Below are positions 1 to 64,000 of a stretch of 64,000 nt of DNA, piece after piece. This DNA comes from Hyphomicrobiales bacterium. GTDB taxonomy: Bacteria > Pseudomonadota > Alphaproteobacteria > Rhizobiales > Rhizobiaceae. The stretch is from assembly GCA_900489925.1 (NCBI GenBank), contig UEHQ01000009.1:374598-438597 (forward strand), given 5' to 3'. Below the pieces are notes generated by a model. That model was given only the letters and a program-made list of their open reading frames with translations, was not told the origin of the DNA and did not search any database. The first letter of the stretch is position 1. Each line of letters begins with the position of its first letter. The position numbers were made by a program, and so were the translations under genes.

Positions 1-5
1 TCTCG

Positions 6-785
6 CTATCTGTAGGCCAGCTCGGATAGCCCGCCCATTCCCGAACGAACCAGAAATTCATGCATGATCCGCCGCCGCATCGGATTCTCAAGGCGCGTGA
101 CCTGCGACCCCAGGAACTCGGTCTGCACATGGCCAAAAGCGAGAAGATCCGGCGATGCTGCGATCGTTTGCGAATAGATGCCGTGGAACGACTGCCGACA
201 GACATAGGTCTTGTATTTGGTCATGCAGAAGCTCGCGAAGCGACCCTGCTGTTCTCTCAGAAAGTCGGCAACGCCGACCGTTACCTCCGGCCAAGCGGGA
301 TTGCAGGTGTCGTCAAAGACGATGACCCCATGGTCGGCAAGTGAGTCCGCCGCCAAGCGGGCGTCTGACAGCACGTGGTGAAGCATGTGGCCCCCATCGA
401 TGCTGAAGAAACGGACCTTGCCGGCCTTCTCCGTGATGTCAGTCGCGTTTACCTGCGTGCTGTCACGCTTGATGAGCAGCTCCTCATCCACCGGCAGTCC
501 CAATCGGCGGCCGTTCTCGATAAAAGCCTCATACTGACCCCGCCCATTTTCGCGCCCGGGGATGTCGAACGTATCGATCGCAACAATTTTTGCGCCGCCG
601 CATAGTTTCCGGAAGAGAAAGTAAGACCGGCCAAAGTAGACGCCAATCTCGGCGACCGCTCCGTTGAGACCAGCCGCCTCCTGGCTGCGCAAAAGCGAAA
701 GAAAGACAAGCGCATCCGGAGGATCTATGTAGCCCTTTATCGCTCGCAGATCGCGAAATATGAATTTTCGAAGCGCGATATCCAT
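6..785 (-). CDS. Class I SAM-dependent methyltransferase (Methyltransf_24-like)
   Basis: A 259-residue protein with a Rossmann-type SAM-binding motif I (VAEIGVYFGRS, about residues 44-54), an acidic strand-2 end (IVAIDTFD) and a later FFSIDGGHMLHHVLSD segment typical of the Methyltransf_24 group. Such enzymes often modify sugars or small molecules of surface polysaccharide or secondary metabolism; the substrate here cannot be told. The reading frame is complete, with its stop at the very left edge, so its downstream context is unseen. It is divergent from galE across a 351-bp gap that looks AT-rich. Family assignment is good; function is unassigned. Confidence 0.75.
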   Translation of the reverse strand: MDIALRKFIFRDLRAIKGYIDPPDALVFLSLLRSQEAAGLNGAVAEIGVYFGRSYFLFRKLCGGAKIVAIDTFDIPGRENGRGQYEAFIENGRRLGLPVDEELLIKRDSTQVNATDITEKAGKVRFFSIDGGHMLHHVLSDARLAADSLADHGVIVFDDTCNPAWPEVTVGVADFLREQQGRFASFCMTKYKTYVCRQSFHGIYSQTIAASPDLLAFGHVQTEFLGSQVTRLENPMRRRIMHEFLVRSGMGGLSELAYR

Positions 786-1136
786 CGGGAAGTACTTTCG
801 ATCTCACCGGCGAAACCAATTCGCATTTCAAGACAAATGCAACGAATGGTAAGAAGCAAACAGCAGAACAACATACCTTTCAACCAAAAACACCGAAAAT
901 TCATGACCTGAAGAGAGACAGAATAGATCGCGAGCATTGCCGATACTTCAATTTTCTTGTTACGCAACGCCACAATCAGCGAAATCGCCGCTCGGAGTTT
1001 CTTCCTAAGAGGCAATTTGCTAATCCCAACGATAACAAGACGAAAAGAATGTCGTCGCAGGGCAGTTTCTTCTTTTTATCGCCATCCAGCTGCCCTACTC
1101 CTACGTCTGTTTTTATGCGGCAACAGAAGGTGGTAC
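786..1136. other. Intergenic gap between the methyltransferase and galE
   Basis: A 351-bp divergent intergenic stretch that looks more AT-rich by eye than its surroundings. The galE frame stays open upstream to 957, but the extra 60 residues are unlike any epimerase N-terminus, so this is treated as non-coding. It presumably holds the promoters of both flanking genes; I could not pick out a convincing -35/-10 pair or terminator. Confidence 0.6.
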
Positions 1137-2120
1137 ATGGCAGGTGAAACAGTTCTGGTCGTCGGCGGTGCTGGGTATATCGGCTCGCACACGTGTCTCG
1201 ATCTCGCAAATAAGGGCTTCAAGCCGGTCGTTTTCGACAATTTCTCGAATGGACATCGCGAGTTCGTCAAATGGGGCCCCGCCGAGGAGGGGGACATTCG
1301 CGATCGGAGCCGTCTCGATGAAGTCCTCGCCAAGCACAAGCCAGCGGCCATTCTGCATTTTGCGGCGCTGATCGAAGTGGGCGAATCGGTCAAGGATCCG
1401 GTCGCCTTCTATGAAAACAACGTCATCGGCACGCTGACGTTGCTGGCAGCCGCCCAAGACGCTGGCATCAAGGCGTTCGTTTTCTCGTCGACCTGCGCCA
1501 CCTATGGCCTTCCGCAAAGCGTCCCTCTCGACGAGACACATCGACAGGTGCCGATCAATCCATACGGACGCACCAAGTATATCGTCGAGCAGGCGCTTTC
1601 CGACTACGACCGGTACACGGGCTTTCGATCCGTGGTCTTGCGCTACTTCAACGCGGCCGGCGCAGATTTCGAGGGGCGGATCGGCGAATGGCATCAGCCG
1701 GAAACCCACGCCATTCCGCTGGCAATCGATGCTGCGCTCGGTCGGCGCGAAGGCTTCAAGGTCTTCGGCAGCGACTATGAGACTCGTGACGGCACCTGCG
1801 TGCGCGACTACATCCATGTCCTTGATCTCGCGGACGCTCACGTTCGCGCGGTCGAATACCTGTTGCGGGGAGGCGAGTCTGTCGCCCTCAATTTGGGAAC
1901 AGGGACCGGCACGACCGTCAAGGAGCTGCTTTCGACCATCGAAGAGGTATCGGCACGGCCGTTTCCGGTCGAATATGTCGGGCGCCGCGAAGGCGATTCC
2001 CACACGCTGGTCGCCAACAACGACAAGGCCCGGGAGGTTCTCGGCTGGGTGCCGCAGCATGATCTGTCACAGATCATCCGGTCGGCCTGGAACTGGCACG
2101 CGAAATCAAACCAGCATTGA
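1137..2120 (+). CDS. galE: UDP-glucose 4-epimerase
   Basis: A 327-residue short-chain dehydrogenase-type epimerase interconverting UDP-glucose and UDP-galactose, supplying galactose for surface polysaccharides. The NAD-binding motif GGAGYIGS is at residues 10-17, the catalytic Ser/Thr lie in SSTCATYG (about 117-124), and the YxxxK pair is Tyr143/Lys147 in NPYGRTK. The ATG at 1137 is chosen because it puts the nucleotide-binding motif at the usual distance from the N-terminus; the upstream in-frame extension lacks family similarity. Length is normal for GalE/ExoB. Its stop lies 8 bases before the ATG of the following hydrolase, suggesting cotranscription. Confidence 0.95.
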   Translation: MAGETVLVVGGAGYIGSHTCLDLANKGFKPVVFDNFSNGHREFVKWGPAEEGDIRDRSRLDEVLAKHKPAAILHFAALIEVGESVKDPVAFYENNVIGTLTLLAAAQDAGIKAFVFSSTCATYGLPQSVPLDETHRQVPINPYGRTKYIVEQALSDYDRYTGFRSVVLRYFNAAGADFEGRIGEWHQPETHAIPLAIDAALGRREGFKVFGSDYETRDGTCVRDYIHVLDLADAHVRAVEYLLRGGESVALNLGTGTGTTVKELLSTIEEVSARPFPVEYVGRREGDSHTLVANNDKAREVLGWVPQHDLSQIIRSAWNWHAKSNQH

Positions 2121-2128
2121 GCGCTGCA

Positions 2129-3649
2129 ATGTCCGGCAAGCCAAACGTTCTCCTGATCACCGCGGACCAATGGCGCGGTGATTGCCTTTCAGCAGTCGAC
2201 CACGCCTGCGTAAAAACCCCGAACTTGGACGCGCTTGCGGCGCAAGGCACGCTGTTTGCCCGCCACTATGCCGGCACTGCTCCCTGCTCGCCGGCGCGGG
2301 CGACGCTTTATACCGGTCTCTACCAGATGAACCATCGCGTCTGCCGCAACGGTTCCCCATTGGATGCGCGCTTCGACAATCTGGCTCTCGCTGCCAGACG
2401 CGCAGGCTATGATCCCACATTGTTCGGCTATACCGACACGGCGCCCGACCCGCGGGCGCTGGACAATAGCGATCCGCATCTGACGACCTATGAGGGTCTA
2501 TTACCCGGCTTTACTGCAAGGCAGCTTTTGCCGGAGCATGAAAAGCCATGGCTATCATGGTTGCGCATGCGGGGGCATGCGGACGCAACGAGCCGTGACA
2601 TTCACATTCCGGTTGGCGCCCGTCCGGGCGAGATTTCCAACGCGCCGACAGCCTATTCCAAGGACGAGACACAAACTGCGTTTCTCACAGGCGAGTTCAT
2701 ACGTTGGCTTGGCGAGCAGGAAGCGCCGTGGTTTGCCCACGTTTCCTTCCTGCGTCCGCACCCGCCCTTTTCTGCGCCGAGTCCGTTCAATGACATGTTC
2801 GCGCCGAGCGACGGACCGGCCTTCGCCCGCGCCGAAAACCGGGAGGCCGAGGAGAAATCCCACCCTTACCTGTCTTACGCGATGCCCAGGGTCGGCAAGG
2901 GCAGCGCCATGCATGGTGGCGCCGGTCCAATTAGCGATTGGAACGCAGCCGACTTTTCGGCAATCCGCGCCATCTACTATGGCATGATCGCCGAAGTGGA
3001 TTTCCAGCTCGGACAAATCTGGCAGGCACTGAAAGCTTCGAGCGCCTGGGAAGACACCGTCATCATATTCACGTCTGATCATGCCGAGATGGCTGGGGAT
3101 CACTGGACGTTCGGGAAGGGCGGTTTCTTCGAGGGAAGCTACCATGTGCCCCTGATCATCCGTGATCCGCGATCGGCAATGGTCGGGACGACAGTCAAAG
3201 AGTTTACCAGCGCCGCCGATATCTTTCCGACGCTCTGCGACCGGCTGGATATCACGCCCCGCAACGGTCTGGACGGGCAGTCCTTGATGCCCTTCGTTCA
3301 GTCGGGAAAAAGCGATGGCTGGCGTGATGCCGCGTTTTGGGAGTTCGATTTCCGCGACGTCGTACATCAGACGGCCGAACGACATTTCGGGCTTCGCTCC
3401 AACGAATGCAGCCTTGCGGTGGTTCGCGACGAACAGTTCAAGTTCGTCTACTTCACCGCGCTGCCGCCGCTACTGTTTGACCTTCGGAGCGACCCCATGG
3501 AACTGAAAAATCTTGCGGACGATCCGGCCTATGCCGCGATCCGATTGGCCTACGCCGAGAAGCTGCTATCCCTTCGTGCGCGCCACCTCGATCAGACGCT
3601 CGCCTATACCGAACTGACGGAAAGAGGGCCGGTTTCACACCGGCCCTGA
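2129..3649 (+). CDS. Phosphonate monoester hydrolase/phosphodiesterase-like enzyme of the sulfatase superfamily
   Basis: About 506 residues in the alkaline phosphatase/arylsulfatase superfamily. The sulfatase signature C-S-P-A-R lies at residues 53-57; Cys53 would be converted to formylglycine. Metal ligands are expected at Asp13 (TADQW) and in FTSDHAEMAGDH. From memory of the family, the C-terminal stretch (WEFDFRDV, LPPLLFDLRSDP, NLADDPAYA) resembles the Rhizobium leguminosarum phosphonate monoester hydrolase more than classical arylsulfatases, so phosphonate monoesters, phosphodiesters or sulfates are all possible substrates. Start: ATG 2129 is preferred; an in-frame TTG at 2117 would overlap galE. 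The ribosome site is weak. The 3' end carries a hairpin that probably terminates the opposing gene. Confidence 0.8.
   Translation: MSGKPNVLLITADQWRGDCLSAVDHACVKTPNLDALAAQGTLFARHYAGTAPCSPARATLYTGLYQMNHRVCRNGSPLDARFDNLALAARRAGYDPTLFGYTDTAPDPRALDNSDPHLTTYEGLLPGFTARQLLPEHEKPWLSWLRMRGHADATSRDIHIPVGARPGEISNAPTAYSKDETQTAFLTGEFIRWLGEQEAPWFAHVSFLRPHPPFSAPSPFNDMFAPSDGPAFARAENREAEEKSHPYLSYAMPRVGKGSAMHGGAGPISDWNAADFSAIRAIYYGMIAEVDFQLGQIWQALKASSAWEDTVIIFTSDHAEMAGDHWTFGKGGFFEGSYHVPLIIRDPRSAMVGTTVKEFTSAADIFPTLCDRLDITPRNGLDGQSLMPFVQSGKSDGWRDAAFWEFDFRDVVHQTAERHFGLRSNECSLAVVRDEQFKFVYFTALPPLLFDLRSDPMELKNLADDPAYAAIRLAYAEKLLSLRARHLDQTLAYTELTERGPVSHRP
3618..3647 (-). terminator. Hairpin terminator for the DUF1993 gene, inside the hydrolase 3' end
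   Basis: Stem AGGGCCGG/CCGGCCCT (3625-3632 with 3640-3647) and a 7-base loop. Read on the minus strand it follows the DUF1993 stop and is followed by CTTT, a short U-run. On the plus strand no U-run follows. Confidence 0.6.
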
Positions 3650-3653
3650 CAGG

Positions 3654-4163
3654 TCAGGAAAACCGACCGAGATAGTCCATCTTGCCGACCGGGACGCCCT
3701 GGTTTCGCAGGATCGCGTGCGCCATCGAAATGTGGAAATAGAAGTTTGGCAGCGCGAATGTCGCGAGATATTCGTCTCCGCGGAACGTGGTCTTGTTGCC
3801 GCCAGGCGAGATGACGACCTCATGCGTCTCGGCTCCCTCAAGCGCATCCGGGGCAACGGTCGCGAGATAGGCACGAGTCTTCGCCACCCGCTCACGCAAC
3901 GCGGCGATCGTCGTTTCATTATCATCGAACTTCGGCGCGTCCGTTCCGGTCAGGCGGGCGATCGCAAATTTTGCGCTGTCGGTGGCACGCTGATATTGAC
4001 CCGAGAACGGCAGCATATCCGGCGCGAGGCGGACCGCGACCAGATCGGAAGGATCCGTGCCTTTTTCGCCGGCGAATTTCTCTGCCTTGTCGAGATAGGC
4101 ATCGAGGGTGTCCAGGCCCCGCTGAAACAATGGTACGGTCAAGCGATACATCGAAATGGGCAT
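3654..4163 (-). CDS. DUF1993 family protein
   Basis: A 169-residue cytoplasmic protein that matches my recollection of the DUF1993 family: N-terminal MYRLTVPLFQRGLDTLDAYLDKA, a central MLPFSGQYQRATDSAKFA region, and a C-terminal FALPNFYFHISMAHAILRNQG helix followed by DYLGRF. The function of the family is not established. The ATG at 4163 is chosen over the upstream ATG at 4175 because GGAGAG sits about 5 bases before it. It converges on the hydrolase gene with only 4 bases between stop codons and shares the hairpin there. Confidence 0.8.
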   Translation of the reverse strand: MPISMYRLTVPLFQRGLDTLDAYLDKAEKFAGEKGTDPSDLVAVRLAPDMLPFSGQYQRATDSAKFAIARLTGTDAPKFDDNETTIAALRERVAKTRAYLATVAPDALEGAETHEVVISPGGNKTTFRGDEYLATFALPNFYFHISMAHAILRNQGVPVGKMDYLGRFS

Positions 4164-4422
4164 CTGTCTCTCCATAAAGGCAGTCGATCGATTGCCGCTG
4201 CCGCGCTGACATATAGGCTGCCTCTACGACATTTTCACCGGGCGCCCGTAATCGGATCTCGTTACTTCGCGCCACTGTCCGCGGCACGCCTCCGAAAGCG
4301 GTTTCGCCACCTCGATTACCCCCGTTCCGATGAAAAATTTTTCGAGAAGGGGGGTGGCGTATTCCGCCATCTTTTCTATTCTGCCCGCTTGATATCGCCC
4401 GCCCGGGCACACAGGAACACAC

Positions 4423-5481
4423 ATGCAATTCGTATTCGACGGACACAACGACGTTCTTCTCCGGCTTTGGACACATGAACGAGAGGGCGGCGATCCAGTC
4501 GCTGAGTTTTCAAACGGAACGGATTCGGGCCACATTGATGCACCGCGTGCGAGGGAAGGTGGGCTCGTTGGCGGGCTTTGTGCCATCTATGTGCCATCGG
4601 GCGACCTAGTCTTTGCTGATCCCGACAAGAACGGCCACTATGTAACGCCGCTCGCCGCGCCGCTCGATCCGCTGCCGTCGCTCAGGATCGCTACCGAAAT
4701 GGCCGCGATCGCGCTGCGCCTCGACCGCGCCGGCGCCTGGCGCCTCTGCCGCACGGTCAAGGATATCAGGAAGTCGATTGCGGACGGCGTATTTGCCGCC
4801 GTCATGCACATGGAAGGCTGCGAAGCGATCGGCGCCGATCTCGCCGCGCTCGAGGTCTTCCATGCCGCCGGTCTGCGGTCGCTCGGTCCCGTGTGGAGCC
4901 GCCACAACATCTTCGGGCACGGCGTTCCTTTCGCATTCCCGATGTTGCCGGATACCGCGCCTGGCCTGACGGATGCCGGCTTCGCACTGGTGCGCGAGTG
5001 TAATCGCCTCGGCATCATGCTCGACCTCGCCCACATAACGGAAAAGGGCTTCTGGGATGTGGCAAGGACAACGGACCAGCCGCTTGTCGCCAGCCATTCC
5101 AACGCCCACGCGCTGACGCCGGTTGCCCGCAACCTGACGGACAAGCAACTCGACGCGATCAAGGAAAGCCGTGGCCTGGTTGGCATCAACTATGCAACCG
5201 CAATGCTTCGCAGCGATGGCCGCTCCGATGGCGATACGCCGCTGAGCGACATGATCCGCCACATCGACTATCTCGTCGAGCGCGTCGGCATCGATTGCGT
5301 GGCTCTTGGATCGGACTTCGACGGCGCGACGATTCCCGACGAAATCGGCGATGCAGCCGGCAATCAAAGGCTGATTGCAGCCCTCCAGCGCGCGGGATAT
5401 TCTGGCAGCGATCTCGAAAAAATCGCCAGCGAAAACTGGCTTCGAATTCTGGCTTCGGCGTGGGGAGAAGAGGGCGCCTAG
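4423..5481 (+). CDS. Membrane dipeptidase, peptidase family M19 (renal dipeptidase-like)
   Basis: A 352-residue amidohydrolase-fold zinc dipeptidase. Metal ligands are visible as His8 and Asp10 in DGHNDVLLRLW, the bridging Glu in VMHMEGCEA (about residue 129), and the histidine in ASHSNAHAL; the late CVALGSDFDG loop is also characteristic. There is no signal peptide, so it should act in the cytoplasm despite the family name. AGGAAC precedes the ATG. It lies 45 bp upstream of a peptide-binding protein gene and a full ABC importer, so the likely role is to cleave imported dipeptides, possibly including D-amino-acid-containing ones, which M19 enzymes can accept. Confidence 0.92.
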   Translation: MQFVFDGHNDVLLRLWTHEREGGDPVAEFSNGTDSGHIDAPRAREGGLVGGLCAIYVPSGDLVFADPDKNGHYVTPLAAPLDPLPSLRIATEMAAIALRLDRAGAWRLCRTVKDIRKSIADGVFAAVMHMEGCEAIGADLAALEVFHAAGLRSLGPVWSRHNIFGHGVPFAFPMLPDTAPGLTDAGFALVRECNRLGIMLDLAHITEKGFWDVARTTDQPLVASHSNAHALTPVARNLTDKQLDAIKESRGLVGINYATAMLRSDGRSDGDTPLSDMIRHIDYLVERVGIDCVALGSDFDGATIPDEIGDAAGNQRLIAALQRAGYSGSDLEKIASENWLRILASAWGEEGA

Positions 5482-5526
5482 GACTGATATCTTTGTATTT
5501 AAATTGAAAAACAGGGGAACAAAATT

Positions 5527-7170
5527 ATGATGCTGAATAAACTGAACCGATCTTTCCGCGCGCTTTCCGCAAGCGCAGCGCTCGCCATCCTGATGGCTGC
5601 CGCACCAGCTGCCTTCGCTGAAACGCCGAAGGACACGCTCGTCGAAGGCTTCGCGATCGACGACATCATCACCATGGATCCGGGCGAAGCGTTCGAACTC
5701 TCGACCGCCGAAGTCACGAGCAACACCTATAGCCTGCTCGTTCGCCTCGACATGAGCGACACCTCGAAGATCAAGGGCGATCTCGCCGACAGTTGGACGG
5801 TATCCGACGACGGCCTGACCTATACCTTCAAGCTGAAGTCCGGCCTCAAGTTCGCCTCCGGCAACCCGATCACCGCTGAAGACGTTGCCTGGTCCTTCGA
5901 GCGCGCTGTCAAGCTCGACAAGAGCCCGGCCTTCATCATCACGCAGTTCGGCATCACGGGCGACAACGTAACGGAAAAGGCCAAGGCAACGGACGAGAAC
6001 ACCTTCGTCTTTACCGTCGATAAGCCTTACGCACCAAGCTTCGTACTGAACTGCCTGACCGCGACTGTGGCCTCGGTCGTCGACAAGAAGCTTGTACTCG
6101 ACCACGTCAAGCCGGTTACGCCAACGGCTGAATACAAGTACGACAACGACTTCGGCAACGACTGGCTGAAGACCGGTTATGCCGGTTCGGGCGCCTACAA
6201 GCTGCGCGAATGGCGCGCGAACGAAGTGGTCGTTCTCGAGCGTAACGACAACTTCTATGGTGACAAGGCCAAGCTGAACCGCGTCATCTACCGCTTCATG
6301 AAGGAAAGCTCGGCACAGCGCCTCGCCCTCGAAGCGGGTGATATCGACATAGCCCGCAATCTCGAGCCGGGCGATCTCGAAGCGCTCACCAAGAACCCGG
6401 ACCTTGCCTCCGCAAGCGCACCGAAGGGCACCGTCTACTACGTCAGCCTCAACTCGAAGAACGAGAACCTGAAGAAGCCTGAAGTCCAGGAAGCCTTCAA
6501 GTATCTGGTCGACTACGACGCGATCGGCTCGACGCTCATCAAGGGCATCGGCGAGATCCACCAGACCTTCCTGCCGACCGGCCAGCTTGGCGCGCTCAAC
6601 GAGAACCCATACAAGTTCGACGTCGCCAAGGCGAAGGAACTCCTGGCGAAGGCCGGCCTGAAGGACGGCTTCTCCGTGACCATGGATGTTCGTAACACGC
6701 AGCCGGTAACCGGCATCGCTGAATCCATGCAGCAGTCGCTCGCCCAAGCCGGCATCAAGATGGAAATCATCCCCGGCGACGGCAAGCAGACACTGACCAA
6801 GTATCGCGCTCGTACACATGACATGTACATCGGTCAGTGGGGCTCCGACTATTTCGACCCGAACTCGAACGCCGATACCTTCACCACGAACCCCGACAAT
6901 TCGGATGCGGGAACGGTGAAGACGCTTGCCTGGCGCAACACCTGGGAAGCACCGGAACTCGACAAGGAAACGAAGGCAGCTCTTCTCGAGCGTGACAGCG
7001 CCAAGCGTGCCGCCATGTACGAAGACATCCAGAAGAAGTTCCTGGCGAACAGCCCGTTCGTGATCATCTTCCAGCAGACGGAAGTGGCCGGCTATCGCAA
7101 GAGCGTCACAGACTTCAAGCTGGGTCCGAGCTTCGACACGAACTATGTCGGTCCGATCGGCAAGGAATGA
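5527..7170 (+). CDS. Peptide ABC transporter substrate-binding protein (SBP family 5, DppA-like)
   Basis: A 547-residue periplasmic binding protein. Residues 1-31 form a signal peptide (basic N-terminus, hydrophobic core, AFA cleavage site before Glu32). The mature part shows the family 5 pattern: a DSWTVSDDGLTYTFKL block near the N-terminus, DVAWSFERAV, and a long second lobe ending in VGPIGKE. AGGGGAA lies before the ATG. It is the first gene of the transporter set and should deliver di- or oligopeptides to the downstream permeases. Ligand specificity cannot be read from sequence; the adjacent dipeptidase favours dipeptides. Confidence 0.92.
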   Translation: MMLNKLNRSFRALSASAALAILMAAAPAAFAETPKDTLVEGFAIDDIITMDPGEAFELSTAEVTSNTYSLLVRLDMSDTSKIKGDLADSWTVSDDGLTYTFKLKSGLKFASGNPITAEDVAWSFERAVKLDKSPAFIITQFGITGDNVTEKAKATDENTFVFTVDKPYAPSFVLNCLTATVASVVDKKLVLDHVKPVTPTAEYKYDNDFGNDWLKTGYAGSGAYKLREWRANEVVVLERNDNFYGDKAKLNRVIYRFMKESSAQRLALEAGDIDIARNLEPGDLEALTKNPDLASASAPKGTVYYVSLNSKNENLKKPEVQEAFKYLVDYDAIGSTLIKGIGEIHQTFLPTGQLGALNENPYKFDVAKAKELLAKAGLKDGFSVTMDVRNTQPVTGIAESMQQSLAQAGIKMEIIPGDGKQTLTKYRARTHDMYIGQWGSDYFDPNSNADTFTTNPDNSDAGTVKTLAWRNTWEAPELDKETKAALLERDSAKRAAMYEDIQKKFLANSPFVIIFQQTEVAGYRKSVTDFKLGPSFDTNYVGPIGKE

Positions 7171-7188
7171 TCCGGCAGGATTGATCCA

Positions 7189-8256
7189 TTGAGCATCGTC
7201 GAAACAACGACGGAGGCGCGGCCCAAACAGGGCCGTGCTCTTCCATTTGCAAAGGCGGTCGGGCGATTTCTCATCGCCGCCGTAACCACTTATCTCGGCC
7301 TCTTGGCCGTAACGTTCTTCATCGGCCGGGTTGTCCCGATCGATCCGGTTCTGGCGATCCTGGGCGATCGCGCACCGTCGCATGTTGTCGAGCGTGTGCG
7401 CCACGAACTCGGATTCGACCTGCCGCTCTATCAGCAGTTCTACATCTATCTGAAGAGCATTCTGTCGGGAGATTTCGGCACCTCGGTGCTCACGACCAAC
7501 CCCGTGATGGTCGACATTCGCCGCGCTTTTCCGGCAACAGTCGAGCTCGCCACGCTCGGCACGATCATCGGCTCCGTCATCGGCGTGCCTCTTGGCGTGC
7601 TGGCGGCTGTGAAGCGCGGTAGTTTCGTCGACCAGATCGTGCGCGTGATCGGTCTTGTCGGCTATTCGGTGCCGATTTTCTGGCTCGCGTTGATCTCGCT
7701 CGTCATCTTCTACGCGCAGCTGCGCTGGGTCGCTTTCCCGGGCCGTATCGATATCGTGTTCGAATACACGTTTACACCGATTACCGGCTTCTATCTGATC
7801 GACAGCGCCATGCAGGGTCAGTGGGATGTCTTCTACGACGTCTTTCGCCACATCATCCTGCCGGCATCGCTGCTCGGCTACTTCTCGCTCGCATACATCA
7901 GCCGCATGACCCGCAGCTTCATGCTGAACGAACTGAGCCAGGAATACGTGGTTGCCGCGCGCGCCAAGGGGCTGTCTGAAACCCGGGTTATCTGGGGCCA
8001 TGCGCTCCGCAACGCCGCCGTGCCGCTGGTCACCGTCATTGCCCTTTCCTATGCCGGTCTGCTTGAAGGGTCGGTCCTGACGGAAACGGTCTTCTCCTGG
8101 CCGGGCATTGGTCTCTACATCACCAATTCGCTCCAGAACGCGGACATGAACGCAGTCCTTGGTGGCACGATTGTCATCGGCACGGTTTTCATCGGCATCA
8201 ATCTACTGTCTGACCTTCTCTATCGGACGCTTGACCCAAGGACGCGAAACCGATGA
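7189..8256 (+). CDS. Peptide ABC transporter permease (DppB-like)
   Basis: A 355-residue inner-membrane permease of the BPD_transp_1 type with about six membrane segments: an N-terminal one (residues 25-45, FLIAAVTTYLGLLAVTFFIG), a large periplasmic loop, and the EAA coupling loop in YVVAARAKGLSETRVIWGHALRNA that docks with the ATPases. It starts with TTG at 7189, with AGGA 8 bases upstream; no better start codon is present near the conserved N-terminus. It follows the binding-protein gene by 18 bp and overlaps the next permease by 4 bp, so it is translated as part of the operon. Confidence 0.92.
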   Translation: MSIVETTTEARPKQGRALPFAKAVGRFLIAAVTTYLGLLAVTFFIGRVVPIDPVLAILGDRAPSHVVERVRHELGFDLPLYQQFYIYLKSILSGDFGTSVLTTNPVMVDIRRAFPATVELATLGTIIGSVIGVPLGVLAAVKRGSFVDQIVRVIGLVGYSVPIFWLALISLVIFYAQLRWVAFPGRIDIVFEYTFTPITGFYLIDSAMQGQWDVFYDVFRHIILPASLLGYFSLAYISRMTRSFMLNELSQEYVVAARAKGLSETRVIWGHALRNAAVPLVTVIALSYAGLLEGSVLTETVFSWPGIGLYITNSLQNADMNAVLGGTIVIGTVFIGINLLSDLLYRTLDPRTRNR

Positions 8257-9185
8257 CGGTTCCAAACCAAACAGCGCCATTGAGCCGCCGCGAGTGGTTG
8301 CTTTCCGACCGGCCGCAATCGCGCACGCAGGCACGCCTTGGACGCGCCTATGTTACGTGGCGGCAGTTCACCGCCAACCGACTGGCCGTTGTCGGACTGC
8401 TGATTATCGTCGCCCTGCTTCTCGTCGCGGCGTTCGCCGATCTGATTGCCACCCATTCGCCCGTCGTCGGAGACCTGAAGAACGCCCGCCTGCTCCCGCC
8501 TGGCACCGCCGGCTATCTGCTTGGAACAGACGACCAGGGACGCGACATCTTCTCGCGACTGATTTACGGTTCGCGCCTGACCCTGCTGGTCGTGGTCCTT
8601 GTAGCCATCATATCAGCACCCATCGGGCTGATCGTCGGCACGGTATCCGGCTACGCCGGCGGCTGGGTGGACGCCGTGCTGATGCGCATCACCGACATCT
8701 TTCTCGCGTTCCCGAAGCTGGTGCTTGCGCTTGCTTTCGTGGCCGCGCTGGGACCCGGCATCCAGAACGCCATCATCGCGATCGCGATCACCTCTTGGCC
8801 GCCTTACGCCCGTATCGCACGCGCCGAAACCCTGACCGTGCGCCGCTCCGACTATATCTCGGCGGTCAAGTTGATGGGGGCCTCTCCTCTTCGGATCGTG
8901 GTTCGCCACGTCATGCCGCTTTGCATTTCCTCGTTAATCGTTCGCGTAACGCTCGACATGGCGGGTATCATCCTCACGGCCGCCGGCCTCGGCTTTCTTG
9001 GCCTCGGCGCCCAGCCTCCGCTCCCCGAATGGGGCGCGATGATTGCATCAGGACGCCGTTTCATCCTCGACCAGTGGTGGGTGGCGGCTATGCCCGGTAT
9101 CGCGATCCTGATCGTCAGCCTTGGCTTCAACCTGCTGGGTGATGGATTGCGTGATGCGCTTGACCCGAAGGAGAGCGGACGATGA
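8253..9185 (+). CDS. Peptide ABC transporter permease (DppC-like)
   Basis: A 310-residue second permease subunit. The N-terminal cytoplasmic stretch of about 45 residues followed by a first membrane segment (LAVVGLLIIVALLLVAAFADL) and the LLGTDDQGRDIFSRLIYGSR motif are typical of DppC/OppC. The EAA loop is YISAVKLMGASPLRIVVRHV. ATG overlaps the dppB-like stop (ATGA) and its own stop overlaps the next ATG in the same way. It should form the heterodimeric channel with the preceding gene. Confidence 0.93.
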   Translation: MTVPNQTAPLSRREWLLSDRPQSRTQARLGRAYVTWRQFTANRLAVVGLLIIVALLLVAAFADLIATHSPVVGDLKNARLLPPGTAGYLLGTDDQGRDIFSRLIYGSRLTLLVVVLVAIISAPIGLIVGTVSGYAGGWVDAVLMRITDIFLAFPKLVLALAFVAALGPGIQNAIIAIAITSWPPYARIARAETLTVRRSDYISAVKLMGASPLRIVVRHVMPLCISSLIVRVTLDMAGIILTAAGLGFLGLGAQPPLPEWGAMIASGRRFILDQWWVAAMPGIAILIVSLGFNLLGDGLRDALDPKESGR

Positions 9186-10015
9186 CCACGCTTCTTACAG
9201 TCAAGAACCTCAAGGTCAGCTATCCCACCCGTACCGGCGTCATCGAAGCTGTCCGTGGGGTATCCTTCACGCTCGGCAAGGAGCGACTTGGCATCGTCGG
9301 CGAATCCGGCTCAGGGAAATCCCAGACCGGACGCGCGATCATGGGTCTCACGCCGCCGCATGGCATCGTGACGGCGGATACGCTGGATTTCAATGGCATC
9401 GACCTCTTGTCCGCACCGGCGAAGCAGCGGCGCCTTCTCCGCGGCAAACGCATTGCCATGGTCCTGCAGGATCCGAAGTATTCGTTGGATCCGGTCATGA
9501 GCATCGGCAGGCAGATCTGTGAAACGCTCCGGACACACGAGAAGGTCGGCAAGGGCGAGGCGCGTGATCGCGCGCTGGCGATGCTGGAAGCCGTGCAGAT
9601 CCGCGATCCGCAACGCGTTTTCGATCTCTATCCGCACGAAGTCTCGGGCGGCATGGGCCAGCGCGCCATGATCGCCATGATGCTGATCGCCGATCCGGAA
9701 CTGCTGATTGCCGACGAACCGACATCAGCGCTCGACGTCACCGTCCAACTCGACGTGCTCAGAATCATGGATCGGCTGGTGTCCGAACGCGGCATGGGCC
9801 TGATTTTCGTGTCTCACGATCTACGTCTCGTCTCTTCCTTCTGCGACCGTGTCATCGTGATGTATGCCGGCAAGGTCGTTGAGGAACTCAAGGCGTCCGA
9901 ATTGCGCAACGCCCAACATCCCTATACCCAAGGCCTCTTGAATTGCATGCCGCAGATTGGTGAGAACAGGCATCCCCTGCCGGTGCTGGACCGTAAGCCG
10001 GAGTGGGCGGCATGA
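9182..10015 (+). CDS. Peptide ABC transporter ATP-binding protein (DppD-like)
   Basis: A 277-residue ATPase. Walker A is GESGSGKSQ (about residues 40-48), the signature is SGGMGQR, and Walker B with its glutamate is [12 protein letters not shown]. The protein ends soon after the nucleotide-binding domain and has only a short remnant of the C-terminal oligopeptide-transporter extension ([11 protein letters not shown]), shorter than the roughly 320-330 residues common for DppD. ATGA overlap with the permease upstream; it overlaps the next ATPase by 4 bp. It powers import together with that second ATPase. Confidence 0.92.
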
Positions 10016-10761
10016 GCGCAGCACTCTCCGTCGACGCATTGAGCGTCGTTTACGACCACTTCCACGCTCTGAAGAATGTGAGCGTCGATATTGAACCCGG
10101 TGAGTCCTTCGGGCTCGTGGGAGAATCCGGCTCAGGAAAGTCGACCCTGCTGCGTGCCGTGGCCGGCCTGGCACCGGTGAGAAGCGGGGCGATCAGGATA
10201 CACGGCGAACAACTGGTTGGCGCGCAACGCAGCAAGGCCTTCTACCGGCAAGTGCAGATGGTCTTTCAGGATCCCTATGGCTCGCTGCATCCGCGGCAGA
10301 CCATCGATCGGCTCCTTCTAGAACCTTTGGCGATCCATGGTATCAGCGACAGTGAAACCCGCATCGCGCGTGCCTTGGACGAAGTTGGGCTCGGCAACGG
10401 CTTTCGTTTTCGCTATCCGCATCAGCTCTCCGGCGGCCAGCGGCAGCGTGTTGCCATTGCCCGTGCGCTGATTGTCGAGCCGTCCATTCTGTTGTTGGAC
10501 GAACCGACATCGGCGCTCGATGCCTCCGTGCAGGCAGAGGTTCTGAACCTCCTGGAACAGGTCCGCCGCGACCGGAAGCTGACGTTCGTCATGGTCAGCC
10601 ACGACCTCGGCGTCATCACGCACATGTGCGAGCGGCTTGCCGTCATGCGCAATGGCGCGGTCGTTGAGCGACTGACGGCAACGGAATTGGCGCAGGCCGC
10701 GGTTCACGAAGACTACACGAAAAATTTGATGCTCGCGAGCAAGGGGTTCGTGAAGGCCTGA
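10012..10761 (+). CDS. Peptide ABC transporter ATP-binding protein (DppF-like)
   Basis: A 249-residue ATPase, last gene of the dipeptide operon. Walker [17 protein letters not shown], signature LSGGQRQRVAIARAL and Walker [13 protein letters not shown] are intact. ATG 10012 overlaps the previous stop as ATGA, matching the other junctions in this operon; a GTG at 10003 is a possible alternative. Like its partner it lacks a long C-terminal extension. With the two permeases, the binding protein and the partner ATPase it makes a complete importer. Confidence 0.92.
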   Translation: MSAALSVDALSVVYDHFHALKNVSVDIEPGESFGLVGESGSGKSTLLRAVAGLAPVRSGAIRIHGEQLVGAQRSKAFYRQVQMVFQDPYGSLHPRQTIDRLLLEPLAIHGISDSETRIARALDEVGLGNGFRFRYPHQLSGGQRQRVAIARALIVEPSILLLDEPTSALDASVQAEVLNLLEQVRRDRKLTFVMVSHDLGVITHMCERLAVMRNGAVVERLTATELAQAAVHEDYTKNLMLASKGFVKA

Positions 10762-10804
10762 AAGCCAGTATTTTCAAGTCATTGAATTTCTTGGACCACC
10801 ACGG

Positions 10805-10822
10805 GGCGTTAGGGATAACGCC
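10805..10822. other. Perfect hairpin downstream of the dipeptide operon
   Basis: GGCGTTA/TAACGCC with a GGGA loop, 43 bp after the last ABC gene. No U-run follows on either strand, so it is not a canonical intrinsic terminator; it could protect the 3' end of the operon mRNA. Confidence 0.45.
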
Positions 10823-10852
10823 TCCTTAAAACACGACCATTCGACTAGACTA

Positions 10853-10880
10853 TTGACAGCTGCCTTACTTCTGTCATGAT
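10853..10880 (+). promoter_or_regulatory. Candidate sigma-70-type promoter with an adjacent palindrome
   Basis: A consensus TTGACA at 10853-10858 is followed 16 bases later by CATGAT (10875-10880, 4 of 6 matches to TATAAT). Immediately downstream, 10885-10898 is the dyad TTAACG-AG-CGTTAA, where a repressor or TTAA-recognising regulator could bind. The placement suits the small gene starting at 10923. Confidence 0.4.
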
Positions 10881-10922
10881 CCCGTTAACGAGCGTTAATT
10901 TTCGTGATCATGGAGATGCGGC

Positions 10923-11108
10923 ATGTTCTTTCTCGGTGGTATGACCATGGGATACCTCGCGCCTCCGGCCAAGGCCGACAAGGACGCGAAAAGCGCGGCA
11001 TCGATCCCCGCCGAACGCGATCGGCGCCTGCTCGACACATCGAACATCGTCCATCAGGACAACGTCGTTGAACGCTCGCTGATCTGGGCCTGGAGAACGC
11101 TCTGCTAG
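10923..11108 (+). CDS. Small protein of unknown function (61 aa)
   Basis: A 61-residue reading frame with a start at 10923 and GGAGATG about 7 bases upstream. The N-terminus MFFLGGMTMGYLAPPAKA is short and mildly hydrophobic, with no proper membrane segment; the middle is charged (ADKDAK, PAERDRR) and the end is ERSLIWAWRTLC. I do not recognise the family. A promoter-like sequence and a palindrome lie just upstream, which supports expression, but on sequence alone this could still be a chance frame. An alternative start is the ATG at 10947 (MGYLAPP). Confidence 0.45.
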   Translation: MFFLGGMTMGYLAPPAKADKDAKSAASIPAERDRRLLDTSNIVHQDNVVERSLIWAWRTLC

Positions 11109-11231
11109 AACGCAGGCACGAAACGATTTTCTCATCGCAATGCGGCTGGTGGAATTTTATCTCTACCAACTAGATAGACAATATAAGAAAATAAGCTCCA
11201 CGTAGAAGCTTGGAGAACACGGAGGCGACAC

Positions 11232-11396
11232 ATGGCAGACTTGGGTATTTCGCATACTCATGTGAACCAGTATGGTTCCGTGCGGTCGAAGAAGCCGGCA
11301 GCGACTGGCAGCCGAATTCAGCGCGTCTTGCACACGACACTCATCGCGGCGGCATTCGTTTTCGTTGCGGCTGTCGTTTGCGGATTGGTCGGCTAA
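11232..11396 (+). CDS. Small single-pass membrane protein, unknown function (54 aa)
   Basis: A 54-residue frame starting ATG 11232 with a strong GGAGG 8 bases upstream (11221). Residues 1-31 are polar and basic (VRSKKPAATGSRIQR); residues 34-53 form one hydrophobic helix rich in Ala and Val ending VVCGLVG at the C-terminus, the layout of a tail-anchored or small inner-membrane protein. I do not recognise a named family. The good ribosome site and the coherent soluble-plus-membrane layout make it likely to be real. It lies between another small gene and a stress-promoter-driven DUF1328 gene. Confidence 0.65.
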   Translation: MADLGISHTHVNQYGSVRSKKPAATGSRIQRVLHTTLIAAAFVFVAAVVCGLVG

Positions 11397-11458
11397 ACCG
11401 GCCGCGCGCGGTTGGAACCCGCTTTTCTACTTTAAAAACATCCTCTTCCTCTCAAGGT

Positions 11459-11483
11459 GGAACCAAAAACACCGGTCGCCGTT
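11459..11483 (+). promoter_or_regulatory. EcfG (general stress sigma factor) promoter
   Basis: GGAAC at 11459-11463, exactly 16 bases, then CGTT at 11480-11483. This is the consensus of alphaproteobacterial EcfG-type promoters (RpoE2 in Sinorhizobium). It sits 30 bp before the DUF1328 start codon, a good distance for a transcription start near 11490. Confidence 0.75.
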
Positions 11484-11513
11484 ATCCTGTCATCAATGAC
11501 CAAGGAGAACGCA

Positions 11514-11678
11514 ATGCTTTACTACGCACTGGTGTTTCTTGTTGTAGCGCTTATCGCTGGTGTCCTCGGATTCGGCGGTATTGCAGGCGCATCAGCCTCG
11601 ATAGCCCAGGTACTTTTCTTCCTGTTCCTGATTCTGTTTGTCGTTTCGCTGATCGCTCGCTTGATGCGCAGAGCCTGA
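11514..11678 (+). CDS. DUF1328 (YtjA-like) small membrane protein
   Basis: A 54-residue, almost wholly hydrophobic protein with two membrane segments (residues 3-20 and 29-48) separated by the Gly/Ala-rich [14 protein letters not shown] turn that marks the DUF1328 family, and a short basic tail LMRRA. The start ATG 11514 follows AAGGAG by 6 bases; an upstream in-frame ATG at 11457 would add a non-family extension and would precede the promoter. The EcfG promoter at 11459-11483 indicates control by the general stress response. The biochemical role of the family is not known. Confidence 0.9.
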
Positions 11679-11699
11679 TCCCAACAAAATCAGACAGAT

Positions 11700-11726
11700 C
11701 CGGCGTCCGAAAGGCGCCGGATTTTT
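11700..11726 (+). terminator. Intrinsic terminator after the DUF1328 gene
   Basis: CCGGCG (11700-11705) pairs with CGCCGG (11715-11720) across a 9-base loop, followed by ATTTTT. Confidence 0.8.
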
Positions 11727-12041
11727 CATGTCCAGCAGACCCCCACTTCATCAATTTGATGCTCGAGAGACAGCCTCAGCGAAAGCTCTTGACTTGAATT
11801 ATTGCAATAGTGTCCAACTTTCCGGATTGGCTCTGTGGGGGGAGAACGCGCCATTAACCAGATTCTCTGCCCATCTGCTCGACAGTCCGCGTCTAAATCG
11901 ATTCGCATCGTCTGTTGATTGCCGTTGGCTTTGTTGCTGTCCCCCGCTGACATAGCTCAGCGTCGTTCATGCGGCAGTCATACTTGGCAGTGCAAAAGGC
12001 GAAACAATTACCACAACTTCGTTTGGATCCAGAACCGAACC
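11727..12041. other. Intergenic leader region of ndvB
   Basis: A 315-bp gap that should hold the ndvB promoter and 5' leader. A 10-bp perfect palindrome TATTGCAATA lies at 11800-11809. Overlapping frames of about 75 codons exist on both strands, but they look like chance frames in GC-rich DNA, have no convincing ribosome sites and no recognisable family. No clear sigma-70 promoter was found. Confidence 0.5.
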
Positions 12042-15000
12042 ATGTCCATATCCGCCACGCCTGCGACTCCGTCCCGCGAGTCTGAATCGAAGCAGATCGA
12101 TCACAATGACTCGATCCGATCGACCTATCTTTCCATCGAAGACATCAAGGCGATGGGCGCGTCCATAGCGACGGACGGCGTGAGTTCGCTGCCGGCCTTT
12201 GCGCCATTCGACTTTTTCGCGCGGCACAAGGAAAACGAAAAAGAGATTCTGCGCGTCTACCGCACAACCGCAGCCGATGTGGAATCCGGTGAGACGATCA
12301 CCCCGGCCGCTGAATGGCTTCTAGACAACCACTACATCGTCGAAGAAGCGATCCAGGAAGTTCGCCGCGACTTTCCGAAGCGCTTCTATCGTGAACTGCC
12401 GACAATCAGCCTGAACGGCACGCAGATCCCGCGCACGCTCGCACTGGCCTGGCTCTATGTCGCCCATACCCACAGCACCATCTCCCAGGAAAGCCTGACC
12501 GCACTGGTCGACGGTTTCCAGGCAACGGAGACACTGCGGATTGGCGAGCTCTGGGCGCTCCCCTCGCTGGTACGCTACGTTCTGGTCGAAAATCTTCGTC
12601 GTATTTCAATTCGCGTCGAGCGCAGCCGGCGGATGCGCCGCCGCGCCAACGAGGCTGCTGATGAACTTGTGCGGCTCACGGACCCCGCCAAGGCGGCCGA
12701 ATATCTCAAGACGCTGGAGCCGCTTGCCGAGGACAACACCTTCTCGACGCAGTTCCTCTATCGCATGCGCGATGGTTCGCAGGCTTCAAGCGTTGCAATC
12801 GCCTGGCTCGACGAACGGCTCGGAAGCCTCGGACGCGACACCGAAGAGACCACGATGGCTGAACACAGCCGTCTGTCCTCCGGCAACGTCACCATGGGCA
12901 ACATCATCCGCAGCCTGCGCGAGATCGATGACACCGAATGGTCGGTGTGGGTCGAGCAGGTCAGCCATGTCGACAAGTTGCTGTGGGACCACTCCGACTA
13001 CGGCGATCTCGATTCCGGCTCGCGCAACAAGTACCGCAAGCAGATCGAGAAGCTGGCCAAGCGCTCGACCATGACGGAAATGGAGATCGCACAGCTCGCG
13101 CTCGACATGACGGAGGAAGCCAAGACCTCCGGTGAAGAGCAGCCGCACGAGCCCAATGTCGGTGGTTTCCTGACCGGTATGCACCGACCGAAGCTGGAGG
13201 CGCGGTCGAACTACCGTCCGACGATCACGCAGCACTTCGTTCGAACCGTACGAAAGTTCAACTGGCTGTCGATCGCCGTTCCGGTCCTGCTGCTCACCAT
13301 TCTCGCGATGGTGATCGTTGGCCGCTTCATGGCGAATGCGGGCATGGGACCGGCGGAAATCGTTCTTCTGCTGATCATGTTCTCGTTGCCGGCATCCGAA
13401 GGCGCAACAGGCCTCTTCAATACGGTTCTGTCATTCTTCGTGACGCCCGCTCGCCTCGTTGGCTATGAATTCAAGGAAGGCATTCCGGAAGACGCGCGCA
13501 CGCTGCTGGTGGTGCCGTGCCTCATCTCCAACCGCGACAGCGTGGACGAACTCGTCCGCAACCTCGAGGTCCACTACCTCGCCAACCCGCGGGGCGAGAT
13601 CTACTTCGCGCTCCTCAGCGACTGGCCCGACAGCCAGGTCGAGGAAACCGCAGCCGACCTGGAAGTGTTGGACTATGCGCGGCGCGAAGTTGCCAATCTG
13701 TCGGCACGCTACGCCTATGACGGCAAGACCCGCTTCTATCTCCTGCACCGCCGCCGCCTGTACAATCCGTCGGAAGGCGCATGGATGGGCTGGGAACGCA
13801 AGCGCGGCAAGCTTCACGAGCTGAACCTGCTGCTGCGTGGCGACCGCGACACGACCTACCTTCCGGGCGCAAACATCGTGCCCGAGAACGTTCAATACGT
13901 CATGACGCTCGATGCGGACACGCGCCTGATGCGCGATGCCGTCACCAAGCTCGTCGGCAAGCTCTATCATCCGATCAATCGCCCGGTGATCAACCCCGAA
14001 ACCGGGCGCGTCGAAAGCGGCTACGGCGTGCTGCAGCCGCGCGTCACGCCATCGCTGACGACGGGCAAGGATGCCTCGGTATTCCAGCGCGTATTCTCCA
14101 TCAACCGCGGCCTCGACCCTTATGTCTTCACTGTATCCGACGTCTATCAGGACCTTGCGGGCGAGGGGACCTTTACCGGCAAGGGCCTCTATCATGTCGA
14201 TGCCTTCGAAGCATCGCTGAAAGGCCGCATCGAAGAGAACTCGGTCCTCAGCCATGACCTTCTCGAAGGTTCCATGGCTCGTTGCGCGCTGGTCACGGAT
14301 CTTGAGCTCGTCGAGGACTTCCCGACCCGATACGAAGTCGAAACCTCGCGTCAGCATCGCTGGGCGCGCGGCGACTGGCAGCTTCTGCCTTACATGTTCA
14401 ATCCGAAGTACGGTGTCACGGCCCTTGGCCGCTGGAAGATGTTCGACAATCTGCGCCGCTCGCTGACGCCGATCGCCTGGTTCTTCGCGTCTGTGCTCGG
14501 CTGGTACTTCATGGACCCGCTCGGCGCCCTGATCTGGCAGATTCTTCTGATCTTCTGCCTGTTTGTCGCTCCGACCCTTTCGCTCATCAATGGCATCATC
14601 CCGCGCACGAGCGATATCGTTGCGCGCGCCCATCTCTACACGGTCTGGTCCGACATTCGCGCCGCCAACGCCCAGGTGGCTCTGCGGATCGTCTTCATCG
14701 CCGACTCCGCCTGCATGATGGCCGATGCCATCGGTCGCTCCCTCTATCGCCTGTTCTTCAGCCATAAGCTGATGCTGCAGTGGCGCACAGCGGCCAGCGT
14801 TCAGGCTGGCAGACAAGGAACGATCCTCTCTTACTACAAGGCAATGTGGCACGCACCCGTTCTGGCCGTGCTGGCGCTCGCCTTTGCCTACCTCTCCGGC
14901 GACAAGGCCTTCCTGGTCGGCATTCCCTTTGCCGTCCTCTGGATCCTGTCACCCGTGGTGGCCTATTACGTCAGCCAGTCCGCCGAAACGGAAGACCGTC

Positions 15001-18000
15001 TGGAAGTTGCCGACTCGGTTTCGAACGAACTTCGCAAGATCGCGCGCCGCACGTGGCGCTATTTCGAAACCTTCACCACGGCCGAACAGAACTTCCTGCC
15101 GCCGGATAACGTCCAGGAGACGCCTCACGTCATCGTCGCGACCCGTACGTCGCCGACCAACATCGGCGTCTATCTCCTCTCGGTCGTATCCGGTCGTCAT
15201 TTCGGATGGTTCTCCTTCGAAGAAACGATCGAGCGTCTCGAGCAGACGATTGCGACGATCGACAAGATGGAGAAGTTCCGTGGTCACCTGTTCAACTGGT
15301 ACCACACCGACACGCTGCAGACACTCGGCCCGCGCTACGTGTCGGCGGTCGACAGCGGCAACCTCGCTGGTCATCTGATTGCGATCTCGTCCGCCTGCCG
15401 AAACTGGGCGGAAGCGCCCTCGGCGCACATGCAAGGTAATCTCGACGGTGTTGGCGATACGGCCGGCATCCTCGCAGAGGTACTCGCCGAGCTGCCGGAC
15501 GATCGCAAGACGGTCCGTCCGCTCCGCCGCCGCCTGGAAGAGCGTATCATCGGCTTCCAGAACGCACTGGCCGCCGTCAAGCGCGAGCACGAGTTCGCCT
15601 CCATCCGCATCATCAACCTCTCGGTTCTGGCACGCGACATCCAGAAGCTCGCCGCAAACCTCGACCACGAAGTGAAATCCGCACTGAGCGCCGAGGTTAC
15701 CCGCTGGGCTGAATCGCTGGTCAAGGTCTGCGAAGCTCATATCTCCGACAGCACCTTCGATCTTGCGAATATCGACGCGCTGCGTCCGCGCCTCATCGCA
15801 CTTCGCGACAAGGCACGCGACCTCGCCTTCTCGATGGACTTCGGCTTCCTCTTCCGCCCGGAGCGCCGGTTGCTGTCGATCGGCTACCGCGTCGAAAGCG
15901 GAGAGCTCGATCAGGCCTGCTACGACCTTCTGGCATCCGAATGCCGCCTGACCAGCCTCTTTGGCATTGCCAAGGGCGATCTGCCGACGGAGCATTGGTA
16001 TCGCCTCGGCCGCCAAGTCGTTCCGGTCGGCTCGCGCGGTGCGCTGGTGTCCTGGTCGGGATCCATGTTCGAATACCTCATGCCTCCTCTCGTCATGCAA
16101 GAGCGCGGCGGTGGCATTCTGAACCAGACCAACAATCTCGTGGTCGTTGAGCAGATGAACTACGCCCGTAAGCTGGGCATCCCGTGGGGCATCTCCGAAG
16201 CGGCCTTCAATGCCCGCGACCATAACCTGAACTACCAGTACACCAACTTCGGCGTACCTTCGCTCGGCCTGAAGCGCGGCCTTGGCCACAACGCCGTCAT
16301 CGCGCCTTACGCATCGATCCTCGCCAGCCAATACAATCCGCCGGCAGCGATCGAAAACCTTGAGCGTCTGCGCAAGCTCGGTGCTCTCGGCAAGTACGGC
16401 TTCCATGACGCTGTCGACTTCACGCCTACACGCGTGCCGGAAGGAAAGATCTGCGCGGTGGTCTATAACTACTATGCCCACCACCACGGCATGTCGATCG
16501 CGGCTGTTGCCAACGTCGCCTTCAACGGTCACCTGCGCGAGCTCTTCCACTCCGATCCCGTAATCGAAGCGGCCGAACTGCTGCTGCAGGAAAAGGCGCC
16601 GCGCGATATCCCGGTCATGAGCGGCAAGCACGAGTCCGATACGCCGGCAAGCATTCAGGACGACCTGCTGCGGCCGGAACTGCGCAAGATCTACGATCCG
16701 GCGGCGCGCGAACGCGAACTCGTGTTCCTCTCGAACGGCCACTATTCGCTCATGCTCACCGCGACCGGCGCCGGCTATTCGCGCTGGAACGGCCAGTCCG
16801 TTTCGCGCTGGAAGGCAGATCCGACCGAAGACCGGTGGGGAACCTTCATCTTCCTGCGCGACACCGCAACCAACGAATGGTGGTCGGCAACCAGCGAGCC
16901 GAAGAGCATCGAAGGCGAGCAGGTCAAGGTGGAGTTTGCGGACGAGAAGGCCGAGTTCACCAAAACGGTCGGTGAGTTGACCAGCGAAGTTGAATGCATT
17001 GTTGCTACGGAGCACGACGCCGAAGGTCGCCGTTTGACGCTACTTAACACCGGCCTCGAAGATCGCTTCATCGAGGTGACCTCGTACCTGGAGCCGGTGC
17101 TCGCCACCGACGACGCCGACAACGCGCATCCTGCTTTCGCCCGGATGTTCGTCAAGACGGAAATCGGCAAGCGCGGCGACGTCATTCGCGCCGAACGCAA
17201 CAAGCGTGATCCGAACGAGCCGAACATGGCTGTCGCCCACCTTATCGTGGACAACGCCGGCGCAACCCGTCACACCGAGTTCGAAACAGACCGTCGCAAG
17301 TTCCTCGGCCGCGGCCGCAGCCTTGCGAACGCAGCAGCCTTTGATCCGGGTGCGACGCTCTCCGGCACCGATGGCTTTACCCTCGATCCGGTTCTTTCGC
17401 TTCGCCGCACGGTGCGTGTCCCGGCTGGCAAGAAGGTCAGCGTCATCTTCTGGACGATTGCGGCACCCAGCCGGCACGAGGTCGATCAGGCTGTCAGCCG
17501 TTATCGCCATGCCGATGCGTTCAACCATGAGCTCGTCCAGGCATGGACCCGCACCCAGGTGCAGATGCGCCATGTTGGCGTGACCTCGCAGCAGGCCTCC
17601 GCCTTCCAGCATCTCGGCCGCCATCTGGTTTACCCCGACATGCATCTGCGCGCGGACGCGGCAGCAGTCGAAGCCGGCATGCAGTCCCAGTCGTCCCTCT
17701 GGCCGCTGGCCATTTCGGGTGACTTCCCGATCTTCACGCTGCGCATCAACGACGACATGGACCTAGACATCGCCCGCGAGGCGCTGTTGGCCCAGGAATA
17801 TCTGCGTTCACGCGGCGTGACGGCGGATCTCGTCATCATGAACGAGCGCGCGTCCTCGTACGCTCAGGACATGCAGCACGCAGTCGATCAGTTGGCGGAG
17901 AATGTTCGTCGTCTCGGCCAGGCCGACGGGCTGCGCCAGCATATCTTCACGGTCCGCAAGGACCTGATGGAAGAGTCGACCTACCACGCACTGATCTCGG

Positions 18001-20561
18001 CATCGCGCGTGACCTTCCACGCAAAGAACGGCAAGATCCTCGACCAGATCAACCGTGCTGCGGCGCTGCTTGCACCGTCCAAGGAAGAGCAGCAGGAGCT
18101 GGAGCGTGCCGACCGCGCAAAGGCCCACAGCAAGCGAGCCACGCCAGCCGCACCGCCTTCCATACCCATGGTGGTTATTGAGGACGAGGGCGATCTCAGC
18201 TTCTGGAACGGCTTCGGCGGGTTCTCCAGCGATGGCCGCGAGTACGTCGTGCGTCTTCCGGGCGGTCATTTCACGCCTCAGCCCTGGATCAACGTGATCT
18301 CGAACGAGAAGTTCGGTTTCCACGTATCCGCGGAAGGTGCTGGTTTCACGTGGAGCACCAACTCGCGTGACTATCAGCTGACGCCTTGGTCGAACGACGC
18401 CGTGATCAACCGTCCCGGCGAGGCCATCTACGTTGTCGATCGCGACAGTGGTGCCGTGATGACGCCGTACGCGGCGCTATCGCGCCGCCCGGACATCCGG
18501 TTCGAAGCGCGCCACGGGCTTGGCTATTCGGTGTTCTCTAGCCACCAGAACGACATTAGCCTGGAACTCACGCAGACGGTCGATCGCGAACGACCGGTGA
18601 AACTCCAGCGCCTGCGTCTGCGCAACACCGGTTCGACCGCCCGCAAGCTACGGCTCTACGGCTACGTCGAATGGGTTCTCGGCAACAATACGCAGAAAAC
18701 CGCGCCGTTCATTCTCTCAGAGCATGATGTCGAAACGGGTGCTCTGTTTGCCGGCAACAACTACAGCATCGATTATTCAGGTCGCGTCGCGTTCTTCGCC
18801 GCAAGCGAAAAACTGTCGAGCTTCACGGCGAGCCGCCGCGAGTTCATCGGCAAGACCGGTACGATCCACTCGCCGAAGGCTCTGCAGGCAGCTGCAGCAC
18901 TCTCGGGCGCGACCGAGCTTGACGGCGATCCGGCAGCGGCGCTGGCAATCGATATCGAAATTGCCGCAGGCGAAGAACGCGATGTCGTGCTCTTCCTGGG
19001 CGATACAAAGACACGCGAAGAAGCACGAGCGTTGATCGCGGGTATTCGTGCAACACGGTTCGATGACGTGGTCGAAGCAAACCGCGCCTTCTGGCAAGGC
19101 TTTACCGGCAAGCTTCAGATTTCGACGCCGGATCAGAGCATGAACAATCTGATCAACACTTGGCTGCCATACCAGAGTCTTGGCTGCCGCATCATGGCAC
19201 GCACGGCGTTCTACCAGGCAAGCGGCGCCTTCGGCTTCCGTGACCAGCTCCAAGATACGCTGGCTTTCGTGCTGCACGAGCCGTCGATTGCCCGCAAGCA
19301 GGTCCTGAACGCCGCGTCCCGCCAGTTCCGCGAGGGCGACGTGCAGCATTGGTGGCTGCCGGGAACGGGCGCCGGCGTGCGCACGCTGATTTCGGACGAC
19401 GTCGTCTGGCTTGCGTACGCCGTGCATCACTACTGCACGGTGACGGGCGACAAGAGCGTCCTCGACGAGCAGCTCGCCTTCGTCGAAGGTCCTGCCTTGC
19501 TTGAGGGCCAGCACGACTCGTTCTACAAGCCGGAAGTCTCGGAAGACACGGTCAGCGTCTACGAACATGCCGCCATCGCACTCGACCTGGCGATCGCCCG
19601 CGAGGGAAGCAACGGTCTGCCACTCTTCCTGGGCGGTGACTGGAATGACGGCATGAACCGCGTCGGCATTGGCGGCAAGGGCACGAGCGTCTGGCTCGGC
19701 TGGTTCCTCGCCGGTGCACTGCGCTCCTTCAGCGCCTATGCTGAAGAACGCGGCGACACCGCCCGCCTGGAACGCTGGACCAAGCATCTCGGGGAGCTCA
19801 AGACAGCGCTCGAAACCGCCGCCTGGGACGGCTCCTACTATCGTCGCGGAACCTTTGACGATGGCAGCCTGCTCGGTTCCAAGGAAAGCCTCGAGTGCCA
19901 GATCGATTCGATCGCGCAGTCCTGGAGTGTGCTGTCGGGCGAGGGTGACCCCGCTCATTCGGCCAAGGCGATGGAATCGGTGCTCGACAAGCTGGTCGAC
20001 AACGACGCGCGCATCATCCGCCTGTTTACGCCGCCCTTCGCCAATTCGGCAAAGGATCCCGGCTACATCAAGGCCTATCCTCCGGGTGTTCGCGAGAACG
20101 GCGGCCAGTATACCCACGCAGCAACCTGGGTGGTGATGGCGCTTGCCGAACTCAACCGCGGCGACGACGCGCTGCGTTGCTTCGAACTGCTGAACCCGAT
20201 CAGCCACGCACGCGACCTTGAGGCAGCCGAACGCTACCGCGTCGAGCCCTACATCATCGCCGCGGACGTGTACGGCGAAGGTGCCCTGACCGGCCGTGGC
20301 GGCTGGACCTGGTACACCGGGTCGGCCGGCTGGCTCTACCGCGCAGCCGTGGAAGGCCTTCTCGGTATCCGACTGAAGAATGGGCGGCTTCATGTTCGCC
20401 CGGCACTTCCAAGCGCCTGGGACGGCTTCTCCGCAGAGATTGAACATGCCGGTAGCAAATACCTCATTTCGGTCTCAAAATCGTCCCATCAGAGGGGCTA
20501 CGATGTCGCCATCAACGGACGCGAAGTCCCCGATCCCGATGAGGGATATCCGGTCGGATAA
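12042..20561 (+). CDS. ndvB: Cyclic beta-1,2-glucan synthase
   Basis: A 2839-residue inner-membrane enzyme, the normal size for NdvB/ChvB/Cgs. It polymerises UDP-glucose into cyclic beta-1,2-glucan needed for osmoadaptation and plant infection. In order: a cytoplasmic N-terminal region; membrane helices at about 410-460; a GT84 glycosyltransferase domain with the metal-binding aspartates in TLDADTR (about 622-628) and QHRWARGDW (about 771); more helices near 805-870 and 940-985; a central glycoamylase-like/cyclisation domain with YNYYAHHHGMS (about 1475); and a C-terminal GH94 phosphorylase-like domain with the catalytic region GDWNDGMNRVG (about 2530), thought to control chain length. ATG 12042 gives the known MSI-type N-terminus; the frame is open upstream to 11919 but only through a TTG. 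A modification gene follows. Confidence 0.98.
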   Translation: MSISATPATPSRESESKQIDHNDSIRSTYLSIEDIKAMGASIATDGVSSLPAFAPFDFFARHKENEKEILRVYRTTAADVESGETITPAAEWLLDNHYIVEEAIQEVRRDFPKRFYRELPTISLNGTQIPRTLALAWLYVAHTHSTISQESLTALVDGFQATETLRIGELWALPSLVRYVLVENLRRISIRVERSRRMRRRANEAADELVRLTDPAKAAEYLKTLEPLAEDNTFSTQFLYRMRDGSQASSVAIAWLDERLGSLGRDTEETTMAEHSRLSSGNVTMGNIIRSLREIDDTEWSVWVEQVSHVDKLLWDHSDYGDLDSGSRNKYRKQIEKLAKRSTMTEMEIAQLALDMTEEAKTSGEEQPHEPNVGGFLTGMHRPKLEARSNYRPTITQHFVRTVRKFNWLSIAVPVLLLTILAMVIVGRFMANAGMGPAEIVLLLIMFSLPASEGATGLFNTVLSFFVTPARLVGYEFKEGIPEDARTLLVVPCLISNRDSVDELVRNLEVHYLANPRGEIYFALLSDWPDSQVEETAADLEVLDYARREVANLSARYAYDGKTRFYLLHRRRLYNPSEGAWMGWERKRGKLHELNLLLRGDRDTTYLPGANIVPENVQYVMTLDADTRLMRDAVTKLVGKLYHPINRPVINPETGRVESGYGVLQPRVTPSLTTGKDASVFQRVFSINRGLDPYVFTVSDVYQDLAGEGTFTGKGLYHVDAFEASLKGRIEENSVLSHDLLEGSMARCALVTDLELVEDFPTRYEVETSRQHRWARGDWQLLPYMFNPKYGVTALGRWKMFDNLRRSLTPIAWFFASVLGWYFMDPLGALIWQILLIFCLFVAPTLSLINGIIPRTSDIVARAHLYTVWSDIRAANAQVALRIVFIADSACMMADAIGRSLYRLFFSHKLMLQWRTAASVQAGRQGTILSYYKAMWHAPVLAVLALAFAYLSGDKAFLVGIPFAVLWILSPVVAYYVSQSAETEDRLEVADSVSNELRKIARRTWRYFETFTTAEQNFLPPDNVQETPHVIVATRTSPTNIGVYLLSVVSGRHFGWFSFEETIERLEQTIATIDKMEKFRGHLFNWYHTDTLQTLGPRYVSAVDSGNLAGHLIAISSACRNWAEAPSAHMQGNLDGVGDTAGILAEVLAELPDDRKTVRPLRRRLEERIIGFQNALAAVKREHEFASIRIINLSVLARDIQKLAANLDHEVKSALSAEVTRWAESLVKVCEAHISDSTFDLANIDALRPRLIALRDKARDLAFSMDFGFLFRPERRLLSIGYRVESGELDQACYDLLASECRLTSLFGIAKGDLPTEHWYRLGRQVVPVGSRGALVSWSGSMFEYLMPPLVMQERGGGILNQTNNLVVVEQMNYARKLGIPWGISEAAFNARDHNLNYQYTNFGVPSLGLKRGLGHNAVIAPYASILASQYNPPAAIENLERLRKLGALGKYGFHDAVDFTPTRVPEGKICAVVYNYYAHHHGMSIAAVANVAFNGHLRELFHSDPVIEAAELLLQEKAPRDIPVMSGKHESDTPASIQDDLLRPELRKIYDPAARERELVFLSNGHYSLMLTATGAGYSRWNGQSVSRWKADPTEDRWGTFIFLRDTATNEWWSATSEPKSIEGEQVKVEFADEKAEFTKTVGELTSEVECIVATEHDAEGRRLTLLNTGLEDRFIEVTSYLEPVLATDDADNAHPAFARMFVKTEIGKRGDVIRAERNKRDPNEPNMAVAHLIVDNAGATRHTEFETDRRKFLGRGRSLANAAAFDPGATLSGTDGFTLDPVLSLRRTVRVPAGKKVSVIFWTIAAPSRHEVDQAVSRYRHADAFNHELVQAWTRTQVQMRHVGVTSQQASAFQHLGRHLVYPDMHLRADAAAVEAGMQSQSSLWPLAISGDFPIFTLRINDDMDLDIAREALLAQEYLRSRGVTADLVIMNERASSYAQDMQHAVDQLAENVRRLGQADGLRQHIFTVRKDLMEESTYHALISASRVTFHAKNGKILDQINRAAALLAPSKEEQQELERADRAKAHSKRATPAAPPSIPMVVIEDEGDLSFWNGFGGFSSDGREYVVRLPGGHFTPQPWINVISNEKFGFHVSAEGAGFTWSTNSRDYQLTPWSNDAVINRPGEAIYVVDRDSGAVMTPYAALSRRPDIRFEARHGLGYSVFSSHQNDISLELTQTVDRERPVKLQRLRLRNTGSTARKLRLYGYVEWVLGNNTQKTAPFILSEHDVETGALFAGNNYSIDYSGRVAFFAASEKLSSFTASRREFIGKTGTIHSPKALQAAAALSGATELDGDPAAALAIDIEIAAGEERDVVLFLGDTKTREEARALIAGIRATRFDDVVEANRAFWQGFTGKLQISTPDQSMNNLINTWLPYQSLGCRIMARTAFYQASGAFGFRDQLQDTLAFVLHEPSIARKQVLNAASRQFREGDVQHWWLPGTGAGVRTLISDDVVWLAYAVHHYCTVTGDKSVLDEQLAFVEGPALLEGQHDSFYKPEVSEDTVSVYEHAAIALDLAIAREGSNGLPLFLGGDWNDGMNRVGIGGKGTSVWLGWFLAGALRSFSAYAEERGDTARLERWTKHLGELKTALETAAWDGSYYRRGTFDDGSLLGSKESLECQIDSIAQSWSVLSGEGDPAHSAKAMESVLDKLVDNDARIIRLFTPPFANSAKDPGYIKAYPPGVRENGGQYTHAATWVVMALAELNRGDDALRCFELLNPISHARDLEAAERYRVEPYIIAADVYGEGALTGRGGWTWYTGSAGWLYRAAVEGLLGIRLKNGRLHVRPALPSAWDGFSAEIEHAGSKYLISVSKSSHQRGYDVAINGREVPDPDEGYPVG

Positions 20562-20595
20562 CAGCACCAGCTGACGCTTATGATCCGGCGATTCG

Positions 20596-20627
20596 TTGCG
20601 GCCAAAGGGGAAACCTTTTGGCCGCAA
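20596..20627. repeat. Strong inverted repeat between ndvB and opgC
   Basis: TTGCGGCCAAA (20596-20606) is perfectly complementary to TTTGGCCGCAA (20617-20627), with a 10-base GGGGAAACCT spacer that can add inner G-C pairs. No U-run follows on the plus strand. It sits 35 bp after the ndvB stop and 32 bp before the opgC start, so it may set the relative mRNA levels of the two genes by partial termination or by 3'-end protection. Confidence 0.65.
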
Positions 20628-20659
20628 CCGCGTTTGCAATACGGAAGCAGGAGAGGTCA

Positions 20660-21889
20660 ATGGTAGCAACGCCCGAGAGAACCTTCGGCGCAGGGCGCAG
20701 TTTCGCGACTGCCATGCTGTCCAAACGCGATACCCGCCTGGATGTTTTGCGCGGGTTGGCTCTGATCACAATTTTCATCAATCACGTTCCCGGCCAGATT
20801 TTCGAGAATCTCACCACGAAGAATTTCGGCTTCTCGGATGCCGCTGAGGCCTTCGTCCTCATTTCGGGCATCGCGGTCGGTTTGGCCTATGGTTCGCGTT
20901 TCCAGCCTGGTGCCTGGCTAGAAACCGCAAAGAAGGCAACGAAACGCGCCTTTACCCTCTACCTCGCCCATATGATCACGACGTTCATGACGCTTGCCAT
21001 GTTCATTGTGGGCGCTTGGGTCTTTCATAGGCCGGGGCTTCTCTGCGAGATCAACATCCTCGCAATTCTCACCAATCTGAAAGCCGGCATCCCATCGCTG
21101 CTGCTGCTCGGACACCAGATAGGCTACAACAACATATTGCCCATGTACGGCTCCTTGATGCTGATGGTGCCGATCATCCTGCTGCTGAACGCCAAGAGCC
21201 CGCTTCTTGCCTTGGCCGTGTCGGGCTCCGTATGGCTGCTCGCCGGCATCTACCAGATTGCCCCTCACAATCTGTTGATCGAGGGCTACTGGTTCCTCAA
21301 TCCGCTCTCCTGGCAGTTCCTGTTCACGATCGGCATCGTCGGGATGATGCATGTGCGCCGGGGCGGCACGCTACCGAGCCACCCGCTCCTCATGACGCTC
21401 GCGGCCGGCTACGTGCTTCTTTCGTTCGTCTGGGTTGTCGGGCAGCTTTGGAGCTTCGGCAATGCGCTTGCAGCCCTCGGATTGCCGCCTGTGTTGACAG
21501 GCTTCGACAAGACCTTCCTGTCGCTACCGCGGCTTCTGCATGTACTGGCGCTCACCTACCTGGTGCTGAACATCCCCGTGATGTCGCGAATCCTGCGCCG
21601 CTCCGAGGATAATGCGCTGGTCGTCCTCGGTCGCCACTCCCTCAACATCTTCGTTGCCGGGACGATCCTGGCGATGGCTGGCCAGGTGCTGCTCTACATC
21701 AACAACCGCGATCAGGTTGTCGGCCCGATCTTCGTCGTTCTCGGCGTCGTCGTTCAGTTTGCCTATGCCTACCATCTCGAGCGCAAGCGCAAGCTCGGCC
21801 GCAACGGCCCGCCACGACTGGCCCATGGCCCCATGCAACCGATCCCCGTTCGCGCGGACCGGATGCGCGGCATGGAGCACAAACGGTAG
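20660..21889 (+). CDS. opgC: OpgC-like periplasmic glucan modification (succinyl) transferase
   Basis: A 409-residue polytopic inner-membrane protein with about ten hydrophobic helices. It starts its catalytic region with RLDVLRGLALITIFINHVPGQ (residues about 31-51), the Arg/Asp/His pattern shared by OpgC and acyltransferase-3-like membrane enzymes. OpgC proteins attach succinyl groups to osmoregulated periplasmic glucans. ATG 20660 is chosen because AGGAGAGG lies 5-7 bases upstream. It follows ndvB by 98 bp on the same strand, so its substrate is very likely the cyclic glucan made by that synthase. The acyl group added is inferred from the family, not visible in the sequence. Confidence 0.88.
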   Translation: MVATPERTFGAGRSFATAMLSKRDTRLDVLRGLALITIFINHVPGQIFENLTTKNFGFSDAAEAFVLISGIAVGLAYGSRFQPGAWLETAKKATKRAFTLYLAHMITTFMTLAMFIVGAWVFHRPGLLCEINILAILTNLKAGIPSLLLLGHQIGYNNILPMYGSLMLMVPIILLLNAKSPLLALAVSGSVWLLAGIYQIAPHNLLIEGYWFLNPLSWQFLFTIGIVGMMHVRRGGTLPSHPLLMTLAAGYVLLSFVWVVGQLWSFGNALAALGLPPVLTGFDKTFLSLPRLLHVLALTYLVLNIPVMSRILRRSEDNALVVLGRHSLNIFVAGTILAMAGQVLLYINNRDQVVGPIFVVLGVVVQFAYAYHLERKRKLGRNGPPRLAHGPMQPIPVRADRMRGMEHKR

Positions 21890-22205
21890 CCTCGCCAAGC
21901 CGACGAGACACAGCAAAAACCTTGACTCCTGTGGAAAACCTTTTATGAGCAGCGATGGAAAAGGGAATATCCATGGTTCGCCAAGAACAAGCCATTGCTG
22001 CACGCAATGACCGGGCACGGAGTGCCGGGGTGGATATTGCCGTTCCGGTTTCTTCCAAAACCAAGGCCAAAACGACGACGAAAACCGTCTGACGTCTCTG
22101 GCCTGCCGCTCTCTCCCCGGCCCGGCTGGGGACAGAAAGCCGCGATTGTTTCGCGCCTTTCCCCCTCACCGGACAAGAGGAGAGAAGAGAAAGAGAGCTT
22201 GAGAA
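21890..22205. other. Intergenic region upstream of asd
   Basis: A 316-bp gap. It contains a possible 39-codon frame at 21973-22092 and an imperfect hairpin CTCTCCCC/GGGGACAG at 22111-22135 reminiscent of degenerate rhizobial palindromic elements. The purine-rich GAGGAGAGAAGAG run just before 22206 supplies the asd ribosome site. No clear terminator for opgC was found. Confidence 0.45.
21973..22092 (+). CDS. Possible very small ORF (39 aa), weak
   Basis: An ATG at 21973 with AAAAGGGA upstream opens a 39-codon frame. The product begins MVRQEQAIAARNDRARS and ends in a Lys/Thr-rich KTKAKTTTKTV; it is basic and has no membrane segment or known motif. Its amino-acid make-up is not absurd, but 40 codons are expected by chance in GC-rich DNA. 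Confidence 0.2.
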   Translation: MVRQEQAIAARNDRARSAGVDIAVPVSSKTKAKTTTKTV

Positions 22206-23240
22206 ATGGGTTTTAAAGTTGCAGTTGCGGGAGCGACCGGAAATGTGGGCCGGGAAATGCTCAACATCCTTTCCGAACGCGGTTTTCCCGCCGATGAAGT
22301 CGTAGCGCTCGCCTCCTCGCGCTCGCAGGGCACCGAAGTCTCCTTCGGCGACAAGACGCTCAAGGTCGCGAACCTCGAAAACTACGACTTTTCCGACACC
22401 GATATCTGCCTGATGTCGGCCGGCGGCGAGGTTTCGAAGAAGTGGTCTCCGAAGATCGGTGCGCAGGGCTGCGTTGTCATCGACAACTCTTCCGCATGGC
22501 GTTACGACGCCGATGTTCCGCTGATCGTTCCGGAAGTGAACCCGGACGCCATCGAACAGTTCACCAAGCGCAACATCATTGCCAATCCGAATTGCTCGAC
22601 CGCGCAGCTCGTCGTGGCCCTGAAGCCGCTGCATGACTTTGCCAAGATCAAGCGCGTCGTCGTATCGACCTACCAGTCCGTTTCCGGCGCTGGTAAGGAC
22701 GGTATGGACGAGCTGTTCAATCAGACGCGCGCCGTTTTCGTCGCCGATCCGATCGAAAACAAGAAGTTCACCAAGCGCATCGCCTTCAACGTCATCCCTC
22801 ACATCGACGTCTTCATGGAAGACGGCTACACGAAGGAAGAGTGGAAGGTTCTCGCAGAAACCAAGAAGATGCTTGATCCGAAGATCAAGGTGACCTGCAC
22901 GGCTGTGCGCGTGCCTGTTTTCATTGGTCATTCAGAATCGGTCAACATCGAGTTCGAGAGCGAGATCACTGCTGATCAGGCGCGCGACATCCTGCGCGAA
23001 GCACCGGGTTGCCAGGTCATCGACAAGCACGAGAACGGTGGCTACATCACGCCGTACGAGTCTGCCGGCGAAGACGCGACCTACATCTCGCGCATCCGCG
23101 AAGATGCAACGGTCGAGAACGGCCTGAACATCTGGGTTGTTTCCGACAACCTTCGCAAGGGTGCTGCACTGAACGCGATCCAGATCGCGGAATTGCTCGT
23201 CAATCGTGGTCTCTTGAAGCCTCGCAAGCAGGCTGCCTGA
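22206..23240 (+). CDS. asd: Aspartate-semialdehyde dehydrogenase
   Basis: A 344-residue cytoplasmic enzyme reducing aspartyl phosphate to aspartate semialdehyde with NADPH, the branch point to lysine/diaminopimelate, threonine and methionine. The nucleotide-binding GATGNVG is at residues 9-15; the catalytic Cys130 lies in NPNCSTAQLV; the substrate-binding region includes QSVSGAGKDGMDEL. Length is normal. A purine-rich ribosome site precedes the ATG. It stands alone, with gaps of over 170 bp on both sides. Confidence 0.97.
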   Translation: MGFKVAVAGATGNVGREMLNILSERGFPADEVVALASSRSQGTEVSFGDKTLKVANLENYDFSDTDICLMSAGGEVSKKWSPKIGAQGCVVIDNSSAWRYDADVPLIVPEVNPDAIEQFTKRNIIANPNCSTAQLVVALKPLHDFAKIKRVVVSTYQSVSGAGKDGMDELFNQTRAVFVADPIENKKFTKRIAFNVIPHIDVFMEDGYTKEEWKVLAETKKMLDPKIKVTCTAVRVPVFIGHSESVNIEFESEITADQARDILREAPGCQVIDKHENGGYITPYESAGEDATYISRIREDATVENGLNIWVVSDNLRKGAALNAIQIAELLVNRGLLKPRKQAA

Positions 23241-23415
23241 ACCATTTTTTAACCACGATGCGCTAAGCCCGCTTTTAAAGCGACAGCTTATTCTAGGTGC
23301 GGGATGCCAATTTTGGCCTCCCGCGCTTGTCAAAAGCGTAAGCGTCACAATATCGCCGAGAACAGGGTTTTAGCCCGGTTGCAGGTTAAGTTGATCGGGA
23401 TCGGGGTAAATCTCC

Positions 23416-24237
23416 ATGCGCATGACAAAGTTCTTGCTGGCTGCAGCCGCGGCTGCCGCCATTCTTCACGCAGTTCCAGCGGCGGCTCAGGGCGCGCAAT
23501 GCGGTAACACGGGCGCTGGTTTTGACGCCTGGGTCGGCGCATTCAAGCAGGAAGCTGCCGCCAAGGGTGTAAACCGCTCCGTCCTTGACCGAGCCTTCGC
23601 CAATGTCAGCTATAATCGCCCGACGATCGCCGCCGATCGCGGCCAGAAGAGCTTCAAGCTGTCTTTTGATGCCTTCATGCAGAAGCGCGGCGGCGCAGCC
23701 ATCATTTCCCGCGGCAAGGGCATGAAGCGTGCCAACGCTGCCCTGTTTGCATCCATAGAGCGGAAGTATGGCGTGCCAGCAGGCCCGCTGATCGCGATCT
23801 GGGGCATGGAAACAGGCTTCGGTAGCTACATGGGCAACCAGCACACGATGTCTGCTGTTTCGACACTCGCTTACGACTGCCGCCGCTCCGATTATTTCAC
23901 CGATCAGCTCTACGCAGCGCTTCAGCTGGTCTCGGAAGGCTATCTCAATCCGCAGGCACGCGGCGCCGCTCACGGCGAAATCGGGCAGACTCAGTTCCTG
24001 CCTCGCAACGTCGTCAATTTCGGCGTCGATGGGGACGGTGACGGGCGAGTTGACATGGTCGGGTCGCGCGCAGATGCGCTTGCCTCCACGGCAAACTTCC
24101 TGAAGGGCCATGGCTGGCAGGCTGGCGCTGGTTATCAGCCCGGAGAGCCGAACTTTGCCGCCATTGCCGGCTGGAACGCCGCTACGGTCTACCAACAGGC
24201 AATTGCCTACATCGGCCAGCAGATCGACGCCAATTAA
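23416..24237 (+). CDS. Lytic murein transglycosylase, MltB-type (GH103/SLT_2)
   Basis: A 273-residue exported enzyme that cleaves peptidoglycan glycan strands to form 1,6-anhydro ends. Residues 1-24 are a signal peptide (Ala-rich core, PAAA then AQ); no lipobox is seen, so it should be soluble in the periplasm, unlike E. coli MltB. The catalytic acid is Glu132 in IWGMETGFGS; later motifs are GEIGQTQFLPRN and DGDGDGRVDMVGSRADALASTANFLK, both standard for this family. Start ATG 23416, with a second in-frame ATG two codons later. An intrinsic terminator follows. Confidence 0.93.
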   Translation: MRMTKFLLAAAAAAAILHAVPAAAQGAQCGNTGAGFDAWVGAFKQEAAAKGVNRSVLDRAFANVSYNRPTIAADRGQKSFKLSFDAFMQKRGGAAIISRGKGMKRANAALFASIERKYGVPAGPLIAIWGMETGFGSYMGNQHTMSAVSTLAYDCRRSDYFTDQLYAALQLVSEGYLNPQARGAAHGEIGQTQFLPRNVVNFGVDGDGDGRVDMVGSRADALASTANFLKGHGWQAGAGYQPGEPNFAAIAGWNAATVYQQAIAYIGQQIDAN

Positions 24238-24253
24238 GCCGGAGCAGTTCACC

Positions 24254-24286
24254 AAAGCGCCGGAGGCAACTTAGGCGCTTTTTTTA
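24254..24286. terminator. Bidirectional intrinsic terminator
   Basis: AAAGCGCC (24254-24261) pairs with GGCGCTTT (24274-24281), followed by a run of T. It lies between the convergent transglycosylase and carbonic anhydrase genes and can serve both. Confidence 0.85.
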
Positions 24287-24293
24287 TTTGTGC

Positions 24294-24935
24294 TTAGATT
24301 TCGGGGCGAACGAAGTCGCGCGTCTCCGCATCCATCACCCAGAGCTCGCCGGTCGAAATATCAAACCAGGAACCATGAAGTTGGATCTGGCCGGCTTCTT
24401 CCAGCGCCTTGATGTTGGGAAACGTTCTCAGATTGTCGATCGAGTTTCGGATCGAAATACGCTCAAGCGCCGTTTGCCGCTCGCCTGGCGTCATGATGTC
24501 GTTGCTCTGGATCTGCTCAGCAGCCGGCCGCAAAAGCGACATCCAGCGGCCGATAAAGTCGCCCGGTGACAGCGGTTCGGCGTTGGGATCGAGCGCTGCG
24601 CGAATACCGCCGCAACGACCGTGTCCCATCACGACGATATCCGAAACCTTCAGCACCTGAACGGCGAATTCCAATGCTGCCGAGGTGGCATGGAAGTGGC
24701 CGTCCGGTTCGTAGGGCGGCACCATGTTGGCGACATTGCGAACAACGAAAAGTTCGCCGGGACCGGCATCGAAGATCAACTCGGGCGCAGCGCGCGAGTC
24801 TGAACAGGCTACGACGAGGGTGCTTGGGCTCTGGCCGTTCTCGGCGAGCGTCTTATAGCGGTCACGAGCATCGGCATAACGCCCGCTCATGAAGTTGCGA
24901 TAGCCGTCCAGAAGGGTGTTTGGAAAACGCTGCAT
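24294..24935 (-). CDS. Beta-class carbonic anhydrase
   Basis: A 213-residue cytoplasmic zinc enzyme interconverting CO2 and bicarbonate. The zinc ligands Cys44, His105 and Cys108 and the Asp46/Arg48 dyad are present in VVACSDSR and VVMGHGRCGG. Length is normal for the plant/bacterial beta class. It converges with the transglycosylase gene and is followed upstream by pdxY on the same strand after 69 bp. It likely supplies bicarbonate for carboxylation reactions. Confidence 0.96.
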   Translation of the reverse strand: MQRFPNTLLDGYRNFMSGRYADARDRYKTLAENGQSPSTLVVACSDSRAAPELIFDAGPGELFVVRNVANMVPPYEPDGHFHATSAALEFAVQVLKVSDIVVMGHGRCGGIRAALDPNAEPLSPGDFIGRWMSLLRPAAEQIQSNDIMTPGERQTALERISIRNSIDNLRTFPNIKALEEAGQIQLHGSWFDISTGELWVMDAETRDFVRPEI

Positions 24936-25004
24936 GTCATTCGATTACAGCGGGAACCGGACAAGATCAACCATCGCAGTGCAAAATCACCGCCACGAAG
25001 AAAG

Positions 25005-25880
25005 CTAGCTCTTTCGTCTCTGCGCCGGATGCAGCAGCCGTCGCATCTGCACCATGGCCATCGGCGTTGCCAAGCTCGAGGCATCACTTGCAAGCGTCAG
25101 TTCATCGCTGCCGCGTTTGACCGCGCGCGCAAGAACCTCGTAGACGCTTGCCGTTGCAAGTTGGAGCGCCTTCTCATCCTCCATGCCGGACAGGAGCCGG
25201 GAGAGGAACAGCGCGGCAAGCAGGTCGCCAAGACCGTTCGGCGGCTTATCGACAAGGCGATGCTCGGCAAGCAGGGCATGCCGTCCCGAGAGATAGAGAT
25301 TTCCGGTACCGCCGGCCATCATCGGTACCGCGGAAGTAACGAGCATACGCGAAGGTCCAAGCGACAGCGCTGCATCTATGATCGCCGTATTGTCCTCGAG
25401 CGGAGCGCCAGCGAGCCAGGACAGCTCATACCTGTTGGGTGTCGCAAGCGAGGCCAGCGGAATAAGATGGTCCCGGATGGCCTCGGCGGTCGCGTCCGGC
25501 ACATAGAGGCCGCCCAGGTCTCCCATCACGGGATCGCAAACATAGAAGAGATCCGGATCTCGTTCCCGCAGCGCGGCGACGAGCCGTGCGACCGAACGCG
25601 CCTGCGCCGCATTGCCAAAATACCCCGTAAGAACAGCTCGGACCTCGCCGATCCAAGGTGCGCGGATGAGATCATCGATCGCGGCATCGAAATCAGCCTC
25701 GGCGAAGGTCAGTCGCGTGGATCGACCGTGGCCGGGATGCCACGGCAGGACGATGGTCGGCAGTGCCCAAACCTGATGGCCGAGCGTTTCCAGCGCGAAT
25801 ACGGCTGCACGGTTTCCGACTGAGCCACGTACCACATGGCTCGAGATCACGATCACAGTTCCCGCTGTATTCTGGGACAT
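25005..25880 (-). CDS. pdxY: Pyridoxal kinase
   Basis: A 291-residue ribokinase-fold kinase of the PdxY/PdxK group that phosphorylates pyridoxal in the PLP salvage pathway. Characteristic pieces are SSHVVRGSVGNRAAVFALE near the N-terminus, YVCDPVMGD in the middle, LATPNRYELSWL, and the C-terminal anion-hole/catalytic segment NGLGDLLAALFLSRL with its Asp. The variant NGLGD instead of GTGD is common in this family. The gene is divergent from gdh across 258 bp. Confidence 0.93.
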   Translation of the reverse strand: MSQNTAGTVIVISSHVVRGSVGNRAAVFALETLGHQVWALPTIVLPWHPGHGRSTRLTFAEADFDAAIDDLIRAPWIGEVRAVLTGYFGNAAQARSVARLVAALRERDPDLFYVCDPVMGDLGGLYVPDATAEAIRDHLIPLASLATPNRYELSWLAGAPLEDNTAIIDAALSLGPSRMLVTSAVPMMAGGTGNLYLSGRHALLAEHRLVDKPPNGLGDLLAALFLSRLLSGMEDEKALQLATASVYEVLARAVKRGSDELTLASDASSLATPMAMVQMRRLLHPAQRRKS

Positions 25881-26138
25881 CTTCTTCCGATCCGAATTCT
25901 ATTCGTTTCCGTAGATCTCCTTTTTGACGAGCAACTGTCAACCGTCCTTCATCCGGACATGCGATGTCTCCGGACCGGCGCAATCGCCAAAATGAAAAAG
26001 TTCCGCATTTTTTAAGAATCAGGCGTCTTCGAGGGTAAAAACGCACGAAAGCTGTCCGTTTCCGCCTTCTTTTAGAGATTTTTCCGTCCAATCTTCTGCT
26101 AACCTGCCGAAAATCCAACACATGAGGGAACATCTGGG
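25881..26138. promoter_or_regulatory. Divergent pdxY/gdh promoter region
   Basis: A 258-bp gap between divergent genes, with AT-rich runs near 25990-26030 and 26070-26085 that suit promoter elements. I could not define a specific -35/-10 pair or a known operator. Confidence 0.4.
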
Positions 26139-29100
26139 ATGGCTGCTCGAAACAATCCTAAGCGGGAAAAACAGCTCGAAAGCGCGAGCAAGATCGCCGC
26201 TGCCATAGGCGAGAGTCACATCGATCCAGAAATTCTCTTCGGCCGGGCCAGCAACGACGACCTCGAGGCCTATACGCCGGAGATGCTGGCACTTTCGGCG
26301 GTTCATTGCGCTCGCGAACTTGCGGCATGGAACCGCAAGACTCCTCGCATCAGCATTGAGACCGTCGCCGACGTAGCGCCAAACGGAACCCCGGTATCGA
26401 TCCTCTCGGTCACCGACCACAACATGCCCTTCCTCTATGAATCGGTGATGGGCGAGGTCACGAGCAGCTATCGCGATCTCTTCATGGCCGTGCACCCGAT
26501 TTTAGTCATGAAGGACGGAGAAGCTCCAGCGCTCTATGTGGCCGACGCGCCAAGCGAACCAGCCAATCGCGTGAGCCACATCCAGCTGCATATCTCTCCG
26601 CTTACGGCTACGCAGGCAAGCGATCTGATCAAGCGCATCGGAGCTGTTGTCGAGCAGGTGAGGCTGACGGTGTCCGATTGGAAACCGATGGTTGCGCGGC
26701 TTGGCACCGTGATCGACGAACTGTCCTCTTATCCCGCCGGCCGCAGGAAGGCCGAACGGGACGAGGCGATCGCGTTTCTGACCTGGTTGCGCGATGCGAA
26801 TTTCACCTTCCTCGGCATGCGCGAATATCTTTACTCGGGTAAGGGATCGAGCGCCAAAGTCGAGCGCGACAAGGGAACGGGTCTGGGCATTCTTTCCAAC
26901 CCAGACGTGCTGGTGCTGCGTACCGGCAAGGATGCCGTGACCACGACGCCCGAAATTCTGGCATTCCTGGATGGCCCGGACTTCCTCATCGTCACGAAGG
27001 CGAACGTGAAATCAATCGTCCACCGGCGAGCCTATATGGACTATGTCGGCGTCAAGCGCTTCGACGCGGACGGCAACGTCACCGGCGAATTGCGCATCGT
27101 CGGCCTGTTTACGTCTACGGCCTACACCTCATTGGCCAGCGATATTCCGCTGCTACGCTCGAAGATCGAAAAGGTGAAGGAACATTTCGGCTTCGATCCG
27201 ATGAGCCATTCGGGTCGCATGCTCGACAATACGCTGGAATCCTACCCGCGCGACGATCTCTTCCAGATCGACACGACGCTGCTGGCAACCTTCGCAGAAC
27301 AGATCAACGATCTGGCCGACCGACCCCGTGTCCGCGCCCTGCCACGTATCGACCACTTCGATCGCTTCGTTTCCGTGATCGTCTACGTCCCGCGCGAAGA
27401 ATATGACTCCATCGTGCGCGAGAAGATCGGAACGTATCTGAAGACGATCTACGATGGCCGTGTGTCCGCCTACTACCCGGCCTTCCCGGAGGGCGGTGTC
27501 GCCCGCGTGCACTTCATCATCGGACGGTCCGGCGGCAAGACGCCGCGCGTGCCGCAAGCACGGCTCGAGGAAGCCATCCGCGTCATTACCGCACGCTGGG
27601 ACGACCGCTTCGAAGCCTTGGCCGGCCCCAAGGCGCCGAGGATCCAGGTCAGTCACGCTTTCCAGGATCTCTTTCCGCCGGAAGAAACCTTCAGTGACCT
27701 CGAAGACATCGCTGGTTGCGCGGCAGGCGAACAGATCCGGATCGCCTTCTACACGCGACGCAAGGACGACGCGGATCTGCTGTGCTTGAAGATCTTCCAC
27801 GCCGGCGGCCAGCTTGCGCTGTCCCGGCGCGTACCCTTGCTCGAAAATCTCGGTTTCAACGTGATCAGCGAAGGAACCTTCGATATTGACGTGACGCTGA
27901 ACGACGGCTCCGAACACTTGGTCGTTCTGCACGATATGGAACTTGAAGCTCGCGGCGGCCTTGATGTCGATCTGACGCGCCAAGGTCCGGCGCTGGAAGA
28001 AGCCTTTCTGTCGGCGTTCAGCGGCATTATCGACAACGACAACTTCAACCGGCTTATCGTCTCCGCCGGCCTGTCGGCTCGCGAGACCAGCGTCCTTCGC
28101 GCCTATGCACGATATCTGCGCCAGGCGGGCATCGCCTATTCGCAGGATTACATCGCGACCACGCTCGATAAGTATCCGGCTATCGCCGCCCTGATCTTCC
28201 GGTTGTTCCACGATACGCTGGACCCGCGCACTGCTGAAAAAGCGAGGATCAAGAAAGCTGCCGAACTGCACGGAAAGATCGAGACGGCGCTGGCGGAGGT
28301 TCCGAGCCTCGATGACGACCGTATTTTGCGCCGTTACGTCAACGTCGTCGACGCCACGCTGCGGACGAACTACTTCCAGCGCAACGAGGACGGCACCGCG
28401 AAGGCGATGCTCGCCTTCAAACTCGATCCCTTTGCCGTGGACAGCCTTCCCGAGCCGCGACCGTTCCGTGAGATATTCGTCTACGGCGTCGAGGTGGAAG
28501 GCGTTCATCTGCGCTTCGGCAAGATCGCCCGTGGGGGCCTCCGCTGGTCGGACCGCGCCGAAGACTATCGGACGGAAGTACTCGGCTTGGTCAAGGCCCA
28601 GCAGGTCAAGAACGCGGTCATCGTACCGGTCGGTGCCAAGGGTGGCTTCTACCCCAAGAAGCTTCCCGTTGGCGGCAACCGCGACGAGATTTTCAATTCC
28701 GGGCGTGAGGCCTACAAGACCTACATTCGCACACTCCTGTCGATCACCGACAATATTTCCGGCACGGATATCGTAGCCCCAAAGGATACCGCGCGGCTTG
28801 ATGGCGACGACCCCTATTTCGTCGTTGCGGCGGACAAAGGCACGGCCACATTCTCGGACACGGCCAATGCGCTTGCGCAGGAAGCAGGCTTCTGGCTCGA
28901 CGATGCCTTCGCCTCTGGCGGCTCGGCTGGATACGACCACAAGAAGATGGGCATTACCGCTCGCGGCGCCTGGGAAACCGTCAAGCGTCATTTCCGGGAA
29001 ATGGATATCGATATCCAGACGACACCGTTCAGCGTTGCCGGTGTTGGCGACATGTCGGGCGACGTATTCGGCAACGGCATGCTGCTGTCGCCGAAGATCC

Positions 29101-30914
29101 GGCTGGTGGCTGCGTTCGACCATCGCGACATCTTCATCGATCCGGATCCGGACATGGCAAAGACTCTGGAAGAGCGTCGTCGCCTGTTCAATCTCGCTCG
29201 CTCAAGCTGGCAGGACTTCGACAAGAGCATCCTCTCCCCGGGCGCAATGATCATCTCCCGTTCGGTAAAATCCGTCACGCTTACGCCAGAGGCGGCAGCG
29301 GCTATCGGCATCGACAAGACAGTTGCCACGCCGTTCGAGATCATTACCGCGATACTGAGGAGCCAAGTCGACCTGTTGTGGTTCGGCGGCATCGGTACGT
29401 ATGTAAAGGCAGCCTCCGAGACGGACGCTGATGTCGGCGATCGCGCGAACGATCCGATCCGTGTCAGTGCCGACGAGGTTCGTGCCAGGGTCATCGGCGA
29501 AGGGGCCAATCTCGGGGTCACGCAGAAGGGTCGCATCGCCTACAGCCTCAAGGGCGGCCGCTGCAATTCGGATGCGATCGACAACTCGGCCGGCGTGAAC
29601 ACCTCCGACGTCGAGGTCAACATCAAGATCGCGTTGGCCGCCGCCATGCATGACGGACGCCTGACGCGCGGGAAGCGCGACCAGCTTCTGTCGTCGATGA
29701 CCGAGGAAGTAGCGGCACTCGTGCTGCGCAACAATTACCTTCAGTCGCTGGCGATCTCGCTGACCGAACGCAAGGGTGTTGCCAACGGGTTGGAACTTGC
29801 CCGCTTCATGACCGTGCTGGAGGCCGCAAAGCAGCTTAATCGCAAGGTCGAGACACTTCCTGACGACACGACCCTGGCCGAGCGCTACGCCGGCGGCAAG
29901 CCGCTGACACGGCCGGAGATCGGCGTCCTGCTCTCCTACGCCAAGATTGTGCTTTTCGACGCCCTTGCGGCCAGCGACCTGCCTGACGATCCCTATTTCG
30001 CGGCAACGCTCTCTCGCTACTTCCCGGCGAAGATGCAAAAGACCAATGCGACCGATATCACGGAACATCGCCTGAAGCGTGAAATCATCGCGACGGTACT
30101 GGCCAACGAAGCGATCAACCGCGGCGGTCCCGGCTTTGCCGTCAGCATGATGGATGCCACAGCGACCTCGGCAGCTGAGGTAGTTCGTGCGGCCCTCATT
30201 GCTCGCGACGGTTTCGATCTCGGGCGCCTCTGGGCCGAGACGGACGCTCTGGACGGCAAGATCTCGGGGCAGATGCAAAATCGCATCTATGAAGAGATCA
30301 GCCATATCTTCACTGTCCTTACCCGGCTGCTGTTGAAGACCCAGATGGCACGGGGCAATATCGGCGAAACCGTTGAGCGGCTGCAGGCTGCCTTCAAGAA
30401 GCTCAAGCCCGTTTTTGCCGGTCAGGTCGTGCCGGAGCTCGATGCGCGTCAAAGCGAGTATCGCGAGGCAGGACTGCCGGAAGGCCTGGCGTCCGAGATC
30501 GCGCATCTGCTTGGTTTCGCCCTGGTGCCGGAGATCATGCAGATCGCCGAACGCACCGGCGAAACGCTGGTTCGCGCCGCCGAGAGCTACTTCGCGGTAA
30601 CGAGGACCTTCAGGATCGGACGGTTGCTTGCCGCCGGTGCCCGCATCGTGACTTCGGATCACTATGAGAGCCTGGCGCTTGCACGGAGCCTAGATCAGAT
30701 CGCCAGCGCGCGACGCGACATCGTCACCGCGGTGCTTTCCAACCATGGCAAGGAAAAGCTTCCGGTCCAGGCTTGGCATGCGGGCGACCGGATCAGGATC
30801 AACCGCATTGCCGAAGAGCTGTCGAGCTTGAGCGAAGGCGGAGATCCCAATCTCGCACGCATCACCGTCGCAGCCGGTTTGCTGACCGATCTTGCGCGAG
30901 ACGGGACGAGGTGA
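26139..30914 (+). CDS. gdh: NAD-dependent glutamate dehydrogenase, 180-kDa class
   Basis: A 1591-residue enzyme that oxidatively deaminates glutamate to 2-oxoglutarate with NAD. This is the large (L_180) class found in alphaproteobacteria, Pseudomonas and Streptomyces. The long N-terminal half carries ACT-like regulatory modules; the catalytic domain contains GGLRWSDRAEDYRTEV, the substrate lysine region VPVGAKGGFYPKKLP (about residues 828-842), and the nucleotide-binding stretch GVGDMSGDVFGNGML (about 967-981); a long helical C-terminal part follows. Start ATG 26139 is the first in-frame ATG. Length matches the family. Likely role is use of glutamate and other amino acids as carbon sources. 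Confidence 0.97.
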   Translation: MAARNNPKREKQLESASKIAAAIGESHIDPEILFGRASNDDLEAYTPEMLALSAVHCARELAAWNRKTPRISIETVADVAPNGTPVSILSVTDHNMPFLYESVMGEVTSSYRDLFMAVHPILVMKDGEAPALYVADAPSEPANRVSHIQLHISPLTATQASDLIKRIGAVVEQVRLTVSDWKPMVARLGTVIDELSSYPAGRRKAERDEAIAFLTWLRDANFTFLGMREYLYSGKGSSAKVERDKGTGLGILSNPDVLVLRTGKDAVTTTPEILAFLDGPDFLIVTKANVKSIVHRRAYMDYVGVKRFDADGNVTGELRIVGLFTSTAYTSLASDIPLLRSKIEKVKEHFGFDPMSHSGRMLDNTLESYPRDDLFQIDTTLLATFAEQINDLADRPRVRALPRIDHFDRFVSVIVYVPREEYDSIVREKIGTYLKTIYDGRVSAYYPAFPEGGVARVHFIIGRSGGKTPRVPQARLEEAIRVITARWDDRFEALAGPKAPRIQVSHAFQDLFPPEETFSDLEDIAGCAAGEQIRIAFYTRRKDDADLLCLKIFHAGGQLALSRRVPLLENLGFNVISEGTFDIDVTLNDGSEHLVVLHDMELEARGGLDVDLTRQGPALEEAFLSAFSGIIDNDNFNRLIVSAGLSARETSVLRAYARYLRQAGIAYSQDYIATTLDKYPAIAALIFRLFHDTLDPRTAEKARIKKAAELHGKIETALAEVPSLDDDRILRRYVNVVDATLRTNYFQRNEDGTAKAMLAFKLDPFAVDSLPEPRPFREIFVYGVEVEGVHLRFGKIARGGLRWSDRAEDYRTEVLGLVKAQQVKNAVIVPVGAKGGFYPKKLPVGGNRDEIFNSGREAYKTYIRTLLSITDNISGTDIVAPKDTARLDGDDPYFVVAADKGTATFSDTANALAQEAGFWLDDAFASGGSAGYDHKKMGITARGAWETVKRHFREMDIDIQTTPFSVAGVGDMSGDVFGNGMLLSPKIRLVAAFDHRDIFIDPDPDMAKTLEERRRLFNLARSSWQDFDKSILSPGAMIISRSVKSVTLTPEAAAAIGIDKTVATPFEIITAILRSQVDLLWFGGIGTYVKAASETDADVGDRANDPIRVSADEVRARVIGEGANLGVTQKGRIAYSLKGGRCNSDAIDNSAGVNTSDVEVNIKIALAAAMHDGRLTRGKRDQLLSSMTEEVAALVLRNNYLQSLAISLTERKGVANGLELARFMTVLEAAKQLNRKVETLPDDTTLAERYAGGKPLTRPEIGVLLSYAKIVLFDALAASDLPDDPYFAATLSRYFPAKMQKTNATDITEHRLKREIIATVLANEAINRGGPGFAVSMMDATATSAAEVVRAALIARDGFDLGRLWAETDALDGKISGQMQNRIYEEISHIFTVLTRLLLKTQMARGNIGETVERLQAAFKKLKPVFAGQVVPELDARQSEYREAGLPEGLASEIAHLLGFALVPEIMQIAERTGETLVRAAESYFAVTRTFRIGRLLAAGARIVTSDHYESLALARSLDQIASARRDIVTAVLSNHGKEKLPVQAWHAGDRIRINRIAEELSSLSEGGDPNLARITVAAGLLTDLARDGTR

Positions 30915-30945
30915 GAAAGTCCGCTTCCAAAATGGGAGCTGATTG

Positions 30946-32331
30946 GTGAATCGCATCGACTGGACCGGGACGCGGCCTGCCAAGGCGTCGAAAAGGGGCA
31001 TCTGGGGTTGGATGCTCTTCGACTGGGCGGCGCAGCCGTTCTTCACAGTCGTTACGACTTTCATCTTCGGCCCTTATTTTGTGTCGCGGCTGACCGAGGA
31101 CCCCGTTTCCGCCCAGACGTTGTGGAGTAACACAGCGACGATTTCGTCGATCATCATCGCTGTCCTGTCTCCCATTCTAGGCTCGATCGCAGACCAGTCA
31201 GGAGCGCGAAAGCCCTGGATTGGCGCCTTTGCCGTCGTCAAGATTGCAAGCCTCTTCGGCCTCTGGTGTGCCGCGCCGGGGTCGCCTGTCATTTACCCCA
31301 TGATCTTCATGATCCTGGCGTCGATTGCCGCAGAGTTTTCGATCGTCTTCAACGATTCGATGATGCCGCGACTTGTCGACAAGACGGAAGTCGGAAAGCT
31401 GTCGAACACCGCCTGGGGGTTGGGCTATCTGGGCGGAATGATCGTGCTGATCGCCGTGGTGGCCTTGCTTGCCGCCAGCCCCGAAAGCGGCAAGACAATC
31501 CTCGGGATCGATCCGCTCTTCGGCCTCGATCCGCACACCGGCGAGGACGCCCGCGTTACCGGACCAATCTCAGGGGTCTGGTACCTCATCTTCATCCTGC
31601 CGATGTTCTTCTTCACCCCTGACGCAAAGCGCGGCCTTCCCTTCGTGGCAGCCGTGCGTTCCGGCCTGGGGGAGGTGAGGAAGACGCTTGGCGAACTCAA
31701 GCGGCGGCGCGGGATCTTTCGTTTCCTCATCGCCCGCATGATCTACCAGGACGGCGTCAACGGACTTCTGATCCTGGGTGGAGCATTCGCAGCCGGCATG
31801 TTTGGCTGGGCAACGATCGAGATCGGCATTTACGGCATCATTCTCAACGTGGTCGCAATTTTCGGCTGCCTGATCGCTGGCCGCCTGGATGCGCGCATGG
31901 GCTCGAAGGCGACGGTGATCGTCAGCTTGACCATGCTGTTGATTGCCACCGCCGGGATTGTTTCGACCGGCCCCGGCTTTACGCTCTTCGGCTTGGTTGC
32001 GCTGCCGACCGCCGATAGCGGCGGTCTTTTCGGGACCGCCGCGGAAAAGGCCTATATCGGCTACGGACTTCTGATTGGCCTGGCGTTTGGACCGGTGCAA
32101 GCCTCATCGCGATCCTATCTCGCGCGAAGCGTCAGCCTCGAGGAGGCCGGGCGTTATTTTGGGATTTACGCGCTGTCGGGTCGCGCGACGAGTTTCATGG
32201 CAACCCTGATCTTTTCGATCGTCACCTATGTGACCGACTCGTCCCGCTTCGGCATGGCAACACTCGTGCTGTTTCTTGCCGGCGGCCTGATCATCCTGAT
32301 CCGTACGCCCTATCCAGCGGACAGGGCGTAG
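30946..32331 (+). CDS. MFS transporter, UMF1 (Atg22-like) family
   Basis: A 461-residue membrane protein with about twelve hydrophobic helices. The N-terminal WGWMLFDWAAQPFFTVVTTFIFGPYF is diagnostic of the UMF1 branch of the major facilitator superfamily, related to yeast Atg22, a vacuolar amino-acid exporter. The bacterial substrate is unknown; amino acid or small-molecule export is a reasonable guess. The GTG at 30946 is chosen because GGGAG lies 7 bases upstream; a TTG just before it (30943) is also possible. It is 31 bp behind gdh and may be cotranscribed. Confidence 0.88.
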   Translation: MNRIDWTGTRPAKASKRGIWGWMLFDWAAQPFFTVVTTFIFGPYFVSRLTEDPVSAQTLWSNTATISSIIIAVLSPILGSIADQSGARKPWIGAFAVVKIASLFGLWCAAPGSPVIYPMIFMILASIAAEFSIVFNDSMMPRLVDKTEVGKLSNTAWGLGYLGGMIVLIAVVALLAASPESGKTILGIDPLFGLDPHTGEDARVTGPISGVWYLIFILPMFFFTPDAKRGLPFVAAVRSGLGEVRKTLGELKRRRGIFRFLIARMIYQDGVNGLLILGGAFAAGMFGWATIEIGIYGIILNVVAIFGCLIAGRLDARMGSKATVIVSLTMLLIATAGIVSTGPGFTLFGLVALPTADSGGLFGTAAEKAYIGYGLLIGLAFGPVQASSRSYLARSVSLEEAGRYFGIYALSGRATSFMATLIFSIVTYVTDSSRFGMATLVLFLAGGLIILIRTPYPADRA

Positions 32332-32350
32332 CGGAAACGCGTACGTCCGC

Positions 32351-33967
32351 TCAGTGGCGGAAATGGCGCATGCCGGTGAAGACCATTGCGACATTGTGCT
32401 CATTGGCCGCGTCAATGACTTCCTGATCGCGCATGGAGCCACCAGGCTGAATCACCGACGTTGCGCCGGCCGCGATCATCGACAGCAAACCGTCGGCGAA
32501 CGGCAGGAACGCTTCGGAAGCAACGGCCGAACCATGCGTCAGTGGCACAGCCAAGCCAAGTGCCTTGGCGGCTTCCTCAGCCTTGAGGCCGGCGATGCGG
32601 GCCGAATCCACGCGGCTCATCTGGCCGGCGCCAATCCCCGCGGTTTGACCATTCTTCGCATAGACCACCGCGTTCGACTTGACGTGCTTGGCGACCTTGA
32701 AGGCAAACTTCATGTCTTCGAGCTCCTGGGCAGACGGAGCGCGATTTGTCACGACCTTCAGCTCCAGATCCTCCACCATACCGTTGTCTCGGCTTTGTAC
32801 CAAAAGGCCACCCGAAACGGTTTTCGCCGTCAACCCGGCCGCCCGGGGGTCAGGAAGACCGCCAGCCGCGAGCAAGCGGAGGTTCGCCTTGCGGGCGACG
32901 ATTGCCTTGGCTTCGTCAGTCGCATCGGGCGCAATGATGACTTCGGTGAAGAGCTTGATGATTTCTTCTGCCGTCGCTGCATCCAGCGTCCGGTTAAGGG
33001 CGATGATCCCACCGAAGGCAGAGACAGAGTCGCAGGCAAGAGCGCGCTGATAGGCCTCGAGCAGGCTGCCTCCGGTTGCGACGCCGCAAGGATTGGCATG
33101 CTTGATGATCGCGCACGCGGCTGATTTCTCCGGCAGAAATTCCGCGACCAGCTCGTACGCCGCATCCGTATCGTTGATGTTGTTGTAGGAGAGCTGCTTG
33201 CCCTGAATGAGCGTAGCCGTCGAAACACCGGGGCGACGCTCGCCGGTGACGTAGAAGGCCGCCTTCTGATGCGGGTTTTCGCCATAGCGCATCTCTTCCT
33301 TCAGCACGCCGCCAATCACGCGGTGGCGCGGCGTTTCGATCGACAATGCGTCGGCAAACCAGTTGGAGATCATCGCATCATAAGCCGCGGTGCGAGCAAA
33401 CGCCTTTGCTGCCATGCGCTGACGAAAGGCATAAGCGGTCTGTCCGCCATCCGACGACAGCTGTTCCAGCAGTTCAGTATAGTCGGCCGGATCGGTCAGG
33501 ATCGCGACATAGGCATGGTTCTTTGCCGAGGCACGGATCATGGCGGGGCCGCCAATATCGATGTTCTCGACCGTCGTCGGATAATCGCCGCCCGCGGCAC
33601 GAACGTCCTCGAAGGGGTAGAGATTGACCACCACGAGATCGATCCCCTCGATACCGTGGGTCTTCATCGCTTCCTGGTGTTCGGCATCGTCGCGAATGGC
33701 GAGTAGTCCGCCATGAACACGCGGATGCAGCGTCTTCACACGTCCGTCCATGATCTCCGGAAACTCCGTGATCTCGGACACATCCGTTACGGCGAGGCCA
33801 GCGGCGGCAATAGCCTTGTGCGTGCCGCCGGTCGAAAGCAACCGGACGCCCTGGGCGGCAAGCGCGCGCGCAAGCTCGACGATGCCGGTCTTGTCCGACA
33901 CGGACAGCAAGGCAGTCTTGACTTTGACTTTGTCAGGGGCGGGGATTTTTTTGGAAACAACGGCCAT
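32351..33967 (-). CDS. purH: Bifunctional AICAR formyltransferase/IMP cyclohydrolase
   Basis: A 538-residue cytoplasmic enzyme carrying out the last two steps of purine synthesis to IMP. The N-terminal MGS-like IMP cyclohydrolase domain shows [26 protein letters not shown] and [10 protein letters not shown]; the C-terminal formyltransferase domain contains [11 protein letters not shown]-type sequence ([13 protein letters not shown]), KHANPCGVA and SDAFLPF-like [17 protein letters not shown] lies 4 bases before the ATG. It is the last gene of the minus-strand block htpX-rsmB-heparinase-like-purH. Confidence 0.97.
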
Positions 33968-34062
33968 GAGGCTTCTCCGTTCGGGTCTTTAGGAGACATC
34001 CGGCAAGGGTGCACGGATTATGGCGCCGCGTTACCACAGCTTTGCTTCCACGCAAACAGCCA

Positions 34063-35733
34063 CTAGCTTCTGCGGGATAAAAACCAGCGTATTTCCGGCT
34101 TTTCCGGGTAGGAGAAGCTGATTTCGATCTGATCGGAACCACAGACGCCGGAGGCGTCGGCGAAGAACACATCATCCGAAATCAGGGCTTCATTACCTGG
34201 CGTGGAGAACAGCCAGGCTTCTCCATCGGGCGCCGTCATCAACACCGACTCCCGATCCATCCTGTTCAGGTTGATCGAAGGATGAACGTGGAAGCGTGCG
34301 GTCGCGCGCAACGGCTCATCGCGCTTGCGCTCCTCGGGCATGATAAGACGATCGCACCCGGTCAGGATCGAGCCTGTTGCGTTAAGCGTGAGCTCGCGCT
34401 CATGCAGCACGCCGAACGTCTTCAGATAACCATCGTGACTGGCCTTGATGACATCGCGGCCGTCGTCAGCAATAGCCCGGTCGACGTTGACGTTCTGCAC
34501 ACCATCGACAATCACATTCGCAACGAACTCCGACGGAGCAAAGCGACTGGATGACGTGTCGTTGAGTGTCACGGTGGTGTGGGCAGCGGTTGTCCGCGCG
34601 ATCTGAATGTATCGCCGCGCCGCAAACTTCGGCGAGCCCGAATTGACGATGAAGCGATGACGGCCCGACGACATTTCGAACGACAGACTGCCGGCATGCG
34701 CGGTTTGAGATTGCCTGCCCGATGGCGGCGCGCCGGTATCGGCAATAACCGCAGTACGCCCCGCCGAAAGACGCTGATAGCGCGAGTGGGGCATCGCCTT
34801 GAATGGCTCGCCGGCTGTCTCATCGTAGCGCAGCAGCGAAACGAGCTCGTTCGCCTGTGTGGACGTCGCACCGTTGAAGAGGGCAAGATCGCCGTCCTGA
34901 TGTCGGAAGAAGCGAAGGGCCGGATACATTCGGTCGATACCCGATATCAGCTTCTGCGGCAGGTCGTGTCCAAGATTCACATAGGTTTGGCGAAGCGGGA
35001 GAAGATCGAGAAGGAGCTCCAGCCCCGCTCGCGGATTGCGCGAGATATGACCCCCATCGGGAAGAATCTGGCTATCGAACTCCAGGTCCAGGGCGTCCGC
35101 CGCCTTTCGCAGCACACTCGCGCGCGCCGGCATGGCGATCGACGCCATGGCAAGCGCGATGCGCAATCGGAACCGGACCTCCCCGGGAGGGGCGTATTGC
35201 GCCATGCGGCGCAGGAACCGGACCTGGAACGCAAGCGACCGCATGAAGCGCCGGTAGAAGCCTCGGTCCGCGTTGTACAGGACGACCGGCGAATGCGAGA
35301 GCCACGCTATGACGCGCTGCGCCGTCACATCGATTTCCCAGGCAATGCCTTCGATGCGCCCGCCATGAATGGAAAGCCAACTGCCGACGATGGCGCGGGC
35401 GACATTCGAATGGAGATCGCTCTTCTTGGTCCGCATGTGCCGGAGCCAACCGAAGCTGTGAAGACGCAATGCAAACGAGCGCGACGGCAGACTGAAGGTG
35501 AAGGGCGACTTGCCGCCGGTCTCTAGCAGGCGCCCGGCAAGCGGAAAGCGACCGCTCAGGATCTCTTCGGCAACGTGTGGATCAATCGCGCGCAGGTCCG
35601 TGGGCGCCACAATCAGGCGATCAGGCGCGTAGGATCCGTGCCGGAACAGACGCAAGCGTAAAAGCGCCGCGCGGCAACGCATGCGCCGCCAAGCCTCTCC
35701 AACGTAAAGACTCGAAAACCGTCCAGACAACAT
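34063..35733 (-). CDS. Heparinase II/III family protein
   Basis: A 556-residue protein with the heparinase II/III layout: an alpha-helical barrel in the first 300 residues (LDLLPLRQTYVNLGHDLPQKLIS) and a C-terminal beta-sandwich beginning around SLSFEMSSGRHRFIVNSGSP, which holds ARTTAAHTTVTLNDTSSS, the region carrying the conserved histidine. No signal peptide is seen at the annotated start, so its cellular site is unclear. Family members are polysaccharide lyases, but this housekeeping-linked branch has no established substrate. It lies 95 bp upstream of purH and 109 bp downstream of rsmB on the same strand. Confidence 0.85.
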   Translation of the reverse strand: MLSGRFSSLYVGEAWRRMRCRAALLRLRLFRHGSYAPDRLIVAPTDLRAIDPHVAEEILSGRFPLAGRLLETGGKSPFTFSLPSRSFALRLHSFGWLRHMRTKKSDLHSNVARAIVGSWLSIHGGRIEGIAWEIDVTAQRVIAWLSHSPVVLYNADRGFYRRFMRSLAFQVRFLRRMAQYAPPGEVRFRLRIALAMASIAMPARASVLRKAADALDLEFDSQILPDGGHISRNPRAGLELLLDLLPLRQTYVNLGHDLPQKLISGIDRMYPALRFFRHQDGDLALFNGATSTQANELVSLLRYDETAGEPFKAMPHSRYQRLSAGRTAVIADTGAPPSGRQSQTAHAGSLSFEMSSGRHRFIVNSGSPKFAARRYIQIARTTAAHTTVTLNDTSSSRFAPSEFVANVIVDGVQNVNVDRAIADDGRDVIKASHDGYLKTFGVLHERELTLNATGSILTGCDRLIMPEERKRDEPLRATARFHVHPSINLNRMDRESVLMTAPDGEAWLFSTPGNEALISDDVFFADASGVCGSDQIEISFSYPEKPEIRWFLSRRS

Positions 35734-35842
35734 GCCTATCGTAATTGACCCGCGTCGTTAAGAATGGATGAACAAGTCCGGAAACGGCGCAGGCCGTCTA
35801 TGAAATTGTGATTGAAGTTCAACTATGCCAGTTGCTTTTCGA

Positions 35843-37240
35843 TCAAGCAACACGGCGAAGCACAGCGGCATAGAAGCCGTCAAGACCGGATGCAAAGCCT
35901 GCTGGAACACGCAACATGTCGGGTGTAGTGCGGAATTCGCCTATGGCGCTGATAGCTGCCTCCAGCCCCGGCCAGCGGCTTGCTTCGATGGCGACTCGTT
36001 CGATCGACGGTGTGTCGGCGAGTATACGTGCAACGACCTCTTCGCCTTCGCTTGGATCGAGCGAGCAATTCGAAAAGACGATCGTGCCACCGACCTTCAG
36101 AAGCGTCACAGCGTGGCGCAGAAGTCGTTCCTGCAAGGCAGCGAGCTTGGCAATATCCTCCGGCCCCTTGGTCCATAAGACATCAGGATGGCGACGTGTG
36201 GTCCCGGTCGAGGAGCACGGCGCGTCGAGAAGGATGGCATCGAACAGCTGGTCCGGCTCGTACTGCGTCAGATCGCAGGCAATGGTTTCCGCTTCGAGCT
36301 TCAGCCGATCAAGGTTGGAGCGAAGCCGTTTGATCCGATTTTCGGATTGCTCGATGGCAACGACGGTCCCGCCGGCGACGATCAGCTGAGCCGTCTTGCC
36401 GCCCGGGGCGGCACAAAGGTCGGCCACCCGCTTGCCGGTCAGATCACCGAAAAGCTGCGCGGGGATACTGGCGGCGGCGTCCTGCACCCACCATTGCCCT
36501 TCAGCAAAGCCTTCCAACGTTGGTATATTGCCTTCAAAAGCCGCGAGACGCACGCCGCCTGTCGGCAGAACGTGACCGTTGAGCTTTTCCGCCCAACCGG
36601 CCGCGTCGGACCTCACGCTGAGATCAATCGCCGCCGGCTCGAGTTGGGACTCCGCAACGGCCACTGCCACGTGCCGACCATAGGCCGCTTCCAGCCTCTT
36701 CAGGAACCAATCAGGCATTGGCGACACATCGCTGACATGTGCCAGTATTTCCTGTTTTTCGCGGCCAAGACGGCGAAGAATGGCGTTCACAAGCTTGGCA
36801 AATCGCTTGCTTCTCGGATCGTTGCTCGCTTGCTCGACGGCAAGATCGACGGCAGCATGATCGGGCACGTCAAGGTACAAAATCTGCGCCGCGGCTACCC
36901 AAAGGATGTGCTGCAAAGCTCGAGCACCTTCGGGCAAGGGCGTGTCGAGAAGAGACGAAAGCGCCGCTTCGATGCGCGGCAGATGCCGAAGCGTCGTATT
37001 CAGAATGGCGCGAACGAGTGCGCGATCGGCATCGTTCAGCGCCTTGTAGGCGGGGTTTCCATGCTCGTTGTCGAGCGCGCCATCCAGAGGAAGCTTCCGG
37101 TCAACCACTGCAGCCAGGATCTTCGCAGCCGCAGCGCGAACCTGCAGACCGGGTTTCACGGAACCACTGGCAGGTCTTGAAGCAATTGGCTTCTTGTGTT
37201 TCCGGATAGGCTTCTTCTTGTCGTCTGGATTCAAGACCAC
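35843..37240 (-). CDS. rsmB: 16S rRNA (cytosine-5)-methyltransferase, RsmB/NusB-fused
   Basis: A 465-residue RNA methyltransferase. Residues about 30-165 form a NusB-like RNA-binding domain; residues about 205-465 are the RsmB/Nop2/Sun catalytic domain. The SAM motif [10 protein letters not shown] is at 274-283, and the two catalytic cysteines are Cys342 (DAPCSSTG) and Cys392 ([11 protein letters not shown]). It should make m5C in helix 31 of 16S rRNA (position 967 in E. coli). It starts with GTG at 37240 and overlaps the end of htpX by 10 bp, implying coupled translation. Confidence 0.94.
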
Positions 37241-38193
37241 GGACCTTTTGGCGGTTGGGAACTACCGCGGCTGGCACCCGTATTGGGAACCGAGCGCGAT
37301 TTGCGCATGGAACTACCAGCCTGCAGTCCCGGCGTCGAGCCGTTCGTGGCGCTGCGGGCCATTTCCTCAAGCGCAGCAATACGGTTCTCGGTGTTTGGAT
37401 GCGTCGAGAACAGATTGTCCATCCCGGCGCCGGTCAGGGGATTGATGATGAACATGTGAGCCGTCGCCGGATTGCGCTCCGCGTCGTAGTTGGGCACCTG
37501 AGCAGCGCCGCGCGCAATCTTGCCGAGCGCAGATGCGAGCCACAGCGGATTGCCGCAAATCTCTGCACCGCGCCGATCGGCAGCATATTCACGCGTCCGG
37601 CTGATCGCCATCTGCACCATCATGGCCGCGAGCGGCGCCACGATCATTGCCAACAGCACGCCGATGAAGCCAAGTGGATTGTTGTTGTTCTCTCTGTTCC
37701 CGCCGAAGAAGAAGGCGAAATTACCCAGCATCGAGATCGCGCCTGCAAGCGTTGCCGTGATCGTCATGGTCAGGGTATCCCGGTTCTGCACGTGGGCGAG
37801 TTCATGCGCCATCACAGCCGCGACTTCCTCGGGCGAAAGAACGCTCAGCAAGCCGGTTGAGGCCGCGACCGCCGCATTCTCGGGATTGCGACCTGTCGCG
37901 AAGGCATTGGGCTGCGGGCTGTCGTAGAGATAGACCTTCGGCATCGGAAGGCCGGCATTCCGGGACAGGTCTCGAATGATCGCGAAAAACTCCGGCGCAT
38001 TGCGCTCGTCGATCTCCTTGGCGTGATAAGCCGAGAGCACCATCCGGTCAGAATTCCAGTAGGAAAAGAAATTCATTCCTGCCGCCATGACGAACGCGAT
38101 CATCATCCCGCTGCGACCGCCGATCATAAATCCGACGACCATGAACAGCGCGGTCATGAAAGCCAGCAACATGGCAGTGCGGACAAGATTCAT
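37231..38193 (-). CDS. htpX: Membrane zinc protease HtpX
   Basis: A 320-residue inner-membrane M48 metalloprotease involved in quality control of membrane proteins. The zinc motif HELAH is at residues 130-134, with the third ligand expected in [11 protein letters not shown]. Two N-terminal membrane helices (residues 5-24, 29-48) and two more at about 145-165 and 178-200 are visible. The tail is Ser/Gly/Pro-rich and looks disordered. ATG 38193 is chosen because GGAG lies 6 bases before it; earlier in-frame ATGs exist at 38205 and 38241. Confidence 0.95.
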
Positions 38194-38311
38194 CGGATTC
38201 TCCATCTCCAGCCAAATTCCAGGAACACGAAAGGGTTTCAATCGCGCGGTCGGCGCACTATGATTTGGTTACTCAGTAGCCATTTTCAATATTTTCAGGC
38301 GGAAGCGCGGG

Positions 38312-38533
38312 ATGCAAGCAGCAGACAACGACAACAGGGAAATTCCGGCCGAAGGCTCGGAACCACCGCGCAAGATGCTGTCGCCCGCCGCCAAGCGCGC
38401 GCTCGCCGAGGCTGAGGAACGCCGCAGGAATGAGAAGCCCGCGGATCTGCCGACGGAAATCGGCGGGCGAGGCGGCTCTGATCCGGCTCGCTTCGGGGAT
38501 TGGGAAATCAACGGCCGAGCCATCGATTTCTAA
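38312..38533 (+). CDS. SDHAF4-like (DUF1674) succinate dehydrogenase assembly factor
   Basis: A 73-residue protein ending in the DUF1674 signature GGRGGSDPARFGDWEINGRAIDF region (residues about 51-73), shared with the eukaryotic assembly factor SDHAF4/Sdh8. That factor binds the flavinylated SdhA subunit before it joins SdhB. The N-terminal half is charged and probably disordered. No sdh gene is present in the window. It is divergent from htpX and lies 48 bp before the nuclease-like gene. Confidence 0.88.
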   Translation: MQAADNDNREIPAEGSEPPRKMLSPAAKRALAEAEERRRNEKPADLPTEIGGRGGSDPARFGDWEINGRAIDF

Positions 38534-38546
38534 GTAAATATTCCTA

Positions 38547-38575
38547 TTGACTTTGCCGTAATAACGGAATTTATT
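38547..38575 (+). promoter_or_regulatory. Candidate promoter giving a leaderless mRNA
   Basis: TTGACT (38547-38552), a 17-base spacer, and TTTATT (38570-38575). The ATG of the nuclease-like gene is at 38582, so transcription would begin at or next to the start codon. No Shine-Dalgarno sequence is present. Confidence 0.45.
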
Positions 38576-38581
38576 CCTCAC

Positions 38582-39031
38582 ATGGCAAAGTCGCTTTCGT
38601 TTCTTCTCGCAGTGCTGATCGTCATGCCGGCCGCCGCCATTGCACGCGACGAGATCGACGGGCCCGTTGCCGCTGAAATTCTCCGCGTTGTCGACGGCGA
38701 TACGTTGCTGGTGGAGGCTCGGCCATGGCCGCAACAGAAGATCGAAGTCTATGTGCGCATACGCGGGATCGACGCACCCGAAATGCATTCCAAGTGCGCA
38801 AATATCAGGCGCGCAGGCGTCGATGCGCGTCACGCCCTTGAGGAGCTAACGGGCGCGTCACCTCAGATAAGCCTGACGCAGATCTCCGGCGACAAGTATT
38901 TCGGACGTATCCTGGCAGACGTCACCTTAAAGGACGGCAGCAATCCGGCCCAAGACTTGCTCAATGAAGGCATCGTCAGGGCCTACGACGGCGGGCGGAA
39001 GGCGGAAACGCCTTGTCGTGACGCGGAGTAA
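38582..39031 (+). CDS. Secreted thermonuclease-family (SNase-like) protein
   Basis: A 149-residue protein with an N-terminal signal peptide (MAKSLSFLLAVLIVMPAAAIA, cleavage after about residue 22) and a staphylococcal-nuclease OB-fold: EILRVVDGDTLLVEA, then RIRGIDAPEMHSKC, and KYFGRILADVTLKDG followed by LLNEGIVRAYDGG. The usual catalytic Arg/Glu/Arg positions look at least partly kept (RIRGIDAPE; GRILA), but activity cannot be confirmed. It should act in the periplasm or outside the cell. Start ATG 38582 lacks a ribosome site, see the promoter upstream. Confidence 0.85.
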   Translation: MAKSLSFLLAVLIVMPAAAIARDEIDGPVAAEILRVVDGDTLLVEARPWPQQKIEVYVRIRGIDAPEMHSKCANIRRAGVDARHALEELTGASPQISLTQISGDKYFGRILADVTLKDGSNPAQDLLNEGIVRAYDGGRKAETPCRDAE

Positions 39032-39066
39032 AGCCGCCCCGAAGATCGGAGCGGCTCGTTTTTGAC

Positions 39067-41022
39067 TCAGGCTGTTGCCTTGTTCTGCCTGTTCGCGATG
39101 AGATCGTCGACGACAGCGGGATCAGCGAGCGTTGAGATGTCGCCGAGCGAGCCGAAATCGTCTTCCGCGATCTTGCGCAGGATGCGGCGCATGATTTTTC
39201 CCGACCGCGTTTTCGGCAGCCCTGGAGCGAACTGAATCTTGTCCGGCGCGGCAATCGGGCCGATTTCCGAACGAACGTGCTTCACAAGTTGCTGGCGCAG
39301 CTCGTCGGAACCTTCGTTCCCGGCCATCAAGGTCACGTAGCAGTAGATGCCCTGACCTTTGATTGCATGAGGATATCCGACAACAGCTGCCTCGGACACC
39401 AACTGGTGCGAGACAAGTGCCGATTCCACTTCGGCGGTACCCAACCGATGGCCTGACACGTTAAGCACGTCATCGACTCGACCGGTGATCCAGTAATAGC
39501 CGTCTTCATCCCGCCGGCAGCCATCGCCGGTGAAATACTTACCCTTGTAGGTGGAGAAGTAGGTCTGGATGAAGCGCTCATGATCACCGTAGACCGTGCG
39601 CATCTGACCTGGCCAGCTGTCGGTGATGCAGAGATTGCCGTCGGCAGCCCCTTCCAGCACCTTGCCTTCATTGTCGACCAGCTGCGGCTTGACGCCGAAG
39701 AACGGCATGGTAGCCGAGCCGGGCTTCAGATCGGTTGCGCCGGGGAGTGGCGTGATCATGTGGCCACCGGTCTCCGTCTGCCACCAGGTATCGATGACAG
39801 GGCAGCGCTTGTCGCCAACGACATTGTAGTACCACTCCCATGCCTCCGGATTGATCGGCTCGCCGACCGTTCCCAACAGACGCAGGCTCGACCGCGATGA
39901 ACGCGTGACGAAATCATCGCCGGCGCCCATCAGCGAGCGAATCGCGGTGGGTGCGGTGTAGAAGATGTTGACCTTGTGCTTGTCTATGACCTCCCAGAAG
40001 CGACCCTGATCCGGGAAGTTCGGCACGCCTTCGAACATCAGCGTCGTCGCGCAGTTCGCGAGAGGCCCGTAGACGATATAGGAGTGTCCGGTAACCCAAC
40101 CTACATCGGCCGTGCACCAGTAGATGTCGCCGGGATGGTAATCGAAGACATACTCATGGGTCATCGCCGCATAGACGAGATAGCCCGCAGTCGTATGGAG
40201 AACCCCCTTCGGCTTTCCCGTCGAGCCCGAGGTGTAGAGGATGAACAGCGGATCTTCGGCCTTCATCTTCACCGGTGGGCATTCCGGCTTCACCGTAGCG
40301 ATTTCTTGGTGATACCAGAGATCGCGGCCCGGCGCCCAGCCGGTCTTCCCCCCGGTGCGGCGCACCACCAGGACCTTCTCGACGATGACGTGCTGCCGCG
40401 CGGCAATGTGGATCGCGGTATCCGTGTTGTCCTTGAGCGGCACGGGCTTGCCCCCGCGCACGCCTTCGTCGCAGGTGATGACGAAAGTGGATTCGCAGTC
40501 AACGATGCGGCCGGCGAGCGCCTCAGGTGAAAACCCGCCGAACACGACCGAATGAACCGCACCGATGCGGGCGCAAGCGAGCATCGCATAGGCCGCCTCG
40601 GGGATCATCGGCATATAGATGGTTACGCGATCACCCTTCTTGACGCCGTGCTTCTTCAGAACATTCGCCATGCGGCAGACGTGCTCGTAGAGCTCGTTGT
40701 ATGTGATCTTCTTGTCGACGTAGGGGTTATCGCCTTCGAAGATGATCGCAACCTGATTCCCGTTGGTCTTCAGATGACGATCGATGCAGTTGTATGAGAC
40801 GTTGGTCTGCCCGTCCTCGAACCATTTGATCGAGACCTTACCGGTGAAGGAGGTGTTCTTGACCTTTGTGTAGGGTTTGAACCAGTCGATCCGTTTGCCA
40901 TGCTTGCCCCAGAACTTGTCCGGGTTCTCGACACTTTCCTCGTACCACTTCTCGTACTTCGCCTTGTCGATAAGCGCATGGTTCTTTACCAGTTTTTGAA
41001 CTGGGTAGATCTTCTCCGACAT
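39067..41022 (-). CDS. acsA: Acetyl-CoA synthetase
   Basis: A 651-residue AMP-forming ligase that makes acetyl-CoA from acetate. The length matches AcsA exactly. Core motifs are [12 protein letters not shown] (ATP loop), [16 protein letters not shown] (acetate pocket with the usual Trp), [24 protein letters not shown], and [11 protein letters not shown] with the catalytic Lys that is acetylated by Pat-type enzymes. ATG 41022 is chosen because GAGGAG lies 4 bases upstream; an ATG at 41037 is poorer. It is divergent from trcR. Confidence 0.97.
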
Positions 41023-41252
41023 GAAACTCCTCCTCACCCGGACGTCAGCGGACTGAAAAAACGACGCAGCCGCATTTCAATTGACGGCATTCATAGCAGT
41101 TCGCTTTGGCCTCGCAATTAGACAAAGGTCATTTCATTCACGGTCAATTGCAATTATGCGCCACTACGGTTATATAGCGCCATATTTCCCGGACATAGTG
41201 GTGACAATCCACGGACCGCGACACCGGCGCGGACGACAGAAGGACTATATCC
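41023..41252. promoter_or_regulatory. Divergent acsA/trcR control region
   Basis: A 230-bp gap. It holds an inverted pair CCACTA...TAGTGG (about 41161-41202) separated by some 29 bases that include the AT-rich stretch GGTTATATAG. GAAGGA before 41253 is the trcR ribosome site. No specific regulator site is recognised. Confidence 0.35.
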
Positions 41253-41960
41253 ATGGCTCAACAACTGCTCATGCCGAAGGCGACGGCAATCTGGCTCGTC
41301 GACAACACTGCTCTGTCTTTCGACCAGATCGCTCAGCTCTGCAAACTGCATCCGCTTGAAGTGAAGGCGATTGCCGACGGTGAAGCGGCGCAGGGCATCA
41401 AGGGCCTCGATCCGATCTCGACCGGCCAGCTGTCGCGCGACGAAATCGCCCGCGGCGAAAAGAACCCTGCCCACAAGCTCAAGCTCTCGGAGCCGAAGGT
41501 TCGCGTCCCGGAATCGAAGCGTCGCGGCCCGCGCTACACACCGGTTTCGAAGCGTCAGGACCGCCCGAACGCCATCCTCTGGCTGGTTCGCAATCATCCG
41601 GAACTCAAGGACGCCCAGATCTCCAGGCTTGTCGGAACCACCAAGTCGACCATCGAGCAGATCCGTGAGCGCACGCACTGGAATTCGGCAAACCTTGCGC
41701 CGATGGACCCGGTTACGCTCGGCCTCTGCAGCCAGATCGACCTTGACATGGAAGTCGAGAAGGCCGCAAAGGGCCGTCCGCTCCCGACAGCCGCAGAGCT
41801 TGGCGCAACCCTGCAGTCGGCGCACGAGACCGAACGCCTGACCCCGAGCTACGATCGCGAGGAGGAGAAGGAAAAGGAAATTGATGCCGACGCCGTCTTC
41901 GCGAAGCTCAAGTCTCTGAAGTCCTCGCCCAAGGACGAAGATGAAGACGATCAATACTGA
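41253..41960 (+). CDS. trcR: Cell-cycle transcriptional regulator TrcR (DUF1013)
   Basis: A 235-residue alphaproteobacterial protein. The N-terminal LMPKATAIWLVDNTALSFDQIAQLC contains a helix-turn-helix-like segment, and a second one is seen in HPELKDAQISRLVGTTKSTIEQIRERTHW. The C-terminus is acidic (DEDEDDQY). In Caulobacter, TrcR was described as an RNA-polymerase-associated regulator of cell-cycle genes such as ctrA. It has its own terminator and stands alone between acsA and prpE. Confidence 0.93.
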   Translation: MAQQLLMPKATAIWLVDNTALSFDQIAQLCKLHPLEVKAIADGEAAQGIKGLDPISTGQLSRDEIARGEKNPAHKLKLSEPKVRVPESKRRGPRYTPVSKRQDRPNAILWLVRNHPELKDAQISRLVGTTKSTIEQIRERTHWNSANLAPMDPVTLGLCSQIDLDMEVEKAAKGRPLPTAAELGATLQSAHETERLTPSYDREEEKEKEIDADAVFAKLKSLKSSPKDEDEDDQY

Positions 41961-41979
41961 TCGGCCGATAGTTCCCCAA

Positions 41980-42003
41980 GCCCCGCCTCTGCGGGGCTTT
42001 TTA
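41980..42003 (+). terminator. Intrinsic terminator of trcR
   Basis: AGCCCCGC-CTCT-GCGGGGCT followed by TTTTATT. It lies just before the convergent prpE stop. Confidence 0.92.
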
Positions 42004-42006
42004 TTG

Positions 42007-43917
42007 TCACATAGGTAGACCGCCGAAGCCTCTCTTGCGCAATGCCGCAGCGATTTCCTCAAGCACGACGGGATCGTCGATCGTCGCCGGCATTTTCCAC
42101 GGAACGCCGTCGGCGATCTTCTGGATCGTCCCGCGCAATATTTTGCCCGACCGAGTCTTGGGAAGGCGGTCGACGGCAATCGCAGTTTTGAAGCAAGCGA
42201 CGGGTCCGATTTCATCGCGGATTAGTTTCACCACTTCCGTTTCGACGACAGATGTTTCCCGTGAAACATGCCGCTTCAGCACCAGAAAGCCGCATGGGAC
42301 CTGCCCCTTGAGCGGGTCGGCGATACCGACGACAGCGCATTCGGCAACATCCGGGTGCCGCGCGCAGACTTCCTCCATGGCGCCGGTTGAAAGCCGATGG
42401 CCGGCACAGTTGATGATGTCGTCCGTGCGCGACATGATGAAGAGATAGCCATCTTCGTCGACGTAGCCCGCGTCTGCCGTTTTGTAGTAGCCGGGGAACT
42501 CGTCCAGATACGCGCTCCGGAACCGCTCGTCGGCTTTCCACAGCGTCGGCAGACAGCCGGGCGGAAGCGGAAGCTTCACCACGACGTTGCCTAGGATCCC
42601 CGGCGCAACACCGTGCCCGCCATCATCGAGAACCTGTACCTCATATCCGGGCATCGGCACTGATGGAGACCCGTGTTTGACCGGCAATGCCTCAAGCCCC
42701 AGCGGATTGGCGGCGATCGGCCAGCCTGTCTCCGTCTGCCACCAATGATCAATGACGGGCACGGAGAGCATCTGTTCGGCCCATTTCAACGTCTCCGGAT
42801 CGGCGCGCTCGCCGGCAAGGAAAAGTGCGCGAAAACCGGGCATCGGGTGTGCCCTTATATAAGCGCCGTCCCCATCTTCGCGCCGGATCGCTCGAAACGC
42901 AGTTGGCGCCGTGAAAAGCACCCGAACATTATATTCCGACACGATACGCCAGAACGTACCGGCATCGGGCGTCCCCACAGGTTTCCCTTCGAAGAGAACC
43001 GTCGTAACGCCGGCGAGCAGCGGGGCGTACACGATGTAGGAGTGCCCCACGACCCAACCGATGTCTGACGCCGTCCAGAACACTTCGCCCGGCTTCATTC
43101 CGTAGATGTTCATCATCGACCAGTTGAGAGCGACCATATGACCGCCATTGTCGCGCACCACGCCCTTGGGGTGGCCAGTCGTCCCTGAAGTGTAAAGGAT
43201 ATAAAGTGGATCCGTCGCTTTGACGGAGACACACGCGATATCCGCTCCGCGATTGCCAGCAACGACCACTTCAAAGTTATGATCGCGACCCGGAACAAGA
43301 TCAGCGCGAAGCTGCGGACGCTGAAGAACGAGGCAATGATCTGGCTTGGATCTGGCAATTGTAATGGCGCTGTCGACAAGTGGTTTATAGGCAACGACCC
43401 TGCCAGGCTCCAGGCCACAGCTTGCGGTGATGATTAGTTTCGCCTCCGAATCATCCAGCCGTGCCGCGAGCTCGCTGGCCGCGAAACCGCCGAACACGAC
43501 GGAGTGAATTGCCCCGATGCGCGCGCAGGCAAGCATCGAGAACACCGCCTCCGGCACCATCGGCATGTAGAGGACAACACGATCGCCCTTCGTAACCCCA
43601 AACTGACTCAGTGTAGCGGCTATGGATTTCACATGGGCGAGCACATCGTCATAGCTGAAGGCCTGTTTTGCACCGGAGACAGGGCTGTCATAGATGAGCG
43701 CCGTTTCACTGCCCCGTCCTGCCAAGACATGACGATCCAGGCAATTGTAGCAGGTATTGGTTTCGCCGCCGGCGAACCAGGTCCCGTAAGGCCCGCTGCC
43801 AGCGTCGAAGATCCGTTCGGGTAGCGTGAACCAGTCGATACCTTCCGAGGCCTTACCCCAAAAGCTTACTGGATCCTGCTTCCACTCCGAATAGGTTTGC
43901 CGATAGCTACGCCGCAT
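42007..43917 (-). CDS. prpE: Propionyl-CoA synthetase
   Basis: A 636-residue AMP-forming acyl-CoA synthetase activating propionate, related to AcsA but closer to PrpE (start RRSYRQTYSEWKQDPVSFWG; FDAGSGPYGTWFAGGETN). ATP loop YTSGTTGHPKGVVRDNGGH and the catalytic-Lys region [19 protein letters not shown] are intact. ATG 43917 is chosen because GGAGGAG lies a few bases before it; the frame is open further upstream to 44157 but that overlaps the end of the neighbouring gene. A parS-like site lies inside the coding sequence at 42253-42268, encoding HVSRETS. Confidence 0.94.
   Translation of the reverse strand: MRRSYRQTYSEWKQDPVSFWGKASEGIDWFTLPERIFDAGSGPYGTWFAGGETNTCYNCLDRHVLAGRGSETALIYDSPVSGAKQAFSYDDVLAHVKSIAATLSQFGVTKGDRVVLYMPMVPEAVFSMLACARIGAIHSVVFGGFAASELAARLDDSEAKLIITASCGLEPGRVVAYKPLVDSAITIARSKPDHCLVLQRPQLRADLVPGRDHNFEVVVAGNRGADIACVSVKATDPLYILYTSGTTGHPKGVVRDNGGHMVALNWSMMNIYGMKPGEVFWTASDIGWVVGHSYIVYAPLLAGVTTVLFEGKPVGTPDAGTFWRIVSEYNVRVLFTAPTAFRAIRREDGDGAYIRAHPMPGFRALFLAGERADPETLKWAEQMLSVPVIDHWWQTETGWPIAANPLGLEALPVKHGSPSVPMPGYEVQVLDDGGHGVAPGILGNVVVKLPLPPGCLPTLWKADERFRSAYLDEFPGYYKTADAGYVDEDGYLFIMSRTDDIINCAGHRLSTGAMEEVCARHPDVAECAVVGIADPLKGQVPCGFLVLKRHVSRETSVVETEVVKLIRDEIGPVACFKTAIAVDRLPKTRSGKILRGTIQKIADGVPWKMPATIDDPVVLEEIAAALRKRGFGGLPM
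42253..42268. promoter_or_regulatory. parS-like site inside prpE
   Basis: TGTTTCCCGTGAAACA, 15 of 16 matches to the parS palindrome TGTTTCACGTGAAACA. It is the farthest of the five sites from oriC (about 16 kb). Confidence 0.8.
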
Positions 43918-43999
43918 TTTCTCCTCCCCAGGATATGCGCCTTGAGCCGTCAATCTAGGGAAGAGACCGGGAGAGAGAAAGCCCGACGAAAGCAGCGGG

Positions 44000-44662
44000 T
44001 CAGCGCGCGCCGAAAATAGCGGAGCCGACGCGGACGCTGGTCGCACCGAAAACCACCGCGATCTCATAGTCGCTGGACATTCCCATCGATAGCTTTCCCA
44101 CACCGCACTGCTTCGCAAGCTTGGCAAGGAGAGCGAAATGCGGGCCTGGATTTTCATCAGCGGGAGGGATGCACATCAGCCCCTCGATCTCCAGGCCAAG
44201 CTCGTCGCGGCACAAGGCAACGAAAGAGAGGGTGTCGTCAGGTGCGATGCCGGCCTTCTGAGGCTCTAGACCGGTGTTCACCTGAATATAGAGGCGAGGG
44301 CTCTTCCCCTGGCGCTTTATTTCTTCAGCAAGCGCGCGAGCGATCTTCTCGCGATCGACCGTTTCGATGACATCGAACAGCGCGACGGCTTCTGCCGCCT
44401 TGTTCGACTGTAGCGGTCCGATGAGATGCAGCTCGATACCCGGAGTTTCGGCTTTCAGTTCGGGCCATTTTCCCTGGCTTTCCTGAACCCGGTTTTCACC
44501 GAAGACGCGCTGTCCGGCAAGGATTGCGGGTCGAATCGCGTCTGGGTCAAATGTCTTGGAAACAGCTACGAGTCCGACGGAGCCTGCTGCTCTGCCGGCG
44601 TCCCGCTCTGCCTTTGCGATCCGCGCGCGTACATCGTCCAATCGCTCGTGAAGTTCCATCAT
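44000..44662 (-). CDS. YggS-family PLP-binding protein (PLPBP)
   Basis: A 220-residue single-domain TIM-barrel protein of the alanine-racemase N-terminal fold. It binds PLP through Lys36 in LVAVSKTF; FGENRVQE, HLIGPLQSNK and the C-terminal LSMGMSSDYEIAV followed by GSAIFGAR are all standard. The family maintains PLP homeostasis and has no clear enzyme activity. The tandem ATG at 44662/44659 is the chosen start; the frame extends to 44680 without family similarity. It is on the same strand as prpE, 82 bp upstream of it, and divergent from leuS. Confidence 0.95.
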   Translation of the reverse strand: MMELHERLDDVRARIAKAERDAGRAAGSVGLVAVSKTFDPDAIRPAILAGQRVFGENRVQESQGKWPELKAETPGIELHLIGPLQSNKAAEAVALFDVIETVDREKIARALAEEIKRQGKSPRLYIQVNTGLEPQKAGIAPDDTLSFVALCRDELGLEIEGLMCIPPADENPGPHFALLAKLAKQCGVGKLSMGMSSDYEIAVVFGATSVRVGSAIFGAR

Positions 44663-44857
44663 TGCGCCTCGGCAGATCATCGGGAAGAATGGCTATGCAC
44701 TAAACGCCCCGCCCGCGGTTGCCAAGGGCCGACCTCTCGAAATATCGCTCGGCGGCCGTGATCGCGCGCTTAAAGCGGCCGCAAAACTTGACGCTACCGT
44801 GGTTTCATGGTGAAGGTCAGGACCAACTTCCCTTGATTTTCCGGAAATACGAATACG

Positions 44858-47488
44858 ATGGCTACCGAACGTTACAACCCGCGCGATGCCGAGCCCCGCT
44901 GGCAGCAGAAGTGGAACGAGAAGAAGGTTTTCGAGACCGACAACAGCGATCCGCGCGAGAAATACTACGTGCTGGAGATGTTCCCGTATCCATCCGGTCG
45001 CATTCACATGGGGCATGTCCGCAACTATGCCATGGGCGATGTCGTTGCGCGCTACAAACGGGCGCGCGGATACAACGTGCTGCACCCGATGGGGTGGGAC
45101 GCTTTTGGCATGCCGGCTGAAAACGCCGCGATGGAGCGCGGCGTTCATCCCGCGTCCTGGACATACCAGAATATCGCATCGATGAAGGCACAGCTGAAGG
45201 CCATGGGCCTTTCGCTCGACTGGAGCCGCGAATTCGCGACCTGCGATGTCGCTTATTACCAGCACCAGCAGCACCTCTTCGTCGACTTCCTCGAGAAGGG
45301 GCTGGTCTATCGCAAGCAATCGAAGGTGAACTGGGATCCGGTCGACAATACCGTGCTTGCAAACGAGCAGGTGATCGACGGTCGCGGCTGGCGCTCGGGC
45401 GCCCTGGTCGAGCAACGCGAACTTACCCAGTGGTTCTTCAAGATCACCGATTTCAGCCAGGACCTCTTGGACGCATTGGACACGTTGGACCAATGGCCCG
45501 AGAAAGTTCGGTTGATGCAGAAGAACTGGATCGGCCGGTCGGAAGGCATGACGATCCGTTGGGAGATCGTCGGCGAAACGGCACCCGCTGGTCAAACCGA
45601 GGTGACGGTCTATACGACCCGCCCCGATACGCTGTTCGGCGCATCCTTCCTGGCAATCTCTGCCGATCATCCGCTCGCGAATGAAGCCGCGGCAAAGAAT
45701 CCGGCTATCGATGCCTTCTGCGAAGAATGCCGCCGTGCCGGCACATCGCTTGCCGCGCTCGAAACGGCGGAGAAGAAGGGTATGGACACGGGCATACGCG
45801 TCCGCCACCCGCTCGACCCATCATGGGAACTGCCCGTTTACGTCGCCAATTTCGTTCTCATGGACTACGGAACCGGCGCCATTTTCGGCTGCCCTTCCGG
45901 CGACCAGCGCGACCTGGATTTTGCGCGCAAGTACGATTTTCCGGTTGTTCCGGTTGTCATGCCGCAGGATGGCGATGCCGCCACCTTTAGCGTCGGCGAT
46001 GTTGCCTATGATGGCGACGGCGTGATGATCAACTCGCGTTTCCTCGATGGCATGAGCACCGATGACGCATTCAATGCGGTTGCTGAACGTCTCTCCGCAG
46101 CATCCCTCGGGAACGCGCCGCAAGGTGAACGCAAGATCAATTTCCGCCTGCGCGACTGGGGTATTTCCCGTCAGCGTTACTGGGGCTGCCCGATTCCGGT
46201 GATCCATTGCGACGATTGTGGTGTGGTGCCGGTTCCGAAAAAGGACCTCCCGGTCAAGCTTCCCGATGACGTGACCTTTGACCAGCCGGGCAATCCGCTC
46301 GATCGGCATCCCACATGGCGCCACGTCGCTTGCCCGCACTGCGGCAAGGATGCGCGACGGGAAACCGACACGATGGATACCTTCGTTGATTCGAGCTGGT
46401 ATTTCACGCGTTTCACCGCGCCGTGGGAGACTAAGCCGACGGATCCATCTGCCGCCAACCACTGGCTGCCGGTCGACCAGTATATCGGCGGTATTGAACA
46501 CGCCATCCTGCATTTGCTCTATTCGCGCTTCTTTACCCGCGCGATGCGGGAGACCGGTCACGTCGACGTCAAGGAGCCTTTCAAGGGCCTCTTTACGCAA
46601 GGAATGGTCGTCCACGAAACCTACAGCCGTGGCTCGGGAATGAGCCGTGAATGGGTTTCCCCGGCCGATATCCGTATTGAGGAACTGGACGGCGCGCGGC
46701 GCGCGTACCTGCTGTCCAATGGCGAGGAGATCGCGATCGGTTCGATCGAGAAGATGTCGAAGTCGAAGAAGAACGTGGTTGATCCCGACGATATCATCGC
46801 GTCCTACGGTGCGGATACGGCGCGATTCTTCGTATTGTCGGACTCGCCGCCCGAGCGCGATGTGATCTGGTCGGAGGCAGGCGTCGAGGGTGCGCATCGA
46901 TTTACGCAGCGGCTTTGGCGCCTGATTTCGGAAGCAGCTGCGAACCTTCGAGACGTCGCTGCGACTCCGGCTAAGGATGGTGATGCGGTTGCTATTTCGC
47001 AGCTGGCCCACCGGACCTTGAAGGCCGTTCAGAATGACTACGACAAGCTGTGGTTCAACAAGGCAGTCGCGCGCATTTACGAACTCGTCAACGCTCTCGC
47101 AGCCCCATTGACGAGGGTCGCTGGTGGCGAAGGCAACGAAGCCTATCGGGCCGCTGTGCGGGAAGCTGCGGAGATTCTGATTCAACTCGTGGCCCCTATG
47201 ACCCCACACTTGGCGGAAGAATGCTGGGCCACGCTTGGCAACAGCAGCTTGCTCGCACAGACATCTTGGCCGAGCTATGACGATGCGCTTGTCGCCGAAA
47301 ATGAAGTGGTTCTGCCCGTCCAGATCAACGGGAAAAAGCGCGCTGAATTGACAATTTCCCGCGACGCAGATCAGAATACAGTCAGCGAAAGCGCGCTTGC
47401 TTTGGATGATGTGAAGAGGGCGCTGAACGGGCAGGCGCCGAAGAAAATCATCGTGGTTCCGCAAAGGATTGTGAACATTGTCGTTTAA
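44858..47488 (+). CDS. leuS: Leucyl-tRNA synthetase
   Basis: An 876-residue class I synthetase. The HIGH-type motif is HMGH (residues 50-53) in [15 protein letters not shown] and the KMSKS loop is at residues 632-636. The connective editing domain with [16 protein letters not shown] and a zinc-finger-like CxxC...CPHC region are present, as is the C-terminal anticodon-binding part ending in [15 protein letters not shown]. Length is normal. The start ATG 44858 has only a weak ribosome site. lptE begins inside its last codons. Confidence 0.98.
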
Positions 47489-47999
47489 TCTCGCTCAGAA
47501 GCTGGTGCGCTGCACCGGTATTGCCACGGTGCTTGCGTCCACGATCCTCGTTGCATCCTGCCAGGTACGTCCGCTGTATTCCGAAAGCTCTGGCGTGACG
47601 GAAAAGCTATCGTCCGTCGGCTTCTCCGAAGCGACCAGCCGCGTCGAGCAGGAAGTGCGGAACCGTCTGATTTTCCTGGCGTCCAGAGGCGCCGGAGAGC
47701 CGGATAATCCGCAATACGAGGTTGAGATCAATGCTCACTCGGACGTCATCAATACGCTTCTTGTCGAGTCGTCCGATACGTCGCGCGCGGGTCGCGCGAC
47801 GGTCAGCGTAGACTATACGCTGAAGGCGACGAAAGACGGCCATGTGATCAAGGCCGGAAATCGCTACGCCACGGCGCTCGTGGACTTCCCGCGTCAGGAA
47901 TTCGCCAAGGCCCGGGCAATCCGCGATGCCGAGGACAGGGCGGCTCGTGAGGCTGCCGAGTTCGTCGCTGCTGACCTTGCGGCGGCCCTTGGCCGCTGA
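47478..47999 (+). CDS. lptE: LPS assembly lipoprotein LptE
   Basis: A 173-residue outer-membrane lipoprotein that plugs the LptD channel for lipopolysaccharide insertion. A lipobox LVASC ends the signal peptide at about Cys28, and the mature part begins with the family's QVRPLYS. The C-terminal helix [23 protein letters not shown] fits LptE. The gene starts with TTG at 47478, 11 bp inside leuS, with AAGGA 9 bases before it. holA follows after 11 bp. The leuS-lptE-holA order is widespread in bacteria and supports the call. Confidence 0.9.
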
Positions 48000-48010
48000 G
48001 GAGCGGGCGA

Positions 48011-49045
48011 TTGGCCGAGATCAAATCGCATGAGTTCGAGGGATTTGCGGAGAGATCCGCCCGTAGCTACAAGCTCTTTGTAGTCTACGGTCCCGATCGC
48101 GGGCTCGTTTCAGAACGAGCTTCGATTCTTGCCGAGAGAACCGGCGTCGCGCTGAAAGATCCTTTTTCCCTTATCAAGCTCGATATTGCTGATTTGCAGC
48201 GCGATCACGGACGCCTGGTCGATGAGGCCGGCGCGATCGGCCTGTTTGGTGGCGACAAGCTGCTCTGGGTCCGGGGCGCTGCAAACGAGAAATATCTGGT
48301 CGACGCGCTACAGTTTCTCGCGGAATCCCCGCCGGCAGGGACGTTCGTCATTATAGAAGCAGGCGACCTGAAAAAGGGCTCGCTTCTGCGAAAGGCGGCG
48401 GAATCATCCCGCAACGTTATCGCGATTCCTTGCTATGCGGACGACACCCGCGCACTGAACGCTCTGATCGATTCAGAGCTTTCCGCTGCGGACCTTCGCA
48501 TCACCCCCGACGCCCGCCAGGCGCTCCTGGAATTGATCGGTGGTGACCGCATTGCCTCCCGCAACGAACTGAAGAAGCTGGCGCTCTATTGTCGGGGGCA
48601 GGGGAGCATCGAAGAGCACCACGTCACAGAGATCATTGGCGATGCGAGCGCCATCTCGGTCGATGATGCCGTCGACGCGGTGTTGAGCGGCAACGCCGCC
48701 AACTTCCTGCATGCCATGCAGAAGATCATCTCATCGAAAACCGCGATCTTCCTGGTCATCCAATCATGCCTGAAGCAATTCCAGCTGATGGACGCGATCA
48801 GGGCGGAGATGGATGAAAAACGGATCTCGTCAACCCAGGCGCTGCAGACACTTGGCAGGCATCTGCATTTTCGGCGCAAGCCGATCGTAGAACAGGCCCT
48901 CCGGGCATGGTCACCGGAGGCGATCGCACGCGAAACCAACCGACTACAATCGGCGGTCCTTCAAACGCGTAAGCGCGCCTCGCTGGAGGACACCATTGCA
49001 CTCCACACTCTGCTGTCAACGACGCTGCAGTCCGCGCGCCGGTAG
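48011..49045 (+). CDS. holA: DNA polymerase III delta subunit
   Basis: A 344-residue clamp-loader subunit that opens the beta clamp. It shows the delta fold: an AAA-like N-terminal part (YKLFVVYGPDRGLVSERAS, then FGGDKLLWVRGA), and a helical C-terminal region (GGDRIASRNELKKLALY, RKRASLEDTIALHTLLS). It starts with TTG at 48011, with GAGGAG 8-12 bases upstream. It follows lptE by 11 bp and ends 5 bp from the convergent parB stop, with no terminator in between. Confidence 0.93.
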   Translation: MAEIKSHEFEGFAERSARSYKLFVVYGPDRGLVSERASILAERTGVALKDPFSLIKLDIADLQRDHGRLVDEAGAIGLFGGDKLLWVRGAANEKYLVDALQFLAESPPAGTFVIIEAGDLKKGSLLRKAAESSRNVIAIPCYADDTRALNALIDSELSAADLRITPDARQALLELIGGDRIASRNELKKLALYCRGQGSIEEHHVTEIIGDASAISVDDAVDAVLSGNAANFLHAMQKIISSKTAIFLVIQSCLKQFQLMDAIRAEMDEKRISSTQALQTLGRHLHFRRKPIVEQALRAWSPEAIARETNRLQSAVLQTRKRASLEDTIALHTLLSTTLQSARR

Positions 49046-49050
49046 CAGCG

Positions 49051-49932
49051 TCAGCGGCGTTCCAGCAGACGGCAAATCTCTTCGAGTTGCTCCAGAGACT
49101 TGTAAGAGATCCGGATCTGCCCGCCGCTTGCCTTGTGATTGATGGTAACATCAAGCCCAAGCGTATCAGAGAGCGTCCGCTCGAGGGCAAGCGTATCGGA
49201 ATCCTTTTGGTCGCGCTGTGCACCAGTCCGCGGCTCGGACTGAGCCTTGATATCGTTCTGTGCTAGTCGCTCCGCGTCACGCACGGACATCCCCTTGGCA
49301 ACGATGGCCCGAGCAAGGGTGGAGGGGTCCGAGGTCGGCACGAGCGCACGCGCATGACCGGCGGAAAGGCTTCCAGCCGCGAGGAGGTCGCGAACAGGTT
49401 CGGGCAGTTTCAACAGTCGCAGGGAGTTCGCGACGTGACTACGACTCTTGCCGATAATCTCGCCAAGATCGTTCTGCGTATAGCCGTATTCGGCGATCAG
49501 TTGTTCGTAACCCAGCGCTTCTTCAAGCGGATTAAGGTCGGAGCGCTGAACGTTTTCCACGATAGCGATCTCGAGCGCCGTTTTGTCGTCCACATCGCGG
49601 ACGACAACGGGAACTTCGACGAGCCCGGCCAACTGAGCCGCGCGCCAACGTCGTTCGCCGGCTATGATTTCATACTGGTTGGCCGAAAGCGTCCGCACCA
49701 CGACCGGCTGAACGATACCGTGCTGTCGAATAGAACTCGCCAGATCGTGCAATTCGCTGTCATCGAAGAAGCGCCGCGGGTTTCTCGGATTGCGGCTGAT
49801 GAACTCGATCGGGATCAATCTGTCCGCGCTGACAGGGGACTTCTCTGAGTCTACCGCGACTGGTTGATCCATCTCGCCGATCAATGCGGCAAGACCGCGC
49901 CCAAGTCTTCTCTTCGAGACATCATCGTTCAT
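49051..49932 (-). CDS. parB: Chromosome partitioning protein ParB
   Basis: A 293-residue CTP-dependent DNA clamp that loads at parS and spreads. The N-terminal LGRGLAALIG (residues 10-19) is the ParA-contacting motif; the CTP-binding boxes are NPRNPRR (48-54) and GERRWRA (92-98); the helix-turn-helix is YTQNDLGEIIGKSRSHVANSLRLL; the C-terminal dimerisation domain ends LEEICRLLERR. It lies 31 bp downstream of parA in the same operon. Five parS sites are within 10 kb. Confidence 0.97.
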   Translation of the reverse strand: MNDDVSKRRLGRGLAALIGEMDQPVAVDSEKSPVSADRLIPIEFISRNPRNPRRFFDDSELHDLASSIRQHGIVQPVVVRTLSANQYEIIAGERRWRAAQLAGLVEVPVVVRDVDDKTALEIAIVENVQRSDLNPLEEALGYEQLIAEYGYTQNDLGEIIGKSRSHVANSLRLLKLPEPVRDLLAAGSLSAGHARALVPTSDPSTLARAIVAKGMSVRDAERLAQNDIKAQSEPRTGAQRDQKDSDTLALERTLSDTLGLDVTINHKASGGQIRISYKSLEQLEEICRLLERR

Positions 49933-49963
49933 TGTCTAACTCGCCACTAATTTCAGTTAGGTG

Positions 49964-50758
<795 letters not shown>

Positions 50759-50777
50759 GCTGTATTGCCCGATCCCG

Positions 50778-51395
50778 TTAAACCAAACGCCGAAGGTTGG
50801 ATATTTCCAATATCACCGAGTCCTGCTCGACGGCGCTTCCATGTTCTACCAGATCGAATGTCCAGCGACCATGTGCTTTCGCAATCTCTGCCCGGTAATC
50901 CCGGCCTTTATGGAGATACGCTCGCAGTTTTTCATTCTTGGCCGCCCAGGGATTGAAGTAGGCAAATAGCTGATCCAAGTCAGCAAGAGCGCGTGCTGAA
51001 ATGAAATCGCAATCCGGGACGGCCGCTGGTGCGTCTTCAATGCGGATCGGATGGACTGAACCACGCGCGCCCATCTCCCTCAACGCCGTACGCAGAAACG
51101 CAGCCTTCTTGTGATTGCTCTCGATGAGATGCACCCAGCCATCACCAATTTCTGCCAAAAAGATGGCAGTGATCACCCCGGGAAAGCCGCCGCCGCTCCC
51201 GAGATCAATCCATGTCTTGGGCTGATCCTGGAGCTGGAAGATCTGGGCACTATCCGCGACATGACGCCGCCATGCGTCCTCAACCGTCGATGGTGCCGTC
51301 AAGTTGATCGACTTGGCCCACTTTTGAAATAGGGATACGAAATCCTTCAGGCGCTGTTCTGTTTCACGTGAAACACGCCGGCCGTTTAACTCCAT
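50778..51395 (-). CDS. rsmG: 16S rRNA (guanine-N7) methyltransferase
   Basis: A 205-residue SAM enzyme that makes m7G527 in 16S rRNA (E. coli numbering). Motif I is [13 protein letters not shown] (about residues 67-79); [12 protein letters not shown] marks the second SAM-binding strand. The ATG at 51395 gives [14 protein letters not shown], and the VSRET codons are the perfect parS site. It is the middle of mnmG-rsmG-parA-parB. Confidence 0.95.
51360..51375. promoter_or_regulatory. Perfect parS site inside rsmG
   Basis: TGTTTCACGTGAAACA, an exact 16-base palindrome matching the bacterial parS consensus. It overlaps rsmG codons 8-12 (Val-Ser-Arg-Glu-Thr). Confidence 0.95.
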
Positions 51396-51429
51396 CGGTG
51401 GACTCTCATATAGTGTATTATCTGAACGC

Positions 51430-53292
51430 TTAAGCTGCGGCAGTGAGCCGCCGCAGCTGCACGAGAAGAAGCGAAATGGCTGCCGGCGTCATACCATCTA
51501 CTTTCATCGCCTGCGCAATGTTGTAGGGCTTCGCCAAACGTAACTTTTGCTTTAACTCGTTCGAAAGCCCTGACAGGCAATCGAAGTCAAAATCGTCGGG
51601 AATCACGCGGTCTTCGTCGCGCTTGACATGCTCAATATCCGACGATTGGCGCGCCATATAGACCGCATAGTTCGCCTCGATTTCGAGCGCTTCGCCAACT
51701 CGACCATCAATCGCTGACAGCTGCGGCCATAGCCGTTTCAACACATCAAGGGAGAAATCAGGATAGGACAACAGCTCATAGCCGGTACGTCTCTGCCCAT
51801 CCATGTTCAACTTCAGACCTGCGTCCCGCGCTGCATTTGGGGTCACCTTCAAGGAAGACAACAGTGCGCGACCGGCATCGAGGTCCGCCTTATACGCTTC
51901 AAACATGCGTCTGCGCTCAGCGGAGATGCCGCCGAGACCGATGGCAAATGGCGTCAATCTCACGTCTGCATTATCAGCCCGCAGAGAGAGCCTATATTCT
52001 GCCCGCGAGGTAAACATCCGATAAGGTTCCGCGACACCTCTGGAGGTCAGGTCGTCGATCATCACACCAATATACGAGTCCGTCCGACTGAACCGGACTG
52101 CATCCTGTCCACCGGACAACCGCGCGGCGTTAAGGCCCGCGACCAGACCCTGTGCCGCGGCTTCCTCATAGCCGGTTGTCCCGTTGATCTGACCCGCCAG
52201 GAACAGGCCGGACACCTTCTTGACCTCAAGCGATGGTTTCAACTCGCGCGGATCAACGTGATCGTATTCGATCGCATAGCCCGGCTGAAGAATCTCAACG
52301 TGTTCCAAGCCGGGGATTGTATGGATAAACGCATCCTGGACCTCCGCTGGCAGTGAAGTCGAAATGCCGTTTGGATAAACCGTATCGTCATCCAGGCCCT
52401 CTGGCTCCAGGAATACCTGATGGCCATCACGTTCACCGAATTTGACCAGCTTGTCCTCAATCGAGGGGCAATAGCGAGGCCCGACACCCTCGATTTGACC
52501 GGAATACATCGCAGAACGTTTCAAATTCTCGACAATGATGCGGTGCGTCGCGTCGGTGGTCCGCGTCACGCCACAATCGATTTGCGCATTCCCAATGTGG
52601 GTCGTCATGAAAGAGAAAGGAACCGGATCCTCATCCGGACCCTGCCGGCCGACACTGGCCCAATCGATCGTCTTGCCATTTAGGCGAGCAGGCGTGCCCG
52701 TCTTCAGTCTGCCGAGCCGGAGATCAAACCGCAGAAGCGTTTGCGAAAGCCCGACCGACGGTTCCTCACCAACACGACCTGCCGGTATCTTCCTATCCCC
52801 AATATGGATGAGACCACGCAAGAACGTTCCTGTCGTGAGGACAACCGATCCGCAGCCAAGAATCCGGCTATCTTTCATAACGACCGCTTCTACACGGCCG
52901 TCCTTGATCGATAGATCAAAGGCGTCGCCCTCGATAACGGTGAGATTTTCTATTGCCTCAATCTCTGCCAGCATCGCCTGCCGATAGAGCTTCCGGTCTG
53001 CTTGCGTCCGTGGACCACGCACCGCCGGTCCCTTCTTGCGGTTCAGCATTCGGAACTGGATACCTCCAGCGTCTGCGACGCGGCCCATCAGACCATCCAG
53101 TGCATCAATCTCACGGACGAGATGACCCTTACCGAGACCACCGATCGCCGGGTTGCAAGACATAACACCGATGGTGTCTCTTCTGTGTGTGACCAGCGCA
53201 GTCCTGGCGCCCAGACGCGCCGCCGCGGCTGCAGCTTCGCATCCCGCGTGTCCGCCACCGATAACGATGACATCAAACCGAGAGGTATCCAT
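51430..53292 (-). CDS. mnmG: tRNA uridine 34 carboxymethylaminomethyl modification enzyme MnmG
   Basis: A 620-residue FAD enzyme, partner of MnmE, that makes cmnm5U34 in tRNAs. The FAD-binding [17 protein letters not shown] is at residues 12-28; [22 protein letters not shown] and [17 protein letters not shown] are signature segments; the helical C-terminus binds tRNA. A second nucleotide site is in the N-terminal half. It lies 34 bp upstream of rsmG and 111 bp downstream of mnmE; two parS sites occupy the mnmE-mnmG gap. Confidence 0.98.
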
Positions 53293-53350
53293 TTTTTCAA
53301 GGCTCCTGAAGTGTCCCGGTGATGAGCGAAGTTGGTGCGTGAGTCAAGGG

Positions 53351-53366
53351 TGTTTCACGTGAAACC
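53351..53366. promoter_or_regulatory. parS-like site between mnmG and mnmE
   Basis: TGTTTCACGTGAAACC, 15 of 16 to parS; intergenic. Confidence 0.88.
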
Positions 53367-53390
53367 GCATTACCGATGCAGGCACCTTGA

Positions 53391-53406
53391 TGTTTCACGT
53401 GAATCA
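53391..53406. promoter_or_regulatory. parS-like site at the mnmE stop codon
   Basis: TGTTTCACGTGAATCA, 15 of 16 to parS. On the minus strand it begins with the mnmE stop codon TGA. It is 40 bp from the neighbouring site, about four helical turns. Confidence 0.85.
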
Positions 53407-54720
53407 TTTGCCGATACAGAATTCACCGAAGATCACATCAAGAAGATTCTCGACATCGACACGACCCGTAACGCGCCCAAGGGCTTCACTCGCGATGCGC
53501 AGATCCTCTGCTCTAAGGTCGAGTCCGCGTGAGGGCGACTGTATCGCTGCATCAACAGCGTGCAAGCATTGCGAAAGCGAGTCGACATGTCGCGTCCGGC
53601 TGGGAATTGCCATTGAACTCGGATGTACTTTGTCCTTCAACCGTTGGCCGATTGCAAGTCTAAGCTCGTCCAATCCCAGCCCCTGCTTGACCGAGACCAG
53701 CAGGTCATACTGCCGCTCGCTGCTCGCCGGGAGGTCTGACTTCGTCCCAACAAGGAGTGCGTCTGCAGGCAACGTCTGGACAGAAGAGCGGAGGGATTGG
53801 TCCTCTAGATAGAGTACGAGATCGGCCTGGCTGATGACTGCCTCGGCGCGCCTGATACCCTCCCGCTCGACACTTTCAACCGTCTCGCGCAAGCCGGCGG
53901 TATCGAATAGTTTCACCAGATACCCGTCGATATTGAGATCAGTTTGCAGAACATCGCGCGTCGTGCCCGCAATATCGGTAACGATGGCGACATCTCTGCG
54001 CACCAGCGCATTCATCAAGCTCGACTTGCCTGCGTTGGGTTCGCCTGCAATGACAACTTTGAAGCCATCCCGAATAATCTCGCCGGTGGCCGCCTCATGC
54101 AGATGAGCCGCGATCTCGCGCGCCAGTCGCTGCATATCCAGCCAGACGCTGTCCGAGACAGAGCCCGGAACGTCGTCTTCATCGGGAAAATCAAGCTCCG
54201 CCTCGATGAGAGCGCGGCCGCGGGTCAGTCGATCTGCCCATGAATTGTAGAGCGCGGAGAGCCCGCCGGAACTATGCTCCATCGCCAAGCGCCGCTGCAT
54301 CTCTGTCTCTGCTGCTATAAGATCAGCCAGGCCTTCGATCTCGACCAGGTCCAGCTTGCCGTTCTCAAACGCCCGTCGGGAGAACTCGCCGGCCTCGGCC
54401 TGCCGAACATTCTCGAAAGTATTGAGCTCCCGGTGTAATGCCTCGACGACAGCACGGCCACCGTGCAGATGAATTTCCGCAACATCTTCGCCCGTGAATG
54501 ATCTGGGACCAGGAAAGAATAGGATCAGGGCGCTGTCGAGTTTGATTCCGTTACGAGTCCGAATCGTTCGCAATGTTGCCTGTCGCGGCGAGGCGGGGAT
54601 ATGTCCCGCCAAGCTGGTGAGCACCGCAGAAGCTTCGCGACCGCTCACGCGCATAACGGCGACCCCGGCCGGCACCGAACCGCTGGAGAGTGCATAAATC
54701 GTGTCAGTGGATCTGATCAT
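53404..54720 (-). CDS. mnmE: tRNA modification GTPase MnmE
   Basis: A 438-residue homodimeric GTPase, partner of MnmG. The N-terminal formyl-THF-binding domain begins [23 protein letters not shown]; the G domain has Walker [10 protein letters not shown] (226-234), the switch [15 protein letters not shown] and the base-binding TKSD; the C-terminal CIGK carries the conserved Cys. ATG 54720 fits the known N-terminus; the frame extends to 54768 without similarity. Confidence 0.97.
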
Positions 54721-54821
54721 CGTCTTTGTCCATCCGGTTCGAAGCCGAATCGAATACCGAAACTTCACTCAGCCAGCCCTTGGCCGACTTGGCGAGTTGC
54801 GGAAACGACCCTCCTAGAAAC

Positions 54822-54852
54822 GATAAAGCCGACCACTCTCGTGATCGGCCTT
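54822..54852 (-). terminator. Intrinsic terminator after rho
   Basis: On the minus strand, AAGGCCGATCAC-GAGA-GTGGTCGGCTTT, a stem of about 12 pairs with one G-T wobble and a short T-run at the end. It lies 23 bp beyond the rho stop. Confidence 0.75.
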
Positions 54853-54874
54853 AGTAGGTGAATCCGGCTAAGGA

Positions 54875-56140
54875 TTAGGTGTTCATCGAGTCGAAGAAAT
54901 CTGGATTGTTCTTCGTCTGCTTCAGCTTGTCGATGAGGAACTCGATCGCATCTGTTGTACCCATCGGTGCAAGGATGCGGCGCAGCACGAAAATCTTCTG
55001 AAGATCCTGGCGTGGAACAAGCAGGTCTTCCTTACGTGTGCCGGATTTCAAGATATCCATCGCCGGGAAGATGCGCTTGTCCGCGACCTTGCGATCCAGG
55101 ACGATTTCCGAGTTACCGGTACCCTTGAATTCTTCGAAGATAACTTCGTCCATTCGGCTGCCGGTATCGATCAGCGCCGTCGCGATGATGGTCAGCGAGC
55201 CACCTTCTTCGATGTTACGTGCCGCACCGAAGAAGCGCTTGGGGCGCTGCAGTGCATTGGCGTCAACACCACCGGTCAACACCTTGCCGGAGGAAGGAAC
55301 GACTGTGTTGTAGGCGCGACCGAGACGCGTGATCGAATCGAGCAGGATGACAACGTCGCGACCGTGCTCGACAAGACGCTTCGCCTTTTCGATCACCATT
55401 TCGGCGACCTGAACGTGGCGCACTGCCGGCTCGTCGAAGGTAGACGAAATGACTTCGCCGCGAACCGATCGCTGCATGTCGGTCACTTCTTCAGGACGCT
55501 CGTCGATCAAGAGCACGATCAGGTAGCACTCTGGATGATTCGCCGTGATCGAATGCGCAATGTTCTGCAGCAGGACGGTCTTACCGGTGCGTGGCGGCGC
55601 CACGATCAGGCCACGCTGGCCTTTACCGAGCGGAGCGACGAGATCGATCACACGCGGTGACAGATCCTTGGACGTGGGAACGTCGAGCTCCATCTTAAAA
55701 CGTTCGTTCGGGTAGAGCGGCGTCAGATTGTCGAAATGAACCTTGTGCCGGATCTTCTCCGGATCATCGAAATTGATCGTGTTGACCTTCAGCAGTGCGA
55801 AGTACCGCTCGCCTTCCTTCGGACCACGGATCGGTCCTTCGACCGTATCCCCGGTCTTCAGCGAGAACCGGCGGATCTGCGACGGAGAAATATAGATGTC
55901 GTCAGGACCCGGCAGATAGTTCGCATTCGCGGAACGCAGGAAGCCAAATCCGTCCTGGAGAACCTCAACGACACCCTCACCGATGATCTCAACATCCTGG
56001 CTGGCCAAAACCTTCAGAATGGCAAACATGAGCTCCTGTTTGCGCATCGTGCTCGCATTCTCGACCTCGAGCGATTCGGCAAAAGCCAGCAGATCCGTCG
56101 GGGATTTACTCTTAAGTTCCTGAAGCTTCATTTCAGCCAT
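54875..56140 (-). CDS. rho: Transcription termination factor Rho
   Basis: A 421-residue hexameric RNA helicase. The N-terminal helical domain ([19 protein letters not shown]) is followed by the cold-shock-like RNA-binding domain with [17 protein letters not shown]; the ATPase domain has Walker A PPRTGKT (182-188), LIDERPEEV and the Q/R-loop regions. Length matches alphaproteobacterial Rho. It lies downstream of hemJ after a 181-bp gap, which leaves room for its own promoter and an autoregulatory leader. Confidence 0.98.
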
Positions 56141-56321
56141 GAAGTGACCAATACTCTATATTTCTGAGGGGAGAGGCGATGCGAGGACAGTAACCGGTCC
56201 TGCGAAGAGTCCGCAGACGATCGAACTTTACATACATGCCACAAGGATGAGGTGAAGCGAAAATAGCGGCTCACGCGCAATGCCGCAAGGGGGCTGCTTA
56301 AAATGAAAGAAATTTAACCGA

Positions 56322-56858
56322 TCAGAACGGCTTCACCACGACGAGAATGACGATCGCGATCATCAGCAGCGTCGGCGCCTCGTTCATGAACCGCCAATAG
56401 CGCGCCGAACGTCGATTTTCATCCCGCTCGAAAGCCTTGGCTGCGCGGCTGAAGAAGACATGTACGCCAGTCAACAGCACAACCAAGCCTAGCTTGGCAT
56501 GCAGCCAGCCGCCCTGAAAACCATAAACGGACCAGGCAAGGTATAGGCCGAAGATCCACGTCAACATCATTGCCGGGTTCATGATCACCTTGAGCAATCT
56601 CCGCTCCATGACCTTGAACGTCTCCGACTGAATGGAGCCTGGCTCTGCATCGGTATGGTAGATGAACAGGCGCGGCATGTAGAAGAGCCCGGCCATCCAC
56701 GAGATCACCGCAATCACATGGAGCGCCTTGATCCAGAGGTAGAGGTCATCAGGATTCCACGCGAATAGACCGACCGCGATCAAGACGAAGAAAACGATCG
56801 CGAAATAGGCGCGACGTCGGGCATAGGAACCCGGCCGCTCATCGATCTGCCGCGCCAT
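56322..56858 (-). CDS. hemJ: Protoporphyrinogen oxidase HemJ
   Basis: A 178-residue membrane protein with four predicted helices. HVIAVISWMAGLFYMPRLFIYH carries the conserved His and Arg, and MERRLLKVIMNPAMMLTWIFGLYL and GWLHAKLGLVVLLTGVH the conserved Lys/His region of HemJ (formerly UPF0093). It oxidises protoporphyrinogen IX in haem synthesis in bacteria lacking HemY/HemG. It lies 3 bp downstream of hemE, so both haem genes are in one operon. Confidence 0.92.
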   Translation of the reverse strand: MARQIDERPGSYARRRAYFAIVFFVLIAVGLFAWNPDDLYLWIKALHVIAVISWMAGLFYMPRLFIYHTDAEPGSIQSETFKVMERRLLKVIMNPAMMLTWIFGLYLAWSVYGFQGGWLHAKLGLVVLLTGVHVFFSRAAKAFERDENRRSARYWRFMNEAPTLLMIAIVILVVVKPF

Positions 56859-56861
56859 CTG

Positions 56862-57896
56862 TCAGCGTCCTCCGCTGCGAACGCGCTCGACGAGCAGGCG
56901 AACGTTTTCAGGATCCGCCTGAGGCGTAATACCGTGGCCAAGATTGAAGATCAGCGGGCCGCTTCCGAGCCGCTGCAGAATGTCGTCGATACCTTCCGAC
57001 AAAGCCGCCCCGCCTGCAACGACCCGCATTGGATCTAGGTTGCCCTGCACGGGTCCATCCTTCTGCAGCTCGACCGCGAAATCCAGCGGTACCGACCAGT
57101 CAAGCCCGATCGCCTCCGCCCCAGTCTTCTGCCGGTAATCCTTCAGGAGATAGCCGGCGCCCTTCGCGAATGCGATCACGCGTGCCTTCGGCCGCCGGGC
57201 CTTCACCGACGCGATCATCCGCGCAACCGGCGCGACTGCGTAAGCAGCAAATTCCCGCTGGCCCAGCACACCCGCCCAGGAATCGAAGATCTGCACAGCG
57301 TCCGCACCAGCATCGATCTGCGAAACCAGATAGTCCGCAGAAATATCGGCCAGCACCGCCAGAAGACGCTCGAAGGCTTTCGGGTGCTTATAGGCAAACA
57401 ATCGCGCCGGCGCCTGATCCGGCGTTCCGTGCCCGGCAATCATATAGGTCGCGACCGTCCAGGGGGCCCCACAGAAGCCCAGCAACGTCGTTTCGTCAGG
57501 AAGCTCGAGCCGCAGCCGCCGAACCGTCTCCATGACGGGCGCAAGGTGCTCCATCACAGGTGCCACATCCAATCGCTCGATACCGCCGACATCAATCGGA
57601 TCCATCTCCGGTCCATGTCCTTCGGTGAAACGAACATTCCGTCTCATGGCATCAGGGATAACCAGGATATCGGAGAAAAGGATCGCCGCATCGAATCCGT
57701 ATCGCCGTATCGGCTGAAGCGTCACTTCGACTGCGTGCTTCGGCGAATAACAGAGATCGAGAAAGCTCCCGGCTTTTGCGCGAACTTGCCTGTATTCGGG
57801 AAGGTAACGCCCTGCTTGCCGCATCAGCCAGATCGGGGGAGGGCTCAGTGTTTCGCCCTCGAGCACTCGTAAGATTTTCCGCCGCGTTCCGCTCAA
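56862..57896 (-). CDS. hemE: Uroporphyrinogen decarboxylase
   Basis: A 344-residue TIM-barrel enzyme converting uroporphyrinogen III to coproporphyrinogen III. The signature [16 protein letters not shown] is near the N-terminus (about residues 21-36) and [13 protein letters not shown] is in the middle; the catalytic Asp lies in ILFSDIL. It starts with TTG at 57896. It marks the left edge of the origin region, in the same place and direction as hemE at Caulobacter and Sinorhizobium origins. Confidence 0.97.
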
Positions 57897-58050
57897 GCGC
57901 TTCTTCCCTATAAAATCTAAAGATATTTAAAGAGGTTTCTATTTCTTAGAGTCGGTGACTATCAAGGATTAAAATCCATCCACGGACGATACGATTTGTC
58001 GCGCCACGCCGAAGTTGCGCGAACGAAGAAAGAAAGCTCTGCCGCGACTT

Positions 58051-58059
58051 TGGGGATAA
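58051..58059 (-). promoter_or_regulatory. DnaA-box-like site
   Basis: TGGGGATAA, the complement of TTATCCCCA, one mismatch to TTATCCACA, in the predicted origin. Confidence 0.5.
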
Positions 58060-58115
58060 CACTGAAACGGTCTTAGATTTCAATGCGATGAAGCCTACCG
58101 CAATATGCACCTGGT

Positions 58116-58124
58116 TGTGGACAA
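58116..58124 (-). promoter_or_regulatory. DnaA-box-like site
   Basis: TGTGGACAA, the complement of TTGTCCACA, one mismatch to the consensus, in the predicted origin. Confidence 0.6.
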
Positions 58125-58205
58125 GTACTGCATATCTGTGTGCCTTGTGCAAACTTTCCACAAAAGTCACAAGTGCCGCCGGAGCCACGTCACAAGAATC
58201 CGAAA

Positions 58206-58214
58206 TGTGGAAAA
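58206..58214 (-). promoter_or_regulatory. DnaA-box-like site
   Basis: TGTGGAAAA, the complement of TTTTCCACA, one mismatch to the consensus, in the predicted origin. Confidence 0.55.
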
Positions 58215-58299
58215 CTAGGCATGTTTTCCCTTGCCTTGACCCGGGCCGGTCTCGTAGCTCTCCCTTATCCAGTCTTTTCAACAGGCATCGGAAAATATC

Positions 58300-59121
58300 G
58301 TGGAGAATCGGCCGAACTTCTTCCATTTGCACCTGATTTCTGACTCAACAGGAGAGACTCTGATCTCCGCCGGTCGCGCCGCTTCCGCGCAATTCAAGTC
58401 CGCCCAGCCTGTCGAACATGTCTATCCGCTGATCCGAAATCGAAAGCAGCTCCTGGCCGTGTTGCAGACGATCGACGGTGAACCGGGCATCGTCCTCTAC
58501 ACGATCGTCGATCGGGAGCTCGCCGCGCTGATTGATGAGCGATGCGCGGAAATGGGTGTGGCTTCCGTCAACGTGCTGGAACCAGTCCTCAACGCATTCC
58601 AGATCTATCTCGGCGCGCCCTCGCGTCGCCGGGTCGGCGCCCAACATGTCATGAACGCCGGATATTTTGCTCGCATCGAAGCGCTTAACTTCACCATGGA
58701 TCATGATGACGGCCAGATGCCCGATGACTATAATGACGCCGACGTCGTTATTATAGGTATCAGCCGTACGTCGAAAACGCCGACCAGCATCTATCTCGCC
58801 AACCGCGGCATTAAGACGGCCAACATTCCGATCGTCTACGGCGTGCCTCTTCCCGAGAGCTTGTTCTCGGCGACCAAGCCGCTGATCGTCTGTCTGATCG
58901 CGACCACCGACCGCATTTCGCAGGTCCGTGAAAATCGCGTTCTCGGAACTACGTCGGGCTTCGATCGTGGCGACTACACGGATCGCGCGGCCATATCCGA
59001 GGAACTCAAATATGCGCGATCACTGTGTGCGCGACATAACTGGCCGTTGATCGACGTGACGCGACGCTCGATCGAAGAGACGGCGGCTGCAATCGTTGCT
59101 CTTCGGCCAAAGCTGCGTTAA
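58300..59121 (+). CDS. DUF299 pyruvate, phosphate dikinase / PEP synthase regulatory protein
   Basis: A 273-residue bifunctional kinase/pyrophosphorylase that switches PPDK or PEP synthase on and off by ADP-dependent phosphorylation and phosphate-dependent dephosphorylation. The N-terminal [15 protein letters not shown] and the P-loop-like GISRTSKT (residues 153-160) followed by [10 protein letters not shown] are diagnostic. It starts with GTG at 58300. This is the gene called RP001 at alphaproteobacterial origins. No PPDK gene is in the window, so the target is inferred from the family. Confidence 0.93.
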
Positions 59122-59151
59122 GCGCTGAACGTCTATCGCCGCGGAGGTTTT

Positions 59152-59751
59152 ATGACAGCCAGACTCATCCTTGCATCCTCCAGTCCGTTCCGGCGAATGC
59201 TCATGCAGAATGCCGGCGTGTCGTTTGATGTTCATCCGGCCCAAATCGATGAGCGCGCTGTCGAAGCGCCGCTCGAGGCTGACGGCGCGACGCCAGATGC
59301 CATTGCCCTTGTTCTTGCGAAAGCCAAAGCGCGGGAAGTGAGCAGTCGTTTCCCTGATGCATTGGTCCTCGGGTCGGATCAGACGATGTCACTCGGAAAG
59401 CGGACGTTTCACAAACCCAGGGACATGAAAGATGCGGCCGATCACCTGAAGGCGCTTCGCGGAGCGACGCACCGGCTGAATAGCGCGATCGCACTCGCCC
59501 TGGGTGGCGATATCATATGGGAGCATATCTCGCACGCCGAATTGACGATGCGCATGTTCAGCGATGACTTCATACAACGTCATCTCGGTCGCGTCGGAGA
59601 CAGAGCGCTTGCAAGCGTCGGGGCCTATCAGCTTGAGGGGGAGGGACTGCAGTTGTTCACGAAGATAGAAGGCGACTATTTCACGATATTGGGCCTTCCC
59701 ATGTTGCCCCTGTTGGAGAAGCTGCGTGAACTGGGTGCGATCGATGGATGA
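59152..59751 (+). CDS. maf: Maf-family nucleotide pyrophosphatase
   Basis: A 199-residue protein with the Maf start [18 protein letters not shown] and the later VLGSDQTM and [16 protein letters not shown] segments with the catalytic Asp/Glu/Lys set. Maf enzymes hydrolyse non-canonical or modified nucleoside triphosphates and were linked to division arrest in Bacillus. It is 30 bp behind the DUF299 gene, and its last 8 bases overlap aroE. Confidence 0.92.
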
Positions 59752-60601
59752 TTCACGTGAAACATTGGCTCCGAGAGCGTTTGTCACCGGCTACCCCGCC
59801 AAACATTCCCGGTCGCCGCTGATCCATGGCCACTGGCTGAAAACGCTTGACCTTCAGGGCAGCTATCAGGCTTACGAGGTAAAGCCGGAGGATTTTCCCG
59901 CCTTCATGAACGCTTTGAAAAGTGGCGAGTCTGGCTTTGCCGGCGGTAACGTCACAATCCCGCACAAGGAAATGGCGTTCAAGCTCGCCGATGAGCCGGA
60001 TGAGCTTTCGGAAGAGCTCGGAGCCTCGAATACCCTTTGGATCGATGACGGCCGCCTCAAAGCGACCAACACCGATGGCCGAGGATTTACAGCCAATCTC
60101 GACGAGCGCCACCCCGGCTGGGACAAGGCGACGTCGGCCGTCATCCTGGGCGCCGGCGGGGCAAGCCGGGCTATCATCCAGGCTGTTAGAGATAGGGGCT
60201 TTTCAGAGATCCATGTCGTCAACCGCACCGTTGACCGCGCGGCGGAACTCGCCGATCGCTTTGGGCCGAAGGTCTATGCTCACCCGATCGCCGCCCTCGG
60301 CGAGGTCATGAAAGGTGCCGGCCTGTTCATCAACACGACATCTCTCGGCATGGACGGTGAAAGCGCACCGCAGATCGATTTCTCTCCGTTGCAGTCGGGC
60401 GCGGTGGTGACAGATATCGTTTACGTGCCGCTCAAGACACCTTTCCTCAAGCAGGCAGAAGAGCAAGGCTTCGCCATTGTCGATGGCTTGGGCATGCTGT
60501 TGCACCAGGCTGTTCCAGGTTTCGAAAAGTGGTTCGGCCAGCGGCCGATCGTGACCGAGGAACTTCGGTCGCTGATCATCGCGGATATGGAAAGACACTG
60601 A
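59744..60601 (+). CDS. aroE: Shikimate dehydrogenase
   Basis: A 285-residue NADPH enzyme of the aromatic amino-acid pathway. Shikimate-binding SRSP is at residues 22-25 and the catalytic Lys75 is in NVTIPHKE; the nucleotide-binding GAGGASRAI and [14 protein letters not shown] follow. ATG 59744 is chosen because it fits the usual N-terminal distance and overlaps the maf stop (ATGGATGA). The first codons, DDSRET, are a parS-like site. Its stop overlaps the coaE ATG by one base. Confidence 0.95.
59749..59764. promoter_or_regulatory. parS-like site at the maf/aroE junction
   Basis: TGATTCACGTGAAACA, 15 of 16 to parS. It begins with the maf stop codon and covers aroE codons 2-7. It is the only site on the right arm of the origin in this window. 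Confidence 0.85.
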
Positions 60602-61212
60602 TGCTGCGGATTGGATTGACCGGCTCTATCGGAATGGGGAAGTCCACCATGGCGAAACTTTTCGCCGAGCTGGGCCTGCCGGTAAACGATGCCGACGCTG
60701 TCGTCCATGATCTCTATTCGGGGGAGGCGGCACCGCTGGTGGAGGCAGCCTTTCCTGGAACGGTAAAGGGCGGTGTGGTCGATCGCCGGGAACTCGGGCG
60801 CCAATTGTCGGCTGCGCCGGCTGGCTTCAAGCGCCTCGAAGAGATCGTCCACCCTCTCGTGAGAAAGCGCGAATCAGAGTTCATCGCACGCGAGCGAGAA
60901 AAGGGCAGCGACATGGTGCTGCTCGATATACCGCTGCTTTTCGAGACCGGAGCGGAAAAAAGAGTTGATATGATTGTAGTGGTTACCTGCGATCCACAGA
61001 TTCAGCGGTCGCGCGTGCTTGCGCGGCCGAACATGACGGAAGAGAAATTCAATGCGATTCTTGCTCGCCAGACGCCGGATGCGGAAAAGCGCAAGAGAGC
61101 GGACTACGTGATCGATACAAGTTTCAGCATCGAGGCGGCGAGAGAGCGCGTGGCTGAAACTGTGTCCGATATAAAGCGTCGATTGGCGAATGGGGAATTC
61201 GAGCATGCGTGA
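60601..61212 (+). CDS. coaE: Dephospho-CoA kinase
   Basis: A 203-residue P-loop kinase catalysing the last step of coenzyme A synthesis. The P-loop GSIGMGKST is at residues 8-16, with NDADAVVHDLY and the lid region following. ATG 60601 shares its A with the aroE stop. It overlaps dnaQ by 8 bp. Confidence 0.96.
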   Translation: MLRIGLTGSIGMGKSTMAKLFAELGLPVNDADAVVHDLYSGEAAPLVEAAFPGTVKGGVVDRRELGRQLSAAPAGFKRLEEIVHPLVRKRESEFIAREREKGSDMVLLDIPLLFETGAEKRVDMIVVVTCDPQIQRSRVLARPNMTEEKFNAILARQTPDAEKRKRADYVIDTSFSIEAARERVAETVSDIKRRLANGEFEHA

Positions 61213-61915
61213 GATCATTTTCGATACGGAAACCACGGGCCTGGATAACCGTGTCGATCGCATCATCGAAATTGGCGGGATCGAACTTCTCAACCATTTT
61301 CCAACCGGCAGGACGATCCATATCTATGTGAACCCCGGCAGCCAGAAGGTTCATCCGGATGCATTGGCCGTGCACGGGATCACCGATGAGTTCTTGAAGG
61401 ACAAGCCTCCGTTCGCCGACGTCGTACAACAGATCCTCGATTTCTTCGGGGATGCAAAATGGATCGCCCATAACGCGACGTTCGATATGGGGTTCATCAA
61501 CGCCGAGCTTGCCCGGCTGGGAATGCCGCCGATCCTGCCCGACAGTGTGATCGACACACTTTCGCTCGCCCGGCGCAAGCATCCGATGGGCCCGAATTCC
61601 CTCGATGCGCTCTGCCGTCGCTACGGTGTCGATAATTCACATCGTGCAAAACACGGCGCCCTGCTCGACTCCGAATTGCTAGCGGAAGTCTATATCGAGA
61701 TGATTGGCGGTCGCCAGACGGCGCTGGGTCTCGGTGTCGCGCAAAACAGCGCGGCCCTGGAACAGGACGCCGCCGATGAGATCATCATCGAGCCAATTGC
61801 CCGGCCACGGTCGCTCGCCACCCGCATCAGCGAGCAGGAAGGGCAGGCGCACGACGCGCTGATCGCCAAGCTCGGCCAAAAAGGCATCTGGGCAAAATAC
61901 GATCGCCCAAACTAA
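61205..61915 (+). CDS. dnaQ: DNA polymerase III epsilon subunit (proofreading exonuclease)
   Basis: A 236-residue DEDDh 3'-5' exonuclease. Exo I has Asp7 and Glu9 in IIFDTETTG; Exo II is in WIAHNATFDMGF; Exo III has the His-Asp pair in HRAKHGALLDSELLAEVY. A C-terminal tail follows that would contact the alpha subunit. ATG 61205 is chosen over the in-frame 61190 because it gives the tight N-terminus seen in the family. It overlaps coaE (ATGCGTGA). Confidence 0.96.
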   Translation: MREIIFDTETTGLDNRVDRIIEIGGIELLNHFPTGRTIHIYVNPGSQKVHPDALAVHGITDEFLKDKPPFADVVQQILDFFGDAKWIAHNATFDMGFINAELARLGMPPILPDSVIDTLSLARRKHPMGPNSLDALCRRYGVDNSHRAKHGALLDSELLAEVYIEMIGGRQTALGLGVAQNSAALEQDAADEIIIEPIARPRSLATRISEQEGQAHDALIAKLGQKGIWAKYDRPN

Positions 61916-61916
61916 A

Positions 61917-61942
61917 AATGCCCGGGCTGAACCCGGGCATTC
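61917..61942. terminator. Intrinsic terminator between dnaQ and secB
   Basis: AATGCCCGGG-CTGA-ACCCGGGCATT. On the minus strand the stem is followed by TTTTTAG, so it mainly ends secB transcription; it can also work for dnaQ. Confidence 0.85.
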
Positions 61943-61964
61943 AAGATCTTCCTGACGGAATGAA

Positions 61965-62438
61965 TCAGTTCGCCTGAACCTTTGCACGTGCCTGCTCTTC
62001 AGCAACACGCTGCGCGAACATCTGCGAGAAATCGATCGGATCGATCATCAGCGGCGGGAAGCCGCCATTGCGCGTGACGTCGGCGATGATCTGGCGGGCG
62101 AACGGGAAAAGCATCCGCGGGCACTCGATGAAGAGAACCGGGAGCATGTGTTCCTGCGGGAAACCGGCGATCCGGAAGACGCCGCCATAGACCAACTCGG
62201 TGTGGAAGACCGTCTTGTCGCCATCCTTGGCTTCCGCGTTCAGCGAAAGAACGACGTCGAAATCGGTATCCGAGAGCGGGTTGGCGTTGACGTTGACATT
62301 GATGTTGATCGCCGGCGCTTTGTCGCGGGCTTGCAGCGAGCGGGGAGCGCCCGGGTTTTCGAAAGAGAGATCCTTGGTGTACTGAGCAAGGATGGTAAGG
62401 CTCGGGCTTGTTGCACCGTTGTTGTCTTCGCTGGCCAT
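61965..62438 (-). CDS. secB: Protein-export chaperone SecB
   Basis: A 157-residue tetrameric chaperone that keeps preproteins unfolded for the Sec translocon. It shows the family's [16 protein letters not shown] start, [19 protein letters not shown] and [19 protein letters not shown]. The ATG at 62438 is preferred because GAGGAA lies about 6 bases upstream; an ATG at 62444 is immediately next to that site. It is downstream of fxsA on the same strand. Confidence 0.96.
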
Positions 62439-62526
62439 TGGCATTTCCTCGAGAGCTTTGGATGAGCCGCATTATCATTTCGAGGTTAGCGTTACAACCC
62501 GGGCCTATTACGGTCCAAGCCTTGCA

Positions 62527-63027
62527 TCAATCGCCGATATGTTTGCCGGCCCATGGAGACTTGCCGTCGGGCTCGCGATGAAAATCCGTCGCATCCAGAT
62601 CGACGACAGTCGAACGCCCCTCCCGATCGGTCGGTCGCGCGGACGACTGGTAGCCGTTGGCTGATCCCACAACGACAAACCGGCGGCTCACATATTTCCA
62701 TGCCAGATCTCGCACCGCCGGAATGAAGATAAGGATCGCAATGATGTCGGTAATGAATCCGGGAATGATCAGCAGCAATGAAGCGATCACGAACATTGCG
62801 GGACGCAAGAGCTCGCGACCTGGCAGAACACCGCTCTGTCCCTGTTCGGACAGGCGCCGAAGGATGCCTATGCCCTGGCGTTTAAGCAAGGCAACGCCCG
62901 TGATGAAGCTCAGCATGACAAGGGCGAGCGTCAACCAGAGGCCGATCGCTTTGCCGACCAGCACAAAGCCGGCGATCTCGGCAAGAGGCAGAAGCAGCAG
63001 GAAACCAGGGATTATCGTCGGTCGCAT
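62527..63027 (-). CDS. fxsA: FxsA family membrane protein
   Basis: A 166-residue inner-membrane protein with hydrophobic helices at about residues 5-24, 27-46 and 77-102 and a polar C-terminal tail. The FLLLLPLAEIAGFVLVGKAIG start and the GFITDIIAILIFIPAVR motif define the family. E. coli FxsA counters F-plasmid exclusion of phage T7; the wider role is not known. It is 88 bp upstream of secB and divergent from the Tim44-like gene. Confidence 0.88.
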   Translation of the reverse strand: MRPTIIPGFLLLLPLAEIAGFVLVGKAIGLWLTLALVMLSFITGVALLKRQGIGILRRLSEQGQSGVLPGRELLRPAMFVIASLLLIIPGFITDIIAILIFIPAVRDLAWKYVSRRFVVVGSANGYQSSARPTDREGRSTVVDLDATDFHREPDGKSPWAGKHIGD

Positions 63028-63154
63028 GTCATCATTCCGGTGGTCACCGGACTCCGTTTAAATCGGTCCCATTCGCGGACCTATTTGAATCATCTGTATC
63101 GGCAGACTATATGGGAGTACAAATCAGAGATGTTAACAGCGATAGCGGCGGAAC

Positions 63155-63859
63155 ATGGGTTCAAACGACTTCATCACATTGTTTTTTCTCGTGGCGGCGG
63201 TGCTGATTTTTTTGCAGCTTCGCAGTGTTCTTGGACGTCGTACGGGAAATGAGAAGCCCCCGCGCGATCTTTATACGCCGCGGGATGCCGTCGGCCCTGA
63301 AACGCCTGACGCCGGCAAGGTTGTGACGTTGCCACGTCGGGACGCAACGTCGGATGATGATGACCGGTTTGCAGCGATCGATGCATTCGCTCCCGCCGGC
63401 ACGCCTCTGAACGATTCGCTTCGCGAGATGAACAAGGCGGATGCGTCGTTCAATCCGAAGGAATTCCTGAACGGCGCGCGGATGGCTTATGAAATGGTCG
63501 TGACCGCGTTCGCCGACGGCGATCGCAAGACGCTGAAGACCCTTCTGTCTCGCGAAGTCTATGATGGTTTTGACGCGGCGATCGGCGAGCGTGAGGCGAA
63601 GGGTGAAAAGGTGAAGTCGACCTTCGTCGGCGTCGAGAAAGCCGAGATCACAAACGTCGAACTGAAGGCCAGTGAAGCGCAGATCACCGTTCGCATGGTC
63701 AGCCAGTTGATTTCCGCGACCTATGACAAGGATGACAAGCTGCTTGACGGCGATGCGGAAAACGTGGCGGAGGTCAACGATCTCTGGACATTTGCTCGCG
63801 ATACCCGCTCGCGCGACCCGAATTGGAAACTCGTGGCCACTGAATCGGAACATGAGTGA
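63155..63859 (+). CDS. Tim44/TimA-like membrane-associated protein
   Basis: A 234-residue protein. The N-terminal helix (residues 5-22, FITLFFLVAAVLIFLQL) should anchor it in the inner membrane; a charged linker follows, then a C-terminal Tim44-like domain (FLNGARMAYEMVVTAFADGDRKTLKTLLS, then VEKAEITNVEL and DLWTFARD). Mitochondrial Tim44 tethers Hsp70 to the import channel; bacterial homologues are thought to act in membrane protein quality control. Its stop overlaps mltA. Confidence 0.9.
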   Translation: MGSNDFITLFFLVAAVLIFLQLRSVLGRRTGNEKPPRDLYTPRDAVGPETPDAGKVVTLPRRDATSDDDDRFAAIDAFAPAGTPLNDSLREMNKADASFNPKEFLNGARMAYEMVVTAFADGDRKTLKTLLSREVYDGFDAAIGEREAKGEKVKSTFVGVEKAEITNVELKASEAQITVRMVSQLISATYDKDDKLLDGDAENVAEVNDLWTFARDTRSRDPNWKLVATESEHE

Positions 63860-64000
63860 CGAAACGCGGGGCTTTGCCCTTCACGCGACAAGCTTCGATC
63901 AGTTGGAAGGCTGGAGGGACGATGATCCCTCCGGCCTTTTTGAAACTATGGAAGCATGTCGCCGGCATATCGAGACCGTGAAGCCGTATCGAACCGGGTC
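63852..64000 (+). CDS. mltA: Membrane-bound lytic murein transglycosylase A, N-terminal part
   Basis: Only the first 49 codons are in the window; the frame runs off the right edge. The product starts MSDETRGFALHATSFDQLEGW, and the FDQLEGWRDDDPSG..F..MEACR pattern is the start of the MltA domain, cut from the rest. No signal peptide or lipobox is seen at this start, so either the start is internal or export is by another route. The ATG at 63852 overlaps the Tim44-like stop by 8 bp; the Tim44-mltA pair is common in rhizobia. Confidence 0.75.
   Translation, partial: MSDETRGFALHATSFDQLEGWRDDDPSGLFETMEACRRHIETVKPYRTG

Follow-up and report, generated by a model that had tools for sequence, protein, structure and literature searches.

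Described origins beside hemE and the Rhizobium gap

The chromosomal origin of Sinorhizobium meliloti was reportedly described by Sibley et al. in 2006. The origin of Caulobacter crescentus, Cori, has the same flanking genes as the locus considered here and belongs to the same length class (404 bp; PMC1914354). Cori combines an AT-rich region with DnaA boxes (PMC8959179) and GANTC motifs (PMC3973325), all of which recur at our locus, but it also has five CtrA boxes (PMC8959179, PMC1914354), whereas the Rhizobium gap has none. The S. meliloti origin, from the same family as our locus, is like it in this respect, as neither a CtrA motif nor CtrA binding is reported there, and an indirect, unknown mechanism was proposed (PMC4433202). 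For Brucella, CtrA is cited as not binding to the origin (PMC2877005).

The window that we analysed, a stretch of 64 kb, sits on contig C45 (493,635 bp) of a 6.09-Mb genome assembled in 75 contigs, and the nearest named hemE matches, among the matches listed, are from Rhizobium. ORF calls and a profile search place a divergent gap of 403 bp at window positions 57897-58299, between hemE (uroporphyrinogen decarboxylase; 56862-57896, minus strand; PF01208, E 2e-110) and a DUF299/COG1806 kinase-pyrophosphorylase gene (PPSR, Kinase-PPPase; 58300-59121, plus strand; PF03618, E 1e-87). The original prediction, of a chromosomal origin in a 403-bp divergent gap between hemE and the DUF299 gene, was therefore right about the gap and its neighbors. 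It was also right that gene direction flips here, with the genes from hemE back to parB on the minus strand and those from DUF299 on to dnaQ on the plus strand. The GC content is 0.469 in the gap versus 0.591 in the whole window.

No tRNA or RNA family was found at gathering scores in the 64-kb window. A CcnA-like RNA, CcnA being an RNA of the Caulobacter origin, was considered for the gap. An open reading frame of 128 amino acids (57946-58332, minus strand) spans most of the gap, and we regard it as a chance occurrence because the middle of the gap is scarcely conserved: in the alignment of 105 gaps, positions 57987-58046 are nearly unconserved, a single column excepted.

Evidence for a chromosomal origin

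The gap was compared with loci from its own family, order and class. The family set joins at least 30 loci from one search, in which 58 of 61 genomes matched, with the best 80 of 589 from another, and 36 same-genus genomes were among those searched for it. These 110 loci (L002-L111, L002 being the window itself) presumably all fall within a single GTDB family. A divergent gap was obtained from 105 of them (none from L020, L073, L077, L090 or L093), and three more gaps were added later; the resulting 108 rows hold 103 distinct sequences, five pairs being identical. L108 and L099 were omitted from column and distance counts. The order set comprises 20 regions from 19 of the 21 matching genomes of other families, and the class set 64 of 67 other genomes with a match. 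Rows outside the gap-length limits (L241 and L261) or lacking hemE were dropped before motif, column and offset counts. One record in the family set (L091), titled Bacillus subtilis SK6B4, carries a Rhizobiaceae-type hemE and origin and must be mislabelled or contaminated.

The arrangement of the locus is widely shared. The gap measures 398-407 bp in 84 of the 103 distinct family sequences (range 378-515). Beyond the family, hemE and COG1806 diverge in 17 of the 20 regions of the order set and in 27 of 29 class-search loci (including L194, which is from the same order). They do so too in 31 of 40 further loci, made up of 27 of 35 from new genomes, three of three from Rhizobium and one of two re-fetched with longer flanks. 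Some of the loci that failed to show the divergent pair fall at contig ends.

DnaA boxes were scored by their mismatches to TTATCCACA. Three boxes with at most one mismatch lie in the gap, at 58051, 58116 and 58206, all on the minus strand. Boxes of this quality number 26 over 399 kb of contig sequence, or 0.026 per 400 bp; the gap is the sole three-box cluster in that sequence, three other clusters holding two boxes each. Individually the gap boxes are mediocre, as none is perfect, three have one mismatch and the rest have two.

Offsets of the boxes were counted from the PPSR start across the 108 family loci. The most conserved box is TTTTCCACA (58206-58214, minus strand, one mismatch, offset -94): 101 of the 108 loci have a box of at most one mismatch at that offset. 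By the same measure, a box is present at the offset of TTGTCCACA (58116-58124, minus, one mismatch, about -184) in 64 loci and at that of TTATCCCCA (58051-58059, minus, one mismatch, -249) in 17. Three weak boxes with two mismatches lie on the plus strand: CTTTCCACA at 58154-58162 (about -146; 22 of the 108 loci have a box of at most one mismatch there, and 48 one of at most two), TTATCCAGT at 58265-58273 (-35; 10 and 32) and TTTTCAACA at 58275-58283 (-25; 27 and 94). A motif scan of the gap gave one more two-mismatch box, on the minus strand at 58299. Family boxes with at most one mismatch also occur at -136 on the plus strand (27 of 108) and at -172 on the minus strand (14 of 108), offsets at which the window's own gap has no box. 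On the opposite strand, the same offsets served as controls and yielded no box with one mismatch and at most 1 with two.

At the offsets of the window's weak plus-strand boxes, some relatives have stronger ones, likewise on the plus strand, so the array uses both strands. At least three one-mismatch boxes had been noted, and these were found. The further claim that all boxes are on the minus strand is correct up to one mismatch and fails at two, where the plus-strand boxes at 58154, 58265 and 58275 appear. Similarly, clustering in the half away from hemE describes two of the three better boxes, the third (58051) lying in the hemE-side half, 154 bp from hemE.

A switch in cumulative GC skew at the gap had been proposed as a check. 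Over 399 kb of contig C45, in this assembly of 75 contigs, the cumulative minimum falls at window position 59191, 0.9 kb from the gap. Skew in relatives was sampled in 20-kb pieces from three single-contig chromosomes (17-20 points each), with the arms split at the locus. The contrast between arms is significant in two of the three, namely G018 (0.0042 versus -0.0192, p=0.002, 17 samples) and Rhizobium leguminosarum Norway (G175, the genome of L038; -0.0027 versus -0.0309, p=0.003, 20 samples). The third, G016, has no clear switch at the locus (-0.0035 versus -0.0193, p=0.24, 20 samples), and its best contrast lies about 0.3-0.4 Mb away. In two relatives (G018:C1 and G009:C2) the chromosome contig starts at or near this gap, a few hundred bases ahead of the PPSR gene, which looks as though the sequence had been opened at the origin.

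The segregation machinery is close by. The assembled genome has six parS-like sites at up to one mismatch. All are on contig C45, and five of them lie within 16 kb of the gap, spanning window positions 42253-59764 on both sides of it; the sixth is about 102 kb off, at C45 position 330805. A motif search found the perfect site at 51360-51375 and one-mismatch sites at 42253-42268, 53351-53366, 53391-53406 and 59749-59764. At up to three mismatches the window holds six sites, against 0.26 expected. The parB and parA genes, taken to serve origin segregation, are encoded on the minus strand at 49051-50758 (ParB_N, HTH_ParB and ParB_C; AAA_31).

Several features that mark a hemE/COG1806 origin were found together: the gene pair, a DnaA-box cluster that stands out in 399 kb, an AT-rich stretch, a skew switch, and parS sites with parAB. 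Skew, parS, box clustering, positional conservation and gene context all support the predicted origin, and we are close to certain, judging from sequence, that the gap at 57897-58299 is the oriC of a Rhizobium main chromosome. Alternatively, the gap could hold no more than a pair of divergent promoters and DnaA boxes grouped by chance, with replication starting at another site, for example beside dnaA; the unclear skew of G016 and the imperfection of every individual box in the window would fit this, but the skew minimum, the parS cluster and the family-wide fixed box positions oppose it, and we consider it extremely improbable.

A near-invariant block beside the weak duplex

The least stable 50-mer of the gap, by nearest-neighbor stability, is at 57901-57950, on the hemE side, where the gap had been described as AT-rich. 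Of all 50-mers in the 399 kb, just 0.017% are less stable, and this stretch is probably the duplex-unwinding element. Column conservation, scored in 105 loci and again in 106 rows, marks out a near-invariant block (57936-57971, plus strand) at the place of the unwinding module. In the alignment of 105 gaps the block of the window, at about 57936-57971, reads TTTCTATTTCTTAGAGTCGGTGACTATCAAGGATTA, and it consists of a T-rich run, a GANTC site and what is probably a decayed DnaA-box pair. In the Sinorhizobium/Ensifer loci (L052, L058 and L065) the gap is 406-407 bp long, the boxes stand at corresponding offsets, and the block is present. We found no description of the block in the passages from open-access papers that we searched, and we claim no novelty for it.

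The position of the block recalls the BUS, or DnaA-trio, arrangement of the Bacillus subtilis type (BUS: PMC10225481), in which a module likewise lies between the DnaA array and the weak duplex. A word search of the main text of a BUS survey (PMC8287927) gave neither "caulobacter" nor "rhizobi". Many class-level relatives have TNG repeats adjoining a TGTGGATAA-like box; such runs are seen on the hemE side in L195, L197, L209, L217 and L231, from other alphaproteobacterial orders. TNG runs (at least four of six) in the hemE half occur in 18 of 52 gaps from other orders (two on the other strand; 2.9% of shuffles), in 3 of 18 same-order gaps (none on the other strand; 2.0% of shuffles) and in 2 of 108 family gaps (one on the other strand; 0.8% of shuffles).

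The pattern CCTGTGGATAACGGGGATTA was written from such class-level origins. It is matched with at most 6 mismatches in 20 in 28 of 52 gaps from other orders and in 3 of 18 from the order, and no more than one of 30 shuffles equalled the match in 34 gaps of the former set and 4 of the latter; given how the pattern was made, these counts describe the origins and are not an independent test. In the window, the best match to CCTGTGGATAACGGGGATTA in the hemE-side 60% of the gap is at 57952-57971 on the minus strand, with 7 mismatches in 20, and is probably the relic of a hemE-side DnaA-box pair. The block differs from a canonical DnaA-trio BUS in two ways: TNG runs are at chance in the family, and the box in the window is decayed. 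A looser trio, [TA]A[GA], was not counted as evidence either way, given that it matches A-rich DNA on either strand and that, on the expected strand, family gaps and shuffles were indistinguishable by it: runs were found in 10 of 52 gaps from other orders versus 13 of 52 on the other strand, the sets were not separated, and the family's other-strand count (83 of 108 at four or more of six) reflects the shared block.

We infer that the block may be the altered form, particular to the Rhizobiaceae family, of a trio-plus-box unwinding module. L099, a locus from a Rhizobiaceae MAG (JALSIJ010000115.1), has TTATTATTATTGCCTGTGAATTACAG at this place, with a TTA/TTG run and a DnaA-like box instead of the GANTC block. 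Its state is perhaps older or early-branching, which is a guess from its divergence.

The left end of Escherichia coli oriC (13-mer R, GATC and box R1) presents its parts in the same order as the block, namely a T-rich repeat, a methylation site, a box-like motif and AAGGAT. When the block is aligned, with gaps, to the region between mnmG and mioC of E. coli, the best score is 36; shuffles average 24.4, and 2 of 500 did as well; as this is one post hoc gapped alignment, the likeness is only suggestive. The block differs from its E. coli counterpart in having GANTC rather than GATC and no good R1 box.

A different function for the block, as the promoter of hemE and possibly one of the GcrA/CcrM type rather than unwinding machinery, strikes us as possible but unlikely. 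Minus-strand TTGATA and TAGAAA hexamers lie 18 bp apart with the GANTC between them, and the genome encodes both GcrA and a CcrM-like enzyme; GcrA has been described as a methylation-sensitive regulator (PMC11514494), and in Caulobacter the transcription of hemE is described as important to replication (PMC8959179). However, the -35-like hexamer is not retained across the family (L087, L088, L089, L092, L095, L098 and L100). The distance of the block from the hemE start also varies more (SD 16.5, range 31-160) than its distance from the -94 box (SD 5.0, range 238-276), an argument that rests on a few outliers because both interquartile ranges are 2-3 bp. Finally, the block core occurs once exactly in its own genome, with three further hits at two mismatches (a reversed control pattern gave four hits) and no other copy at fewer than two mismatches, which speaks against a promoter of this kind. 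We also rejected the block as a general regulatory motif for want of a second copy with fewer than two mismatches. The GcrA family search, unexpectedly, scored above cut-off in the control genome Sulfolobus acidocaldarius as well.

Under the preferred reading of the block as an unwinding element, initiation could proceed as follows. DnaA would bind about six sites on both strands between 58051 and 58283, anchored by the conserved box at 58206, and the DnaA filament would extend toward hemE. The AT-rich stretch at 57901-57950 would then melt, starting at the conserved block (57936-57971), and the helicase would load at the melted stretch, with forks departing both ways. ParB on the nearby parS sites may segregate the new origins. 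CtrA appears to have no direct action on the origin DNA.

CtrA, CcrM and the GANTC site

A scan of the gap for TTAA-N7-TTAA gave no full site, the best candidates having two mismatches in eight, in agreement with the earlier remark that no CtrA site is visible. The suggestion attached to it, that without such sites replication may be controlled differently, is sound, and the lack of CtrA sites has already been published for Sinorhizobium. In raw counts, an exact CtrA site occurs in 3 of the 108 family gaps, in 6 of the 18 from the order and in 4 of the 52 from other orders; when one mismatch in eight is allowed, the counts are 29 of 108, 9 of 18 and 12 of 52. CtrA acts on ccrM in Caulobacter and in Agrobacterium (PMC6090056).

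The CcrM-type site in the block, GAGTC at 57949-57953, is found in 107 of 108 family loci and in 102 of 103 distinct sequences. In the aligned rows its G, A, T and C are each present in 106 of 106, and the N position is G in 102 and C in 4. In L108, where the automatic search had placed the block at a wrong site, the true block also contains GANTC. A second site in the gap, GAATC at 58196-58200, is little conserved. CcrM sites had been listed among the features of the gap and are indeed there; their total is unremarkable (2, against 0.63 per 400 bp on the contig), and it is the conservation of 57949 that stands out. Two tandem GANTC sites are present in the block of 22 distinct family sequences. 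In Ochrobactrum, Phyllobacterium and their kin (L087-L089, L091, L092, L095, L098, L100, L107 and L109) the two sites start eight bases apart, while Rhizobium has one.

GANTC is also frequent near hemE beyond the family. In the 18 gaps from other families of the order, the first 130 bp from hemE contain 32 sites, spread over 16 loci, where shuffles predict 12.6; in the 52 gaps from other orders they contain 53, spread over 34 loci, where 29.4 are predicted, whereas the rest of the gap is at 1.23 times expectation in the order and 1.28 times in the other orders. Of seven control palindromes, two were also raised: AGNCT in the first 130 bp of order gaps (1.9 times) and ACNGT in the rest of order gaps (1.85 times). 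A CcrM-like match was found in 65 of 70 genomes, so the presence of CcrM offers no contrast with the presence of GANTC at the origin; of the five genomes without a match, three carry GANTC in the first 130 bp.

The occurrence of GANTC in the origins of Caulobacter and close relatives has been noted in print (PMC3973325), and published experiments with CcrM speak mostly against a simple methylation switch at the origin. In minimal medium, Caulobacter lacking ccrM has a wild-type-like DNA content profile (PMC3973325), and in Agrobacterium tumefaciens the depletion or overexpression of CcrM changed ori2 and did not significantly change ori1 number (PMC11514494). On the other hand, Caulobacter cells that overexpress CcrM are cited as having additional chromosomes or an abnormal chromosome content (PMC3973325, PMC6090056). 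CcrM has been reported to open a bubble at its own site (PMC6787082), and a link between this bubble and origin melting is speculation.

These experiments bear on a passenger reading of the invariant GANTC at 57949, in which the block is kept for contact with a protein (DnaA on single strands, IHF or another) and methylation is idle; we give this reading an even chance. The two negative results just cited fit it, as does L099, where the GANTC is absent despite a CcrM-like enzyme in the same genome. Several block columns outside the GANTC are equally invariant in the 106 rows, so that invariance of the site alone is no proof of selection for methylation. The case for a role of the mark itself comes from the free N, which takes G or C while its four neighbors never vary, from the enrichment of GANTC in the hemE-side 130 bp beyond the family, above the rate in the rest of the gap, and from the overexpression phenotype in Caulobacter. 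The GANTC mark could control unwinding or hemE transcription, or it could simply fall inside the site of another protein.

From the perspective of the family, we put forward as a low-probability proposal that in Rhizobiaceae sensu lato (Rhizobium, Agrobacterium, Sinorhizobium, Brucella, Bartonella, Mesorhizobium and kin) a trinucleotide-repeat and good-DnaA-box unwinding module was replaced by a fixed element of 30-36 bp, with a CcrM site at the junction where DnaA would pass from double-stranded to single-stranded DNA. The methylation state of this site could then link CtrA, via ccrM, to initiation, and might be the indirect route by which CtrA restrains replication in S. meliloti.

An origin beside hemE is expected and ordinary for Rhizobium, and it sets the zero point of the chromosome. 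The unusual feature is a near-unchanging stretch with a methylation site at the place where the helix should first open. This block is nearly constant in a family that includes plant symbionts as well as animal pathogens, and it departs from the module of many other Alphaproteobacteria. Given its constancy, its departure from the usual module and its site for a cell-cycle methylase, the block is a precise, small target for the question of how initiation is limited in these bacteria without CtrA on the origin.
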